From Gemmatimonadota bacterium (GTDB lineage Bacteria; Gemmatimonadota; Gemmatimonadetes; Gemmatimonadales; Gemmatimonadaceae): a stretch of DNA of 64,000 nucleotides. Numbering within the stretch: the stretch's first letter is position 1; each line of letters begins with the position of its first letter. The notes beneath the pieces are model-generated. The model was not told the origin of the DNA. It was given only the letters and a program-made list of their open reading frames with translations, and did not search any database. The position numbers were made by a program, and so were the translations under genes. Positions 1 through 64,000 of the stretch are shown in pieces. The stretch spans positions 1 to 64,000 of the forward strand of contig DAHUXM010000007.1 in assembly GCA_027307165.1 (NCBI GenBank), read 5' to 3'.

Positions 1-275
1 TCGTCTCGCACCCTTTATCGTTGTCGTCTTCTGGCGCGGATGTGCATGCTGCGAGGTCCGTGAAGCCGGGTGGCCTAACGGCTCCACTGCGGTGGGCTCC
101 ATGTTGGTTGCTTGGACGCCCGCGCTGAAGGCGCTACCAAAAGCGCTTGTTGGGTGTCGAGTTGTGTGCCTACTTTCTAGACCCAAGTACGGTCACAGCT
201 GGCGAAAAACTCTAGTACCGACGCTCGGTTTCCCTCTAAAGCCGCGCAAATTATTGAATTCTGTATTTGTACTGT
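1..275. mobile_element. Probable right end of an integrated element (no gene seen)
   Basis: No convincing reading frame is visible here. The stretch ends exactly where a 3' tRNA-Pro fragment starts, and its last 45 bases (about 231-275) are much richer in A and T than the surrounding DNA. When an element integrates into a tRNA gene it rebuilds an intact tRNA at one end and leaves a 3' copy at the other, so this DNA would belong to the element and the body of the element would lie left of the window. No integrase gene is in view. This reading is an inference from the tRNA fragment alone. Confidence 0.4.
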
Positions 276-324
276 CCTGCTTTGGGAGCAGGAGGTCGCC
301 AGTTCGAATCTGGCCGCCCCGACC
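276..324 (+). other. 3' half of tRNA-Pro(UGG): attachment-site scar
   Basis: The anticodon arm (cctgc, loop tttggga, gcagg; anticodon TGG), variable loop, T arm (gccag ttcgaat ctggc) and 3' acceptor strand (cgccccg plus discriminator A) of a tRNA-Pro are all present. The 5' acceptor strand (expected cggggcg) and the D arm are absent: the bases upstream of 276 are unrelated and AT-rich. The fragment therefore cannot make a tRNA. A clean 3' half ending at the acceptor end is what tyrosine-recombinase integration leaves behind. A decayed tRNA gene is the alternative. Confidence 0.75.
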
Positions 325-332
325 TTGCTGCA

Positions 333-371
333 GATAAGGCCCCGCATCGAAGAACGATGCGGGGCCTTATC
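333..371 (+). terminator. Intrinsic terminator after the tRNA-Pro fragment
   Basis: A perfect 17-bp stem (333-349 paired with 355-371) with loop aagaa is followed by a T/C-rich run (ttgctcctg). It sits 8 nt after the tRNA-Pro fragment, as expected if it was the original terminator of the tRNA-Pro gene. This supports the view that chromosomal DNA lies to the right of the fragment. Confidence 0.8.
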
Positions 372-447
372 TTGCTCCTGAGTGTCAATCCGGTCGATAC
401 GGCGGCCCTCGAAACGTCGCGCGATCACCATCCACGCAGGGGACACG

Positions 448-684
448 ATGCGGCACGTGATTCAGCTCACCGGACCCGTCAACAATCTCGTCGCGCTCTG
501 CGACGACGGAACGATGTGGGCATACCGGCCCGATACCTCCGACTGGGCGCCGCTACCGCCCGTCCCGGGCCAGCCCGGAACCACGCAAGCCGCCGACGAC
601 GCGGCGCCGCCCGATCGCGCAGCGCTCGAGCTGCAGGAACACGCAGAGCAAGCGCGTCGGGAGCGCTTTCGAAGCAAGCCGTAG
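448..684 (+). CDS. Small hypothetical protein (78 aa), single propeller-like repeat
   Basis: Unrecognised small protein. The ATG at 448 is preceded by a purine-rich site (cgcagggg) at good spacing; an upstream in-frame GTG at 382 exists but has no ribosome site. The N-terminal half (MRHVIQLTGPVNNLVALCDDGTMWAY, in two stretches) reads like one blade of a WD/tectonin-type repeat: a hydrophobic strand, then DDGTMW, then a W residue and a Pro-rich stretch. The C-terminal third is charged and helical (ALELQEHAEQARRERFRSKP). No signal peptide or membrane segment is seen. It lies just after the terminator at 333-371 and points toward the DUF2267 gene. Function unknown. Confidence 0.6.
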   Translation: MRHVIQLTGPVNNLVALCDDGTMWAYRPDTSDWAPLPPVPGQPGTTQAADDAAPPDRAALELQEHAEQARRERFRSKP

Positions 685-851
685 CGAGCGCAAACGCGCA
701 GGTCGCTCGCAGACTTCGTCATCATCGCGCACTGCGTCTTCGATCACGCGCAACACAAATCAAGCACACGGTCGACCTGGAGCGCGAGGACTGATGCTGC
801 ATCCCGAATTCAATCGGTGAATGCGATCTCATCCACCGCACACTGCATTCG

Positions 852-1277
852 TCAGCTGCTTCCTTCACTCCTGATCGCACCGGCGCGGCCGGAGTTCTGT
901 GTCGGCTGGAACAGCAAAAGGTATTCGCCCGGCAGCTCCGCCCACAGGTGCTTCACCTGGCCTTCGGAAACCGCGTCCGCCAGTGATTGGAGCACGATCC
1001 GAAGCTCGCGAATTGCTTCGTCGGGATCGATGTCTGCGCGGTCGGCGACGCGGTGCACGAACTCATCCACCGGAAAGCGCTCACCAGTACCGCCCGTGCG
1101 ATTTCGCAGGAACCGCGCAATCCCGGGCGGAAGTTGCGACGCGACGTTATCCGCGGTGTCCGCCTCGACCCGCTCGGCGAGTGTCTCCAGTGTGGCGCGC
1201 GTTATGTCGAGCGCGCGCGTGCGGCTATTGAGTCCAGCGTGTTCCTGAACCAGAGCCAGAAAGTCGTCGTACTGCAT
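852..1277 (-). CDS. DUF2267 family protein
   Basis: A 141-residue protein starting with MQYDDFLALV. The ATG at 1277 has a GAGGAG ribosome site on the minus strand. The layout fits DUF2267: an N-terminal helix pair (TRALDITRATLETLAERV), then the motif ASQLPPGIARFL around residues 46-57, then a second helical half (VDEFVHRVADRADIDPDEA) and a closing DAVSEGQVKHLWAELPGEY motif. Members of this family are small soluble helical proteins of unknown function, and some have stress-related neighbours. The longer open frame upstream of this start runs through tRNA-Arg and is spurious. No operon partner. Confidence 0.85.
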   Translation of the reverse strand: MQYDDFLALVQEHAGLNSRTRALDITRATLETLAERVEADTADNVASQLPPGIARFLRNRTGGTGERFPVDEFVHRVADRADIDPDEAIRELRIVLQSLADAVSEGQVKHLWAELPGEYLLLFQPTQNSGRAGAIRSEGSS

Positions 1278-1495
1278 GTGTGGAACTCCTCGCCGAGTAC
1301 CGGCTGCTCGGGTGACGTTCGCTTGCGGGAGTGTTGTGGGGTTATGGTGTGGCAATGCGCGTTCCCGCGCGGTGGTTATGGGCGAGCTCTCGGCGGTTCG
1401 GCGTTCGTCGGGACGGGTTGCGTCATTGTCCGTGAGATCGCGCCGTGCGGGGCTTCCATTTTTGCGTTGTTCGCGCCAAATTGGGAGGCTGTCCA

Positions 1496-1572
1496 GCGCC
1501 AGTAGCTCAGTTGGATAGAGCGGCAGCCTTCTAAGCTGCAGGTCGGGGGTTCGATCCCCTCCTGGCGCACCA
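1496..1572 (+). tRNA. tRNA-Arg(UCU)
   Basis: Complete cloverleaf: acceptor gcgccag/ctggcgc, D arm gctcagttggatagagc, anticodon stem gcagc/gctgc with loop cttctaa (anticodon TCT at 1530-1532), T arm ggggg ttcgatc cccct-type, discriminator A, and an encoded CCA at 1570-1572. It stands in the same orientation as tRNA-Lys and the rrn operon. Confidence 0.95.
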
Positions 1573-1683
1573 CCTGGTAGGTCACGAGCGAGAGCGACCA
1601 CGCGGTTCTGGCGGTGTTCTGCCGCTCGGTTACGGCAAGCGGTGGTGGAACTGGAGTGGTACGCTGGTAGTTCGGAGTGAAAC

Positions 1684-1757
1684 GCCTCCTTAGCTCAATT
1701 GGTTAGAGCAACTGACTCTTAATCAGTAGGTTCTCGGTTCGATTCCGAGAGGGGGCA
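1684..1757 (+). tRNA. tRNA-Lys(CUU)
   Basis: Complete cloverleaf: acceptor gcctcct/agggggc (one G.U pair), D arm gctcaattggttagagc, anticodon stem actga/tcagt with loop ctcttaa (anticodon CTT), T arm ctcgg ttcgatt ccgag, discriminator A. Unlike tRNA-Arg 111 nt upstream, no CCA is encoded (ttt follows), so the end must be added after transcription. Confidence 0.95.
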
Positions 1758-2260
1758 TTTGACATGCTGAGTACGGCAGGGTTGGGAGTCTTGAAAAAGG
1801 CGCGAGAAAAGCGGCCTTCAGGGGTTCCTTTCGAGTGCGGCGTCCGTTAGGATGCGCATCCGCCGTGGTATGGCGAAGTTGTTGCTGATTGTAGAGTGGA
1901 GTTGAGACGTCGAGGCGCGGCCGGAATTGTTGGATTTTCGGAGTGTGGAGAGGCGGTTGCCGCGGTTGTTGGGCAGGGTGCAGGGCGCGGCAGGGAGTGT
2001 AAAGAAAGTTCAAAAAGCCCCTTGCGAAAGAGGGGCAGAAACGATAGGTTGGAAGGCTGCCACTGAAAATGTGGCGAAACGCTGATTGACAATTGAAATT
2101 GAGATCGATGGATGTGCGAGGCTGACTCGTTGATCCGAGGCCATTCAGGGCTTCGGGGAGAGTATAGACCTGAATATTCATAAAAGTGATTCCGGACGTG
2201 GTAGCCTACGGGCTTAAATGTCCGTAGATGGCCGCGTTCGGGAAGAGCTATCAGATTTCT
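1758..2260 (+). promoter_or_regulatory. rrn leader / upstream region
   Basis: These 503 bases between tRNA-Lys and 16S hold no credible gene. A TTGACA box is at 2086-2091, but the -10 at normal spacing is poor, so the promoter is uncertain. A compact hairpin (gcccct 2017-2022 with aggggc 2031-2036) is flanked on its left by a run of As, so on the minus strand it would look like an intrinsic terminator; on the plus strand it may be a leader stem. Just before 16S there is an AT-rich stretch (about 2164-2190) that could contain a second promoter. Confidence 0.5.
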
Positions 2261-3785
<1,525 letters not shown>

Positions 3786-3896
3786 CCGGAGCGACGAGTA
3801 GTGGGCAAGGCATGCCTTGCCGATACGAAAGTCCTCAATGGAAGTCGACGGCCTCGACACATCAATCGATTCTCAATCTCAATTATTTTTTGCGCC

Positions 3897-3926
3897 GCTC
3901 CCGCGCTAACCGGGAGCTCGCTTTTT
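3897..3926 (+). terminator. Terminator-like hairpin inside the rRNA spacer
   Basis: The 7-bp GC-rich stem (gctcccg 3897-3903, cgggagc 3911-3917), the loop and the following tcgcttttt meet the form of an intrinsic terminator. It lies between 16S and 23S, where full termination would block 23S synthesis. It could be overridden by rRNA antitermination, could attenuate, or could simply be a processing stem. Confidence 0.4.
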
Positions 3927-3931
3927 GACAA

Positions 3932-3953
3932 CGGAAGTCAGTAGTGATTGTGG
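3932..3953 (+). other. 23S processing stem, left arm
   Basis: These 22 bases are perfectly complementary to 7152-7173 on the other side of 23S, and pairing resumes after one mismatch (3955-3958 with 7147-7150). Long flanking helices of this type loop out 23S precursor and are normally cut by RNase III. Confidence 0.85.
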
Positions 3954-4098
3954 GATAACGAATCTACATTGTGATTCAATTTCGTCCGTACGGCTGGATT
4001 CGTCCGGCTGTACAAAATGAACTGATCACTCGTAAGATCGCGCGTATTGAAGCAGGCCCCAGGGCCTGTTTCTGAAGTTTTCTGCTTGACATCTAATG

Positions 4099-7055
<2,957 letters not shown>

Positions 7056-7151
7056 CAAATCTGGGCTGGTCTGAATACCGATCCAGCCCGAGCAACCAAC
7101 AGGTTGCGACTCAGCAGAAAACTGCGATCTTGCGATACGTAGTTTCTTATA

Positions 7152-7173
7152 CCACAATCACTACTGACTTCCG
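7152..7173 (+). other. 23S processing stem, right arm
   Basis: Exact complement of 3932-3953; see the left arm. It lies between the 23S 3' end and 5S. Confidence 0.85.
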
Positions 7174-7184
7174 ATTCTTCCTAC

Positions 7185-7300
7185 GCTGGCGACTAGAGCG
7201 CAGGGGCCACACCCGTTCCCGTTCCGAACACGAGCGTTAAGCCCTGCAGCGCCGATGGTACTCCGATCGAGAGATCGCGGGAGAGTAGGCCGTCGCCGGC
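7185..7300 (+). rRNA. rrf: 5S ribosomal RNA
   Basis: 116 nt. Helix I pairs gctggcgac (7185-7193) with gtcgccggc at the 3' end (7292-7300), with one G.U pair. The conserved loop C/helix III block (ccgttcccgttccgaacacg) and the ggagagtagg block before the 3' end are typical of bacterial 5S. It is followed within 10 nt by the rrn terminator. Confidence 0.95.
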
Positions 7301-7308
7301 ACCTTTTC

Positions 7309-7338
7309 AAAAGGCCGTCCATCACTGGACGGCCTTTT
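7309..7338 (+). terminator. rrn operon terminator
   Basis: A 13-bp perfect stem (aaaaggccgtcca 7309-7321 with tggacggcctttt 7326-7338), loop tcac, and a further T-rich tail (gtatttt). Its 3' end is only 18 nt from the era start codon. Confidence 0.9.
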
Positions 7339-7356
7339 GTATTTTCCACTACCACC

Positions 7357-8226
7357 ATGACCAGAGCCGGAACAGTCACCGTCGCCGGAAAGCCAAACGC
7401 TGGCAAATCCACGCTCCTCAACCGACTCGTCGGCCAGAAGCTCAGCATCACCAGCGACAAGCCACAGTCCACACGGGATCGCATCGTCGGCGTCCGCACC
7501 GAGGGCGATACCCAGATGATCCTGGCCGATACCCCAGGCCTCCTGGATCCCGGCTACCTGCTCCAGACCGCCATGCAGTCAGCCGCCGTTTCAGCTCTCC
7601 GCGACGCCGACTGCATAGTCTACGTGTGTGACGCACGCGAGGGTGTCCCGGGTCCTCTCAACGAAGTCGCCGGACTCGAATCTCCACCACGCGCTCCAAT
7701 CATCGTCGCACTCAATAAATCCGATCTGCTCGATCGTAGACAACGCGAGAAGCTGGCCCTCGCCCTGCCGGATGCTATCTTCATCTCCGCGCTCACCGGT
7801 GAGGGATTTCCTGCCCTCATCGCGGCGATCGAAAGCCATCTTCCCGAAAGCCCCTTCCTGTTTCCGGTCGAAGACGTAAGCATCCATTCAGTCCGCTTTC
7901 TCGCAGCGGAGCTCATCCGCGAGACGGCGCTCGAGCAGCTGGGCGCTGAGGTGCCGTACAGCGTCGCTTGCGAGATCGAAGAATTTCGCGAAGATCGCTC
8001 GCCCATCTACATTCGTGCCGTGATCCACGTCGAACGCGACAGCCAGAAGCGAATACTCATCGGCGAGAAGGGAAAGCGCATCAAGCTCCTCGGCACAGCT
8101 GCCCGTAAGAAAATTGAAACTCTCGTCGGCGCAACCGTGTACCTCGACCTTTGGGTCAAAGTATTGCAGAATTGGAGAAAGGACGCAGCGGCACTTCGCC
8201 GCTTTGGTTACACCACACACGACTGA
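7357..8226 (+). CDS. era: GTPase Era, ribosome small-subunit assembly
   Basis: 289 aa, near the usual 300. Era binds the 3' end of 16S precursor and helps mature the 30S subunit. The G domain shows G1 GKPNAGKS at residues 11-18, the switch-I threonine region (STRDRIVGV), G3 DTPG at 58-61, G4 NKSD at 120-123 and G5 SAL at 144-146. The C-terminal KH domain has the GEKGKRIK signature at 236-243. I chose the ATG at 7357 because the G domain begins immediately after it; the longer upstream frame overlaps the 5S gene and the terminator. No Shine-Dalgarno site is visible, and only 18 nt separate the ATG from the rrn terminator. A Trm112-like gene follows 7 nt downstream. Confidence 0.96.
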   Translation: MTRAGTVTVAGKPNAGKSTLLNRLVGQKLSITSDKPQSTRDRIVGVRTEGDTQMILADTPGLLDPGYLLQTAMQSAAVSALRDADCIVYVCDAREGVPGPLNEVAGLESPPRAPIIVALNKSDLLDRRQREKLALALPDAIFISALTGEGFPALIAAIESHLPESPFLFPVEDVSIHSVRFLAAELIRETALEQLGAEVPYSVACEIEEFREDRSPIYIRAVIHVERDSQKRILIGEKGKRIKLLGTAARKKIETLVGATVYLDLWVKVLQNWRKDAAALRRFGYTTHD

Positions 8227-8233
8227 AGCCAAC

Positions 8234-8401
8234 ATGCCACTAGCACCGCAGCTCCTCGAAATACTCGTCTGCCCCAAGTGCAAGGGGCCGCTGGAATACA
8301 ACGAGGCAGAGGATGCATTGACGTGCCAGCGTGACAAGCTCAAATATCCGGTGCGCGACGGGATCCCGATAATGCTGATCGACGAGGCGACACCGGTATA
8401 G
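8234..8401 (+). CDS. Trm112 family protein (UPF0434/YcaR-like)
   Basis: 55 aa. The small zinc-ribbon-like fold of the Trm112/YcaR family is recognisable: LLEILVCPKCKGPLEY near the N-terminus (one CxxC pair), a later single Cys (LTCQ), then YPVRDGIPIML and the acidic end IDEATPV. Eukaryotic and archaeal Trm112 activates methyltransferases; the role of the short bacterial versions is not settled, and they often lie in lipid A or cell-wall neighbourhoods. The gene starts 7 nt after era and ends 1 nt before the next gene, so it is probably co-transcribed. Confidence 0.9.
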   Translation: MPLAPQLLEILVCPKCKGPLEYNEAEDALTCQRDKLKYPVRDGIPIMLIDEATPV

Positions 8402-8402
8402 C

Positions 8403-9383
8403 GTGGCGCGCATCCTGACTGACAGAGCCGCAACCACCCTAGCTGCACTAGTGGCAGCATTCACCGTGGCTGCGGCAGTCGCGTACCCGCGCACGTCATT
8501 CGCACAGTCCGGCCAGGAGGGGATATTTCTCCTGCTCCCGGTAGGTGCTCGCGCCGTCGGAATGGGCGAAGCGGTCGTCGCGCAGCGCGGCGGCAGCGAC
8601 CTGCTGTGGTGGAATCCGTCCGGCATCGTCGGTAACGGTCCACAGACGCACGAGGTCGCGCTGCATCATTCCACCACCGTCGTAGGCCAGGGAAACGCGC
8701 TTGCCTTCGTCTGGCCGGCGGACAAAAGGACGGCGTTCGGTCTCCTGGTCAACGTTCTCGATCTCGGGCAGCAGACGCTCACCGACGAACAGGGGAACAG
8801 CATCGGCGTCGCCAGTCCCACTGACTACTCCGTGGCCGCAACCTACGCCGTGGCGCCCGCCCCCTGGCTGGCGCTCGGTGTGACCGCAAAACACGTGGAG
8901 GCCGGAATTCCGTGTTCAGGCGTTTGCAGCGGGCTCGGAATCGCCAGCTCGCGATCCAACGGCTTCGACATCGGTATGCAGTTTCGCCCCGATGCAATTC
9001 CGCTCACTCTTGCGGCAGCCGCCCGCAATCTGGGGATTGCCGGGGCGGCGGGCCGGCCCGGCCGCATCGACCTGGGCGCCGACTACAAGGTCATGGCATT
9101 CGCGCGGGGAAACGACAGCGTCGAAGTTCATGGTGCCGCGGACCTGGTCTCGACAGTCAAGATGGATAGCACCACGGCTCGACTCGGCACCGACATCGTC
9201 GTCGACCAGCGGCTACACGTTCGCGCTGGCTACATCCGCGACCCGGTGAACGGTTCCGGTGGTGCAATAGGTGTAGGGCTCCAATCTGGTAAACTAGTGT
9301 TTGACATCGGACGGACATACGGGGGGCTCACGGGTACGAACGACAAGCCCCCGACGTATTTCTCGCTCCGATATTTGTGGTAG
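8403..9383 (+). CDS. PorV/PorQ-like outer-membrane beta-barrel protein
   Basis: 326 aa with a GTG start 1 nt after the preceding stop. A signal peptide covers about residues 1-34 (basic start, Ala-rich hydrophobic core, cut after RTSFA). The motif LLPVGARAVGMGEA (about 44-57), followed by LWWNPSGI, is the hallmark of the PorV/UPF0164 branch of the FadL-like barrels. The remainder alternates beta strands and ends in an aromatic residue (SLRYLW), the C-terminal signal for BAM insertion. Related proteins in Bacteroidetes serve type IX secretion, but many phyla carry copies with no T9SS, and no T9SS gene is seen here. I call only the family. Confidence 0.8.
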   Translation: MARILTDRAATTLAALVAAFTVAAAVAYPRTSFAQSGQEGIFLLLPVGARAVGMGEAVVAQRGGSDLLWWNPSGIVGNGPQTHEVALHHSTTVVGQGNALAFVWPADKRTAFGLLVNVLDLGQQTLTDEQGNSIGVASPTDYSVAATYAVAPAPWLALGVTAKHVEAGIPCSGVCSGLGIASSRSNGFDIGMQFRPDAIPLTLAAAARNLGIAGAAGRPGRIDLGADYKVMAFARGNDSVEVHGAADLVSTVKMDSTTARLGTDIVVDQRLHVRAGYIRDPVNGSGGAIGVGLQSGKLVFDIGRTYGGLTGTNDKPPTYFSLRYLW

Positions 9384-9483
9384 GTTGCGTGGCAGGTTGT
9401 AGAGCCCGGCGCAGGCCGGCTGCACAAGTACCTTATGAGGCTGCCGCGATGCCTGCCTGTGCGGTTATCTTCCAGGGATCGAG

Positions 9484-10485
9484 ATGACGGACCAGTCGCT
9501 TTCAAGCCCCCAGCTCCCCATAGCCTTGCTTCTTCAGGCCGTGGAGGCACAACTCCCTCCGTCAGTTGCGGGGTGGGTCGATCGCCAGCCGGTAACAGTC
9601 GTTCCGGTCACGTCGATCGACGAGCTGATGGTCTATGCGCTGCGCTCCCGGCCACGCTTTATCGTCATAGACGGACGATCCCCGGTCGGGGATCCGCTGG
9701 CTGCCTGCCGCAAGATCAAGCGCGATCCGTTTACCGGAGTGGTCCCGGTCGTGTACGTCGCGCCAGACGGAATGCCAGCGCGCGTAGAGGCGCTGGATGC
9801 ACTGGCGGATGACGTGGTATCGGCCGAGATGGACGACGCGGAGACTCTGACACGGCTGCGCTGCACACTGGCGCGCTCGGATCGCGACGTCAACGTCCAT
9901 CCTTCGACACGGCTGCCCGGTGCGCCGGCGATTCACGACGCAATTCGGGACCGGCTCGATACGCCATTCGCGGCCTGTTATGCGGACCTCGACCATTTCA
10001 AGGAATTCAACGATCGCTACAGCTACGTCGAGGGCGACCGCGTAATTCGCCTGCTGGCGGCACTGCTTCACGATACCGTTCGCGGCCTCGTCGGCGACGA
10101 CGGATTTGTGGGTCATATCGGCGGCGACGATTTTATTTTCCTGATTCCGCGCGACCGAGTTGACGATGTGTGCACTGAAATCGTCCAGACATTTGATACG
10201 CTCATCGCGTATCAGTATTCCGAGAACGACCGGCGCGCAGGCTATTTTTTCGGGAAGGATCGACGTGGCCAGCTGCATCGTGTTCCCTTGATGACGCTTT
10301 CGATCGGCGTCGTTACGAACGAACGGCGCACATTCACGAGCTCCGTGGGTGTGAGCGCGCTTGCTACCGAAATGAAGACGTACGCGAAGACGCTTCCCGG
10401 ATCGGTCTACGCCATCGACAGGCGAACAGATGACCGCTCCGAGATCCAGACGCCGCAGTTGACTGAAACCGGTGCCCGCCAATGA
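9484..10485 (+). CDS. Diguanylate cyclase with receiver-like N-domain
   Basis: 333 aa. The N-terminal 130 residues resemble a degenerate response-regulator receiver (FIVIDGRSPVGD around 59-70, with D63 in the place of the phospho-acceptor, and VVPVVYVAP as the later strand). The C-terminal GGDEF domain has the substrate-binding YADLDHFKEFND block at 166-177 and the active-site loop GGDDF at 213-217, so it should make cyclic di-GMP from two GTP. No clear RxxD inhibitory site precedes the loop. Its stop overlaps the start of the zinc-ribbon gene by 4 nt, which suggests translational coupling. It may respond to a partner kinase not in this window. Confidence 0.85.
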   Translation: MTDQSLSSPQLPIALLLQAVEAQLPPSVAGWVDRQPVTVVPVTSIDELMVYALRSRPRFIVIDGRSPVGDPLAACRKIKRDPFTGVVPVVYVAPDGMPARVEALDALADDVVSAEMDDAETLTRLRCTLARSDRDVNVHPSTRLPGAPAIHDAIRDRLDTPFAACYADLDHFKEFNDRYSYVEGDRVIRLLAALLHDTVRGLVGDDGFVGHIGGDDFIFLIPRDRVDDVCTEIVQTFDTLIAYQYSENDRRAGYFFGKDRRGQLHRVPLMTLSIGVVTNERRTFTSSVGVSALATEMKTYAKTLPGSVYAIDRRTDDRSEIQTPQLTETGARQ

Positions 10486-11240
10486 CGCCAATGGTCGTAC
10501 AGTGTTCCTCGTGCCTGACCGAGTTCGAGCTGGACCCGAACAAGGTCCCGGCTGCCGGCGTTCGCGCACGCTGCTCCGTCTGCTCCGCGGTAATCACCGT
10601 CCCCGCTCCGCACGTTGCCGCACCGCAACGAACCGAGCCGCAACGCGCTGAACCGCAACGGGGCGCACCGCAACGGGGCGCGCCCGAGCGCGCAGTCCCG
10701 GAATACAGAGAGAGTGAACGTCAGGCGCCGCGAGCCGCGGACACGGCGACAACTACCGCGAAAGAATCCCCGTCGACGGTCGCCGAGCCGCCGAAGCACG
10801 CTGCGCAGCCCGCGCCTCCTGCTCCTGTCGCGGCTGAAGCGGCGCCTGCTGCTCCCGAGGCCGCCCCGGCCGCGGTGAGTACGGCGGACAGTGTGATGGG
10901 GTCTTCGTGGGCAGTGCCCAAGCCATCGGTTGCACCGGCCGTCTCGCCGATCGAACCGGATGGCGGCCAAAGGCGGCCGATCAATCCGTTCCTCACGCGC
11001 GATCCCGCGTTGCGCGCAAAGCGCCTTGCACGTGCACTCGTCTCGGATATCGTTGCCTACCACCCCGCGCGTCACGCCGAAGGTCTGCGCGACGGAACGC
11101 TGAAGACGTTGTTCCGCGACGAGATCAAGAAGAGCTACGAGGAATACGTCGATCAGGTGGGCCGTGACTTTGCAGGATCGACCACGCACTTTCAGGATGC
11201 GCTGAACGACGTTCTCGCGAGCGGCAAGAAGCTTTTCTAG
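10482..11240 (+). CDS. Zinc-ribbon (MJ0042-type) protein with Pro/Ala-rich linker
   Basis: 252 aa. The N-terminus is a zinc ribbon with C8xxC11 and C31xxC34, of the MJ0042/zinc_ribbon_4 type. Residues about 45-75 are built of short repeats (APQR, EPQR units) encoded by near-identical 12-bp units around 10618-10680. A long Ala/Pro-rich disordered stretch follows to about residue 165. The C-terminal 85 residues form a charged helical domain (RDPALRAKRLARALVSDI, then HAEGLRDGTLKTLFRDEI) resembling the ends of other such proteins in Deltaproteobacteria and Gemmatimonadota. It starts inside the stop of the diguanylate cyclase gene. Function unknown; an adaptor linked to c-di-GMP signalling is only a guess. 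Confidence 0.75.
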   Translation: MTPMVVQCSSCLTEFELDPNKVPAAGVRARCSVCSAVITVPAPHVAAPQRTEPQRAEPQRGAPQRGAPERAVPEYRESERQAPRAADTATTTAKESPSTVAEPPKHAAQPAPPAPVAAEAAPAAPEAAPAAVSTADSVMGSSWAVPKPSVAPAVSPIEPDGGQRRPINPFLTRDPALRAKRLARALVSDIVAYHPARHAEGLRDGTLKTLFRDEIKKSYEEYVDQVGRDFAGSTTHFQDALNDVLASGKKLF

Positions 11241-11355
11241 GGACACGGCGCGTCGCGCGATGTCGTCATTCCCGAAACGCGGATCCATCCGCACCTCGGG
11301 AATCCATGTTATCGTTCTCTGGACGCGCTAAGGGCGGAAACTGGTCGGCTGCAGA

Positions 11356-11457
11356 TGGATTCCCGCTTTCGCGGGAATGACGGGTGCCGGTGGTTCCCGC
11401 TCTTGCCGGAATGATGGGTGCCAATGGTTCCCGCTCGTGCCGAATGACGAGCCCTGG
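11356..11457 (+). repeat. Three imperfect 33-35-bp direct repeats upstream of prfB
   Basis: The copies at 11356-11390, 11391-11424 and 11425-11457 share a core tggttcccgct....cgggaatgacgggtgcc. The first copy contains a strong palindrome (attcccgc tttc gcgggaat). The array resembles short intergenic palindromic elements of the REP kind and sits in the 250-nt gap between the zinc-ribbon gene and prfB. A related fragment (tcattcccgaaacgcgg) lies at about 11265. Confidence 0.8.
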
Positions 11458-11490
11458 TGGTTTTCCAACTCTCGATACACATAATCAATC

Positions 11491-12610
11491 ATGCTGGATC
11501 ACGAACGGGCGCGCCTGCTCGAGCACGCCGCGCAACGCCTCGCAGAACTGCGGAGGTATCTTTGACATCGCCGGGAAGCAGGAGCGCCTGACGGCGCTCG
11601 AAGCGCGCACGGCCGATCCCGAATTCTGGGATGACCGCGAGGCGGCCCAGGGCGTGGTGCAGGAAACCAAGATTCTCAAGACGTGGATGGATCCCTTCGA
11701 GGCGCTCGACGCACGCGTTCGCAGTGCAGTCGAACTGGACGACATGCTTCGGGAATCGCCCGATGCCGAAATGCTGACCGATCTCGACGCCGAGCTGCTA
11801 TCGATCGACGATTCACTCGGCGCATTCGAGCTGCGCTCGCTGCTCCGCGGTGAGGATGACTTCCGTGACGCGCAGGTCGAGATCGCGGCTGGTGCCGGCG
11901 GCACCGAGGCACAGGACTGGGCCGAGATGTTGATGCGCATGTACACGCGCTGGGCCGAGCGTCGCGGGTTCAAGGTCGAAGTGCTCGACAGAAGCGAGGG
12001 TGAGGAGGCGGGAATCAAGGGCGCCGTACTGGAGATCAGCGGCGATCATGCGTACGGATTCCTCAAGCCGGAAGCCGGAGTGCACCGTCTCGTCCGCATC
12101 TCGCCGTTCGATTCGAATGCGCGGCGCCATACGAGTTTCGCTTCGATCTTCGTGTATCCTGTCGTCAACGAAGAGATCAACATCGAGATCAAGGAAGACG
12201 ATCTCCGGATAGACGTTTATCGCGCATCCGGCGCCGGTGGCCAGCACGTCAACAAGACGAGCTCGGCGGTCCGCATCACTCACATTCCTTCGGGACTGGT
12301 GACTGCGTCGCAGCAGGAGCGCTCGCAGTACAAGAACAAGGCGACCGCGCTCAAGATGTTGAAGAACAAGCTGTACCAGGCCGAGGTCGCGAGGCGTGAA
12401 GCCGAGAAGGCGAAGGTGGACGCGTCCAAGACGTCGGTGAGCTTCGGCAATCAGACGCGGAGCTACGTGTTTCAACCCTACACGATGGTCAACGACCACC
12501 GCACCGAGCTCAAGATTCCCGACGTGCAGAAGGTCATGGACGGCGGAATCGATCCGTTCATCGAGGCGTACCTCAAGATGCAGGCAGAGCAGGGGAGCGC
12601 GGAGTCATGA
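11491..12610 (+). CDS. prfB: Peptide chain release factor 2 (programmed +1 frameshift)
   Basis: RF2 recognises UGA and UAA stops and triggers peptide release. The gene is in two frames: the ATG at 11491 opens a 24-codon frame that ends at an in-frame TGA (11563-11565), and the +1 frame resumes at GAC 11564. The slip site is the classic one: internal ribosome site ggagg, then tat ctt tga c. Joined, the protein is 372 aa. It carries the SPF anticodon-like tripeptide (about 204-206) and the catalytic GGQ loop (about 249-251, GAGGQHVN), the same positions as in E. coli RF2. Its last codons overlap the lysS ATG by 4 nt. RF2 made through this site regulates its own level. Coordinates span both frames. 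Confidence 0.95.
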
Positions 12611-14103
12611 CGGACGAGCTGCACTTTCTGATGGCTGCGCGGCGCGAGAAGCTCGATGCGATGCGCGCGCGCGGCATCGAGCCGTTTGCCTACAGCTTCG
12701 ATCGTACTTCGACCGCTCAGCATGCAGTCTCGCTCGCTCCGGAAGATCAATCCAGCGAGGCGTCGGAACGCGTGAGCGTAGCCGGCCGAATCGTCTCGAT
12801 GCGCGCGCACGGCAAGACCGCGTTCGCGCATCTTGCCGATGCAACGGGCCGCGTTCAGTTGTACTTCCGTCGTGACGAGCTGGGTGACGCGTATGCGCTG
12901 ATCGACATGCTCGACATCGGCGACGTGATTGGCGTGAGCGGTGTGGTGTTTCGCACGCGAAGTGGCGAGCCGACGATTCGCGTGGCTGCATTCGAGGTGC
13001 TTGCCAAGTCGCTCCGTCCGCTGCCGTTCGCCAAGGAAGAGACGGCGAGCGACGGATCGGTCGTCCGGCACATGGGCTTCAGCGATCCGGAGCAGCGTTT
13101 TCGTCAGCGTTACGCCGATCTTGCGGTGAATCCCGAGGTGCGCGCGACGTTCGTCGCGCGGGCGGGAATGACCCGTGCGATCCGCGCGTTCCTCGATGCG
13201 CGCGGATATCTCGAAGTCGAGACGCCAGTGCTGCAGCCACAGTACGGCGGAGCGGCAGCACGTCCGTTCGTGACGCAGCACAACGCATTGGACATGGCGC
13301 TGTATCTCCGTATCGCGGACGAGTTGTATCTCAAGCGGTTGATCATCGGCGGAATGGAGCGCGTCTACGAGATCGGACACGATTTCAGGAACGAGGGCGT
13401 CGACCGGACACACAATCCGGAATTCACCATGCTCGAGTTCTACGAGGCGTACGCCGATTACGAAGTGATGATGGACGTGGTGGAGCGGCTCATCGTTGCT
13501 GCTGCAGACGCCGTCCGCGCTGTGGAACCGTTCACCGACGCGGTGCCGGTCTTCACGACGCCGTTCAGGCGCATCGAGTGGCTTGGCGCGATCAACGCCG
13601 GCCTTGGCACCGACATTCTCGCGCTGGACCACGCAGGGTTGATAAAGCACGCGACGCGACTCGGTGTGCCGCGCGCTGCCGCGATGAGCCGGCCCAAGCT
13701 CATGGACGAGATATTTCAGTTGCTCGTGGAGTCGAAGATTGTGGAGCCGACGTTCGTGGTCGATTATCCGCTCGAGCTGTCGCCGCTGGCCAAGCCCAAG
13801 CGCGGTGACGCGCGGCTTACCGAACGGTTCGAGCTGTTCGCCAACGGGCGCGAGCTGGCCAACGCATTCAGCGAGCTGAACGATCCGATCGACCAGCGCG
13901 AGCGGTTCGAGGCTCAGGCAGCGTTGCGGGCAGCCGGCGATCTCGAAGCTGCCGCCGTCGACGAGGATTATCTCCGCGCGATGGAGTACGGCATGCCGCC
14001 AACAGGTGGAGTCGGGATAGGAATCGATCGTCTGCTCATGTACCTGACTGGAATCCAGCACATCCGCGACGTAATTCTCTTTCCGACCCTCCGACCGGAA
14101 TGA
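12607..14103 (+). CDS. lysS: Lysyl-tRNA synthetase, class II
   Basis: 498 aa, normal for class II LysRS. The N-terminal OB-fold anticodon-binding domain covers about residues 50-150 (VSVAGRIVSMRAHGKTAFAH). The catalytic core follows: motif 1 within FLDARGYLEVETPVLQP, motif 2 FRNEGVDRTHNPEFTMLE (about 260-277), and motif 3 GVGIGIDRLLMYLTG near the C-terminus. It charges tRNA-Lys in the cytosol. The start overlaps prfB by 4 nt and the stop overlaps lolC/E by 4 nt, the same prfB-lysS order that is common in bacteria. Confidence 0.97.
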   Translation: MTDELHFLMAARREKLDAMRARGIEPFAYSFDRTSTAQHAVSLAPEDQSSEASERVSVAGRIVSMRAHGKTAFAHLADATGRVQLYFRRDELGDAYALIDMLDIGDVIGVSGVVFRTRSGEPTIRVAAFEVLAKSLRPLPFAKEETASDGSVVRHMGFSDPEQRFRQRYADLAVNPEVRATFVARAGMTRAIRAFLDARGYLEVETPVLQPQYGGAAARPFVTQHNALDMALYLRIADELYLKRLIIGGMERVYEIGHDFRNEGVDRTHNPEFTMLEFYEAYADYEVMMDVVERLIVAAADAVRAVEPFTDAVPVFTTPFRRIEWLGAINAGLGTDILALDHAGLIKHATRLGVPRAAAMSRPKLMDEIFQLLVESKIVEPTFVVDYPLELSPLAKPKRGDARLTERFELFANGRELANAFSELNDPIDQRERFEAQAALRAAGDLEAAAVDEDYLRAMEYGMPPTGGVGIGIDRLLMYLTGIQHIRDVILFPTLRPE

Positions 14104-15350
14104 CGCGCCTCGAGCTGGCGATCGCCTGGAGGTATTTGCGTAGCCGGCGTGGATCGAAGTTGTTGTCGTTCATAAGCGTCATCGCGATCGCCGGCGTCGT
14201 CGTCGGGGTGAGCGCTCTGATAATCATCATCGGTGTGATGAACGGACTGCAGCACGACCTGCGCGAGAAAATCCTGGTCGGCAGTCCGGACATTCGCGTG
14301 CTCACCTACGGCGACGATCTCAAGATGGATTCCTGGCGATTTGCGCTCAAGCGCGTGCGTCAGGTGCCCGGTGTAGTCGCGTCTGCGCCGTTCGTCCAGG
14401 CTGAGGGTGCCATGAACGCCGGCAGAACATACGCGAGCGGCGTGTACGTGGTCGGTATTCCCGGCAACGGATCCGGATTCCCGGAAGTAACGAGCATTCG
14501 CGAGCATGCGGTTCGCGGTAAGTTCTCCTTCGACACGCAGGACGGCACCCACCGTGGGGTGGTGATCGGGCAACTGCTTGCGTCGCGCTTCAACGTGTGG
14601 CCGGGCGACACGATCAATCTCATTTCTGTTGCGGGTGTTCAGCAGAACGCGGCGACCGGTGCGTACATTCCGCGCGTTTACCGCTACGAGGTGACGGGCG
14701 TCTTTCAGACCGGGATGTACGAATACGACAACGCGTACGTGTACATCGATCTTCGCTCCGCAGAGGAGTTCGCGGGAATCGACAGCTCCGTAACCGGGCT
14801 CGAAGTGAGCACAAAGGACCGGTGGAACGCGGGCGTCGTTGCGAGCGCGATCACGGACCACCTCGGCTTCCCCTACCGTACCGTCGATTGGCAGGAGCAG
14901 AACCATTCACTGTTCCAGGCGCTCAAGCTGGAGAAGCTCGGAATGAGTGTCATCCTGCTGCTGATCGTCATCGTGGCGGCGTTCAACATCGTGAGCACGC
15001 TGTCGATGGTCGTGCACGACAAGACGCGCGAGATCGGTATCCTCAAGGCGATGGGACTCCCGTCGTCAGCGATCCGCAACATCTTTCTGGTACAGGGCCT
15101 CGTCATCGGTGCCGTGGGCACCGGGCTCGGTCTCCTGCTCGGTTTTGCGGGGGCGCTTGCACTGGACAGATACAAGTTCATCAAGCTGGATCCATCGGTA
15201 TATTTCATAGATCATCTTCCGGTGACGACACAACCGCGCGACGTGATATTGATTGTCGTTGCGAGCCTGCTGATCGCGGCGCTCGCGACATTGTATCCGG
15301 CAATTCAGGCGGCCAAGCTGTATCCCGTCGACGCGATTCGGTCGGAATGA
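14100..15350 (+). CDS. lolC: LolC/LolE-family lipoprotein-releasing permease
   Basis: 416 aa inner-membrane protein of the MacB/FtsX class that extracts lipoproteins for transport to the outer membrane. The N-terminus has the family signature (AIAWRYLRSRRGSKLLSFIS) leading into TM1 at about 22-46. A long periplasmic domain runs to about residue 275. TM2 (about 281-305), TM3 (about 325-350) and TM4 (about 378-400) follow, with the conserved cytoplasmic KTREIGILKAMG coupling helix between TM2 and TM3. Only one such gene is present, so the transporter would be a homodimer (LolF-like) or pair with a copy elsewhere. It overlaps lysS and lolD by 4 nt each. Confidence 0.92.
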   Translation: MTRLELAIAWRYLRSRRGSKLLSFISVIAIAGVVVGVSALIIIIGVMNGLQHDLREKILVGSPDIRVLTYGDDLKMDSWRFALKRVRQVPGVVASAPFVQAEGAMNAGRTYASGVYVVGIPGNGSGFPEVTSIREHAVRGKFSFDTQDGTHRGVVIGQLLASRFNVWPGDTINLISVAGVQQNAATGAYIPRVYRYEVTGVFQTGMYEYDNAYVYIDLRSAEEFAGIDSSVTGLEVSTKDRWNAGVVASAITDHLGFPYRTVDWQEQNHSLFQALKLEKLGMSVILLLIVIVAAFNIVSTLSMVVHDKTREIGILKAMGLPSSAIRNIFLVQGLVIGAVGTGLGLLLGFAGALALDRYKFIKLDPSVYFIDHLPVTTQPRDVILIVVASLLIAALATLYPAIQAAKLYPVDAIRSE

Positions 15351-16063
15351 CAACGGTTCTGGAAAGTCGCGGCGTGACCAAGCGGTACATCGGCGGCGAC
15401 GGTGTTGCACTGGATGTTCTGCGTGGAGTGGATCTGCGCGTCGAGTCGGGCGAGATGCTTGCGATAATCGGGGAAAGTGGCTCGGGGAAGAGCACTCTTC
15501 TGCACATACTGGGCGGACTGGACCGTCCGACCTCCGGTGACGTGCTGTTGTCTGATCGTCTTCTGTCCGATCGTTCGGATGAGGAGCTTGCGGCCGTGCG
15601 AAACCGCGGCGTCGGTTTCGTGTTCCAGTTTCACCACCTTCTGCGGGAGTTCTCCGCGCTCGAAAACGTTGCAATGCCACTTCGCATCGCGGGTGAGAGT
15701 CCAGCCGTAGCGGAAGCGCGAGCGACGTCGCTTCTGGAACGCGTGGGGCTTGGCGGGCGATTGCACCACCGGCCCGGTGAGCTGAGCGGCGGCGAGCAGC
15801 AGCGGACAGCGGTCGCCCGCGCGCTGGCGGCATCGCCCGGTGTCGTCCTGGCGGATGAGCCGTCCGGCAACCTGGACCTCGCAAACGGCGAGCGGTTGCA
15901 CGACCTGCTGGCCGAAGTCGTGCGAGACCTTGGCGTTGGGATGGTCGTCGTCACGCATAACATGTCTCTGGCCGACAGGGCGCAAGCGGTGTATCAGTTG
16001 AAGGAAGGAAGGTTGTCGGAAATCGTGCGGGGCGAGGGAGGAGGTTGGATCGGTGCTGTGTGA
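15347..16063 (+). CDS. lolD: LolD-family lipoprotein-releasing ABC ATPase
   Basis: 238 aa ATPase that powers the adjacent permease. Walker A is GESGSGKS (42-49), the Q loop is FVFQFHHLLREF (about 91-102), the ABC signature is LSGGEQQR (146-153), Walker B is VVLADE (166-171) and the switch His is H204. The Q-loop sequence FQFHHLL is the LolD/MacB subfamily type. I used the ATG at 15347, which overlaps the permease stop as ATGA; the longer frame upstream is a shadow of the permease. Its last 11 bases overlap the mcsA start. Confidence 0.95.
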   Translation: MTTVLESRGVTKRYIGGDGVALDVLRGVDLRVESGEMLAIIGESGSGKSTLLHILGGLDRPTSGDVLLSDRLLSDRSDEELAAVRNRGVGFVFQFHHLLREFSALENVAMPLRIAGESPAVAEARATSLLERVGLGGRLHHRPGELSGGEQQRTAVARALAASPGVVLADEPSGNLDLANGERLHDLLAEVVRDLGVGMVVVTHNMSLADRAQAVYQLKEGRLSEIVRGEGGGWIGAV

Positions 16064-16541
16064 GGTTTGCAAGGAAAACGACGTGGTCATAACCGTTACG
16101 GAGATCGACGGGAACGGCGTGCGTCAGGTTCGGCTCTGCGAGCAGTGCGCCGCCGAGCGCGGACTCCAGGCGTCGGTCTCGGCGCCACCGCCCGCCGTAA
16201 CCGATTTCCTCCAGTCGGTTCAGCAGCACATCCCGCCGTCGCAGACGGACGCGGTGCGTTGCTCGTTCTGCTCGTCCACGCTGCGCGACTTCCGCCAGAC
16301 TGGCAGGCTTGGCTGTCCTTACTGCTATACCGCCTTCGAACAGAGCCTGCGCGATTTGCTCCGAAAGGTGCACGGGCAGGGGCAGCATCGAGGCCGGGAG
16401 TACAGTGGCGCACAAGGCGCGCTCGAAGCGCCGATTCCAGCATCGCCAGACCGGCTGCGTGAGCGGCTCGAGCGGGCGATCCGGAACGAGGAATTCGAAC
16501 TTGCGGCGTCGCTGCGCGACCAGCTCCGGGCCATCGAATGA
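16053..16541 (+). CDS. mcsA: McsA, zinc-finger activator of the arginine kinase
   Basis: 162 aa. Two zinc ribbons are complete: C3xxC6 with C29xxC32, and C70xxC73 with C88xxC91. A UVR domain (RLERAIRNEEFELAASLRDQL) ends the protein. In Bacillus McsA binds and activates McsB. The start is GTG at 16053, 11 nt inside lolD, with a strong ggaggagg ribosome site at 16037-16044. The stop overlaps mcsB. The order mcsA-mcsB-clpC is that of the Firmicutes ctsR operon, but no CtsR-like gene is present here; lolD occupies its place. Confidence 0.92.
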   Translation: MLCEVCKENDVVITVTEIDGNGVRQVRLCEQCAAERGLQASVSAPPPAVTDFLQSVQQHIPPSQTDAVRCSFCSSTLRDFRQTGRLGCPYCYTAFEQSLRDLLRKVHGQGQHRGREYSGAQGALEAPIPASPDRLRERLERAIRNEEFELAASLRDQLRAIE

Positions 16542-17614
16542 GCTTCGATCCGGAGACGCTGCCCGGCGGCGGCCTTGGGTGGATGGACGGCACGGGCGAG
16601 CAGGCTGGCGTCGTCCTGTCCACCCGCGTGCGTCTGGCCCGCAACGTCGAGGGCTACGCCTTCTCGGGGCGCGCCAGAGAGGGGGAGCGCCTGAGAGTGC
16701 TGTCGCAGGTCAGGGATGCCTTGTCGGTGATTCCGGCCGCACGGGATGGGGTACTGGTGCGCGTGGACCAGCTGGAGGAGCCTGACCGTCTGTTATTGCA
16801 TGAGCGGCACGTGGTGAGCAAGGAGCTCGCAGCGCTCGATACCGGAACCCCGCCCCGCAGCGGCGCAGCGGTTCACGTCGGGCGCGACGTTGCCATCATG
16901 GTGAACGAGGAGGACCATCTCCGGATTCAGGCCATGCGGTCGGGGCTGGATCTGGATCGCGCCTTTGCGGATGCGCGTGACATCGACGTGGAGCTGGGAC
17001 AGCGTGTCCCATTCGCGTATCATCGCGAGTTCGGATTCCTCACCGCCTGCCCGACCAACGTCGGTACCGGGCTCCGGGCATCCGTGCTGGTTCACCTGCC
17101 CGCACTCGTTCTCACCAAGGAGATTGGCAGAGTGCTGGTCGGCCTTCAGCAGGTCGGCCTGACGTACCGAGGCTTATATGGAGAGGGCAGCGAGGTCATA
17201 GGAAACCTGTTCCAGATTTCCAATCAGACCACGCTCGGGAAGTCCGAGCAGGATCTGCTGGATTACCTGCAGGATATCGTTCGGCACGTCATCGAAAAGG
17301 AACTGGAAGCGCGCAAAGTGCTCCTGCGGGACGCGGAGTATATTCTAGAGGACAAGTTGTGGCGGGCATACGGCACACTGCGGTACGCGAGAAGCCTCTC
17401 TTTCGACGAGGCGATGAATTTTCTCAGTGGTGTCCGTCTGGCTGCCGGACTGAAACTGATCGATGGGTTGAGTGTATACATTCTTAACGAACTCCTGGTA
17501 TTCACTCAATCAGCGCATCTCTCCGCACGCGAGGGAAGGGTGTTGACAGAGGATGAGGCGAGCGTCGTTCGCGCTGCCTTCGTACGGGAGACTTTGGAAA
17601 GGGCTGCCCAATGA
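16538..17614 (+). CDS. mcsB: Protein-arginine kinase McsB
   Basis: 358 aa, matching Bacillus McsB. It phosphorylates arginines on damaged proteins to mark them for ClpCP. Phosphagen-kinase features are intact: the ATP-binding STRVRLARN (28-36), the catalytic acidic loop NEEDHLR (123-129), the active-site Cys in CPTNVGTG (C171) and the RGLYGEGSE loop (211-219). Starts with ATG in an ATGA overlap with mcsA and ends in an ATGA overlap with clpC, so the three proteins should be made in step. Confidence 0.95.
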   Translation: MSFDPETLPGGGLGWMDGTGEQAGVVLSTRVRLARNVEGYAFSGRAREGERLRVLSQVRDALSVIPAARDGVLVRVDQLEEPDRLLLHERHVVSKELAALDTGTPPRSGAAVHVGRDVAIMVNEEDHLRIQAMRSGLDLDRAFADARDIDVELGQRVPFAYHREFGFLTACPTNVGTGLRASVLVHLPALVLTKEIGRVLVGLQQVGLTYRGLYGEGSEVIGNLFQISNQTTLGKSEQDLLDYLQDIVRHVIEKELEARKVLLRDAEYILEDKLWRAYGTLRYARSLSFDEAMNFLSGVRLAAGLKLIDGLSVYILNELLVFTQSAHLSAREGRVLTEDEASVVRAAFVRETLERAAQ

Positions 17615-20103
17615 ACGGATACAACTTCACGGAGCGGGTGCGCAAGGTTCTCGCGATGGCACGCGAGGAAGCTGCGCGTCTGCACCACGAATACGTCGGC
17701 ACCGAGCACATACTGCTCGGGCTGATTCGCGAAGGCGAAGGCGTTGCAGCGGCGGTCCTGCAAAACCTCAGCATCGATCTCGACGACATTCAACAGAAGA
17801 TCGAAGAGACGGTGAAGAAGGGGAAGGCAACTGTCGCTACGGGTCCTGATCTACCCTACACATCACGCGCAAAGAAAGTTCTAGAGCTTGCAATGGCTGA
17901 AGCTCGCGAGCTCAATCATTCATATGTCGGTACGGAACATCTTCTGCTCGGCCTTCTGCGCGAGGAGAAGGGAATTGCGGCACAGGTGCTGACCGACGCT
18001 GGCATCAATCTCGACGAAGCGCGCAAGGAAACGTTGCGTCTGCTCGGCACCGAGCTTCCGCAGGGTGCGGGTGCCGCGGCCACCGCCGGTGCACCAGCCA
18101 CGCCGCCCGCCGCCAAGGGCGAGAAGAAGTCCAAGACTCCCGCACTCGATCACTTCTGCCGCGATCTCACGCAGCTTGCGGCCGAAGGTCAGCTCGATCC
18201 GACGATCGGGCGGGCCAAGGAAATCGAGCGCGTGATGGAAATCCTCACGCGCCGGAAGAAGAACAATCCCGTTCTGATCGGCGAGCCTGGTGTCGGCAAG
18301 ACGGCGATCGTCGAAGGACTGGCGCAGCTGATTGCAACTGGCGAGTGCCCTGATTCGTTGCGCGACAACCGCGTGCTGTCGCTCGACATGGCGGCGGTCA
18401 TAGCAGGCACCAAGTATCGTGGCCAGTTCGAGGAGCGCCTCAAGGCCGTGATGAACGAGATTGCGCAGAACAAGAACATCATTCTCTTCATCGACGAGCT
18501 GCACACGCTCGTGGGTGCTGGCGCTGCAGAGGGCGCGATCGACGCGAGCAACATGCTCAAGCCAGCGCTTGCGCGGGGCGAGCTGCAGTGCGTCGGCGCG
18601 TCGACGCTCAACGAGTATCGCAAGTACATCGAGAAGGACGGTGCTCTCGAGCGTCGCTTCCAGACTGTAGTCGTCGAACCACCTTCGGTCGACGACACGG
18701 TAGAGATACTGAAGGGACTGCGCAGCAAGTACGAGGATCACCACAAGGTGACGATCCCCGATCTCACGCTCGTCGCGGCCGCTAAGATGTCGGAGCGCTA
18801 CATCACCGACAGATTCCTGCCGGACAAGGCGATCGACGTGATCGACGAGGCTGGCGCTCGCGCCCGTCTCGCGACGCAGGCTCCGCCGCCCGAGGTCATC
18901 GCGCTCAAGCACGATCTCGAAGGCGTGAACGCAGAGAAGGAAACCGCGGTGCGCGATCAGAACTTCGAGCGTGCAGCGTCGCTGCGCGACAAGGAGCGCG
19001 ATCTTCAGGCGCAGATCAAGCACGCGCAGGAAGATTGGGACAAACGCCGTCAATCGCATCGTCCGGTGCTCGGAGAGGACGAGATCTCCTTCATCGTGAG
19101 TCGCTGGACCGGCATTCCGGTTCGACGGCTGCAGGAAGCGGAGACCGCGCGTCTGCTGCGGATGGAGGATGAGCTTCATGCATCCGTCATCGGACAGGAC
19201 GAAGCGATCAGGGCGTTGTCGCGCTCGATTCGCCGGAGCCGCGCCGGACTGAAGGATCCTGCTCGTCCGATCGGGTCGTTCATCTTCTCGGGGCCAACGG
19301 GTGTCGGAAAGACGGAGCTTGCCCGCGCGCTCGCCAAGTTCCTCTTTGCGGATGCGAGTGCTTTGATTCGCGTCGACATGAGTGAGTACATGGAGAAGTT
19401 CTCCGTGTCGCGGTTGATCGGCGCGCCTCCGGGATACGTCGGCTACGAGGATTCGGGCACGCTCACCAAGGCCGTACGGCGCAAGCCGTACAGTGTGATT
19501 CTCCTGGATGAGATCGAGAAGGCGCACCCGGATGTGTTCAACATTCTGCTGCAGGTGCTGGATGAAGGACATCTGACCGACAACTACGGACGCGTGATCG
19601 ATTTCAAGAACACCGTCGTCATCATGACATCGAACGTCGGTGCCAAGGATATCACCAAGGGTGGGACGCTCGGCTTCAACACCGGCGAATCGCGCGACTC
19701 GTTCGAGCGCATCGTACAGCGTGTGAAGGAAGAGATGTCGCACACGTTCAATCCGGAGTTCCTGAACCGGTTGGACGACGTGATCGTGTTCCACCCGCTG
19801 TCGCGCGAGAACATCCGCTCGATCGTCGACGTGGTTCTGCGCGATGTGCAGAAGCGGCTGGCAGACGAGGAGCTGGTGCTACGGCTCACGGAGCCGGCTG
19901 CGGACTTCCTCGTGAAGCACGGCTACGATGACAAGTTCGGCGCCCGTCCGTTAAAGCGGGCGATTCAGCGCTACATCGAGGACCCGCTCTCCGAGAAGAT
20001 CCTCATGGCGGAGTTTGCCAAGGGCGACGAGATCGAGGTCGACACCGCAGCAGAGGGCGAGAAGCTCGAATTCCGTGTCATGACCAAGGCGAGCGCGGCG
20101 TAG
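17611..20103 (+). CDS. clpC: ATP-dependent Clp protease ATPase subunit ClpC
   Basis: 830 aa HSP100 unfoldase. Two Clp_N repeats fill residues 1-150 ([15 protein letters not shown] and the second copy [14 protein letters not shown]); in Bacillus this domain reads phospho-arginine. A Pro/Ala linker leads to AAA1 with Walker A GEPGVGKT (224-231), the UVR-containing middle domain ([19 protein letters not shown], about 451-469), and AAA2 with Walker [10 protein letters not shown] ClpP-docking loop is expected in AAA2; clpP is not in the window. The UVR domain and middle domain separate it from ClpA. It is followed by a strong terminator. Confidence 0.97.
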
Positions 20104-20127
20104 TTCAGCGCGCTCGGGGGGATGAAG

Positions 20128-20162
20128 AAAGCGGGTGAGGCTGCATGCCTCACCCGCTTTTT
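20128..20162 (+). terminator. Terminator after clpC (probably bidirectional)
   Basis: A 14-bp stem (aaagcgggtgaggc 20128-20141 with gcctcacccgcttt 20147-20160) and a T run. A-rich sequence on its left also gives a T-rich tail on the minus strand, so it may end the convergent PEP-CTERM gene as well. Confidence 0.85.
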
Positions 20163-20184
20163 CGTGTCCAGTCGTCCGACCGTC

Positions 20185-20727
20185 CTACTTGCGGCGATTA
20201 CGGAGCAGCGGTGCGAGTCCGACGATGCCGGTGAGCAGGAGGGCAGCCGAGCCGGGCTCGGGGACCGTGCTGGCATCCGGTAGGAGGCCCGCGTCGCCGT
20301 TGGGCGGCGGCGTCTCGCCGGTGGGAGCGTTGGGCCCGTTGTTCGGCGGCGGGTTGCCATCGTTGAACGATGGCGGGTTACTCTGCGGCCCGGGCTGTTG
20401 CGGGGGGGTGACAGTGCCGGTGTCCGCCGGAGTCGACGTCGTGTCGGCCGGGCTCGGTGGCGTCGCGCCGCCCGTTGGAGCAGGATCGTGCGCGCCCGGC
20501 GTTGTCGCCGCGTGGAGGTTGAAGCTGGAACCGTTGCCGGACTGGTTGTGTCCGGAATGTGTGAAGGCCAGGAAGAGGCCTGCTCCGGCGGCAGCTCCGG
20601 CGCCGGCGATCCATCCGCGGGCACTGTGGTCAGTGCCAGTGTCGGCTGGCGCGCCCGACTGGCCGGACACCACGCTGATTGGGGCAGCAGCGATTGCTGT
20701 GGCGAGGAGGAGCTTGGCGATAGACAT
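20185..20727 (-). CDS. PEP-CTERM sorting-domain protein
   Basis: 180 aa secreted protein. The signal peptide is about residues 1-22 (MSIAKLLLATAIAAAPISVVSG). A short Ala/Gly segment (WIAGAGAAAGAGLFLAF) follows, then a low-complexity Pro/Thr/Asn/Gly region, about residues 75-150. The C-terminus is a textbook PEP-CTERM anchor: VPEPGSAALLLTG, a hydrophobic span, then RNRRK. In exosortase systems this tail is recognised and cut at the inner membrane during export to an exopolysaccharide layer. No exosortase is in the window. Convergent with clpC and sharing its terminator. Confidence 0.88.
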   Translation of the reverse strand: MSIAKLLLATAIAAAPISVVSGQSGAPADTGTDHSARGWIAGAGAAAGAGLFLAFTHSGHNQSGNGSSFNLHAATTPGAHDPAPTGGATPPSPADTTSTPADTGTVTPPQQPGPQSNPPSFNDGNPPPNNGPNAPTGETPPPNGDAGLLPDASTVPEPGSAALLLTGIVGLAPLLRNRRK

Positions 20728-21386
20728 TGTTGTGTCCTAAGGGACTTTAGCGTAAGAGGACTGTCGGTCGGTCAGCGCCAAACATTGGCAAGCGCGGGGC
20801 CACGCAGCAACCGTCACTTTTCTGCTATTCAGGGTCGATAATCGGCTAGGATTCCGGTTATCTCGTCCGGATACGCTTCCCGGCCAGTGCGTCACGGACC
20901 CTCTTGGGGGAACATCTGTACGAATTGGGGGAGCCGCCTATGCGCGGCTGCAACAGGTGTTGCGTCATGTCCGCACCGTCCATTTAGGGATAAGGCGAGT
21001 TGAACAGGCTTGCTCTGCGGGGAGAGAGGAGCGCGGAGGAGGGCGGAGGAGGGCGGAAACGCGAACCGCCGCTCCGGCGGGGGGGGAGCGGCGGTCAAAG
21101 GTGCTTGGCGTCAGTAATGAAACTGGGCGATAGTGCGGCTGGCCATCGGGCGGGCGGGGAGTGTGCTGCTCGCGGGCCGGTTTGGGTCGCCACGCGTGTG
21201 ACACATCGTGGTGTCGGCAGCAGGAGCGCAATTCTTGAGTGACGCGGCGAACGTCGGAGGCGAAAAAATGCCGTGTGGCGCGCGCAACTTTCCTGTACCT
21301 CGTGGTGTCGTACGGACCTGATGATTGCTGCAAACTCGAGTCATGGATGGATGCGCTCAAACCGACTGTCGTGGTATATTAGAGGG
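20728..21386. other. Long intergenic region between PEP-CTERM gene and bamA
   Basis: 659 nt without a convincing gene; the short frames here are low-complexity and lack ribosome sites. It must carry the divergent promoters for the PEP-CTERM gene and the envelope operon. Visible structure: a duplicated purine block (ggaggagggcggaggagggcg, in part, about 21035-21056), an 11-bp stem at 21065-21095 (accgccgctcc/ggagcggcggt) with a G-rich loop, and a TATATT box at 21375-21380 next to the bamA ATG. Confidence 0.6.
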
Positions 21387-23819
21387 ATGTTCAAGTTTGC
21401 TGGGAGCCTGCTGGCCTTAGCGCTGGTAGGGCTCCCTTTGTTCGCCCAGGGGGCAGATTCCACGGTCGCGGGCGGCCGATGCTCGGTGCCCGATACAATC
21501 ACAGTGACGGGCAACTCGCGTGTCGACAACGCGACAGTGCGCGCCACCATAGGCCTGGTTCCCAAGACCACTCTCAACTACCGCGACGTGCAGCGCGCAG
21601 TCAAAGCGCTGTACGCAACCGGCAATTACGATGACGTCCACGTCATCTGCACTGTCGACCCAAAGACCAACAATGCTTCGCTCGACGTGCAGGTCAAGGA
21701 GCGACCCGTACTTGCGAGCATGTCGATACACGGTGTGGATCAGGTGTCGGCAAAGGATGTGAAGGAGCGCCTCGATCTTCCCATCGGAACTGCCGTCGAT
21801 CCCGCCAAGGTCGCGCTCGCGATCTCGCGCACGGATTCGTTGTACGAGAGCCGCGGATTCTATCTCGCTCGAGTGCATGTCGATTCATCGCTTGCAAACG
21901 ACCAGCTGACGCTGAGGTTCGATGTCACTGAAGGACGGCGTCTCGCAATTTCCGGCATAGGCGTTACGGGAAACCGCTCGGTTCCCTCGCGCGCGATTGT
22001 CGGTGCGATGGAGACGAAGCCGGAAGGTTTCTGGTGGTTTCGAAACGGGGAGTTCGACGACGCAACATTCGCGGGCGATCTCACCGATCGCATTCCGGCG
22101 CTGTATGCGAGTCGCGGCTACATCGACTTCAGGCTGTTGCAGGACACGATGCGAGTGGACAAACAGAACGGCAAGGGTGAGATCCAGCTGAACGTTCAGG
22201 ATGGTCCGCGCTATACGGTGGGCAATTTCGAGATTCTCGGGAACAAGCGCTTCACACAGGAGCAGCTTCGCAACTACTTCCCGTTCGATCGCGAGGATCG
22301 CTCGCTGGCGGAGAGCGCGCTCGGTCTGTTTCACCACACGTACAAGAATCCCAAGGGCACCTTCGACGAATCGCGCTGGACCGACGCGACAGAAAAGGTG
22401 AAGGAGGCGTACAGCAACGAAGGGTACATCTACGCTGTCGTGACTCCGGTGGAGGAACGGGTTCCGTCGCAGGATTCCGTGCGCAAGGTCAACCTGCGTT
22501 GGGACATCGAGGAAAAGTCGCCGGCGATAGTGAATCGAATCGACATCGCGGGCAACGACTACACGTACGAGTCGTGCATACGCGAGCAGATAGTCATGGC
22601 GCCTGGCCAGGTGTTCAGGCGCGACTATCTGATCCGCAGCTACCAGAACATCGCGAATCTGAATTTCTTCGATTCGCCAATGCCAGAGCCTGAGGTCACG
22701 CCCGACGAGAACGGTGACGTCGACATCACGTTCAAGGTGAAGGAGAAGCGCACCGGCAACGTCAACTTCGGCGCATCCATGGGCCAGGGAACCGGTCTCG
22801 GCGGATTCATCGGCCTGGACCAGCCGAACCTGTTCGGACGCTGCAAGCGCGCGCAGCTCAACTGGCAGTTCGGCAAGTACATCAACGATTTCAGCCTCAC
22901 GTATTCCGATCCCAACATTCGCGACTCGCGCATTTCAGGGTCGGTGACCGCGTACGACACCAAGACGCGCTACACCATCGCCGACCTCGGTCAGAGCACC
23001 CGCGTCGGTGGTCAGATCCAGTTCGGCTTCCCGGTTCCCAATTCATACTTCAGCCGCATCTTCCTGTCCTATGGCGGCGAGTCGGTGAAGTACGCGAATG
23101 AGCAGGGAACGCTGCTCAGCACCATCATAACGAGCTGCAAGAGCTGCTTCAGATCATCGCTCGGTGTTTCGTACCAGCATGACACGCGGCTTGGACTTCC
23201 GTTCGCGACGCAGGGTGGATTGCAGAACTTCAGCGCCTCGTTCAACGGCGGTCCGCTCGGTGGAACCGCGAACTTCCAGAAGTACACGACGGAGCTCCGC
23301 TCCTATGCGCCGCTGGCGTACATCGGCGGAAATCCGCTTGGTGGCGAGCCGATGACGATCGTGGCCGGCCTCACGGCGCGCGCAGGTGCAGTGCTGGGCG
23401 ATCCGGGACCGTTCTTCTCGTCACAGTCGTTCGCACTCGGCGGCACGCAGTACGGTGAGCCGCTGCGCGGCTACTGCGAATTTTCCATCACGCCGGCCGG
23501 ATACGACCCTTCGGCGTGCAACGGCAACGCCAAGACCACCTCGTTCGGGAACGCGTTCTTTGTCACGACCGCGGAGCTGGGGCTCCGGGTGAATCAGTCG
23601 GTGTATCTGGATACGTTCATGGAAGGCGGTAACGTATGGCAGCGGCCGCGGGACTTCGATCCCACGCGCCTCTTTCGCAGTGTAGGCGTGGGCGGCTCAG
23701 TGGTGAGTCCGCTCGGCCCTCTTGGTGTCGACTTCGCGTACGGCCTGGACAGGGTCGACGCGCAGGGACACTCTAACCCGGGGTGGAAAGTCCACTTCAA
23801 ACTTGGACAGTACTTCTAG
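21387..23819 (+). CDS. bamA: Outer-membrane assembly factor BamA (Omp85)
   Basis: 810 aa. BamA folds and inserts outer-membrane barrels. The signal peptide is about residues 1-21 (MFKFAGSLLALALVGLPLFA). Five POTRA repeats fill roughly residues 30-400 (TITVTGNSRVDNATVRATIG opens POTRA1). The C-terminal barrel begins near residue 445 (GNVNFGASMGQGTGLGGFIG) and ends in an aromatic residue (FKLGQYF). The ATG at 21387 best fits the signal peptide, although frame continues upstream. No spaced Shine-Dalgarno is visible: agaggg touches the ATG. It is the first gene of a lipid A and outer-membrane operon, followed 6 nt later by skp. Confidence 0.95.
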   Translation: MFKFAGSLLALALVGLPLFAQGADSTVAGGRCSVPDTITVTGNSRVDNATVRATIGLVPKTTLNYRDVQRAVKALYATGNYDDVHVICTVDPKTNNASLDVQVKERPVLASMSIHGVDQVSAKDVKERLDLPIGTAVDPAKVALAISRTDSLYESRGFYLARVHVDSSLANDQLTLRFDVTEGRRLAISGIGVTGNRSVPSRAIVGAMETKPEGFWWFRNGEFDDATFAGDLTDRIPALYASRGYIDFRLLQDTMRVDKQNGKGEIQLNVQDGPRYTVGNFEILGNKRFTQEQLRNYFPFDREDRSLAESALGLFHHTYKNPKGTFDESRWTDATEKVKEAYSNEGYIYAVVTPVEERVPSQDSVRKVNLRWDIEEKSPAIVNRIDIAGNDYTYESCIREQIVMAPGQVFRRDYLIRSYQNIANLNFFDSPMPEPEVTPDENGDVDITFKVKEKRTGNVNFGASMGQGTGLGGFIGLDQPNLFGRCKRAQLNWQFGKYINDFSLTYSDPNIRDSRISGSVTAYDTKTRYTIADLGQSTRVGGQIQFGFPVPNSYFSRIFLSYGGESVKYANEQGTLLSTIITSCKSCFRSSLGVSYQHDTRLGLPFATQGGLQNFSASFNGGPLGGTANFQKYTTELRSYAPLAYIGGNPLGGEPMTIVAGLTARAGAVLGDPGPFFSSQSFALGGTQYGEPLRGYCEFSITPAGYDPSACNGNAKTTSFGNAFFVTTAELGLRVNQSVYLDTFMEGGNVWQRPRDFDPTRLFRSVGVGGSVVSPLGPLGVDFAYGLDRVDAQGHSNPGWKVHFKLGQYF

Positions 23820-23825
23820 GAAAAC

Positions 23826-24452
23826 ATGATGAGCAAATGGATGCACTCCGCGATGTTTGCGGCAGCGACACTCGCACTCGCTCCTTCGGCATTCGCACAG
23901 GCGACGCCGCTCAAGCTGGCCTATATCAACTCCCAGAAGATCCTCGCGGAAGCGCCGGGTCGGGCAGAGGCTGAGTCGACGTACAACAAGGAGATGGCGA
24001 CAGCGCGGGCGCAGCTGCAGCAGATGGACGACTCGCTCAAGGGGATGGTCGCGACCTATGAAAAGGACGCGCCTGGCCTGGACAGCGCACGCAAGGAAGC
24101 GCGCGGCAAGACGATCCGTGACACGGAAGCCGCGTTCACGCAACGCGCGCAGGATCTGAACAACCAGATGCAGCAGCGCCAGGCAGATCTGGCACGCCCG
24201 CTCATGGATCAGGTGTCACAGGTGCTCGATCAGGTGCGCTCGCAGGGCGGCTACAGCATGATCTTTGACGTCGGGGCTCAGGGCAGTGCACTGGTGTCGG
24301 CGGACAAGTCGCTCGATCTCACCGAGGTGGTTCTCGCAAAGCTCAAGGCGCTTGGTCCGCCGAAGACAGGGGCGACGCCAGCGACCACGACATCCGCGAA
24401 GCCACTCGGACCAGCGCAGAAGCCGGCGGGCGTGACGCGTCCAAAGCCGTGA
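23826..24452 (+). CDS. skp: OmpH/Skp-family periplasmic chaperone
   Basis: 208 aa. Signal peptide about 1-25 (cut after PSAFA). The Skp core is seen: LAYINSQKILAEAPG at the start of the mature protein, a long coiled-coil (about residues 50-135, rich in Gln, Glu, Arg and Lys), and the returning beta strand YSMIFDVGAQGSALVSAD, LDLTEVVLAKL. Skp holds unfolded outer-membrane proteins on their way to BamA. The C-terminal 35 residues form a Pro/Lys/Ala tail that is longer than in E. coli. The bamA-skp-lpxD order is the common one. Confidence 0.92.
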   Translation: MMSKWMHSAMFAAATLALAPSAFAQATPLKLAYINSQKILAEAPGRAEAESTYNKEMATARAQLQQMDDSLKGMVATYEKDAPGLDSARKEARGKTIRDTEAAFTQRAQDLNNQMQQRQADLARPLMDQVSQVLDQVRSQGGYSMIFDVGAQGSALVSADKSLDLTEVVLAKLKALGPPKTGATPATTTSAKPLGPAQKPAGVTRPKP

Positions 24453-24459
24453 TGATGCG

Positions 24460-25428
24460 ATGGCGCTGACTGCACGGGAAATCGCGCAGCTCGTCGGTGG
24501 CGAGTTGCGCGGTGACCCGGAGTCTGCGGTGGATGGCGTGGCTGCGCTCGACAGGGCGGGGCCACGCCACGCTACTTTTCTGGCCTCGGCTCGCTACTCG
24601 GAGCAACTGGCGGAGTGTCACGCCGGGATTGTGCTCGTTGCCCGCGAACTGGCGGACGCAACATGCGGCGCGCCGAGCAGAATCGTAGTCGAGAGGCCGC
24701 ACGAGGCGTTGCAGGCAATACTTCCCCTGCTGTACGATCTTGCGCCAGCGGAACCGTGGATCGCACCTACCGCGCGGATTGGACACGGTGTGCAACTTGG
24801 CGCCGGCGTCCGCATCGAAGACTACGTGGTGCTGGGCGACGGGGTGAAGATCGGCGATGGCACGCGGCTGTATCCGCACGTGACGGTGTACAGTGGCGGC
24901 GAGATCGGCGCGCGGTGCGCGATTCATTCTGGCGCACGTATCGCGAGTGACGGCTTTGGATACGTGTTCCGAAACGGCCGGCACGAAAAGATTCCGCATG
25001 TGGGACGCTGCATAATTGGTGACGACGTGGAGATCGGCGCGAATACGACGATCGATCGCGGCAGCATCGACGATACGGTAATCGGCGCCGGCACGCGCAT
25101 CGATAACCTCGTGCAGATCGGACACAACGTGCGAATCGGATCGTTGTGTCTGCTGATGTCACAGGTCGGCATAGCGGGCTCGGCGCACATCGGCAACGGC
25201 GTCATCATCGCGGGGCAGGCCGGTATCGGTGGCCACGTGACGATCGGCGACGGTGCGCGCATTGCCGGGCAGGCGGGCGTATTCGGTGACGTTCCGGACG
25301 GCGAATCGTGGTCCGGCTATCCCGCGCGACCGCACCGCGAATCACTGCGCGCTACTGGCGCGCTGTTCAAACTGACTGGTATAATCAGGAAATTGGAGAA
25401 GCTCGTTGACGACAAGGCGCCCGCATGA
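24460..25428 (+). CDS. lpxD: UDP-3-O-(3-hydroxyacyl)glucosamine N-acyltransferase
   Basis: 322 aa. LpxD adds the second hydroxyacyl chain in lipid A synthesis. The N-terminal uridine-binding domain (about 1-95) precedes a left-handed beta helix of hexapeptide repeats (about 100-290). The catalytic His lies in VQIGHNVRIG (H222, equivalent to H239 of E. coli). The C-terminal helix (LFKLTGIIRKLEKLV) is present. The start ATG is 7 nt after skp, and the stop overlaps the lpxC/fabZ start by 4 nt. Confidence 0.96.
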   Translation: MALTAREIAQLVGGELRGDPESAVDGVAALDRAGPRHATFLASARYSEQLAECHAGIVLVARELADATCGAPSRIVVERPHEALQAILPLLYDLAPAEPWIAPTARIGHGVQLGAGVRIEDYVVLGDGVKIGDGTRLYPHVTVYSGGEIGARCAIHSGARIASDGFGYVFRNGRHEKIPHVGRCIIGDDVEIGANTTIDRGSIDDTVIGAGTRIDNLVQIGHNVRIGSLCLLMSQVGIAGSAHIGNGVIIAGQAGIGGHVTIGDGARIAGQAGVFGDVPDGESWSGYPARPHRESLRATGALFKLTGIIRKLEKLVDDKAPA

Positions 25429-26723
25429 CGCGGCGCACGGTATCAGCACCGGCGAGGATCGCCGGCGTGGGGCTCCATCTGGGTCAGGCTTGCGAGCTCA
25501 CGTTCCGACCTGCGGCCGCTGGAGACGGAATCCGGTTCCGGCGCGTCGATCTTGCAGACAAGCCGGTGATTCCGGCGCGGGTGGATCAGGTTACAGCGAC
25601 CGAACGACGTACGCAGCTAGGGAGCGGCGCGGCGGCCATCCACACGGTCGAGCATGTTCTCTCGGCGGTGGCAGCTCTCGAGATCGACGATCTCATGATC
25701 GACATGAGCGGTCCCGAGCCGCCGATCCTCGATGGCAGCGCCGCTCCGTTCTACGATGCATTGATCGGGGTGGGGGTCGAGGAGCTTCCGGGCGAACCGG
25801 AATATCTCACGCTGACCGAGCCGCTTCGGGTAATCGACGGAAACTCGGTGTACGAGGCGCATCCCGCGAACGAGCTGTTGCTGGACGTCACGATCGAGTT
25901 TCCGCATCCGGTTATCGGACGCCAGTCGGCTCGCTATGTTGTTGGGCGGGAGAGCTATCGCGATCAGATGGCTGCGGCGCGGACGTTCGGCTTTCTCCAC
26001 GAAGTCGAAGATCTGCGCGCGAAGGGTCTGATCCAGGGTGCATCCACCGATAATGCAGTGGTTCTCGACGACACGGGCGTCGTTGCGAACGTGTTGCGCT
26101 GGGACGACGAGTTTCTGCGCCACAAGGCGCTCGACTGCGTGGGTGATCTCGCGCTGGTCGGCTCGCGCGTGAAGGCGCGAATCGTCGCGGTGCGGCCGAG
26201 TCATCGCGGTACGGTGACGCTGGTTCGGGAAATGGTGCGCGCGGGAAGGCGTTCCAGATCAACAGAGCAAGGAGCGAAGAGCATGGCTGGAACGATGTCG
26301 ATTGAAGAGATCATGAAGGTCCTTCCGCACCGGTATCCGTTTCTCCTCATCGATCGAATACTCGAGATCGATGGGAAGCAGCGAATCGTCGGTATGAAGA
26401 ACGTCACGATCAACGAGCCATTTTTTCAGGGACACTTTCCCGGCCATCCCATCATGCCGGGTGTGTTGATAATCGAGGCGATGGCTCAGGTCGGCGGAAT
26501 GTTGTTGATGGGCGGACTGGAGGAGACTGAGCAGAAAGTGGTGTACTTCATGTCGCTCGACAACGTTCGCTTCAGGAAGCCAGTCAGGCCGGGCGATCAG
26601 ATTCGCTTCGAGCTGGACGTGATCCAGATCCGCGGGGCTGTGTGCAAGATGCGCGGCGTCGCGAAGGTCGACGGCGAGCTGGTGGCCGAGGCGGAGATGG
26701 CTGCGATGGTGCGCGATAGATGA
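25425..26723 (+). CDS. lpxC/fabZ: Bifunctional LpxC deacetylase / FabZ dehydratase fusion
   Basis: 432 aa, two enzymes in one chain. Residues 1-275 are LpxC, the zinc deacetylase that commits to lipid A: zinc ligands H77 (HTVEHVLS), H233 and D237 (FLRHKALDCVGD) and catalytic H260 are present. After a short linker (about 276-290), residues 291-432 are FabZ, the 3-hydroxyacyl-ACP dehydratase: LPHRYPFLLIDRI, catalytic H337 in GHFPGHP and E351. LpxC and FabZ compete for hydroxyacyl flux, so joining them ties the two activities. Similar fusions are known in Bacteroidetes. No frameshift or stop is seen between the halves. Confidence 0.95.
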   Translation: MTRRTVSAPARIAGVGLHLGQACELTFRPAAAGDGIRFRRVDLADKPVIPARVDQVTATERRTQLGSGAAAIHTVEHVLSAVAALEIDDLMIDMSGPEPPILDGSAAPFYDALIGVGVEELPGEPEYLTLTEPLRVIDGNSVYEAHPANELLLDVTIEFPHPVIGRQSARYVVGRESYRDQMAAARTFGFLHEVEDLRAKGLIQGASTDNAVVLDDTGVVANVLRWDDEFLRHKALDCVGDLALVGSRVKARIVAVRPSHRGTVTLVREMVRAGRRSRSTEQGAKSMAGTMSIEEIMKVLPHRYPFLLIDRILEIDGKQRIVGMKNVTINEPFFQGHFPGHPIMPGVLIIEAMAQVGGMLLMGGLEETEQKVVYFMSLDNVRFRKPVRPGDQIRFELDVIQIRGAVCKMRGVAKVDGELVAEAEMAAMVRDR

Positions 26724-27496
26724 CGGCGAAAATTCATCCGAGCGCGATAGTTTCGTCCTCTGCGGAGCTCGGAGACGGCGTCGAGATCGGACCGTTCGCG
26801 ATCATTGGCGAGGAGTGTGTGGTCGGCGACGGCTGCGTGATATCGGCGCGCGCCAGCCTCGAACGCTACGTGACACTCGGCAAGAACGTGAAGATCGGAG
26901 TCGGGACCGTTCTCGGCAGCGATCCGCAGGATCTCAAGTTCAAGGGCGAGCGGACTACAGTCGAGATCGGCGACAATACGGTCGTGCGCGAGTACAGCAC
27001 GATCAATCGCGGAACGTCCCAGTCGTTCAAGACGAGCGTCGGCCCCAACAGCTTCGTGATGTCTTATGTGCATCTGGCGCATGACTGTCATATCGGCGAG
27101 GGAGTGGTTCTCGCGAACATGGTGCAGCTTGCGGGCCACGTGACGGTGGAGGATCGCGTCATCCTTTCGGGCGTGACGGCGGTTCACCAGTTCACTCGAA
27201 TCGGGCGCAACGCGATAGTTGGCGGCTGCTCACGTGTGTCGAAGGACGTGCCGCCGTTCGTCAAGGCGGTCGGCAATCCGATGAAGCTGTACGGACTGAA
27301 TTCGGTCGGACTGCGCCGGAACGGGTTCTCCCCGGAAACGATTCTCGAGCTGAAGCGCGCATACAGGTTGTTGTTCCGATCGGAGCTCAATCTCGCGCAG
27401 GCGATCGAACGGGTCATGGCGGAGGTGGAGCAGATTCCCGAGGTGATACAGCTGGTGCAGTTCGTGGAATCGAGCCAGCGCGGGGTCGCCATTTGA
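26720..27496 (+). CDS. lpxA: UDP-N-acetylglucosamine acyltransferase
   Basis: 258 aa. LpxA puts the first hydroxyacyl chain on UDP-GlcNAc. The beta helix of hexapeptide repeats covers about 1-190, with a helical C-terminal domain after it. Catalytic H121 and neighbour H118 are in HLAHDC (H125 and H122 in E. coli). G169 in IVGGCS matches G173 of E. coli, the residue of the acyl-length ruler, so a chain near C14 is likely. The start overlaps lpxC/fabZ by 4 nt, and the stop overlaps the next gene's TTG start. Confidence 0.96.
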   Translation: MTAKIHPSAIVSSSAELGDGVEIGPFAIIGEECVVGDGCVISARASLERYVTLGKNVKIGVGTVLGSDPQDLKFKGERTTVEIGDNTVVREYSTINRGTSQSFKTSVGPNSFVMSYVHLAHDCHIGEGVVLANMVQLAGHVTVEDRVILSGVTAVHQFTRIGRNAIVGGCSRVSKDVPPFVKAVGNPMKLYGLNSVGLRRNGFSPETILELKRAYRLLFRSELNLAQAIERVMAEVEQIPEVIQLVQFVESSQRGVAI

Positions 27497-28479
27497 AGCC
27501 ACTGCGCATTGGTGTAGTCGGAGCCGGCGCGCTCGGCTACCATCACGTTCGATTGTTGCGTCAGATGCCCGAGTTCAGGTTGTCGGGCTTCGTGGAGGAG
27601 CGGCCGGAGCGCGCTGCGCAGGTGTCGGCCGAGCTGGAGGTTCCGAGTTACAGCGATCTGGAGACACTGCTCGACGACGTCGACGCGGTGACTATCGTCG
27701 TTCCGACGCCGCGGCACTTCGCGGTCGCGAGCAAGGCGCTTGAGCGCGGCAAGCACGTGCTGATCGAGAAGCCAATCACGGCAACCGTCGAGGAAGCAGA
27801 CGCGTTGCTTGAAATCGCGCAGCGGACGGGCGCGATCGTGCAGACCGGGCACGTGGAACGATTCAATCGTGCGATACGTGCTGCGCTGCCCTACGTGAGC
27901 AATCCGCGCTTCATCGAGAGCGACCGGCTGGCGCCGTTCAACATTCGCGGATCGGACGTCGCCGTAGTGCTCGATCTGATGATTCACGACATCGATCTGA
28001 TTCTGACGCTCGTCAACTCGCATGCGGGAAACATCGCCGCAGTCGGAATTCCCGTGCTCACGCAGACGGTGGACATTGCAAATGCGCGCATCACGTTCGA
28101 CTCCGGCGCGGTGGCCAACATCACCGCGAGCCGCATCTCACGGGAGCGATTCCGCAAGGTGCGAATCTTCCAGCCCAGTGGCTATCTCTCGCTCGATCTC
28201 GGAGCGGGCAATGGCGAATTCTTTCGGCTGAAGAAGCCTGGCGATCTGCACGCGCTCGTCGCGAGCGGGACGACGCCGGATCTCGCGGACTTCGTCGAGC
28301 GTATCGCACTGGAGGCGCCGGAAGGTGAGCCGCTCAAGCTCGAGTTCGAGAGCTTCGCAGCGGCACTCAACGGCAGCGCACCGCTCGTGGTGAGTGGTGC
28401 TGCGGGTCGTCGGGCGCTGGAAGTCGCGCTGAGGATCGTGGGCGACATCGAGCGCAACGCCCCGTCTATCGGTGCGTGA
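27493..28479 (+). CDS. Gfo/Idh/MocA-family oxidoreductase in the lpx cluster
   Basis: 328 aa NAD(P)-dependent sugar dehydrogenase. The Rossmann site is VGAGALGYHH (about 9-18), the conserved Lys is in EKPITATVEEAD (about 94-105) and the catalytic-domain signature MIHDIDLI sits near 162-169. The start is TTG at 27493, overlapping the lpxA stop as TTGA; lpxB begins 7 nt before its end. Position between lpxA and lpxB suggests it acts on a UDP-GlcNAc-derived intermediate. GnnA, which oxidises the 3-OH of UDP-GlcNAc for 3-amino lipid A, is one possibility, but no GnnB aminotransferase is in view, so substrate is not assigned. Confidence 0.88.
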   Translation: MKPLRIGVVGAGALGYHHVRLLRQMPEFRLSGFVEERPERAAQVSAELEVPSYSDLETLLDDVDAVTIVVPTPRHFAVASKALERGKHVLIEKPITATVEEADALLEIAQRTGAIVQTGHVERFNRAIRAALPYVSNPRFIESDRLAPFNIRGSDVAVVLDLMIHDIDLILTLVNSHAGNIAAVGIPVLTQTVDIANARITFDSGAVANITASRISRERFRKVRIFQPSGYLSLDLGAGNGEFFRLKKPGDLHALVASGTTPDLADFVERIALEAPEGEPLKLEFESFAAALNGSAPLVVSGAAGRRALEVALRIVGDIERNAPSIGA

Positions 28480-29581
28480 GGTTCTTTTCGTCGCGGGAGA
28501 GGCCTCCGGCGACATGCACGCGGGCAGCGTTGCGGCGCGGCTGCGAGAGATCCGTCCCGATCTGGCGACCGCGGGCGTAGGTGGCGCGCACATGCGCGCG
28601 AGCGGCGTTGAGATAACGCGGGATTACGCCGAGCTCGCTGTGATGGGATTCGTCGAGGTAGTAAGGCACATACCGAAGCACGCCGCGCTGTTGCGTCAGC
28701 TTAGAGCGCGTCTGGCTACCGGAAACGTCGCCGTAGTCGTGCTGATCGACTATCCCGGATTCAACATGAAGGTTGCAGCGGCGGCGCGTGAGGCGGGCGT
28801 GCCCGTACTGTACTATGTCACGCCACAAGTATGGGCGTGGGGTGCAGGGCGGCTACCGAAGCTCGCCAGGCTCGTGACAAAGGCTGCGGTAATCCTTCCC
28901 TTCGAAGCCCCGTTGCTCGCGGGCTACGGAATCGACACGACGTTCGTGGGTCACCCATTGCTGGATCGCGCGCAGAATTTGCCGACGCGTGCGGAAGCTC
29001 GCGAGCGGCTCGGGATCCGTCCGGATGAGAAGGTGCTCGCGTTGTTTCCGGGTAGTCGGGAACAGGAGATTGCGCGTCACTTTGCTCCATTCATAGAGAG
29101 CGGACGCGAACTGGCGCGCCGGCATCCGGGCCTTCGCGTCATCGTGCACGGTGCGTCGACGGTGAATCTGGATGCGCTCGAGTGTCCATTCGAAATCGTG
29201 CGCGGCGCGTCGTTCGACGTGTTCCGTGCCGCCGACGTAGCGCTCTGCAAGAGTGGTACGACGACGCTCGAGGCGGCCATCGCGCAGTGCCCGATGGCCG
29301 TCGCGTATCGCACGGGCGGGCTTTCATATGCAATTGCACGGCGTGTGGTCAAGATACCGTACATCGGGCTTGTCAACGTTGTCGCGGGACGCGAAGTTGC
29401 GCGCGAGTTCGTGCAGGGAGCGTTACAGCCGGTAGCGGTTGCGACGGAGCTCGGACGATTGCTTGATGACGCAGCATACCGCGAAGTGCAGCGTGAGGGG
29501 TTGATCGAGGTCCGAAACCAGCTCGGTACGCCCGGTGCCGCCGGTCGCGTGGCGGAGATGATCTCGGGGCTCGCGGGATGA
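28472..29581 (+). CDS. lpxB: Lipid A disaccharide synthase
   Basis: 369 aa GT19 glycosyltransferase that joins lipid X and UDP-diacylglucosamine. Recognisable blocks: FVAGEASGDMHAG at the N-terminus, the membrane-facing region YYVTPQVWAWGAGRL (about 109-123), FVGHPLLD, the FPGSREQEI nucleotide-binding motif (about 193-201) and the C-terminal CKSGTTTLEAA with AYRTGGLSY. The start is GTG at 28472 inside the preceding gene's last codons; the stop overlaps the acyltransferase ATG. Confidence 0.95.
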   Translation: MREVLFVAGEASGDMHAGSVAARLREIRPDLATAGVGGAHMRASGVEITRDYAELAVMGFVEVVRHIPKHAALLRQLRARLATGNVAVVVLIDYPGFNMKVAAAAREAGVPVLYYVTPQVWAWGAGRLPKLARLVTKAAVILPFEAPLLAGYGIDTTFVGHPLLDRAQNLPTRAEARERLGIRPDEKVLALFPGSREQEIARHFAPFIESGRELARRHPGLRVIVHGASTVNLDALECPFEIVRGASFDVFRAADVALCKSGTTTLEAAIAQCPMAVAYRTGGLSYAIARRVVKIPYIGLVNVVAGREVAREFVQGALQPVAVATELGRLLDDAAYREVQREGLIEVRNQLGTPGAAGRVAEMISGLAG

Positions 29582-30255
29582 ATGAGCCCGCGCCCGGGCG
29601 GGCTCGGCTGACCGGAATCCAGCGGCTGGCCGTGGCACTCGGCCCCGCGTTGCTACGCGTGTTGTACTGGACGTGGAGGGTGAGCGAAGTGAACGACGCC
29701 GGCTGGCGTGCGCTGCGCGCCCAGGGGCGTCCGTTCGTGTTTGCACTGTGGCACGGCCAGCTGTTGCCGTTGACAGTGCAGCACAGGTCGCAGGGGATAA
29801 AGGTATTGATCAGCGAGCATCGCGACGGTGAGGTGATCGCGCGGATCACTGCGAGTATGGGGTTCGGGTCCATACGCGGATCGACGACGCGCGGTGCAAC
29901 TCGCGCATTGCTCGCGATGTGCGATGCGCTGACTACTGGGAGCGAGGTGGCGGTTACGCCCGACGGCCCACGCGGGCCAGCGCGGAAATTCGCGAGCGGG
30001 ACAGTCGTCGCCGCGCAACGTGCCGGCGCGCCGATAGTCACGGTCGGCGTTGCGGCATCCCGCGCATGGCATCTTCGCAGCTGGGACCGGTTCATGATTC
30101 CGAAGCCGTTCGCCCGCCTCACTTTCGTGTACGGCGATCCCACGTACGTGAATGCGAACGACTCGCGCGGCGCGGCGATGCAGGGTGACGTGTTCGAGGC
30201 GTCGCTGAACGCGGTGGTCGCGACAGCGCAGGCGCTCGATCAGGAACGTCGATGA
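29578..30255 (+). CDS. DUF374 lysophospholipid acyltransferase family protein
   Basis: 225 aa. It belongs to the DUF374 branch of the LPLAT superfamily. The HxxxxD-type catalytic block is ALWHGQLLPLT (about 56-66), with SEHRDGEVI following, and the acceptor-side motif is VTPDGPRGP (about 122-130), typical of DUF374. The N-terminus is amphipathic or weakly hydrophobic. Located between lpxB and lpxK with 4-nt overlaps on both sides, it is a good candidate for a secondary (late) acyltransferase of lipid A, but the acyl donor and acceptor cannot be told from sequence. Confidence 0.85.
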   Translation: MNEPAPGRARLTGIQRLAVALGPALLRVLYWTWRVSEVNDAGWRALRAQGRPFVFALWHGQLLPLTVQHRSQGIKVLISEHRDGEVIARITASMGFGSIRGSTTRGATRALLAMCDALTTGSEVAVTPDGPRGPARKFASGTVVAAQRAGAPIVTVGVAASRAWHLRSWDRFMIPKPFARLTFVYGDPTYVNANDSRGAAMQGDVFEASLNAVVATAQALDQERR

Positions 30256-31277
30256 CCGTCGGCGAGCTATGGTACGGAAGATCAGCTCGCGTACGACTCG
30301 CGCGCGCGGCCGTGACGCCGCTTTCATGGCTCTACGGCTCCGTAGTCGCAACAAGGAACGCGTTGTATGATCGCGGCGCATTGCGCGTGCACCCGGCCTC
30401 GATTCCGGTCATCAGTGTTGGGAATGTCACCGTGGGCGGCACCGGCAAGACGCCCTTCAGCGCCTATCTGGTTGGCGAACTAATCTCTGCGGGGCACCGT
30501 CCCGCGGTTGTCATGCGCGGGTATGGCGACGACGAACTGCATCTCCATGGGCGAATGAATCCCGGAGTTGCGGTGATCCCGGGGGCCGACCGTGTTGCCG
30601 GAATCCGCGCGGCTGCAGCCGGCGGGGCTGACGTCGTCGTACTGGACGACGGCTTTCAGCACCGCAGGGCGTCGCGCGATCTCGATGTAGTGCTGGTGAG
30701 CGCCGAGAGCTGGCGCAATGACCTGCGATTACTTCCTGCGGGGCCGTTGCGCGAATCGCTGCGCTCGCTGGATCGCGCGGACTTGATCGTAGTCACGCAG
30801 AAAAGTGCGACGGACGAGCAGGCGGGCGACGTGATGCGGGCTATTCGAGCCGAGCACCCCGGCGCAGAGTTCGCAATAGCAGCGCTGCAACCGGACGCGC
30901 TGGTCCGTGCGTCGGATGAGCAGGCAATGGTACTCGACAAGCTTCGCGGTGAGCGAGTGCTGGCGGTGGCGGGAATCGGTGATCCGGCCAGCTTCTTCGC
31001 GCAACTGCGGAAACTTGGCGCCGATGTGACAGAGCTGCATTTTCGCGATCATCACGACTATATCGCTTCGGACGCTGCGCGGATCGTGAGTAAATCGCGA
31101 GGTCACAAATATGTTGTCACGACGGAAAAGGATGCGGTGAAGTTGACGAGGGTCTGGCCTGCGAACGGACTGGAGCTTTGGTATCTTTCACAGGCTGTGC
31201 GCCTGACGGAGGGATACTCTCTCGTCGCATCAGCTCTCGCGAATTTATTCAAACGAGCCACTTCAATCGCTGAATAA
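30252..31277 (+). CDS. lpxK: Tetraacyldisaccharide 4'-kinase
   Basis: 341 aa inner-membrane P-loop kinase that phosphorylates the lipid A disaccharide. The N-terminus is basic and membrane-associating. The P loop [13 protein letters not shown] (about 56-68) is the LpxK form, with VVMRGYG following, and [15 protein letters not shown] (about 126-140) is the second family signature. The C-terminal half includes [12 protein letters not shown] and [11 protein letters not shown]. It overlaps the preceding gene by 4 nt, and its TAA shares one base with the gdh ATG. Confidence 0.95.
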
Positions 31278-32584
31278 TGGCCACCGATCACCGTCTTTCG
31301 ACTCATAAAATCGTCCACCCGGACAAGGACCCGGTCTTGAACGAGGAAAATCCATTCGACGCGATGATGTCGCGTTTTGACCGTGCCGCCGAGCTGCTCG
31401 ACCTGGAGCCTGGCATCTACAAGATTCTTCGCAATCCGGAGAAGCAGATAACCGTGTCGTGCCCGGTCGTTCTGGATAACGGAGAGGTCGAGGTCTTCAC
31501 CGGTCACCGCGTGCTCTACAATACGTCGCGCGGTCCGGGCAAGGGCGGCATTCGTTTCGACATGCACGTCACGCTCGAGGAAGTGAAGGCGCTCGCCGCG
31601 TGGATGACGTGGAAGTGCGCTGTCGTGAACATTCCGTTCGGCGGTGCAAAGGGTGGCGTGGTCTGCGATCCGCTCAAAATGAGCGTTGGCGAGCTCGAGC
31701 GCCTGACTCGGCGGTACACGAATGGAATCATCCAGACGCTCGGACCGGACTCGGATGTTCCCGCGCCCGATGTGAACACGAACGAGCGCGTGATGGCCTG
31801 GGTGATGGACACGTACTCGATGCACGTCGGTCACACGACGACCGCGGTCGTGACGGGCAAGCCGGTCGAGATGGGTGGCTCACTTGGACGGCGCGAGGCA
31901 ACGGGACGCGGCTGCACGATCGTGACGACGGATGCGCTGGAGCACCTCGGCATGCACGTGAGCAAGTCCACGATCGCGGTTCAGGGCTTCGGCAACGTTG
32001 GATCGACAGCTGCGAAGCTGCTTCAGGAGGCCGGAGCGAAGATCGTCGCGATCGGCGATCGCGACGCGGCCTTCCACAACGCGAACGGTATCAAGGTCCA
32101 GGAGGCGATTGCATATGTGCAGAAGCACAAGTCGCTCAAGGGATTCAAGGGCGGCGATGCAATCAGTGGCTCCGAGCTGCTCACGCTCGATGTGGACGTG
32201 CTGCTGCCGGCCGCGCTGGAGAGCGTGATCACGACCAAGAACGCGCACGACATTCGCGCGAAGGTCGTTTGCGAAGGCGCCAACGGGCCGACCACCGCAG
32301 CCGCCGATTCGATTCTCGACGAGAAGGGGATCTTCGTCATCCCCGACATCCTCGCGAATGCGGGTGGAGTGACTGTGTCGTACTTCGAGTGGGTGCAGGA
32401 TCGCGGCGGATACTTCTGGGATGAGAAGACCGTAAACGACCGTCTCACGGAGATCATGCGTCGCAGCTTCGCCGACGTACTTGCGCTGTCCAAGACGCAC
32501 AAGGTGAACATGCGCACTGCTGCGTACATGCTTTCGATCAGCCGTGTTGCGGCTGTGCATCGCCTGCGGGGCATCTACTCCTAA
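31277..32584 (+). CDS. gdhA: Glutamate dehydrogenase (Glu/Leu/Phe/Val family)
   Basis: 435 aa. The N-terminal catalytic domain has GPGKGGIRF (about 75-83) with the substrate Lys in [10 protein letters not shown] and GGAKGGV, and the [11 protein letters not shown] motif. The C-terminal Rossmann domain has [12 protein letters not shown] (about 235-246). It deaminates glutamate to 2-oxoglutarate or the reverse; NAD or NADP preference is not clear. The 420-435 aa length is the hexameric GDH I/II small type. Strikingly it is joined to lpxK by a 1-nt overlap (taatg), so it is probably the last gene of the lpx operon. Leucine dehydrogenase is less likely by length. Confidence 0.93.
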
Positions 32585-32596
32585 CGTTCCGTACGA

Positions 32597-33064
32597 GTGC
32601 GTGTGATGATCGCCGCGGTCGGGCACCCGAAGGACAGGGCGCTCGCCGCGGCGATTCTCGAATATGAGACCCGCGCAGCTCGGTACTGGCCGATCGAAGT
32701 CGTCGAGGTGAAGGCAGAGCGTGCCGACAATGCAAGTACGTCGGCGAGTGTACGCGCTCGCGAGGGAGATCGCATCCGCGCGAGAGTTGACGATGTCGCA
32801 ACGAACGTTGCCTGCGACGCGAGCGGGCAGTCGATGTCATCCCGGCGTTTTGCCGCGTGGCTGCAGGGAGAGCGGGAAGCTGCACGCGACGTCGTCTTCA
32901 TGATTGGCGGTGCATTCGGGCTGGACGACACTCTGCGCGATGGGGCGAACATCCGGTTATCGCTGGCACCGTGGACGCTGCCGCACGAGCTTGCCCGGCT
33001 CGTGCTCGCGGAGCAGCTGTATCGCGCAGGCACGATCGTCCGCGGAGAGCCATACCATAAATGA
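32597..33064 (+). CDS. rlmH: 23S rRNA pseudouridine1915 N3-methyltransferase
   Basis: 155 aa SPOUT methyltransferase that modifies the tip of helix 69 in 70S ribosomes. Family landmarks: MIAAVGHPK at the start, FMIGGAFGLDD (about 100-110, SAM site), LSLAPWTLPHELARLVLAEQLYRAGTIVRGEPYHK at the C-terminus in pieces, ending in the invariant YHK. The start is GTG at 32597; later in-frame GTG (32603) and ATG (32606) codons exist, but the first matches family alignments. It overlaps the methyltransferase ATG by 4 nt. Confidence 0.95.
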   Translation: MRVMIAAVGHPKDRALAAAILEYETRAARYWPIEVVEVKAERADNASTSASVRAREGDRIRARVDDVATNVACDASGQSMSSRRFAAWLQGEREAARDVVFMIGGAFGLDDTLRDGANIRLSLAPWTLPHELARLVLAEQLYRAGTIVRGEPYHK

Positions 33065-33780
33065 GCGAGTGGTTCACGCGGTGGTTCGGCAAGGAGTATC
33101 TCGATCTGTATCCACACCGGGACGAGCACGAGGCTCGTTCGGTGGTTCGGCTCATCAGAAACATGGTTTCTCCCGACCCGGCGGGGCGCGCGCTGGACCT
33201 GGCATGCGGGTCGGGTCGTCACACGAGGGCGTTGTGCCAGCACATCTGGACAGTGGGGCTGGATCTGTCGATGGAGTTGCTCGAGGTGGCCAAGGCGGAG
33301 GCGCCGGAAGTGCCATACGTCCGGGCCGACATGAGGGTACTGCCATTCGCCGGAGCCAGCTTTGATCTTGTTGTCAATCTTTTCACGAGCTTCGGCTACT
33401 TTTCTTCGGATGACGAAAACCGCGTGGTGCTGTCCGAAGTGAATCGCGTTCTACGGCCTGACGGAGTATTCGTGCTCGACTATCTCAACTCGGATCAGGT
33501 GCGTGCGACGCTCGTGCCGCACGACACGCGCCGCATCGGGAACCGCATCGTGACGCAGGACCGACGGATCAGCAGCGATGGCATTTACGTCGAGAAGGAC
33601 ATTTCCGCAGCTGGCTCGCCGCGGAAATATCTCGAGCGAGTGCGGCTGTTCGAGCCGGACGATCTTCGATGTCTGCTGCACGATGCCGGGTTCTCGGTCG
33701 ATCACGAGCTGGGCGAGTACTCCGGTGCGCCGCTCAGCACCGATAGCTCCAGGGCTATCTTCTTCGCACACCGTTCATGA
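33061..33780 (+). CDS. Class I SAM-dependent methyltransferase
   Basis: 239 aa. Motif I is ALDLACGSGRHT (about 43-54), motif II has GLDLS, and motif post-I gives VPYVRADMRVLPF; FDLVVNLFTSFGYF follows and NRVLRPDGVFVLDYLNS is motif III. This fits the Methyltransf_25/11 group, with a short N-terminal WFGKEYLDLYPHRD segment typical of a small uncharacterised subfamily. Substrate unknown. It sits between rlmH and bshC with ATGA overlaps on both sides, which hints at co-expression but not at a shared pathway. Confidence 0.85.
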   Translation: MSEWFTRWFGKEYLDLYPHRDEHEARSVVRLIRNMVSPDPAGRALDLACGSGRHTRALCQHIWTVGLDLSMELLEVAKAEAPEVPYVRADMRVLPFAGASFDLVVNLFTSFGYFSSDDENRVVLSEVNRVLRPDGVFVLDYLNSDQVRATLVPHDTRRIGNRIVTQDRRISSDGIYVEKDISAAGSPRKYLERVRLFEPDDLRCLLHDAGFSVDHELGEYSGAPLSTDSSRAIFFAHRS

Positions 33781-35318
33781 TACGCGCGATATCCCGGCCA
33801 ATCGGCGGATCGCCGCTCGCGCGCAACGCGCTCGCCGGTGCACTGCCCGAGTGGTACGGCGTCAGGTTGAGCGATGCCGACGCGTGGAGCGTTGCCGCAT
33901 CGCAAACCGCGAATGATTTTTGGCAGCGGTCGTGGCTCGGAGATCTGCTGCCCGCGTTCGCTCCGTCGGGGATTGCTGCCGACCGCTTACGGGCCGCGTC
34001 CGAATCGGGCGGCTTTGTCGTGACGGGAGGGCAACAGCCGGGTCTGTTCGGCGGTCCGCTCTATGTGTTGCACAAGGCCGTGACACTTCTCGAGATGGCT
34101 GATGCACTCGCGGCAATCACCGGACGTCCGGTCGCGCCCGTATTCTGGGCCGCCACCGACGATGCAGACCTGGTGGAAGCGAATCACGTCTCGGTCGTAC
34201 GTCACGGCAAGCTCGAGCTGCTATCCATGTCGGCCGATGTCGTGCCCGGACGTTCGATGGCTGACACGCCGCTCGGCGATGTCACCGCGCAGGTCCAGCG
34301 GTTGGAGGAGGCCAGCGGATCTGCACCGGACCAGCGTGTACTCGAAGCGGTTCGGAAAGCCTACGCGCTTAACGCTACCGTTGGAAGCTCCTACGTCGTC
34401 CTGTTGCGCGCGTTGCTCGAGCCGCTCGGCGTCGCGGTGCTCGACGCATCTCACGCGGCCGTGCGCGAAGCCGGACGCGACACGATCCTTCGCGCCCTGC
34501 GAAGTGCCGATGACGCCGCCGCGGCCCTGGGCGCGCGTACCAGGACGATCATCGACGCGGGATTTCATCCGCAGGTGGCCGCCGTCCCGAACCTGTCGCT
34601 CGTTTTCGAGACGCTGGACGACGGTACTCGCCGGCGCGTTCCGCTCCGTGCAGCGAGGCAGGTCGCCGACGACGCAACCCCGCGGCGGCTTGGTCCGAAC
34701 GTGTTGCTGCGACCGATCATCGAGCGACAGTTACTTCCAACTGTCACCTATGTCGGTGGTCCGGGCGAGGTCGCGTATTTCGCGCAGGTATCAGCTGTCG
34801 CGGATGCGCTCGGCGTGGCCCAGCCGAGAATCTCACCCAGATGGAGTGGAACTCTGCTCGAAGAGCATGTCGAGAGCATGCTCGCGCGACTGGACGCGAG
34901 CATCGATGATTTCGCCGATCCGCATGCTGTCGAGAGCCGAGTCGCGCGCGAGGGAATTTCAGAACGTGTACGCGAAGCCATGGATTCGCTGCGGCGTGCG
35001 CTCGAGTCGAGCAGCGATGCAATGCGCCGGGATGGGCAGACGAACGACGCATTGTCGCGGTCGGTCGGGACGATGCGTGCGGGTGTGGAACATCGGCTGG
35101 AACGGCTGGAACGTCGCTACGCGGCCGCGATCAAGCAGATCGGGTCTGAGAGATTGCACGACGTCGCAGCTGTTCGCGCAACGCTCTATCCGAGCGGGTC
35201 TCCGCAGGAGCGAGTCCTGAGCTTCGTTCCGTTCCTGGCGCGATACGGAAACGCGGCGATCGATGCGACGCGGGCGGGCGCGAGGATGCATGTTGCCAGC
35301 TTGATACACGGTGGCTGA
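33777..35318 (+). CDS. bshC: Putative cysteine ligase BshC (bacillithiol synthesis)
   Basis: 513 aa, the family's usual 520-540. BshC joins cysteine to GlcN-malate in the last step of bacillithiol synthesis. The Rossmann-like core shows GGFVVTGGQQPGLFGGPLYVLHK (in pieces, about 77-99), the PVFWAATDDADLVEANHV block (about 120-137) and PRISPRWSGTLLE. The C-terminal coiled-coil (about 360-470) is typical. bshA and bshB are not in the window. It overlaps the methyltransferase by 4 nt and murJ by 8 nt. Confidence 0.92.
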   Translation: MIRAISRPIGGSPLARNALAGALPEWYGVRLSDADAWSVAASQTANDFWQRSWLGDLLPAFAPSGIAADRLRAASESGGFVVTGGQQPGLFGGPLYVLHKAVTLLEMADALAAITGRPVAPVFWAATDDADLVEANHVSVVRHGKLELLSMSADVVPGRSMADTPLGDVTAQVQRLEEASGSAPDQRVLEAVRKAYALNATVGSSYVVLLRALLEPLGVAVLDASHAAVREAGRDTILRALRSADDAAAALGARTRTIIDAGFHPQVAAVPNLSLVFETLDDGTRRRVPLRAARQVADDATPRRLGPNVLLRPIIERQLLPTVTYVGGPGEVAYFAQVSAVADALGVAQPRISPRWSGTLLEEHVESMLARLDASIDDFADPHAVESRVAREGISERVREAMDSLRRALESSSDAMRRDGQTNDALSRSVGTMRAGVEHRLERLERRYAAAIKQIGSERLHDVAAVRATLYPSGSPQERVLSFVPFLARYGNAAIDATRAGARMHVASLIHGG

Positions 35319-36966
35319 GGAGCAGACCGGACAGGCAGCGTTTCTTGTCGGCGCCGGTATCTTTGCGAGCAAGCTCGCCGGCCTCGTCCGGCAGCGCGTT
35401 TTCGCGCACTATCTCGGTGCGTCACTCGCCAATGACGCATTTCAGGGCGCGTTCCGGATTCCGAACATGCTTCAGAATCTGTTCGGAGAAGGCGTGCTCT
35501 CGGCGTCGTTCATTCCGGAGTATGCCGGCACGCTGGCGCGCGGCGAGAAGCGTGAGGCAGCCGAACTAGCCGGCGCAGTGTTCACTGCGCTGGCGCTGGT
35601 TGCGTCGCTGATCGTTCTTATCGGCGTCCTTGCAGCGCCGCAACTGGTTGGGATCCTGGCCGGCGGAGGCAGCACACTCAGTCAGATCGTGCACCCGTTC
35701 GCGCGATTCCTTCCGTCCTCGTTCATTCAGTGGCTGGCCGTCACGGGCGCGACTCCGGAGGAGGACGCGCTAACCACGACGCTCGTCCGGATCCTGTTTC
35801 CCGGCGCCGGCCTGCTCGTATTTTCCGCGTGGTGCCTGGGAGTTCTCAACGCGCATCGCAAGTTCCTGCTGTCGTACATGGCGCCGCTGGCGTGGAACGC
35901 GGTGATAATCGGTGCGTTGCTCGTGTACGGCTCGCATCGCACGGCGCCGGATCTCGTCGTGGCAGTCGCGTGGGCGTCTGTACTTGGAAGCGCTGCGCAG
36001 TTCATGGTTCAGCTTCCGACTCTGCGGCGGGTCGCGCCGGCCATCGTTCCGAATTTCAAATTCGGTCTGCCCGGTGTGCGGCGAGTGTTCAAGCAGTTCA
36101 CGTCGGCATTTCTCAGCCGCGGCGTGGTGCAGATCAGCGCGTTCATCGATCTCGCGCTTGCATACCATCTGCCGATAGGGACCGTTTCGTCGCTGGCGTA
36201 CGCGCAAACGCTGTACATACTTCCGGGCAGCCTGTTCGGAATGTCGGTATCGGCGGCGGAGCTGCCGGCGATGTCCAGCGCACTTGGCACTCCGGAGGAG
36301 ATAGCGGCACAGCTTCGCGTGCGACTCAACGCAGGCATGGAGCGCATCGCCTTTTTCATCGTCCCGTGCGTGATCGGATTTCTCGCTCTGGGCGACATCG
36401 TGACAGGCGCGTTCCTCCAGACAGGCGCATTCAAGCGCGCCAACACGGTCTGGGTATGGGAGATTCTCATCGGTTCGACCGTCGGGCTGCTCGCGTCCAC
36501 GCTCGGCCGTCTCGATTCATCGACGTACTACGCGCTGCGCGATACCAGGACCCCGCTCAAGTTCGCGATCATCCGTATCGCACTGACGACCGTGCTGGGT
36601 GTCATCTTCGCGTTCCAGCTTCCGGGCTGGCTCGGTCTCGATCCAAAGCTCGGTGCGGCCGGTCTCACCGCGTCGGCGGGCATCGCGGGGTGGGTCGAGT
36701 TCATTCTGCTGCGACGCGGCCTTACGAAGCGCATTGGACGGACCGGGCTCTCCGTGCGCTATGTCGTGAAGCTGTGGATCGCCGGCCTCGGCGCGGCTGC
36801 GCTGGGCACGCTTGGCAGGTTCCTGGTGCCCACGTCGCGCCCGCTCGTGCTGGCTGCGATCTCGCTCTCGGCGTTTGCGCTCGGGTACGCGGTATTCACC
36901 GTCGCTCTCCGCATTCCCGAAGCGTCGATGCTGGCGTCGAAACTGCGGCGGCGTTCGGGCGTATAA
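35311..36966 (+). CDS. murJ: Lipid II flippase MurJ
   Basis: 551 aa polytopic membrane protein with about 14 predicted transmembrane segments. MurJ moves lipid II across the inner membrane for peptidoglycan. The N-terminal block FASKLAGLVRQRVFAHYLGAS, then NDAFQGAFRIPNMLQNLFGEGVLSASFIPEY in pieces, carries the conserved Arg residues of the central cavity. Other MurJ marks: HRKFLLSYMAPLAWN and the ASTLGRLDSSTYYALRDTRTP region. The start is GTG at 35311 inside bshC. A short non-conserved loop (about 145-150, TGATPEEDAL) is present. It ends 6 nt before uvrC. Confidence 0.94.
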   Translation: MAEEQTGQAAFLVGAGIFASKLAGLVRQRVFAHYLGASLANDAFQGAFRIPNMLQNLFGEGVLSASFIPEYAGTLARGEKREAAELAGAVFTALALVASLIVLIGVLAAPQLVGILAGGGSTLSQIVHPFARFLPSSFIQWLAVTGATPEEDALTTTLVRILFPGAGLLVFSAWCLGVLNAHRKFLLSYMAPLAWNAVIIGALLVYGSHRTAPDLVVAVAWASVLGSAAQFMVQLPTLRRVAPAIVPNFKFGLPGVRRVFKQFTSAFLSRGVVQISAFIDLALAYHLPIGTVSSLAYAQTLYILPGSLFGMSVSAAELPAMSSALGTPEEIAAQLRVRLNAGMERIAFFIVPCVIGFLALGDIVTGAFLQTGAFKRANTVWVWEILIGSTVGLLASTLGRLDSSTYYALRDTRTPLKFAIIRIALTTVLGVIFAFQLPGWLGLDPKLGAAGLTASAGIAGWVEFILLRRGLTKRIGRTGLSVRYVVKLWIAGLGAAALGTLGRFLVPTSRPLVLAAISLSAFALGYAVFTVALRIPEASMLASKLRRRSGV

Positions 36967-36972
36967 CTTTCG

Positions 36973-38823
36973 ATGGTGACGGTTCCCGAAACGGTGGCAC
37001 AGAAGCTTCAGCACCTTCCGGACGGCCCCGGCGTTTATCTGTGGAAGGGGGCCGACGGAGTGGTGTTGTACGTGGGGAAGGCAAAGAGGCTGCGCTCGCG
37101 CGTGCGCAGCTACTTCGCGAGCGACCATCCCTTCAGCCTCAAGACTCAGCATCTGGTACGCAACATCGCCGACCTCGAGACGATCGTCGTCCCGACGGAA
37201 GCGCATGCGCTCGTGCTCGAGGCGAACCTGATCAAGGAGTATCATCCCAAGTTCAACATCGCGCTCCGGGATGACAAGTCGTATCCGTACATCAAGGTCA
37301 CGGTGAACGAGCCCTTCGCGCGCATGTTCGTCACGCGACAGGTAACCAACGACGGCGCCAAGTATTTCGGGCCGTACACGGACGTCGGCGCGATGCGTCA
37401 CGCGCTCAATGTGGTGAGGCGCATCTTCACCGTGCGCTCGTGCAACTACGACATGCCGCGCGAGATGCCGGAGCGTCCGTGCCTCGACTACTTCATTCAG
37501 CGTTGCAAGGCGCCATGCGTGTTCAAGCAGACGCAGGCGGAATACGCCGCGATGATTGACGAGGTGGTGCTGTTCCTGGAAGGCCGGTCCGACGAAGTGG
37601 TACACAGAGTGCGAGAGCGAATGGAGCTCGCGGCGTCGAGCCTGGACTTCGAGCGTGCAGCGGAGCTGCGTGACGCGCTGCTGCATCTGGAGCGCATGGA
37701 GGAACCGACGGTCGTTCTGCGCGTGGAAGGCGGCGATCGCGACGTCATCGGCTATGCGCGCGATGGCGACGACGCAGTGGTCGCACTGCTGCGTATAAGA
37801 GAAGGGAAGCTGCTTGCGCGGGAGCACCGCTTCATGGAGAACGTGGATGGTGAGGATGATGCAGACGTGTTACGGCTGTTCCTCGCCGGCAGTTACATCG
37901 CCATGCCCGAGCACGCGTCCGAGCTCGTGCTTCCATTTGACTTCCCCGACCGCGAGCTGATCGAGGAATCGTTGCCCGGCCAACGCATACACATTCCGCA
38001 ACGCGGTGTTCGTCGCGAACTCGTCGAGCTGGCCGAGCAGAATGCACGTCACCTGCTGGAGGAGCTGAAGCTCGCATCGGCGGAGTCCGACGTGCGCGCG
38101 GGCGAGCCGGTGTACGAGCTCGCGCGAGAGCTGTCGCTGCAGAAGCTGCCGCGCACCATGGTGTGTTTCGACATCTCGACAGCGCAGGGAACGGACACCG
38201 TCGGCTCCTGCGTCTTCTTCGAGAACGGCCGGGCCAAGCGCGGCGAGTATCGCAAGTTCAAGGTGAAGACTGTCGTTGGTACTGACGACTTCGCTTCGAT
38301 GAACGAAGTCGTCACCCGGTACTTCAACCGTCGCAAGGAAGATGGAAAGCAGCTTCCCGATCTCATCGTCATCGATGGCGGGAAGGGACAACTCTCCGCC
38401 GCGCACGAAGCGCTTGGTTCCATCGGACTCGGCGACCGCCCGCTGGTGAGCCTGGCGAAGCGCGAAGAGGAGATCTTCGTATGGGGCAGAGCGGAGCCTC
38501 TCAGACTTTCACGCCGGTCGCCGGCGCTGCGGCTGCTGCAGCAGATTCGGGATGAAGCGCACAGATTCGCAGTAACGTTCAATCGCAAGCGTCGCAGCAT
38601 GCGAACGGTGACCTCGGAGCTGCTCTCGATACCGGGAGTAGGTCCCGTAAAGCGACGCCAGTTGATTCAGGCCTTCGGAAGCGTTCAGGGGGTGCGCGAC
38701 GCATCGCTGGACGAAATTGCCGTTCTGCCCGGCTTCACGAAGGCCTCGGCGCAACGTCTCAAGGATCGTTTGGCCGCCTCCGACGCGGTGGCGCCGGCGT
38801 CTCCCGTGCCATCTCCGGAATAG
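36973..38823 (+). CDS. uvrC: Excinuclease ABC subunit C
   Basis: 616 aa. UvrC makes both incisions in nucleotide excision repair. The GIY-YIG domain is at the N-terminus (GPGVYLWKGADGVVLYVGKAKRLRSRV, in pieces, about 17-43), the Cys-rich segment CNYDMP...CLDYFIQRCKAPC at about 157-180, and the UVR domain near 210-235. The RNase H-like 5' nuclease domain starts at CFDISTAQGTDTVGS (about 397) and contains VIDGGKGQL. Two helix-hairpin-helix motifs close the protein (LLSIPGVGPVKRRQLI). Complete, with ATG start. Confidence 0.97.
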   Translation: MVTVPETVAQKLQHLPDGPGVYLWKGADGVVLYVGKAKRLRSRVRSYFASDHPFSLKTQHLVRNIADLETIVVPTEAHALVLEANLIKEYHPKFNIALRDDKSYPYIKVTVNEPFARMFVTRQVTNDGAKYFGPYTDVGAMRHALNVVRRIFTVRSCNYDMPREMPERPCLDYFIQRCKAPCVFKQTQAEYAAMIDEVVLFLEGRSDEVVHRVRERMELAASSLDFERAAELRDALLHLERMEEPTVVLRVEGGDRDVIGYARDGDDAVVALLRIREGKLLAREHRFMENVDGEDDADVLRLFLAGSYIAMPEHASELVLPFDFPDRELIEESLPGQRIHIPQRGVRRELVELAEQNARHLLEELKLASAESDVRAGEPVYELARELSLQKLPRTMVCFDISTAQGTDTVGSCVFFENGRAKRGEYRKFKVKTVVGTDDFASMNEVVTRYFNRRKEDGKQLPDLIVIDGGKGQLSAAHEALGSIGLGDRPLVSLAKREEEIFVWGRAEPLRLSRRSPALRLLQQIRDEAHRFAVTFNRKRRSMRTVTSELLSIPGVGPVKRRQLIQAFGSVQGVRDASLDEIAVLPGFTKASAQRLKDRLAASDAVAPASPVPSPE

Positions 38824-38923
38824 CTGGCGCACATCTTTTCCGGCCGCCGGACCTGGCTGGATATCGGACGCCTGTTCCGCAACTCCTTGCCCAGCATTGG
38901 GTGCCGGGTGACATTAGAGGTAT

Positions 38924-39787
38924 ATGGCTTGGTTCAGGAAGGACAAGAAGCCCCGCAGTCCGCGGCGCGAACGGCTGGAGATTCCGGCAGACGCCTGGGA
39001 AAAATGCGAATCGTGTGGCTACACCGACATAACGGAGAAATTCGTCCGGAATCTCAACGTTTGTCCAAACTGCGGCTTTCACCGCAGAATTCGCGCGTGG
39101 GACTACGCCAACATATTCCTCGATGAGGGGACGGCGGAGGAAACCGAGGTCGAGATCCGCTCGGCCGACCCGCTCGGCTTCCCCGAATACGCCCAACGGC
39201 TCAAGAAGGCTACAGCCAACGCGGGCGAAGGTGATGCCATTCTCACCCTGACGGGCCAGCTCGGTGGGTCGCCCATCAGCCTTGGCATCATGGACTTCGC
39301 CTTCATGGGCGGGTCGATGGGATCTGTCGTGGGCGAGAAGATCGCCCGTCTGGGACAACGCTCTCTGGAGAAGAAGCACCCGCTGGTCATTGTCTGCGCG
39401 TCCGGTGGTGCACGAATGCAGGAGGGCGTCCTGTCGCTCATGCAGATGGCCAAGGCATCGGCGATGCTGTCGCAATTGGCGGAGCGCCGGGTGCCCTACG
39501 TGTCGCTGCTGACGAACCCGACGACCGGTGGGGTGAGCGCGAGCTTCGCCATGCTCGGGGACGCGATAATCGCCGAGCCAGGTGCGGTGGTGGGCTTCGC
39601 TGGGCCGCGTGTGATCAAGCAGACCATCGGACAGGATCTACCGGAGGGCTTTCAGACCGCCGAGTTCCTGCTGGAGCACGGTATCGTGGACATCGTGGTA
39701 CCGCGTCACGAGCTGAAGCCAACGGTAGGTCGCCTTTTGCGACACATGAGCGGCAAGCCGGCGGCGACTGGATGGCTCTCGACCTGA
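38924..39787 (+). CDS. accD: Acetyl-CoA carboxylase carboxyltransferase subunit beta
   Basis: 287 aa. AccD is half of the carboxyltransferase that makes malonyl-CoA; accA is not in the window. The N-terminal zinc finger is CESCG...CPNCG (about 27-50). The crotonase-fold body has LGIMDFAFMGGSMGSVVGEKI (in pieces), CASGGARMQEG (about 159-169) and NPTTGGVSASFA, with oxyanion glycines intact. The ATG has an agagg ribosome site 5 nt before it. The 3' end overlaps folC by 16 nt. The accD-folC order is common. Confidence 0.96.
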   Translation: MAWFRKDKKPRSPRRERLEIPADAWEKCESCGYTDITEKFVRNLNVCPNCGFHRRIRAWDYANIFLDEGTAEETEVEIRSADPLGFPEYAQRLKKATANAGEGDAILTLTGQLGGSPISLGIMDFAFMGGSMGSVVGEKIARLGQRSLEKKHPLVIVCASGGARMQEGVLSLMQMAKASAMLSQLAERRVPYVSLLTNPTTGGVSASFAMLGDAIIAEPGAVVGFAGPRVIKQTIGQDLPEGFQTAEFLLEHGIVDIVVPRHELKPTVGRLLRHMSGKPAATGWLST

Positions 39788-41079
39788 CGTACCGGGAGAC
39801 TATCGAACGGTTGTTCGAAAAGACCGGATCGAAGGTGGTTCCGGGGCTCGAGCGGACCGAAAAACTGCTTGACGCACTGGGTGATCCGCACCGGAGGTAC
39901 CCTTCCTTTCACGTCGCCGGAACGAATGGCAAGGGGAGCACTGTCGCGACGCTGGATGCGTTGCTCAGGTTCGGGGGAAGGCGGGTGGGGCGGTACACAT
40001 CGCCACACATCGTGGACTTTCGCGAGCGGATCGCGATCGATGGCGTGCCGATCCCCGAGGAGGCGCTGCTGGAGCTGTTGCGCCGGATCGAGCCGATCGC
40101 GGAGTCGGTGGAGGCGACTTTCTTCGAAATAACCACGGTTGCCGCGATGATCTACTTCGCAGAAGCGAATGTCGATGTCGCGGTGATGGAGACAGGTCTG
40201 GGAGGCGCTCTCGACAGCACCAACGTGCTTGACCCGGTCGTGGCGACGGTGACCAATATCTCGCTGGACCACACGGAGTATCTGGGCACCACGCTACAGT
40301 CGATTGCGGACGAGAAGGGTGGAATCTTCAAGTTCGGCCGGCCCGCGGTGATCGGAGAACCACGGCTGGACATCGCCAAGAGGCTCGCTGAGCGAGCGGC
40401 GGTGCGGGGTGCCACTCCGATATCGATCGTGCGCTCCGACTGGCGTGCGTGGTCGGTCTCGCTCGCTGGCGGCATGACGTCGTTCACCGCGGCGACGCCG
40501 CTGGGGCGCACTCGCCTCTCCACTCCATTGCTGGGCGAACATCAGGTCCGCAACACGCTCACTGCTCTCGCGACGATCCACGCCGCCGGTCCGGAGTACG
40601 CGATCAAGAAGGAGAACATCAACCGGGCGCTGTCCTCCGTCAGCCTTCCAGGGCGGTTTCAGCGCATCCGAGACTGGATCTTCGACGTGGCGCACAACGC
40701 GGCAGGTGCGCGGGCGCTTGCGGAGACTCTGGCGGCGCGGCCGACGCCACCGCCGGTGACCATCGTTCTGGGTGTTCTCAAGGACAAGGACTGGTACGGC
40801 ATGATCGAAGCGTTGGCACCGGTTGCGAATCATTTCATAATTACCAACCCTCCGAGCGCGCCACCGGAGCGTGCGTGGGACCCGCTGCCCGCGGCGGCGC
40901 ACGCCAATGCGTGCAAGGTTCCGGTTTCGCTCGACCTCGACTTCGGCGTGGCCATGGAGCGTGCAGCTTCGTTGCCCGGCACCAAGGTCGTCTGCGGATC
41001 ATTTCACACCGTGGGAGACGCGATGGCGGTACTCGGGATCGACCCTGCTGTTCGGGCGTCGCGCGGCGTGCGCGACTGA
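39772..41079 (+). CDS. folC: Folylpolyglutamate / dihydrofolate synthase
   Basis: 435 aa, Mur-ligase fold. It adds glutamate to dihydropteroate and to folates. The P loop is HVAGTNGKGST (about 46-56), the YTSPHIVDFRERI block follows (about 75-87), and FEITTVAAMIYFA and VMETGLGGALDSTN (about 141-154) mark the ATP/Mg site. The C-terminal domain begins around residue 290 (RFQRIRDWIFDVAHNAAG). Whether it has one or both activities cannot be read from sequence. The start ATG lies within accD. Confidence 0.94.
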   Translation: MALDLTYRETIERLFEKTGSKVVPGLERTEKLLDALGDPHRRYPSFHVAGTNGKGSTVATLDALLRFGGRRVGRYTSPHIVDFRERIAIDGVPIPEEALLELLRRIEPIAESVEATFFEITTVAAMIYFAEANVDVAVMETGLGGALDSTNVLDPVVATVTNISLDHTEYLGTTLQSIADEKGGIFKFGRPAVIGEPRLDIAKRLAERAAVRGATPISIVRSDWRAWSVSLAGGMTSFTAATPLGRTRLSTPLLGEHQVRNTLTALATIHAAGPEYAIKKENINRALSSVSLPGRFQRIRDWIFDVAHNAAGARALAETLAARPTPPPVTIVLGVLKDKDWYGMIEALAPVANHFIITNPPSAPPERAWDPLPAAAHANACKVPVSLDLDFGVAMERAASLPGTKVVCGSFHTVGDAMAVLGIDPAVRASRGVRD

Positions 41080-41164
41080 TCCGGGCGTGTTTCGCAGGGT
41101 CCGTGCCCGTGGTTCACAGGCGCTGGTGGTAGCACGCACCTCTCCGACCGAATAGGTTTGGACG

Positions 41165-42388
41165 ATGGCGCACACAACACTACCGGGGTTCAGAGATTTC
41201 TACCCTGAGCAGTTTGCCGAGCGCGCGTATGTGACCCGAGCGTGGCGTGAGGTTGCACGCCGCTACGCATTCATGGAATACGATGGTCCGCCGCTCGAGT
41301 CTCTGGAGCTGTACACGGCCAAGAGCGGCGACGAGATAGTCGGCCAGCTGTACAATTTCGTCGACAAGGGCGGCCGCGAAGTTGCGCTGCGTCCGGAGAT
41401 GACTCCGACGTTCGCGCGCATGGTGAGCGCGCGTGCCAACTCTCTGCGCAAGCCGACGCGCTGGTTCTCGATTCCGCAGTTGTTCAGATATGAACGCCAG
41501 CAGAAGGGCCGGCTTCGCGAGCACTATCAGCTGAACGTCGACATCGTCGGCGAGGCTGGAGTCGCGGCGGACGCCGAGCTGGTGGCGTGTGCGATCGACA
41601 TCTGTCGGGAGCTGCGTCTCACGTCGAACGAAGTTGTCGTGCGTGTGAGCGACAGGCGCGTGATGCACGCGTATCTCGCGGCACTCGGCATTCCGTCCGG
41701 CGCATTCGAAGTCGTGCTTGCGGTGACCGACAAGCTGGCGCGGCAGCCGCGTGCGGTGTCGGCGGAGAAGCTCGCGGCGGCGGGGCTGAATGAATCGCAA
41801 GTGAACGCAGTGCTCGACATCACGAGCGCCACGCTCGATACCGTTGCGACCGCGATCGTAGCTACGTCCGAGCCCGGCGGTGAGCACGTCGAAGAATTGC
41901 GCAGATTCTTCGAGTACGTTGGCACGCTCGTGCCGGACGGGGCTGCGTGGCTCCAGTTCGATCTGTCGATCGTTCGCGGACTCGCGTACTACACCGGCAT
42001 CGTGTTCGAATTGTTCGATCGTTCCGGTGAGTTTCGTGCGATATGCGGCGGCGGGCGTTACGACAACCTGCTCGGTGCGATCGGCGGCGCAGCGCTTCCG
42101 GCGCTCGGATTCGGAATGGGCGACGTCGTGCTGACCGAACTGCTGCGCGCGCGCAAATTGCTTCCGGTGACGGAGCCGTCGGTTGATTACTGGCTCACGG
42201 CCGATGAGGATGTTCCGTTGACGAAGATCATGGCCGAGGCCGCGCAGCTGAGGGCGCAGGGCTTTTCCGTGGAGTATGCGCTGCGGCACCAGACTCCATC
42301 CAAACAGCGCAAGTCGGCAAATGCGGCCGGCGCGCACAGCATCATCCACCTGACGAACGCGGCGACGGCGGGATCTCATGCCCGATAA
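41165..42388 (+). CDS. hisS: Histidyl-tRNA synthetase, short C-terminal domain
   Basis: 407 aa. Catalytic motifs are those of HisRS: motif 1 [15 protein letters not shown] (about 75-89), motif 2 [16 protein letters not shown] (about 106-121), the HisA arm [14 protein letters not shown] (about 268-281) and motif 3 with GGGRYDNLL. The usual RGLDYYTG carries Ala in place of Asp, as I recall for plant-organelle-type HisRS. The anticodon-binding domain begins ([17 protein letters not shown]...) but stops after [11 protein letters not shown], about 25-35 residues early. HisZ is an alternative, but the tRNA-synthetase motifs are well kept. proS follows 47 nt later. Confidence 0.85.
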
Positions 42389-42435
42389 CGCACGCCTCAT
42401 CCAATACTGCATCCACTGCATCAACTACCGCATCG

Positions 42436-43905
42436 ATGGCTGACGAAAAGAAGCTTCCCACTCGCGCTCAGGATTTCAGCGGATGGTACAACGAGCTCGT
42501 TGTACGCGCGGAACTGGCGGACTACGCGCCGGTTCGTGGATGCATGGTCATCCGCCCGAACGGCTATGGCATCTGGGAGCGCATGCAGCGCCAACTGGAT
42601 GACATGTTCAAGGAGACGGGTCATCAGAACGCGTACTTCCCGCTGTTGATCCCACAGAGCTTTCTGCAGAAGGAAGCGCAGCACGTGGAGGGCTTTGCGC
42701 CCGAAACGGCGGTCGTGACGCATGGCGGCGGCAAGGAGCTGGATGAGCCGCTCGTGATTCGCCCGACGTCCGAGACGATCATCTACTCGATGTTTGCGAA
42801 GTGGGTGCAGAGCTATCGCGACCTTCCGCTGCTGATCAATCAGTGGGCCAACGTCGTCCGTTGGGAGATGCGCACGCGTCTGTTCCTCCGTACGCTCGAA
42901 TTTCTCTGGCAGGAAGGACACACGGCGCACGCGACCGAGGCGGAAGCCGAAGACGAGACGCGGCGGATGCTCGGCGTGTATCGCGACTTCATGGAAGGCT
43001 GGATGGCGATGCCGGTCGTGACGGGTAGAAAGAGCGAGTCGGAAAAGTTCGCTGGCGCGCTGCGCACGTATTCGTGCGAGGCGATGATGCAGGACAACAA
43101 GGCGCTGCAGGCCGGCACGTCGCACAACCTCGGGCAGAACTTCGCCAGGGCATTCGATCTCACGTTTCAGACCGAAGCTGGCGAACTGGACTTTGCGTGG
43201 AACACGAGCTGGGGCGTCTCGACACGCATGGTGGGCGGGCTCGTGATGACGCACGGCGATGACAACGGCCTCGTCACGCCGCCACTGCTGGCACCGATCG
43301 AAGTGGTCATCGTGCCGATCTATCGTACTGACGAGGATCGTGAGCGCGTCATCGCGGCTGCGATGAAGATCAAGGAGTCACTCGGCGCGTGGGAACGCCG
43401 GTCGCCCGCGCGTCTGCGCATTCACGTGGATGCGCGCGAGGGAATCAAGCCCGGCGCCAAGTATTACGAATGGGAGCTGCGCGGGATACCGCTCCGAATG
43501 GAGATCGGCCCACGCGATCTGGACGCGGGTCAGGCGGTCCTGGTGCGTCGCGATACGCGCGAGAAGCGTCCGTATCCACTCGATACGATCGGGGAATCGA
43601 TACACGAGCTGCTGTCCGCGATCCAGGACAACCTGCTCGAAACGGCGCGCGCGCGACGCGAGGCAAACAGCGTGCGCGGGGACGTTACATACGAGCGCTT
43701 TCGCGAGATCATGGACGGCGACGGGGCGTTCGTGTACGCCGGCTGGTGCGGTTCCGGCGAATGCGAGGCGAAAATCAAGGAAGAAACCAAGGCGACCATA
43801 CGGTGCCTTCCCGACGATGAGTTCCGTTCCGCGGTGGCACCGACGTCGTGCCTGCGGTGCGGAGAGAAATCGGTAGCGGAGGCCTTGTGGGCCAAAGCGT
43901 ACTGA
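42436..43905 (+). CDS. proS: Prolyl-tRNA synthetase, archaeal/eukaryote type
   Basis: 489 aa. It lacks the large editing insertion of the classical bacterial enzyme and has the C-terminal zinc-type extension, so it is the ProS type 3 form. Class II motifs: [11 protein letters not shown] (motif 1 region), [26 protein letters not shown] (motif 2, in pieces, about 140-165), [27 protein letters not shown] (motif 3 region). The C-terminal domain carries GWCGSGECE and CLRCGEKS, four Cys for zinc, and ends in the family's AKAY. The stop shares one base with the lysA ATG. Confidence 0.96.
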
Positions 43906-45176
43906 TGCCCGCCGGTTACACACGGCGCGATGGTGCGCTGTTCTGCGATGGCGTTGCGCTGGACACGATAGCGGATCGGGTTGGCACTCCGGTCTACGTG
44001 TACAGCGCAAACACCATTCGCAACCAGTATCAGCGACTTGCGGCCGCGGTTGAAGGACTGCCCGTCCACGTACACTATAGCGTCAAGGCCAATTCCAGTC
44101 TGGCGATCCTCGCTCTGCTGAGATCACTTGGCGCCGGCGTCGACATCGTAAGCGGCGGCGAGCTCCACCGCGCGCTAGAGGCGGGATTCGCGGGATCGGA
44201 CATCGTATTCAGTGGCGTCGGAAAGACCCCCGCCGAATTGGAGCGCGCAGTGCGCGCCGGCGTGCGCAGCATAAACGTAGAATCCGAAGGTGAGCTCGCC
44301 GTGCTGCAGGACGTTGCGCACCGGATAGGCGTCGTCGCCCCGGTAGTTCTGCGAGTGAATCCCGACGTTGCCGTGGACACGCCGCACCCGTACACGCGCA
44401 CCGGCGAGCGCGGGATGAAATTCGGAATTCCGCTGGATCGGGTCATCGCTGTCGCGCGTGCGATGTCGCACATGACAAACGTGAAGCTGATCGGCCTGGC
44501 CTCCCACATCGGCTCGCAGATCGGTGACGCAACGCCGTACGCACTGGCGGCGAAGGCCCTCGTGCAGCTGAAGCGCGAGATCGAAAGTGAGAACCTCGCG
44601 CGGCTCACCACGTTGGACCTGGGCGGCGGCCTCGGAGTGACCGACGACGACGGCTCGTCACTCGACCTCCGTGCGTACGCCGATGCGCTGCGGATCGCCG
44701 CGGCAGAGCCGGGTGTGGAGATACTCATCGAGCCCGGCAGGTTCCTCGTGGCGGAGTCGGGCGTGCTGGTGACGCGGGTGCTGTACCGCAAGCATAGCGG
44801 CGGAAAGGAGATCGTCATCACTGACGCTGGGATGAACGACTTCATTCGCCCGTCGCTGTACGCGTCGCATCACGCGATCGATTCTGCGTCGAGCGACGCC
44901 GAGCCGACGCTGCGTGCGAATATCGTCGGTCCGGTTTGCGAGAGTGGCGACTTCTTCGCGAACAATCGGCTCATTGCCGATGTCGCGCCGGGAGATCTGC
45001 TCGTGTTGCGCGCGACCGGTGCGTACGGCTACTCGATGGCGTCGAACTACAATTCGCGGCCGCGGCCAGCCGAAGTACTTGTGGATGGGAGTCGATTTGC
45101 AGTAATCACCGAGCGAGAGTCCGACGCTGATCTTACGCGCCGCGAGACATTCGCGCCTGACTGGATCGAGGACTGA
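43905..45176 (+). CDS. lysA: Diaminopimelate decarboxylase
   Basis: 423 aa PLP enzyme (fold III) for the last step of lysine synthesis. The PLP Lys is in VHYSVKANSS (about 59-68). HIGSQI (about 205-210), the glycine loop DLGGGLGV, EPGRFLVAESG and the C-terminal CESGDFFANNR with GAYGYSMASNYN are all LysA blocks from the dimer active site. I start it at ATG 43905, sharing a base with the proS stop (tgatg), rather than at the longer in-frame start within proS. Distinction from other group IV decarboxylases rests on the CESGD motif. Confidence 0.94.
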   Translation: MPAGYTRRDGALFCDGVALDTIADRVGTPVYVYSANTIRNQYQRLAAAVEGLPVHVHYSVKANSSLAILALLRSLGAGVDIVSGGELHRALEAGFAGSDIVFSGVGKTPAELERAVRAGVRSINVESEGELAVLQDVAHRIGVVAPVVLRVNPDVAVDTPHPYTRTGERGMKFGIPLDRVIAVARAMSHMTNVKLIGLASHIGSQIGDATPYALAAKALVQLKREIESENLARLTTLDLGGGLGVTDDDGSSLDLRAYADALRIAAAEPGVEILIEPGRFLVAESGVLVTRVLYRKHSGGKEIVITDAGMNDFIRPSLYASHHAIDSASSDAEPTLRANIVGPVCESGDFFANNRLIADVAPGDLLVLRATGAYGYSMASNYNSRPRPAEVLVDGSRFAVITERESDADLTRRETFAPDWIED

Positions 45177-45664
45177 TGCGAGTCGGAATCATGGCAGATA
45201 CGCACGACAGGGTTCCCGCAATTGCGGAACTCGTCGCCCGTATGGTCGCCGGTGGCGCAAGCCTGCTGATGCACGCCGGGGATCACTGTTCGCCCTTTTC
45301 GCTGACGCCCGTGAATGACGCCAACATTCCGATGCTTGGCGTCTTTGGTCGAAACGATGGAGATCCCGAGGGCCTGGCCGCGGTCGCTGCGCAGGGAGTG
45401 GGGACCGAGCTGTACGAGTCTCCGCACAGCTTCGAAGTGTCGGGCAAGCAGATCCTCATCGTTCACGACATCGGTGAGGTGCATCAACGGTCGCTGGACA
45501 AGCACCACTTCGTGTTCCATGGCAGCTCGCACCAGGTCGAGATGAAGAGCAGGGGAGACACGCTGATCCTGAATCCCGGTGAGGCATGCGGCTGGTTGTA
45601 TGGGTCGTGCACGGCTGCGCTCGTCGATCTGGATACGCGCGAAGTGGAAATCATAAAACTCTGA
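45176..45664 (+). CDS. YfcE/MJ0936-family metallophosphoesterase
   Basis: 162 aa calcineurin-like phosphoesterase. Metal-site motifs: MADTHDR (about 6-12), LLMHAGDH (about 30-37), GRNDGDP in place of the usual GNcD (about 58-64), VHDIGE and [10 protein letters not shown] where the family normally has GHTH; the last His is kept. Small members hydrolyse phosphodiesters in vitro; the cellular substrate is usually unknown. Overlaps the lysA stop by 1 nt and is followed 7 nt later by guaA. Confidence 0.88.
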
Positions 45665-45671
45665 GAGCTGG

Positions 45672-47219
45672 ATGAATCCGGAAAGAATTCTGATTCTTGA
45701 TTTTGGGGCACAGTACACGCAGCTCATAGCGCGACGCGTGCGCGAAGCACGGGTGTACTGTGAGATCCATCCTCCCACGCGAACGCTCGAGTGGGTTCGC
45801 GAGTGGAATCCTTCCGGCATCATCTTCAGCGGTGGTCCCAATTCGGTATATGACGAATCCGCTCCGATGGCGGATCCGGCGTTGCTCGGCGTGGCACCAG
45901 TACTGGGCATCTGTTATGGAATGCAACTGATCGCACAGCTCTCGGGTGCGACGGTTCTGCGCGCTGGGAAGCGGGAGTATGGTCGCGCCCAGGTTTGCGT
46001 CACCGAGCCCGATGCGCTCTTCGCGGGTTTCGATGGCGGTGAATGCCTCGAAGCCTGGATGAGTCACGGCGACCATGTGGAATCGCCACCTCCTGGTTTT
46101 ACAGTAACAGCGCGGAGCGGGGCCAACCCGGTTACGGCGTTCCGTCATGAGACACGTCCGATATTCGGCGTGCAGTTCCATCCGGAAGTCGCACATACGC
46201 CACGCGGCCGAGAGTTGATCGAGAACTTTCTGTTCCGTGTCTGCGGTTTGCATCCCACGTGGACGCCGGGTTCGTTCGTCGAGCGCGAGGTCGTACGTGT
46301 TCGCGCCCTCGTTGGCGACGCGCACGTGATCTGCGGACTTTCGGGCGGCGTGGATTCGTCGGTTGCGGCGGCGCTGGTGCACCGTGCAGTTGGAAATCAG
46401 CTTACCTGCATCTTCGTGGATACCGGCCTGCTTCGAATGCACGAGCGCGAGCAGGTTGAGCGCACGTTCCGCGCGCACATGGGAGTGAATCTGATCACCG
46501 TGGACGCGAGTGCGGAATTCCTCGGCGCACTTGAAGGCGTCGAAGATCCGGAGAAGAAGCGGAAGATCATCGGGCACACGTTCATCGACGTATTCGAAGC
46601 GACGGCTGCGAAAGTCGGCGACAACGTTCGCTTTCTGGTGCAGGGCACGTTGTATCCGGACGTGATCGAGTCGTTCTCGCCGACCGGCGGCGCGTCAGTG
46701 ACGATCAAGACGCATCACAACGTCGGGGGACTCAAGAGCGACATGAAGTTCGCCCTGATCGAGCCGCTGCGTGAGCTGTTCAAGGACGAGGTGCGGAACG
46801 TCGGACGTGAGCTGGGTCTGCCTGAGGAGATGGTTGGCCGACACCCATTTCCGGGGCCGGGACTTGCGATACGCGTGCTCGGCAACGTCACACCGGCCAA
46901 GCTCGAAGTGTTGCGCCGCGCCGATGCGATCTATCTGGAAGAGATCCGCTCAGCGGGATTGTACGATACGATCTGGCAGGCGTTCGCGGTGTTGTTGCCG
47001 ATCCGGAGTGTCGGGGTGATGGGCGACGAGCGGACGTATGAAAACGTGCTCGCGTTGCGCGCTGTCACGAGCACGGATGGCATGACCGCCGACTGGTATC
47101 ACTTCCCCTACGATGTGCTGGGGCGGATATCGAATCGCATCATGAACGAGGTCGATGGGGTCAACAGAGTCGCGTACGATGTAAGCTCGAAGCCGCCGGC
47201 GACTATCGAGTGGGAATGA
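45672..47219 (+). CDS. guaA: GMP synthase (glutamine-hydrolysing)
   Basis: 515 aa. It converts XMP to GMP. The class I glutamine amidotransferase domain (about 1-200) has the nucleophile in GICYGMQL (Cys near 79) and the His/Glu pair in [11 protein letters not shown]. The ATP-pyrophosphatase domain starts at [16 protein letters not shown] (about 220). The C-terminal dimerisation domain ends in KPPATIEWE, the canonical guaA end. ATG start 7 nt after the phosphoesterase. Confidence 0.97.
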
Positions 47220-47247
47220 TCGACACTCACGGTCAGCATCTCGTGCA

Positions 47248-48270
47248 ATGAAGAAGATCGGCTTTCTATCGTTCGGGCACTGGACGCCCTCGTCGCAATC
47301 GCAAACACGATCGGCGGCCGACGCGCTGCTGCAATCCATCGATCTCGCCGTTGCTGCCGAGTCGCTGGGCGCGGACGGCGCATATTTTCGCGTTCACCAT
47401 TTTGCGCGACAACTCGCGTCGCCATTTCCGCTTCTTGCCGCCGTCGGTGCGCGAACGAGTCGCATCGAGATCGGCACGGCTGTCATCGACATGCGGTACG
47501 AGAACCCGTACTACATGGTGGAGGACGCGGGAGCGGCCGATATCATCGCGGGCGGGCGGCTGCAACTTGGGATCAGCCGCGGCTCGCCCGAGCAGGTGAT
47601 AGATGGCTGGCGATATTTCGGTTACAGCCCAGCCGACGGTCAGACCGATGCCGACATGGGGCGCGGTCACGCGGAAGTGTTCCTTGGCCTGTTGCGCGGC
47701 GAGGGGTTCGCGCAGCCGAGTCCGCGCCCGATGTTTGCAAATCCGCCCGGCCTGCTGCGCATCGAGCCGCATTCGGAAGGGTTGCGCGAGCGGATCTGGT
47801 GGGGTGCGGGATCGAATGCCACCGCGGTGTGGGCGGCAAAGCTCGGCATGAACCTGCAGAGCTCCACTCTCAAGGACGATGAGACTGGCGAGCCCTTCCA
47901 TGTGCAGCAGGCGGCGCAGATCCGGGCATTCCGCACCGCGTGGGCTGAGGCAGGCCATGCGCGCGAACCGCGGGTGTCGGTGAGCCGCAGCATTTTTGCG
48001 CTCGTCACCGATCGAGACCGGGCGTACTTCGGGCGTCAGGGCGCGGACGCGGACCAGATCGGGTACATCGACGAGAAAACGCGTGCGATCTTCGGTAGGA
48101 GCTATGCTGCGGAGCCGGATGTGCTCGTGGAGCAACTCAGGAATGACGAGGGGATCGCGGCGGCGGACACGCTACTTCTGACTGTACCGAATCAGCTTGG
48201 CGTGGATTACAACGCGCATGTGATCGAGGCGATTCTTACACACGTCGCGCCGGCACTGGGGTGGCGGTGA
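47248..48270 (+). CDS. LLM-class flavin-dependent oxidoreductase
   Basis: 340 aa, luciferase-like monooxygenase TIM barrel. Signatures: AAESLGADGAYFRVHHF (about 36-52), IEIGTAVIDMRYENP, DIIAGGRLQLGISRGSP (about 99-115) and IWWGAGSN. Such enzymes use FMNH2 or F420H2; the cofactor and substrate cannot be read here. It starts 28 nt after guaA, so may be co-transcribed. The end runs into the GC-rich repeat array. Confidence 0.85.
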   Translation: MKKIGFLSFGHWTPSSQSQTRSAADALLQSIDLAVAAESLGADGAYFRVHHFARQLASPFPLLAAVGARTSRIEIGTAVIDMRYENPYYMVEDAGAADIIAGGRLQLGISRGSPEQVIDGWRYFGYSPADGQTDADMGRGHAEVFLGLLRGEGFAQPSPRPMFANPPGLLRIEPHSEGLRERIWWGAGSNATAVWAAKLGMNLQSSTLKDDETGEPFHVQQAAQIRAFRTAWAEAGHAREPRVSVSRSIFALVTDRDRAYFGRQGADADQIGYIDEKTRAIFGRSYAAEPDVLVEQLRNDEGIAAADTLLLTVPNQLGVDYNAHVIEAILTHVAPALGWR

Positions 48271-48290
48271 TCGGGGCACCCGTGGAACGG

Positions 48291-48460
48291 GGTTCGATAG
48301 CGCGTTAGGAGGGGCGGGTTCGATAGCGCTTTAAGAGGGGCGCGCACCGGGGCCCGCCGAATGGGTTTCGATATCCCGTCAAGACGGGCGGGCACGGGGG
48401 CCCGCCGGACGGAGTTCGATATCCCGTTAAGAGGGGCGGGCACGGGGGCCCGCCCCTACA
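48291..48460. repeat. GC-rich tandem repeat, four partial copies
   Basis: Units begin with ggttcgata or gtttcgata and end in a GC palindrome. Copies start at about 48291 (short), 48317, 48365 and 48413; the last two are 49-48 bp and nearly identical. Each long copy contains the palindrome gggcgggcacggg-ggcccgcc, exact at 48386-48406 and 48434-48454. The array fills the gap between two convergent genes and could act as a terminator for both. Confidence 0.9.
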
Positions 48461-48469
48461 ACTGCCACG

Positions 48470-48922
48470 TTACACGCCTTTTTCCTTCAACAACGCCATG
48501 AACTGGGCGGGCTCGGTGAGCTCTAGGAGCCGGCCTGGAACGTCGGATTCCTTGCTGAACTGGGCAATCTTACCTAGGACTGGCAGGTACTGGTTGGAGA
48601 CCTCCAGCGGCGGCGCGACGATCAGAAAGAAGAAGTAGACAGGCTTCTCATCGATCGCCTTGAAGTCGACGCCGTTCGGTTTGCGACCGAAGGCGACTCT
48701 CAGCTTGTTGACGACCAGTGAGCGGCAATGCGGGATTGCAATCCCGCGACCGATACCGGTCGAGCCGAGGTTCTCACGGCGCTTCAACATCTTGAACAGC
48801 ATCCCTTCGGACTTTTCGTCCAACTTCAGGAGCGAAATAAGCTCGCGAAGGATGTCGTCCTTGTTGTCGGCCTTGAGATCGAGCGAAATCGCATTTTCGG
48901 AGAAGAACTCGCGTAGTTCCAT
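48470..48922 (-). CDS. PTS EIIA domain protein (PtsN/fructose type)
   Basis: 150 aa single-domain EIIA of the mannitol/fructose class. The phosphorylatable His is H65 in GIAIPHCRS, preceded by RRENLGSTGIGRG. The fold continues with VDFKAIDEKPVYFFFLIVAPP. Stand-alone copies act in regulation (PTS-Ntr or EIIA-Ntr) rather than sugar uptake; no other PTS gene is in this window. Divergent from dusB with a 124-nt gap that should carry both promoters. Confidence 0.9.
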   Translation of the reverse strand: MELREFFSENAISLDLKADNKDDILRELISLLKLDEKSEGMLFKMLKRRENLGSTGIGRGIAIPHCRSLVVNKLRVAFGRKPNGVDFKAIDEKPVYFFFLIVAPPLEVSNQYLPVLGKIAQFSKESDVPGRLLELTEPAQFMALLKEKGV

Positions 48923-49046
48923 TGCGTTTGTTGCGGGTGCGGGCGGAGCGGGCAGTTCGAGGTGAACCGTCCAAGCTACTTTCGGCCCACAGTCATGTCA
49001 AATACGCGCGTTGCCCACCCTCGGGGCTAACATTAGCTTCAGAGTC

Positions 49047-50102
49047 ATGGCCAGGACATTCCCATTCCCCATCGCTGCAGCGACGCCACTGTATCTGGCG
49101 CCAATGGCGGGAGTGTCGGAATCCCCGTTCCGCCGCATCTGTCACCGTTTCGGCGCCGACGTCGTCGTAACCGAGTTTCTTTCGGCCGAAGCAATACGGC
49201 GCGAGAATGAGGCCACGCTCGCGAAACTTCGCTTCGGTGCCGACGAGCGTCCCATCGGTGTGCAGATTTTCGGCGCGGAACCCGCAGCGATGGGCGACGC
49301 TGCGCGACTGGTATCCGATGTCTTTCAGCCCGAGTTCATCGATATCAACTTCGGCTGTCCCGTCAAGAAGGTCGTGAAGCGGAATGGCGGCTCGGGCTGT
49401 CTCAAGGACCTCGGACTGGTCGAGTCGGTGATCAAGGCTGTTGCGGCAGCCACACCCCTGCCTGTCACGGTCAAGATTCGCAGCGGCTGGAGCGAGGAGA
49501 TGCGGAACCCTGTGGAGATCGCGCTACGGTGTCAGGATGCCGGTGCGACGGTGCTCACTCTGCATCCTCGCACGCGCGCACAGATGTACAGTGGCGCTGC
49601 GCGCTGGGATGAGATCGCGGCGGTTGTGGATGCGCTGGACATTCCGGTGCTCGGCAATGGTGACATCAAGTCCGCTGAAGACGCGATCGAGATGCATCGC
49701 CAGACCGGTTGCACCGGAATCATGATTGCGCGCGGATCCTTCGGTCAGCCGTGGATCTTCGATCAGACGCGTGACCTGCTCGAGGGACGCGAGAAGCGGC
49801 CGGCGCCGCCGATCCGCGAGCGTCTCGCGATCGCGCTCGAGCACGCGCACATGGCTGACGAGTTCGAGCTGGATCCCCGCGGCGCCGCCGTTGAGTTTCG
49901 GAAGCACCTTGGCTGGTATGTGAAGGGGTTGCCGGGATCGGCTGAGCTGCGCAAGAAGTTGTACGCCGTTCGATCCATCACTGAGGTCGAAGCAATCTTC
50001 GACGACTACCTGTCCCACCCTTATGGTGCGCGAAATGGTGACGACGACATGGTCGGGAGAACCGCTGATACAACGAGCGACGCGATCGCCGAGGCTGCGT
50101 AG
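49047..50102 (+). CDS. dusB: tRNA-dihydrouridine synthase
   Basis: 351 aa FMN enzyme that reduces uridines in the tRNA D loop. It opens with YLAPMAGVSESPFRRICHRFG (in pieces), then IGVQIFGAEP, the catalytic-Cys motif INFGCPVKKVVKRNGGSG (about 105-122), TVKIRSGW, LHPRTRAQMYSG and VLGNGDI, IMIARGSFGQPWIF. These match DusB. I use ATG 49047; an upstream in-frame start at 49011 adds 12 unconserved residues. The 3' end overlaps the next gene by 80 nt. Confidence 0.93.
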   Translation: MARTFPFPIAAATPLYLAPMAGVSESPFRRICHRFGADVVVTEFLSAEAIRRENEATLAKLRFGADERPIGVQIFGAEPAAMGDAARLVSDVFQPEFIDINFGCPVKKVVKRNGGSGCLKDLGLVESVIKAVAAATPLPVTVKIRSGWSEEMRNPVEIALRCQDAGATVLTLHPRTRAQMYSGAARWDEIAAVVDALDIPVLGNGDIKSAEDAIEMHRQTGCTGIMIARGSFGQPWIFDQTRDLLEGREKRPAPPIRERLAIALEHAHMADEFELDPRGAAVEFRKHLGWYVKGLPGSAELRKKLYAVRSITEVEAIFDDYLSHPYGARNGDDDMVGRTADTTSDAIAEAA

Positions 50103-51528
50103 TACTGATTCGGCGCCATCGGTAGAGCACACGCCCATCACGGACATCCTTGCGGATGTTCGCGAGATGTTTGGTGGAATGCACGCGTCTGTGTGGGACG
50201 CAGCCGATCCGGCGGCCGCGCCGCGTTTGATGGAGTTCGTGAGCGCCGACGGGCAGGAGCCGCAGCTCGACGCGCGCGCGAAGGGATTGATCGCATGGGC
50301 CGCGAATCAGAACATCGGGGAGATTTCCACCGATGGTGAGCGCGTCGCATTCGTCGCCACGCCGATTCCATCGACGACGGGAGCGCATCATGTACTGGCG
50401 GTCGCTGCCGGAGAACGTGGCGCGCTCAAGCTTCCGCGGGAGCAGCTCCGCACATGGCTCCCTCGGCTTGCCCGCAGGTTGGCGACGCTTCGCTCGCTGC
50501 TCGACGCGCAGGCTGCGGTGACGCAGTCGGAGCGACACGCAGATCTTCTCCTGCTTACCGCGACACAGCTCCAGGATCACAGGACCATCGGCGATCTGGG
50601 CGCATCGCTCTGCACCGCGGCCTCTCACATGATGGGGACGCGACGGGTAGCGCTGGTGCGCTGGAACCCTTCGCGGCCGGCGGGTGAGGTCGCGTATTCG
50701 ATTCGAGGACATCCCGTGGTCGCGGGGTCTGTCGTAACGCCTGAGAGCCAGGTGGGCGCGGCATGCATTGGTGATTACCCCGTGTTGATCGAGGACGCGA
50801 CGGACCGCGGCCGTGGTTTCGTCGTCTTCGGCGGCGAGGAGGAGCAGCACCCGCTCGGTGCGCTCGCGATAGTTCCGCTCCGTGGCGGCGACGGAATCAT
50901 CGGCGCGCTCGTGATGGAAAACGAGCTACCCATAACGATCAGCCCGACAGACGCCAAGAACCTGCGCCTGCTCGGCGTCATGGCGGCGCATGCGCTCGAA
51001 ACCGTCTGGGAGATCGAGGAGATCAACAGGCGCGCGCGGACAGATGCCCTGACGGGGTTGGCGAACCGGCAGCAGTTCGAGGAGCGGCTGACGCGCATAG
51101 TCATGGAGACCAACCGCTTTGGTGGGTCGTGCACGCTCGTGGTGGTCGATATAGACCGGTTCAAGCACGTCAACGACACGTACGGGCACCAGGTCGGCGA
51201 CGAGGTGCTCAAGCGCGTCGCGACAGCATTGCAGGGGGAGATCCGCAACGTCGATCTCTGCGCCCGATACGGCGGCGAGGAGATGGCACTCCTGCTGCCG
51301 CAGACTGATTTGTCGGGCGGATGCCAGCTTGCCGAGCGCCTGAGGACTGCGGTCGGCGGGAGGCCGTTCGTCATCGGCGGCAGGGACATTCGCGTGACCA
51401 TTTCGCTCGGTCTCGCGACGTATCCCGAAGGCGCGCGGGACCGCGATGAGTTGTTTTCGGCGGCGGACCGGGCGTTGTACGTGGCCAAGCGCGAGGGTCG
51501 GGATAGGGTCGTCGCGGGCGGGTTATAG
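50023..51528 (+). CDS. GAF-GGDEF diguanylate cyclase
   Basis: 501 aa, soluble. The N-terminal 150 residues are weakly GAF-like, a second, clearer GAF domain covers about 175-335 (LGASLCTAASHMMGTRRVAL...), and the GGDEF domain begins at RARTDALTGLANRQQFEE (about 341). The metal and substrate block VVDIDRFKHVNDTYGHQVGDEVL is intact. The active-site loop reads GGEEM instead of GGDEF or GGEEF, so activity is likely but not certain. Possible starts are ATG 50023 or 50035, both inside dusB; a later start cannot be excluded. Confidence 0.85.
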   Translation: MVREMVTTTWSGEPLIQRATRSPRLRSTDSAPSVEHTPITDILADVREMFGGMHASVWDAADPAAAPRLMEFVSADGQEPQLDARAKGLIAWAANQNIGEISTDGERVAFVATPIPSTTGAHHVLAVAAGERGALKLPREQLRTWLPRLARRLATLRSLLDAQAAVTQSERHADLLLLTATQLQDHRTIGDLGASLCTAASHMMGTRRVALVRWNPSRPAGEVAYSIRGHPVVAGSVVTPESQVGAACIGDYPVLIEDATDRGRGFVVFGGEEEQHPLGALAIVPLRGGDGIIGALVMENELPITISPTDAKNLRLLGVMAAHALETVWEIEEINRRARTDALTGLANRQQFEERLTRIVMETNRFGGSCTLVVVDIDRFKHVNDTYGHQVGDEVLKRVATALQGEIRNVDLCARYGGEEMALLLPQTDLSGGCQLAERLRTAVGGRPFVIGGRDIRVTISLGLATYPEGARDRDELFSAADRALYVAKREGRDRVVAGGL

Positions 51529-51876
51529 CGTTACGGTGTAACGTGTTACGTCCGTCATTTAATGTAGTTTCGAGGCCGTAGGGGCGGGCCACCGCGCCCG
51601 CCCGCTCTGTTGCCGTTCACCACGCGCAGAGCCTGCCAGAAAGCAAACTGCCGTGCGACACGGCGTCGCGGCGGATTTCGGGGAAGCCACGTCACGGCCG
51701 TGCGACACGGCGTCGCGGCGGATTTCGGGGAAGCCACGTCACGGCAGTGCGACACGGCGTCGCAGCGGATTTCGCGAAGCCGCGGGACGGGGGCGGGCAC
51801 GGGGGCCCGCCCATACGCGTTCTCGGCTGACGGGGGACCGGAACCAGCGCTTGCTTGGGGTGTTAAGTTAAGTGAA
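51529..51876. other. Repeat-rich intergenic region before ssrA
   Basis: 348 nt without a gene. It contains a GC palindrome (about 51579-51602, ggggcgggc...gcccgcccgc), the three-copy 47-bp repeat (51650-51789), the 21-bp GC palindrome shared with 48.4 kb (51791-51811), and presumably the ssrA promoter just before 51877. Confidence 0.7.
51650..51789. repeat. 47-bp tandem repeat, three copies
   Basis: Copies start at 51650, 51697 and 51744. The unit begins gccgtgcgacacggcgtcgc and ends ggaagccacgtcacg. Copies 1 and 2 are nearly identical; copy 3 differs at a few positions and ends in gccgcgggacg. The period is not a multiple of three and no gene runs through it. Each unit contains inverted repeats (gtgcgacac, cggcgtcg). 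There are no spacers, so this is not a CRISPR array. Confidence 0.92.
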
Positions 51877-52241
51877 GGGGGCGACCGGCTTCGACGGGGT
51901 TAGTGAAGCTGTGGCCGCGTGCCGAGGTTCCTGGAACCTCGTAAAAAAATCTGGGAATCTTCACAACTGCCAACGACAACTTGGCCCTGGCTGCGTAACC
52001 TGCTGTAAAGCGGTTACTGCACCTGCCTGAATCGGAGCGCTCCTGACGCGCCGACCAGGTATTGCAAATTCGGGATAGTGGCTAGGGGCGGTTTCCCCTT
52101 AATCACGAAATAACAGGAACCTTGTCCAGTCGTAGCCCCGCCTTCCGGGTCGCGATTGGAGAGACAAAAAAGCGAAGGCTACGCACGTAGATGCCGTGGT
52201 GAATCTTGCTTCGGACCGGGGTTCGAATCCCCGCGCCTCCA
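51877..52241 (+). ncRNA. ssrA: Transfer-messenger RNA (tmRNA)
   Basis: 365 nt. The ends form a tRNA-like acceptor (gggggcg 51877-51883 with cgcctcc, discriminator A at 52241) and a T arm (cgggg ttcgaat ccccg). The 5' block ccggcttcgacggggt is the canonical tmRNA start. The tag frame starts at GCC 51969 and ends at TAA 51996-51998, giving the proteolysis tag AANDNLALAA including the tRNA-borne Ala. It rescues ribosomes stalled on broken mRNAs. No CCA is encoded. Confidence 0.97.
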
Positions 52242-52263
52242 CTTATCTCCCTAAGAACACCAG

Positions 52264-52301
52264 AAACGCCGACTGCGGATCATACCGCAGCCGGCGTTTT
52301 T
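52264..52301. terminator. Shared terminator of ssrA and the minus-strand operon
   Basis: Long stem (aaacgccg...ctgcgg with ccgcag...cggcgttt) and a T run after it on the plus strand; an A run before it gives the same on the minus strand. It lies 22 nt after ssrA. The last codons and the stop of the flippase gene (52280) sit inside this hairpin. Confidence 0.85.
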
Positions 52302-53269
52302 GCCTTCCTGCGGAAGATGAACTCCGGCGCGAGCGCGACGCCGATCAACGTCGTCGGAATTATCTGCAGCGCCTGGATCAGGACCGCGACCGCGATGGCG
52401 TTCGCTTCGACCGTGCCAAAGGGGGCAGTGGCAAGTGCGTACGCGAACTGGAAGAAACCGACGTTGCCCGGCGTGGCGCGTATGACAAGCGACACGTTCA
52501 CGGCGAGGAGCGCGGCGAGGCTGCCCTGCACAGGCAGAGGTGTGTGCGCTGCGCGCGCGGCATAGGCGAACGTCGCCAACTGCGCCAACCATGCCAGGAT
52601 GGTCAGCACGAGCAGTGGGATCATCCTCGGGCCCGTTGCCAACTCGCGCATGCTGCCGCCGAACTCGCGGAGCCACGCCAGCGCCTTGGCCCGCCATCCG
52701 CGAGGGACCGCCCGTCGCTCGATGATCTGCTCGGCGTCGGCGTCGGGGGCGGTCCTGGCCAGCCAGACGAGCGCGACGGTGATCAGGATCAGCGCGATGA
52801 CGACGGGCCAACGCAGGACTTCAAATTCTGACGGAAGGGTGAACACCGCGAGACCGACGGCGAGCAGCACTATGAAGCCTATCGGATCGAACAGGCGGTC
52901 AAGTGCCGCAGTTGCCAGTACTCGAGCGGCCGGCACTCCGCTCGATCGCGTGACAAACACGATGCGCGCCGCGTCACCACCGTTCGCAACGAGGACGTTG
53001 TTGAGACCCGCGCCGGCGAAGGTTGCGCGCATGCAGAGCGCCAACGACGGAGATCCAACGGCGCGAAGCAGAATCCACCATCTCACACCGCGTGCGACGA
53101 GGCTGAGAAGGTTCACCGCGAGTGCAGCGAGCAGCAGGGGACGCGACGCGGTTATCATCGCGTGCCATGCCTGGCCCCAGTCGACTTTCCTCGCGAAGAG
53201 GATCAGCAGAACGATGATCGCGGCAGACAACGTCAGGCGAACCAACCTGCCGATCCTGGCGCGATTCAT
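52280..53269 (-). CDS. UPF0104 / LPG-synthase-TM-like flippase
   Basis: 329 aa membrane protein with about 7-8 transmembrane segments. It belongs to the lysylphosphatidylglycerol-synthase transmembrane (UPF0104, AglD-like) family, the flippase part of MprF without its catalytic domain. Marks: ARGVRWWILLRAVG (about 59-72), GLNNVLVANGGDAARIVFVTRSSG and the later VRATPGNVGFFQFAYALA. Such proteins move lipids or lipid-linked sugars across the inner membrane. Overlaps the deacetylase by 4 nt; the stop codon lies in the terminator stem-loop. Confidence 0.88.
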   Translation of the reverse strand: MNRARIGRLVRLTLSAAIIVLLILFARKVDWGQAWHAMITASRPLLLAALAVNLLSLVARGVRWWILLRAVGSPSLALCMRATFAGAGLNNVLVANGGDAARIVFVTRSSGVPAARVLATAALDRLFDPIGFIVLLAVGLAVFTLPSEFEVLRWPVVIALILITVALVWLARTAPDADAEQIIERRAVPRGWRAKALAWLREFGGSMRELATGPRMIPLLVLTILAWLAQLATFAYAARAAHTPLPVQGSLAALLAVNVSLVIRATPGNVGFFQFAYALATAPFGTVEANAIAVAVLIQALQIIPTTLIGVALAPEFIFRRKAKTPAAV

Positions 53270-53952
53270 CTGGGCAAAGTCGCAAACGTGAAGCCGCGAT
53301 CGTGCAGCTTGCTCACGATCTGCGGGACCGCGCGAGCGGTCTGCATGCGGTCACCAACCGGGTCGTATCCATCGCCGTCGTGCAGGAGCAAGATGTGTCC
53401 CGGCCGCGCGCCTTCGACCGTTCTGGCCACGATCGCATCCGTGCCGGGCAGATCAGTGTCCCAGACCCCGAGCGACCAACCGACTGTGCGCTCGCCGAGC
53501 GAGCGGGCTATTGCAGTGACCCACGGGCTGCGGAATCCGTGCGGTGCACGAAAGAACGCTGGTGTGACCCCGCACGCGGCTTCTATTGCGGCCTTGCCAC
53601 GCCCGAGGTCGTCGCGCACGTACCCGATGCCGCGCAGGTGGAGCTTCCGATGGTAGTAGCCGTGGTTGCCGATCTGATGACCCTCCGCGGCGGCGCGGTG
53701 CGCGATCTCGGGCCAGCGTTCGACGTGTCGGCCAAGGAAGAAGAAGGTCGCGCTGACGCCGGCCTTGCCGAGTGCATCGAGCACGACCGGTGTCGCGTAC
53801 GGATTGGGTCCGTCGTCGAAGGTGAGCGATACGGTACTCCCTGATGTCGGGAGTTGATGCAGGACGCTGCCGAAGACGGGACTGTTTCTATAGAATGCCC
53901 CGTACGCAGCCGTCCCCGCCGCGACAAGCGCGGCGGTAGCGGGTAGTATCAT
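53266..53952 (-). CDS. Polysaccharide deacetylase (CE4, NodB-like)
   Basis: 228 aa. An N-terminal hydrophobic segment (about 1-20) anchors or exports it. NodB motifs are complete: TFDDGPNP (motif 1, about 43-50, catalytic DD), GNHGYYHRKL (motif 2, HxxxxH zinc ligands), RAPHGFRS (motif 3), and LLLHDGDG (motif 5, catalytic His). It should remove N-acetyl groups from a glycan in the periplasm or on a lipid-linked sugar. Its partner genes, a glycosyltransferase and a flippase, overlap by 4 nt on both sides. Confidence 0.92.
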   Translation of the reverse strand: MILPATAALVAAGTAAYGAFYRNSPVFGSVLHQLPTSGSTVSLTFDDGPNPYATPVVLDALGKAGVSATFFFLGRHVERWPEIAHRAAAEGHQIGNHGYYHRKLHLRGIGYVRDDLGRGKAAIEAACGVTPAFFRAPHGFRSPWVTAIARSLGERTVGWSLGVWDTDLPGTDAIVARTVEGARPGHILLLHDGDGYDPVGDRMQTARAVPQIVSKLHDRGFTFATLPR

Positions 53953-55145
53953 GCCGCTGCTGAACGCCGCGCGAGAACGCTATCGTATTGTTCGAGGACG
54001 CGCTCGGTGACACGCGGCCATGCGTACTGCTCCGCTTCGCGGCGGCCGGTCTTGCCGAGCCTGGTGCGCAGCGTCTCGTCGTCGAGCAGCGTCACCATCG
54101 CATCGGCGAGTGCGTCGCGGTCCCCGCACGGCACCATCAACGCCTCGCGCCCATCCTTTACGACGTCGCGGAAACCCAGGATGTCGGAACACACGACCGG
54201 GGTCTCGCACGCCATCGACTCGAGCAGCGTTATTCCGAATGACGCCTTGGTGGTCGGGCAGGCGTACATCGCTGCGTGGGCGTAGTAGCTCGGGCGTGCC
54301 TTCAGCACGGATCCGACGAACGTAATGTCCGGATCGTCGCCTGCCGCGCGGAAGTAATGCTTGCGTAGCGGACCGTCTCCGACGACCACGAGCTGCGCTT
54401 CGCGTTGCTTGCCGCGCACGCGCTTGAACGAATCGATGAGCGTCGTGAGTCCGTTACGCGGATCGAAGCGGCCGAGGAAGAGAATGGCTGGAACGTCGCG
54501 ACGCAGCCCCGGCGGCAGTGGTGCGTGTGGATTGAAGAGATTGATGTCGATGCCGTTGGGAATGATGGTCCAGTCGGCTTCGAAATAGCGATCGAGGGCG
54601 ATTGTCGTCGAATGCGACACGGCTATGGCGACTTCCAGCATGTCGAGCCGGCGCTGAAAATATTTGCGCCCGAGCTGATATCCGATGGATTTATCGAAGT
54701 AGGTGTGGAACGTACCGATGGTGGGGCAGTCGGCTTCCTCGATCGCGAGAATCGGAAGGATCGGGCTGAGAGGCGAGTGAACGTGGACGATATCGTAGCG
54801 TCCCTCCTGCAGGACCCGGCGCATGTCCTTGCGGAGCGACAGGCCGACCGTGATGCGGGCCTGCGAGCCGTTGGCGTAGATCGGCTGGCTCCGTCCAATC
54901 CTGATGACACCGTTTTCCGCGACCGCGCCCGGAAGATTGGACGTTATGATGTCGACGTGGTGGCCAAGTTTTCGAGCTTCACGCGCAAAAAAATGGACAT
55001 GCTCGCAGATGCCACCCAGGTGCGGGTAGTAATACTCGGTGACCAGCGCGATCCTCAAGGGGCGAGGCGGCGCCAGGTTGAGACTCGGGCCGGCGATTGC
55101 CGACGAATACACGCTACTGGCCAGGGGTGGCCTCAAGAGCGGCAT
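53949..55145 (-). CDS. GT4-family glycosyltransferase
   Basis: 398 aa with the start at 55145. GT-B fold: the N-domain has LVTEYYYPHLGGICEHVH (about 33-50), IVHVHSPLSP and GTFHTYFD; the C-domain has PNGIDINLFNP, LFLGRFDPRNG, GDGPLRKHYF and the nucleotide-sugar loop SFGITLLESMACETPVVCSD (about 315-334, E..x7..E). This is typical of retaining GT4 transferases of the phosphatidyl-mannosyl or glycolipid type. The longest frame begins at 55214. Both starts lie inside ppdK; the first conserved residues begin near residue 30, so a later start is also possible. Confidence 0.85.
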   Translation of the reverse strand: MPLLRPPLASSVYSSAIAGPSLNLAPPRPLRIALVTEYYYPHLGGICEHVHFFAREARKLGHHVDIITSNLPGAVAENGVIRIGRSQPIYANGSQARITVGLSLRKDMRRVLQEGRYDIVHVHSPLSPILPILAIEEADCPTIGTFHTYFDKSIGYQLGRKYFQRRLDMLEVAIAVSHSTTIALDRYFEADWTIIPNGIDINLFNPHAPLPPGLRRDVPAILFLGRFDPRNGLTTLIDSFKRVRGKQREAQLVVVGDGPLRKHYFRAAGDDPDITFVGSVLKARPSYYAHAAMYACPTTKASFGITLLESMACETPVVCSDILGFRDVVKDGREALMVPCGDRDALADAMVTLLDDETLRTRLGKTGRREAEQYAWPRVTERVLEQYDSVLARRSAAA

Positions 55146-57789
55146 GGGCTGCGGCGAGCCTGGCAATAGGAACCCGGTAGGGTGAGCATGAGACGTAGTC
55201 AAGGCCGGTGGCATGACAGAATGCTACCGAGCGCGGCTCGCCTCCGTGCTCGCCGCAGATGCCCAATTTAATGCCCGGTCGGGCCTTTCGGCCATCCTCA
55301 ACCGCGATGCGGATCAGGCGGCCGACTCCGACGGGGTCCAGGGTCTGAAAAGGGTCATCCGGAAAAATGCCACTTTCTACGTAAGAAGGAAGGAACCGTC
55401 CGGCATCGTCGCGGCTGAGTCCGTAGGTTGTCTGGGTCAGGTCGTTGGTTCCGAAGCTGAAGAATTCGGCCCGTTTGGCAATTTCGCCCGCGGTGAGCGC
55501 AGCCCTTGGGAGCTCTATCATAGTCCCAATAAGGTACGGAACGGTTTCCCCCATGACACCCAGAACCTGCTCGGCGGCATGTTCGAGGATGGCCCGCTGG
55601 TTGTCGAATTCGGTGACCGCGGAGACGAGCGGGACCATGATTTCGGGGTGCACCTCGATGCCGCGGCGTTTGGCCTTGACGGCGGCCTCGAAAATCGCCC
55701 GCCCCTGCATCTCGGTGATTTCGGGGTACGTGATTCCGAGGCGGCATCCGCGGTGGCCCAGCATGGGATTGGTCTCGCGCAGGTTTTCCACTATCCGCTG
55801 CAGGTCGTTGCGGGGGATGTCGAGCGTCCGTGCCAGGAGCTTGCTCTCCTCTCCGCCATGCGGCAGAAATTCGTGCAACGGAGGATCCAGCAGCCGAATG
55901 GTGACCGGCAGGCCGTCCATCGCCTCGAAAATCCCCTCGAAATCGGCGCGCTGCATCGGAAGCAGTTTCGCGAGCGCGCGCCGGCGACCGGCCTCGTCGC
56001 GCGCGACGATCATCTCGCGCATCGCGTTGATGCGCTCGCCCTCGAAGAACATGTGCTCGGTTCGGCAGAGCCCGATCCCTTCCGCGCCAAAGTTCCGGGC
56101 GATGCGTGCATCGCGCGGCGTATCGGCGTTCGCACGGACCTTGAGCGTGCGAACTTCGTCGGCCCAGCCGAGCAGCTGTGCGTAGGCCTGGTACAGGGGC
56201 GCCGCGCTCTCGCGCATCGTGCCGTTGGTGACCTGCACCACCTCACTCGGAATCGTGGGGAGGGCACCGGAGAAAACACGGCCAGTCGCGCCGTCGAGCG
56301 TGATGTAGTCGCCCTCGTTGATGGTCTGGTTCCCGACAGTGAAGCGACGGTGCTCGAGATCGACGTGAATGTCGCGACAACCAACGACGGCACACTTGCC
56401 CATTCCGCGCGCCACTACCGCTGCGTGACTGGTCATTCCCCCGCGCGCTGTGAGCACCGCGCGGGCGGCGACGATTCCGTGAAAGTCCTCGGGCGTTGTT
56501 TCCTCGCGCACAAGAATCACGGCAGAGCCGTCAGCCGCACGCGCCTCGGCGATGTCCGGATCGAATACCGCTATTCCACTGGAGGCGCCGGGACTCGCGG
56601 GGAGGCCGACGCACAGTGTTTTCGCGCGCGCGGCGGGGTCGATGATCGGATGCAGCAACTGATCCAGTTGTCCAGCGGGCACGCGGCGTACCGCGTCGTT
56701 TTGCGTGATCAGTCCTTCATCGACCATGTCGCGCGCAATGCGAACGGCTGCTGCTGCGGTTCGTTTTCCCGTACGTGTCTGCAGGAGGTACAACTGACCC
56801 CGCTCGACAGTGAACTCGATGTCCTGCATGTCGCAGAAATGACGCTCGAGTCGTGCCTGCGTATCCATGAGCTGCTCGAACGCGGCGGGCAGGCGAGTGG
56901 CCATCTGATCGATGGCGATCGGAGTGCGGATGCCTGCGACGACGTCTTCGCCCTGCGCGTTGACGAGAAACTCGCCGTAGAACTTGTGCTCTCCGGTGGA
57001 TGGGTCACGCGTGAACGCGACGCCCGTTCCGGAATCGTCTCCCAGGTTTCCGAACACCATCGCGACAATATTGACTGCAGTACCGAGTGTCTCCGGAATC
57101 GCGTGCACCCGGCGGTAGTCGCGCGCCTTCTTGAGCGTCCACGAGCGCCACACTGCTTCGATCGCGCCCCACAGCTGTTCGGCGGGATCTGTCGGAAATG
57201 GTGTGCCGGTCTGGTTGCGGACTATCGCCTTGAACTCTTCGGTGAGATTACGCAGCGCGTCCTCACTCAGCTCCGCGTCGCTTTCGACTCCTGCGGTCAT
57301 GCGCTTGGCAGTGAGCAGGTGCTCGAACGCGCTGGACGGCACGCCGAGAACGACATCGGCGTACATCTGGATGAATCTGCGATACGAATCGTACGCGAAG
57401 CGTGCACTACCGCTCGCTCGCGCGAGTACGACAACCGTTCGATCGTTGAGACCGAGATTGAGGATGGTCTCCATCATACCAGGCATCGAGACCGCGGCGC
57501 CGGAACGTACGGAGACAAGCAACGGGTCGTGCGCGTCTCCGAACTTCTTTCCCGATGTTGCCTCGAGGCGCGCCACGCTCGCTGCGACTTCCGTACGCAG
57601 CTCAGGCGGGCAGGCGCCGTTTTCCAGATAGGAAATGCACTCCGTCGCTGCGATCGTGAAGCCGGGCGGTACGGGAACGCCGAGGTTGGTCATCTCGGCG
57701 AGATTGGCACCCTTGCCGCCGAGCGTGCGCTTCATGTCTTTCGTACCTTCGGCCGCCCCGCCGCCGAAGAAGAAGACTTTCTGCGTCAC
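55114..57789 (-). CDS. ppdK: Pyruvate phosphate dikinase
   Basis: 891 aa, near the usual 870-900. PPDK interconverts pyruvate, ATP and Pi with PEP, AMP and PPi. The N-terminal ATP-grasp domain has LGGKGANLAEM (about 22-32) and SVRSGAAVSMPGMM; the phospho-His domain has GGMTSHAAVVARGMGKCAVVG (around residue 455); the C-terminal PEP domain ends with LGICGEHGGEP. I start at GTG 57789, one base after the purF stop; the longer frame is the purF end in another phase. The 3' end overlaps the glycosyltransferase by 32 nt. Confidence 0.95.
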   Translation of the reverse strand: MTQKVFFFGGGAAEGTKDMKRTLGGKGANLAEMTNLGVPVPPGFTIAATECISYLENGACPPELRTEVAASVARLEATSGKKFGDAHDPLLVSVRSGAAVSMPGMMETILNLGLNDRTVVVLARASGSARFAYDSYRRFIQMYADVVLGVPSSAFEHLLTAKRMTAGVESDAELSEDALRNLTEEFKAIVRNQTGTPFPTDPAEQLWGAIEAVWRSWTLKKARDYRRVHAIPETLGTAVNIVAMVFGNLGDDSGTGVAFTRDPSTGEHKFYGEFLVNAQGEDVVAGIRTPIAIDQMATRLPAAFEQLMDTQARLERHFCDMQDIEFTVERGQLYLLQTRTGKRTAAAAVRIARDMVDEGLITQNDAVRRVPAGQLDQLLHPIIDPAARAKTLCVGLPASPGASSGIAVFDPDIAEARAADGSAVILVREETTPEDFHGIVAARAVLTARGGMTSHAAVVARGMGKCAVVGCRDIHVDLEHRRFTVGNQTINEGDYITLDGATGRVFSGALPTIPSEVVQVTNGTMRESAAPLYQAYAQLLGWADEVRTLKVRANADTPRDARIARNFGAEGIGLCRTEHMFFEGERINAMREMIVARDEAGRRRALAKLLPMQRADFEGIFEAMDGLPVTIRLLDPPLHEFLPHGGEESKLLARTLDIPRNDLQRIVENLRETNPMLGHRGCRLGITYPEITEMQGRAIFEAAVKAKRRGIEVHPEIMVPLVSAVTEFDNQRAILEHAAEQVLGVMGETVPYLIGTMIELPRAALTAGEIAKRAEFFSFGTNDLTQTTYGLSRDDAGRFLPSYVESGIFPDDPFQTLDPVGVGRLIRIAVEDGRKARPGIKLGICGEHGGEPRSVAFCHATGLDYVSCSPYRVPIARLAAAHAALEATPGQ

Positions 57790-57790
57790 G

Positions 57791-59167
57791 TCAGCAGCCG
57801 CAACCAAACCGGAGCTTGTCCGGATCGGTCGGGGGCAGTGTCGGATAGTCGCCGGAGAAACAGGCGTGACAGAACCCTTCCGGTCCGTCTGGAACGGCGT
57901 TGAGCATCCCGTCGAGCGAGAGATAGCCGAGCGAATCGACACCGATGTGCTTCGCTATCTCATCGACCGTGAAGTTCGCAGCAATAAGATCCTCGCGGTT
58001 GGGAGTATCGATGCCGTAGTAGCAGGGTCCGGTCACGGGCGGCGAGCTGACTCGCATATGGACTTCGATCGCACCAGCCGCGCGCACCATCGCCACGAGC
58101 CCACGTGTAGTAGTGCCGCGCACGATCGAATCGTCGACCATGACGACGCGCTTTCCCTCCAGCACTTCTCGTACTGCATTGTATTTCACCTTCACCTTCG
58201 CATCGCGGCCGGCCTGCTCAGGTTGAATGAAGGTTCTGCCCACGTAGTGATTGCGGATGAGCGCAAGCTCGTACGGCAGATGCGACTCCTCTGCGAAACC
58301 CAGCGCTGCGGAATTGGACGAGTCCGGGACAGCGAAGACGAGATCCGCATTCGGCGCCGGAACCTCGCGCGCGAGCTGACGTCCGAGCGCACGACGGGCC
58401 CGATCTACGGAGCCGCCGAACACGCGACTGTCAGGTCGTGCGAAGTAGACATACTCGAAGACGCATCGAGTGGACGCCTTGCGCTCGAACGGGAAGATCG
58501 AGCGTATTCCGCTCGCGTCGACTGCAATGATCTCGCCGGGCGCGACTTCGCGAATCGCAGTCGCGTTCACGATGTCGAGCGCGCATGACTCGGATGCGAA
58601 AACAATCGCGCCGTTCACATCGCCCATCACGAGAGGTCGCCAGCCGCGCGGGTCACGTGCCGCTAGCAGCGTCTCGCCGATTATCGCGACGAGTGAGTAC
58701 GCTCCCTCGACCGGTGCGAGTGCAGCGGCCAGCCGTACTTCGGGAGCACCGTCCGGGGCCTTGGCGATGCGATGCACGATCACTTCGGAATCGATCGTCG
58801 ATGAAAAGATCGATCCCTCGTTTTCAAGATCGCTGCGCAGCTCGGTCGCGTTGATAAGGTTGCCGTTGTGCCCGATCGCGATATGTCCGTCGCGCGAGCG
58901 AGCCAGTATCGGCTGCGCGTTCTCGATAGTCGAGCTGCCAGCGGTGCTGTAACGGGTATGGCCGATCGCGAGCCGGCCATCCAGCGGCACCTGCCGCGTA
59001 CTTGCTTCGGAGATGAGTCCCATCGCGCGCGTCGCGCGGGCGACTCCTTCGGGGCTGACCGATACCATTCCCCAGGACTCCTGACCGCGGTGCTGTAGTG
59101 AATACAGCCCGAGCTGAGTCAGCGATGCCGCGCGGTCATCGCCGAAAATGCCAAATACACCACACAT
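57791..59167 (-). CDS. purF: Amidophosphoribosyltransferase
   Basis: 458 aa. First committed step of purine synthesis (PRPP and glutamine to phosphoribosylamine). Cys2 of MCGVFGIFG is the amidotransferase nucleophile, assuming Met removal. The PRTase domain has KRVVMVDDSIVRGTTTRG (about 330-347), the PRPP loop. CVFEYVYFARPDS, GPCYYGIDTPNRE and CHACFSGDYP keep several of the Cys positions of the Bacillus-type iron-sulphur PurF; whether a cluster forms is not certain. The purL gene ends 1 nt upstream, and ppdK starts 1 nt downstream. Confidence 0.96.
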   Translation of the reverse strand: MCGVFGIFGDDRAASLTQLGLYSLQHRGQESWGMVSVSPEGVARATRAMGLISEASTRQVPLDGRLAIGHTRYSTAGSSTIENAQPILARSRDGHIAIGHNGNLINATELRSDLENEGSIFSSTIDSEVIVHRIAKAPDGAPEVRLAAALAPVEGAYSLVAIIGETLLAARDPRGWRPLVMGDVNGAIVFASESCALDIVNATAIREVAPGEIIAVDASGIRSIFPFERKASTRCVFEYVYFARPDSRVFGGSVDRARRALGRQLAREVPAPNADLVFAVPDSSNSAALGFAEESHLPYELALIRNHYVGRTFIQPEQAGRDAKVKVKYNAVREVLEGKRVVMVDDSIVRGTTTRGLVAMVRAAGAIEVHMRVSSPPVTGPCYYGIDTPNREDLIAANFTVDEIAKHIGVDSLGYLSLDGMLNAVPDGPEGFCHACFSGDYPTLPPTDPDKLRFGCGC

Positions 59168-61471
59168 CTAGACCTTCACTCCTTCGGTTTCTTCGATTGC
59201 GGCACTCTGGGGCGCCGCGTCCATGATGCGCGGGATAGCCTCATGATACGCCGCGGCTGCCTGCTCGGTTCCAATTTTCAGCACTCTGCCACCCGCCCGG
59301 ATAGTAAGACCTTCAGCCAGCTCGGTAACCGTCCCGATCACCCGGGCTGGTACGCCATTTCGTGCCGCTATCTCCAGCACGCGGTCCGCCTCGCCCGACG
59401 AAATGACCACGCGGCCCTGCGCTTCGCCGAACAGCACGGCGCGGAGCGAGAGCGAATCCCACGCACCGAGATCGATGTCTGCGCCGAACATCTTTCCGGG
59501 ATCCGCCATGATGCATTCGGCGACGGCAATCGCCAGACCACCATCGCTGCAATCGTGCGCTGAAGCGACGACTCCGGCACGGATCGCTTCCAGCAGAGTA
59601 GCGATGAGGTCACGTTCGTGATCCAGATCGCAGGCCGGCGGAGCTCCACCGATCGCGCCATGGATCGTCGCCAGGTACTCGCTGCCGCCAATCTCGTCGG
59701 TGCAATCACCAAGAAGAACTATTACATCTCCCGCATTGCGAAACGTCGACCGGGTGATGTGTTCGAGCGAATCGATGACACCGAGCATTCCGATGACCGG
59801 CGTTGGATGCACGCTGCCGGTCGGACTCTCGTTATAGAACGAGACATTTCCACCTGTGACTGGTGTGTCCAATGCAATGCAGGCTTCGCGAATCCCGGCA
59901 ACAGCTTCCTTGAACTGGAAGAATATCTCAGGGCGTGTCGGGTTTCCGAAATTGAGACAGTTTGTGATCGCGAGCGGACGCGCGCCGGTGCACGCGACGT
60001 TGCGAGCTGATTCGACGACGGCGATGCGGCCGCCAACTCTCGGATCGAGCGTGACGTACCGGCCGTTGCAATCTGTCTTGAGCGCAATGGCGCGGTCGGT
60101 GCCCCGGACTCGCAGAACTGCTGCGTCTCCCCCGGGCCCAATGACTGTATTCGTTCGCACCGTCGAGTCGTATTGCTGATACGCCCACCGCTTGCTCGCG
60201 ATGGTTGGAGCCGCGAGAAGTTGCAGCAATGTCCACGTCGGATCGCTCTCCGCAGCCAGTTCCTTGGTTGCCGCGACGTCGATGCTGCGTCTCGCGATCG
60301 CCTCGCGTCCCTCCTCGGCAGGAACGTCGTAGCGCGGACACTCTGTAACGAGTGCGGAGCCGGGAAATTCCGCGACTATGCGATCTCCCTCAGTCACGCG
60401 GTACACGGGCTCCTGAATGACCTTGCCTATCACTTCAGCGGTGAGATCCCACTTGAAGAGAATCTCCCGAACCTGCTGTTCGTGACCTTCGAGTGCCACT
60501 ACCAGCATGCGCTCCTGTGACTCGCTGAGCAGTATCTCGTAAGGAGTCATTCCAGCCTCCCGAACGGGCACGCGGCTCGTATCGATCGTGACTCCAACGT
60601 CGCCGCGCGCCGCCATCTCGGCGGACGACGAAGTCAAACCGGCAGCACCCATGTCCTGAATCGCAACGATGTGTCCGCTGCGGATCAGCTCGAGACTTGC
60701 TTCGAGCAGAAGCTTCTCTGTGAATGGATCGCCAACCTGAACTCGAGGACGTTTCGCCTCGCTCGCTTCGGACAGATCTTCGGACGCGAACGAGGCTCCG
60801 TGAATTCCGTCCCGCCCGGTGCGCGCGCCGACACAGAGAATGGGATTCCCGACGCCCTCGGCTTTCGCACGGATGAGCTCATCCTCGCGCAACATTCCGA
60901 CGCACATCGCGTTAACCAGCGGGTTGCCATCGTATGCAGAGTCGAAAACAATCTCGCCCGCAACCGTTGGCACGCCGACAGAATTGCCGTAGTCGCCAAT
61001 TCCCTTGACGACACCGGCGAACAGGTAACGGTTGCGCGCGCTGTCGAGTGAGCCGAAGCGCAGCGAGTTGAGCATCGCGATCGGGCGCGCGCCCATCGTG
61101 AATACGTCACGAAGGATTCCGCCCACACCGGTTGCGGCGCCCTGATACGGCTCGATTGCGGACGGATGGTTGTGCGACTCGATCTTGAACGCGATTGCGA
61201 CGCCATCGCCGATTGCGACGACACCAGCGTTCTCGCCAGGGCCCTGGATGACGGCAGCGCCTTCGGTAGGCAGCGTTCGCAGAGTGTTGCGCGAATGCTT
61301 GTAGGAACAGTGCTCGTTCCATAGCGCGCTCACGATTCCGAGTTCGGTAAACGTCGGCGTTCGGCCCAGCATGTTGCAGATGCGCTCGAACTCCGACTCT
61401 GTCAGCCCGTGCTCTCTGACAAGCGCTGCAGTTATTTCCGGATCGCCGGGGCGGGGAAGAACTTCGCTCAT
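59168..61471 (-). CDS. purL: FGAM synthase subunit PurL (small type)
   Basis: 767 aa, the short PurL that needs PurS and PurQ. AIRS-like repeats: [18 protein letters not shown] at the N-terminus (about 49-66), [28 protein letters not shown] in pieces (about 76-104), and the second half [40 protein letters not shown] marks the later ATP site. No glutaminase domain is fused. The stop abuts purF, and the start is 1 nt after the purQ stop. Confidence 0.96.
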
Positions 61472-61472
61472 G

Positions 61473-62165
61473 TCAGGCTGTTACTCCATCGAGCAGCGAG
61501 TGAAACACGCCGAGGCCGTCGGTCGAACCGATCACCGGATCTACCGCTCGCTCGGGGTGGGGCATCATACCGAGAACATTGCCCGCTGCGTTGATGATTC
61601 CCGCAATTCCGTTCACCGAACCGTTGATGTTGTCCTCATCACTGACGTCGCCGCCCGTGGAAGAATACCGGAATGCGACGCGCCCTTCGCCTTCCAATCT
61701 CGCAACTACGTCGGGATCAGCCGTGTAGCGGCCGTCTCCGTGTGCCACCGGCACCGACAGTATCTGGCCCTTGTAATATTCATGCGTGAACATGCTCGAG
61801 TCGTTCTCCACGCGCATCGTGACGAGGCGTGAGACGAACCGAAGCGAGGCGTTCCGCAGAAGTGCGCCAGGAAGCAACCCGGCCTCGCATGCGACCTGGA
61901 AGCCGTTGCAGATTGCGAGCACGGGTGCGCCGCGCTTGGCATGCACGACGACTTCATTCATGATCGGACTGAAGCGCGCGATAGCGCCGGGGCGCAGGTA
62001 ATCGCCGTAGCTGAAACCACCCGGAAGGACGATCACGTCGCAGCCTTTGAGATCGTGGTCCTTGTGCCAGAGATACACGCACTCCCGACCGATCGCGTCG
62101 GCCGCTGCGTGACACGCATCGTAGTCGCCGTTGGATCCGGGGAATGTGACGACGCCGAACTTCAC
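61473..62165 (-). CDS. purQ: FGAM synthase glutaminase subunit PurQ
   Basis: 230 aa. Class I glutamine amidotransferase: [14 protein letters not shown] at the N-terminus, [16 protein letters not shown] (about 50-65), the nucleophile in [20 protein letters not shown] (Cys near 86), and [11 protein letters not shown] at the C-terminus (catalytic His). I start at GTG 62165, overlapping the purS stop as GTGA; residues further upstream are a shadow of purS. Confidence 0.96.
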
Positions 62166-62434
62166 GACTGACCGCCCTGTTGCAGTGTCGGCTCTTCCAG
62201 CACGAAGTCTTCGATCACCGGATTCGCGAGCAGCTTTTCGCACATGCTGCGAACCGCGCTCGTCGCATCGGCGGCGCTCGCCGCGTTGACGTCGACCGTG
62301 ATGAAGCGTCCGACTCGTATGTCGGCAATGGTATCGAAACCGAGGCTGCGGAGCGCGCCCGCAACCGCTGCGCCTTGCGGATCGAGGATTCCGGGACGCG
62401 GGATGATCTGAACGGGAACGCGGTATAACTGCAC
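62162..62434 (-). CDS. purS: FGAM synthase subunit PurS
   Basis: About 90 aa. PurS forms the bridge that passes ammonia from PurQ to PurL. The core reads PGILDPQGAAVAGALRSLGF, then VGRFITVDV and CEKLLANPVIEDFVLEE, which is the typical PurS end. The GTG at 62434 has a gaggt ribosome site at good spacing that overlaps the pssA stop, and it puts 13 residues before the PGILDPQG motif as in other family members. The longer frame upstream lies inside pssA. Confidence 0.9.
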   Translation of the reverse strand: MQLYRVPVQIIPRPGILDPQGAAVAGALRSLGFDTIADIRVGRFITVDVNAASAADATSAVRSMCEKLLANPVIEDFVLEEPTLQQGGQS

Positions 62435-62441
62435 AGCTACC

Positions 62442-63410
62442 TCAAGTTTCGGGTGAAGGGGGAGCTTCGTCCGGATTGTCATTCCCGGGCCGATCGCGCC
62501 TGGGACGCCGGCGACGCCGGCGGCGTCTCGTGACGTTGGTCGTTTCCGACGGTGAATAGGCGAGTGCGGCATTCGCCGGGCGCTCGAGCGGCTCGATCTC
62601 CGTGTCGTCTTCCTCGTCGTTCTCGAGATCCGCGTCGTGGTTGCTGACAGTTGGGCGTCCGAGCAGGCCGAGCAGCACGGATCTGCCAAGACCATACAGC
62701 ACGTAGGCCAGGCAGGCGGGGAAGAAGAATTGCTTCGGCACGAAGAACACGCCGATGATCGTGCCAAGCACGACGATCGTGCCGAGTATCTCGCGCAGAG
62801 ACCTGAATCCGACGGTTGGGACGGCGGGATACGACGCGTCGCTCACCATGAGCGCGCCGAGGCCCGCCATCACAAACCGGAGCATCACGTGCCACTGAAG
62901 GTTCGCGATGTTCGTATCGTTGTAGAGCGACGTCTGGCTGAACCAGTAGTACGTGGCCAGAGTCAAGCCGGCCGCCGGACTCGGCAGGCCGTGAAAATAG
63001 CGTTTGGCGCGGCCCGCCTGCTCGACGTTGAAACGCGCAAGGCGCAATGCGGCGCACGCTATGAAGGCGAACGAAAATACCCAGTCCCATCCTTCGCGAT
63101 TGAGAACCGCGAAGTACATGATCATCGCAGGAGCGACACCGAACGAAACGATGTCGACCAACGAGTCGAGTTCGGATCCGAGTGGCGATCCGGTATTGGT
63201 GGCACGAGCGACGCGGCCATCGAAAACGTCGAAGATGCCGGCGAGAACGACGTACAGACCGGCGCGTGACGGATCTCCACGTGCGGCTGCAACGATCGCG
63301 AATATGCCGAAGAAGAGATTCGCGATCGTGAGGCCGCTGGGCAGCAGAATCACAGCACGCCGCATTGGGCGACGCCGATGATGATGGGTCCCGGCGACGC
63401 GCGCACTCAC
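62442..63410 (-). CDS. pssA: CDP-diacylglycerol-serine O-phosphatidyltransferase
   Basis: 322 aa membrane enzyme making phosphatidylserine. The CDP-alcohol phosphotransferase signature DGRVARATNTGSPLGSELDSLVD (in pieces, DG..AR, G...D...D) is at about 63-85. About 7-8 membrane segments fill residues 20-245. The C-terminal 75 residues are an unusual hydrophilic tail, first acidic (ENDEEDDTEIEPLE) then very basic (RRRRRRRRPRRDRP). The start is GTG 63410, overlapping the psd stop as GTGA; an alternative ATG at 63365 begins at MRRAVILLPSG. Followed by purS. Confidence 0.93.
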   Translation of the reverse strand: MSARVAGTHHHRRRPMRRAVILLPSGLTIANLFFGIFAIVAAARGDPSRAGLYVVLAGIFDVFDGRVARATNTGSPLGSELDSLVDIVSFGVAPAMIMYFAVLNREGWDWVFSFAFIACAALRLARFNVEQAGRAKRYFHGLPSPAAGLTLATYYWFSQTSLYNDTNIANLQWHVMLRFVMAGLGALMVSDASYPAVPTVGFRSLREILGTIVVLGTIIGVFFVPKQFFFPACLAYVLYGLGRSVLLGLLGRPTVSNHDADLENDEEDDTEIEPLERPANAALAYSPSETTNVTRRRRRRRRPRRDRPGNDNPDEAPPSPET

Positions 63411-64000
63411 CGTTTGAGCTCCGCCAGAACAGTCGTACCCGCGGTCGTCATGTCACCGAGCTTCGCGTTGATCGCAGCGTCGGTCGGGACGAACACATCG
63501 ACGCGCGATCCGAACCGAATGATGCCGAACCGTTCGCCCTGGTGGGCCTCGTCTCCGACCTTGCTGTACGTGACTATGCGGCGCGCGATGAGCCCGGCGA
63601 TCTGACGAGTGAGAATGCGAACTCCGGATGGCGTCGTAACGCCGACCGACATCTGCTCGTTCTCCAGACTCGACTTCTCGGCGGCCGCATTCAGAAACTT
63701 GCCCTTGTTGTAGTGCACGAAATCGACGCGTCCATCTACCGGATAGCGGTTTACGTGCACGTTGAAGATGTTCATGAAGATCGAAATCCGGGTCGCCTTG
63801 CCGTGCACGAACAGCGGCTCGTCGACATTGGTGATCATCAATATCTTGCCGTCAGCGGGCGCGACGATCAGATTCGCGCCGCGTGGGCCCGTTCGCTCGG
63901 GGTCGCGGAAGAAGTAGGCACACCAGAGGGCCACGACTGTAATGAGAATCGCGAGCAGCCATACGGGCCACGACCGGTAGTGCAGTGCCGCGATGAACGC
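63407..64000 (-). CDS. psd: Phosphatidylserine decarboxylase (partial, runs off right edge)
   Basis: At least 197 residues are in view; the frame is open to the end of the window. It converts phosphatidylserine to phosphatidylethanolamine. Short archaeal-type (PSD-A) features: YFFRDPER, VAPADGKI, NIFNVHVNRYPVDG, and the self-cleavage site RFGSRVD (Gly-Ser, giving the pyruvoyl group), near the C-terminus. The visible upstream part (HYRSWPVWLLAILITVVALW) is a membrane segment as in the family. The true start lies beyond 64000. The psd-pssA pair is a standard phosphatidylethanolamine pathway. Confidence 0.93.
   Translation of the reverse strand, partial: AFIAALHYRSWPVWLLAILITVVALWCAYFFRDPERTGPRGANLIVAPADGKILMITNVDEPLFVHGKATRISIFMNIFNVHVNRYPVDGRVDFVHYNKGKFLNAAAEKSSLENEQMSVGVTTPSGVRILTRQIAGLIARRIVTYSKVGDEAHQGERFGIIRFGSRVDVFVPTDAAINAKLGDMTTAGTTVLAELKR

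Follow-up and report, generated by a model that had tools for sequence, protein, structure and literature searches.

Does the incomplete tRNA-Pro gene near the left end of contig C12 of G000, a Gemmatimonadaceae genome of 3.7 Mb in 37 contigs, mark the edge of an integrated mobile element? Insertion into tRNA genes is a well-known settling route of such elements, a principle found in textbooks. A preliminary description of the first 64 kb of this contig (the whole stretch analyzed here, referred to as the window) had proposed it for this locus, reading a clean 3′ half of tRNA-Pro at 276–324, joined to AT-rich DNA and followed by a perfect terminator, as the right end of an element inserted at the 3′ end of the tRNA gene. 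Window position 1 is the start of C12, and the assembly holds nothing to the left of it.

The tRNA-Pro(UGG) fragment and its intact counterpart

The 3′ piece is real, with a correction of one base to its proposed extent: it occupies 276–323 (+ strand) rather than 276–324. These 48 bp run from the 5′ strand of the anticodon stem (tRNA position 28) to position 75 and are identical at 48/48 bases to part of an intact gene on contig C37. As had been claimed, the 5′ half is missing, tRNA-Pro(UGG) positions 1–27 being absent. ARAGORN calls no tRNA at 276–324, and the Rfam tRNA model gives a sub-threshold partial match at 268–316 (23.2 bits; gathering score, 29). The hairpin at 333–371 (+ strand) also stands as described, with a perfect 17-bp stem (333–349/355–371) and a 5-nt loop, and it is very stable (z-score, −8.4). 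An equivalent hairpin stands 3′ of the intact tRNA in G003, a genome of the same genus, which identifies the window copy as the original tRNA-Pro terminator, with the element now lying between it and the intact gene. The claim of a junction with AT-rich DNA holds only locally; the DNA directly left of the fragment is AT-rich, but positions 1–275 as a whole have 55% GC, against 62% for the whole window. A genome-wide search for a 43-nt pattern with three or fewer mismatches yields two forward matches and none for the reversed control, and with these counts in a 3.7-Mb genome the exact 48-bp repeat is not due to chance.

Outside the window, the 48-bp core is found exactly once, at C37:496080–496127. 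It lies within an intact tRNA-Pro(UGG) gene (C37:496053–496127) that has the same orientation as the fragment, as anticipated, and that stands 629 bp from the contig end. Genes resembling rph and rdgB (named from reading frames, without a family search) directly precede it, and it is followed by the terminator ACCCCGCATCGGTTTACGGTGCGGGGTTTT. An integrase gene had been expected near one of the junctions, and the C-terminal part of a tyrosine integrase (about 160 residues) is found beside the intact tRNA, at C37:496263–496754 on the minus strand, with its C terminus toward the tRNA. This remnant matches PF00589 with an E value of 2e-5 and 24.8 bits, slightly below the cut-off of 27.1 and with X at both of its stops, and it also matches PHROG 216 'integrase'. 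It is 45–51% identical to the closest intact integrases and keeps the motifs TGRR, DKK, HAYRR, GGW, and CYQ, which we take to carry the tyrosine-recombinase catalytic residues. There are two in-frame TAG stops, close to the C37 end, where assembly errors are possible. C37 breaks within the gene, and a search of the rest of the G000 assembly did not recover the N-terminal part; searches likewise found no homologue in G003 and no solved structure that matches the integrase by sequence. The broken gene suggests that the G000 element has lost independent mobility.

The empty site and the right arm

The intact tRNA and the fragment sit on separate contigs, both of which stop shortly after entering the element. 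In G003 the same locus is uninterrupted, with the order rdgB, tRNA-Pro, hairpin, open reading frame, DUF2267, tRNA-Arg(UCU), and tRNA-Lys(CUU), so the empty site sought in a related genome does exist. C37 matches G003 at 95.7%, ending at the last base of the 48-bp repeat, and window 276–1823 matches it at 92.6%, starting at the first base of the repeat. Beyond the repeat edges, zero further bases are common to G003 on either side, and the restored tRNA on C37 is identical to the G003 tRNA-Pro at 75/75 positions. The host flank in the window comprises a small open reading frame at 382–684 (+ strand; within the G003 nucleotide homology, no Pfam match), a DUF2267 protein gene at 852–1277 (− strand; PF10025, E 1.5e-31), tRNA-Arg(UCU) at 1496–1572 (+ strand), and tRNA-Lys(CUU) at 1684–1757 (+ strand), the two tRNAs being called by ARAGORN and syntenic in G003, G002, and G162. 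Collinearity of C37 and C12 with G003 implies that the two contig ends are adjacent, and an empty site with edges exactly at the 48-bp repeat argues for tRNA-targeted integration. We are highly confident that an element recombined into tRNA-Pro(UGG), leaving attL on C37 and attR at window 1–323.

We propose that this element encoded a tyrosine integrase and that its attP reproduced tRNA-Pro(UGG) from the anticodon stem through the 3′ end and carried its own terminator. The attP would have recombined with the chromosomal tRNA-Pro(UGG) between rdgB and tRNA-Arg/tRNA-Lys, probably with a crossover near the anticodon. On insertion, the tRNA at the left end (attL, C37) would have acquired an identical 3′ half and another terminator from the element, and the original 3′ half would have been displaced, together with its terminator, to the right end (attR, window 276–371). 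The end of C37 and the start of C12 would then be the two ends of one element, the autonomous mobility of which may have been lost through the two integrase stops.

Positions 1–275 of the window (+ strand) form the attR arm and are apparently noncoding; they have no G003 match at the site, no Pfam hit in the open frame, and homology to the G003 flank starts only at 276. By local alignment, the part at 141–275 (+ strand) shares homology with the right arms of six related element ends (two each from G162 and G167, and one each from G084 and G174). The scores range from 13.5 to 37 and average 23.5, whereas none of 400 randomly drawn window segments averages above 12.8; the lowest score, that of G167b (13.5), nevertheless falls within the range of its own controls. 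Independent blastn matches, with E values of 1e-7 to 1e-4, support the homology, and window 207–323 is 77% identical to G174. The most conserved arm motif is ACCGACGCTCGGTTTCCCTCTA at 217–238 (+ strand), marked by a CCGACGC block that is invariant in the seven aligned arms and sits some 50 bp to the left of the core. GTTTC-type direct repeats are recognizable in the relatives and degenerate in the window, in the left part of 141–275. The conserved block and these repeats are putative integrase arm-binding sites. No 8-mer of the right arm (275 bp) recurs in the initial 250 bp of the left arm, and the G000 copy therefore lacks strict arm repeats across its two ends. The degenerate arm, like the two integrase stops, suggests that the element is old and immobile, with the caveat that errors are possible at contig ends.

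The missing interior and alternative readings

The interior of the element is an assembly gap, C37 breaking off 629 bp and C12 275 bp inside it, and no overlap of window 1–275 with any other G000 contig was found. Contigs C18 and C19 being masked, three candidates for the missing DNA were considered among the readable contigs. Contig C9, which is small and carries an intact integrase, is ruled out, as much of it is collinear with one G003 region. The right part of C17 (7236–12539) and the first ∼12 kb of C10 were not assigned to the element; both continue into chromosomal DNA collinear with other regions of G003. The C17 segment, strain-specific and mostly absent from G003, encodes a pair of DNA methyltransferases and a PLD-domain (NgoFVII/DrmC-like) nuclease, and an IS3-like fragment closes the contig. 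C10 carries a complete EcoRII-type cassette (C5-methyltransferase, Vsr, and EcoRII) at 6779–9719, which has 50–67% identity to the cassette of a tRNA-Pro element in G117 and is surrounded by ∼12 kb mostly absent from G003. The accessory cargo that the preliminary description allowed for is, for the G000 element itself, a prediction by analogy with relatives.

It is possible, though we think it unlikely, that little or no cargo lies between the junctions, and that the element has collapsed to a degraded integrase and two att copies. This is a variant of the integration reading, and the two in-frame integrase stops are consistent with it, as are the many truncated integrase C termini beside tRNAs in relatives and a 2-kb remnant that stands in tandem with a larger element in G162. 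However, a short single-copy remnant would normally assemble, the break here hinting instead at a long, repeated, or variable interior, and the two core copies are still identical at all 48 positions. A lone tRNA fragment could also arise as a pseudogene through local duplication or decay with no integration at all, but this is very improbable here: the G003 site has one intact tRNA with flanks that match both contigs to the base, an integrase adjoins the intact copy, and the right arm is homologous to known element ends. Least probable of all is a split, permuted, or intron-containing tRNA gene, for although the 5′ half is not beside the 3′ half, the fragment holds the full anticodon stem-loop and is thus not broken in the anticodon loop, C37 carries an intact tRNA-Pro(UGG), and window 1–2200 has no Rfam intron match.

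Related elements in Gemmatimonadota and known systems

Integration into tRNA-Pro(UGG), the reading that we prefer, can be set beside the behavior of related integrases. The integrase family is found mostly in Gemmatimonadota, and among 46 integrase loci from a species-level genome collection, 30 have a tRNA within 2.5 kb (Pro in 14, Ala in 7, Gln in 3, and others in the rest); the tRNA is on the strand opposite to the integrase in 27 of these 30, as on C37. Truncated integrase C termini beside tRNAs are numerous. The fragment is not simply present in all relatives, the circumstance that would have told against an insertion; G003 contains a single copy, and of 179 family genomes, 130 contain the 22-mer CCTGCTTTGGGAGCAGGAGGTC, 8 of them at least twice, a count that covers UGG genes only and underestimates occupancy in fragmented assemblies.

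In G162, of another genus, the syntenic tRNA-Pro(UGG) site upstream of tRNA-Arg and tRNA-Lys is occupied by an element of 66.6 kb and, after it, a remnant of 2.2 kb, both closed by a core copy starting at tRNA position 28, as in the window. The larger element encodes a MobA/VirD2 relaxase, a type IV secretion system (T4SS) coupling protein, and TrbI, together with a DISARM DrmE C-terminal domain (DrmE_C) and type IIG-like restriction genes. Element and remnant together span G162:C12:273759–342711, a good place to seek defense genes, with DrmE_C, HEPN/Toprim, and several unannotated proteins of 650–1200 residues close by. Elements at tRNA-Pro(CGG) are smaller: 7.5 kb in G117 (C5-methyltransferase, Vsr, and EcoRII), 14.9 kb in G115 (two methyltransferases, a ResIII helicase, and an AAA_5 ATPase), and 6.8 and 5.3 kb in tandem in G167. 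Within the genus of G000, an integrase C-terminal remnant lies beside tRNA-Pro(CGG) in G001 (C195, 2201–2542), which shows that integration by the family there has not been confined to a single tRNA-Pro gene. In G002 (C63, ∼3680–3765), an intact tRNA-Pro is followed by NN and another tRNA-Pro 3′ end, whose terminator resembles the one at the G000 attL, and the DNA from there up to tRNA-Arg is nonhomologous; this is probably another occupied or scaffolded-over integration. No match to the integrase of an intact relative was found among 50,697 phage records, the interior of the G000 element itself being in the assembly gap.

We judge the chances to be about even that these elements form a Gemmatimonadota-wide, tRNA-Pro-targeting family, ranging from compact forms of 7–15 kb (integrase, helix-turn-helix, and ATPase) to a conjugative form of 67 kb, which shuttles antiphage defense genes. 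If so, the G000 element would hold unseen defense cargo. The regional interest lies in a Gemmatimonadaceae tRNA-Pro hotspot for defense islands: the attachment site, arm structure, and integrase are pinned for a mobile-element family of a phylum from which few species have been cultured, and the tRNA-Pro genes, above all rdgB–tRNA-Pro(UGG)–tRNA-Arg–tRNA-Lys, provide an address for variable defense islands across the family. Searches for literature on gemmatimonad tRNA-Pro integrases or Gemmatimonadota integrative elements, which mostly did not extend to subscription papers, found nothing relevant among the matches listed, those for the latter being ecological titles.

The closest parallels are nonetheless familiar. 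The G162 integrative and conjugative element shares with that of G000 the site, the core start at position 28, a related integrase, and a homologous right arm; it differs in its 66.6 kb with conjugation and defense genes, whereas the G000 interior falls in an assembly gap. The G117 and G115 elements also have the integrase by the tRNA on the opposite strand and a 3′-tRNA repeat at the far end, but carry, respectively, the EcoRII-type restriction-modification cassette with Vsr and the two methyltransferases, ResIII helicase, and AAA_5 ATPase. Genomic islands in tRNA genes are catalogued in Islander, where the general principle is described (PMC4383910), and the likeness to these islands is close: a regenerated tRNA at one end and a displaced 3′ fragment at the other, a tyrosine integrase inside, an attachment site in the anticodon region, and, in relatives of G000, tandem arrays. 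Nothing essential sets G000 apart from them, although its interior is unassembled and its integrase broken. The G000 event is an ordinary case of a known type, the tRNA-gene genomic island, in a little-studied lineage.
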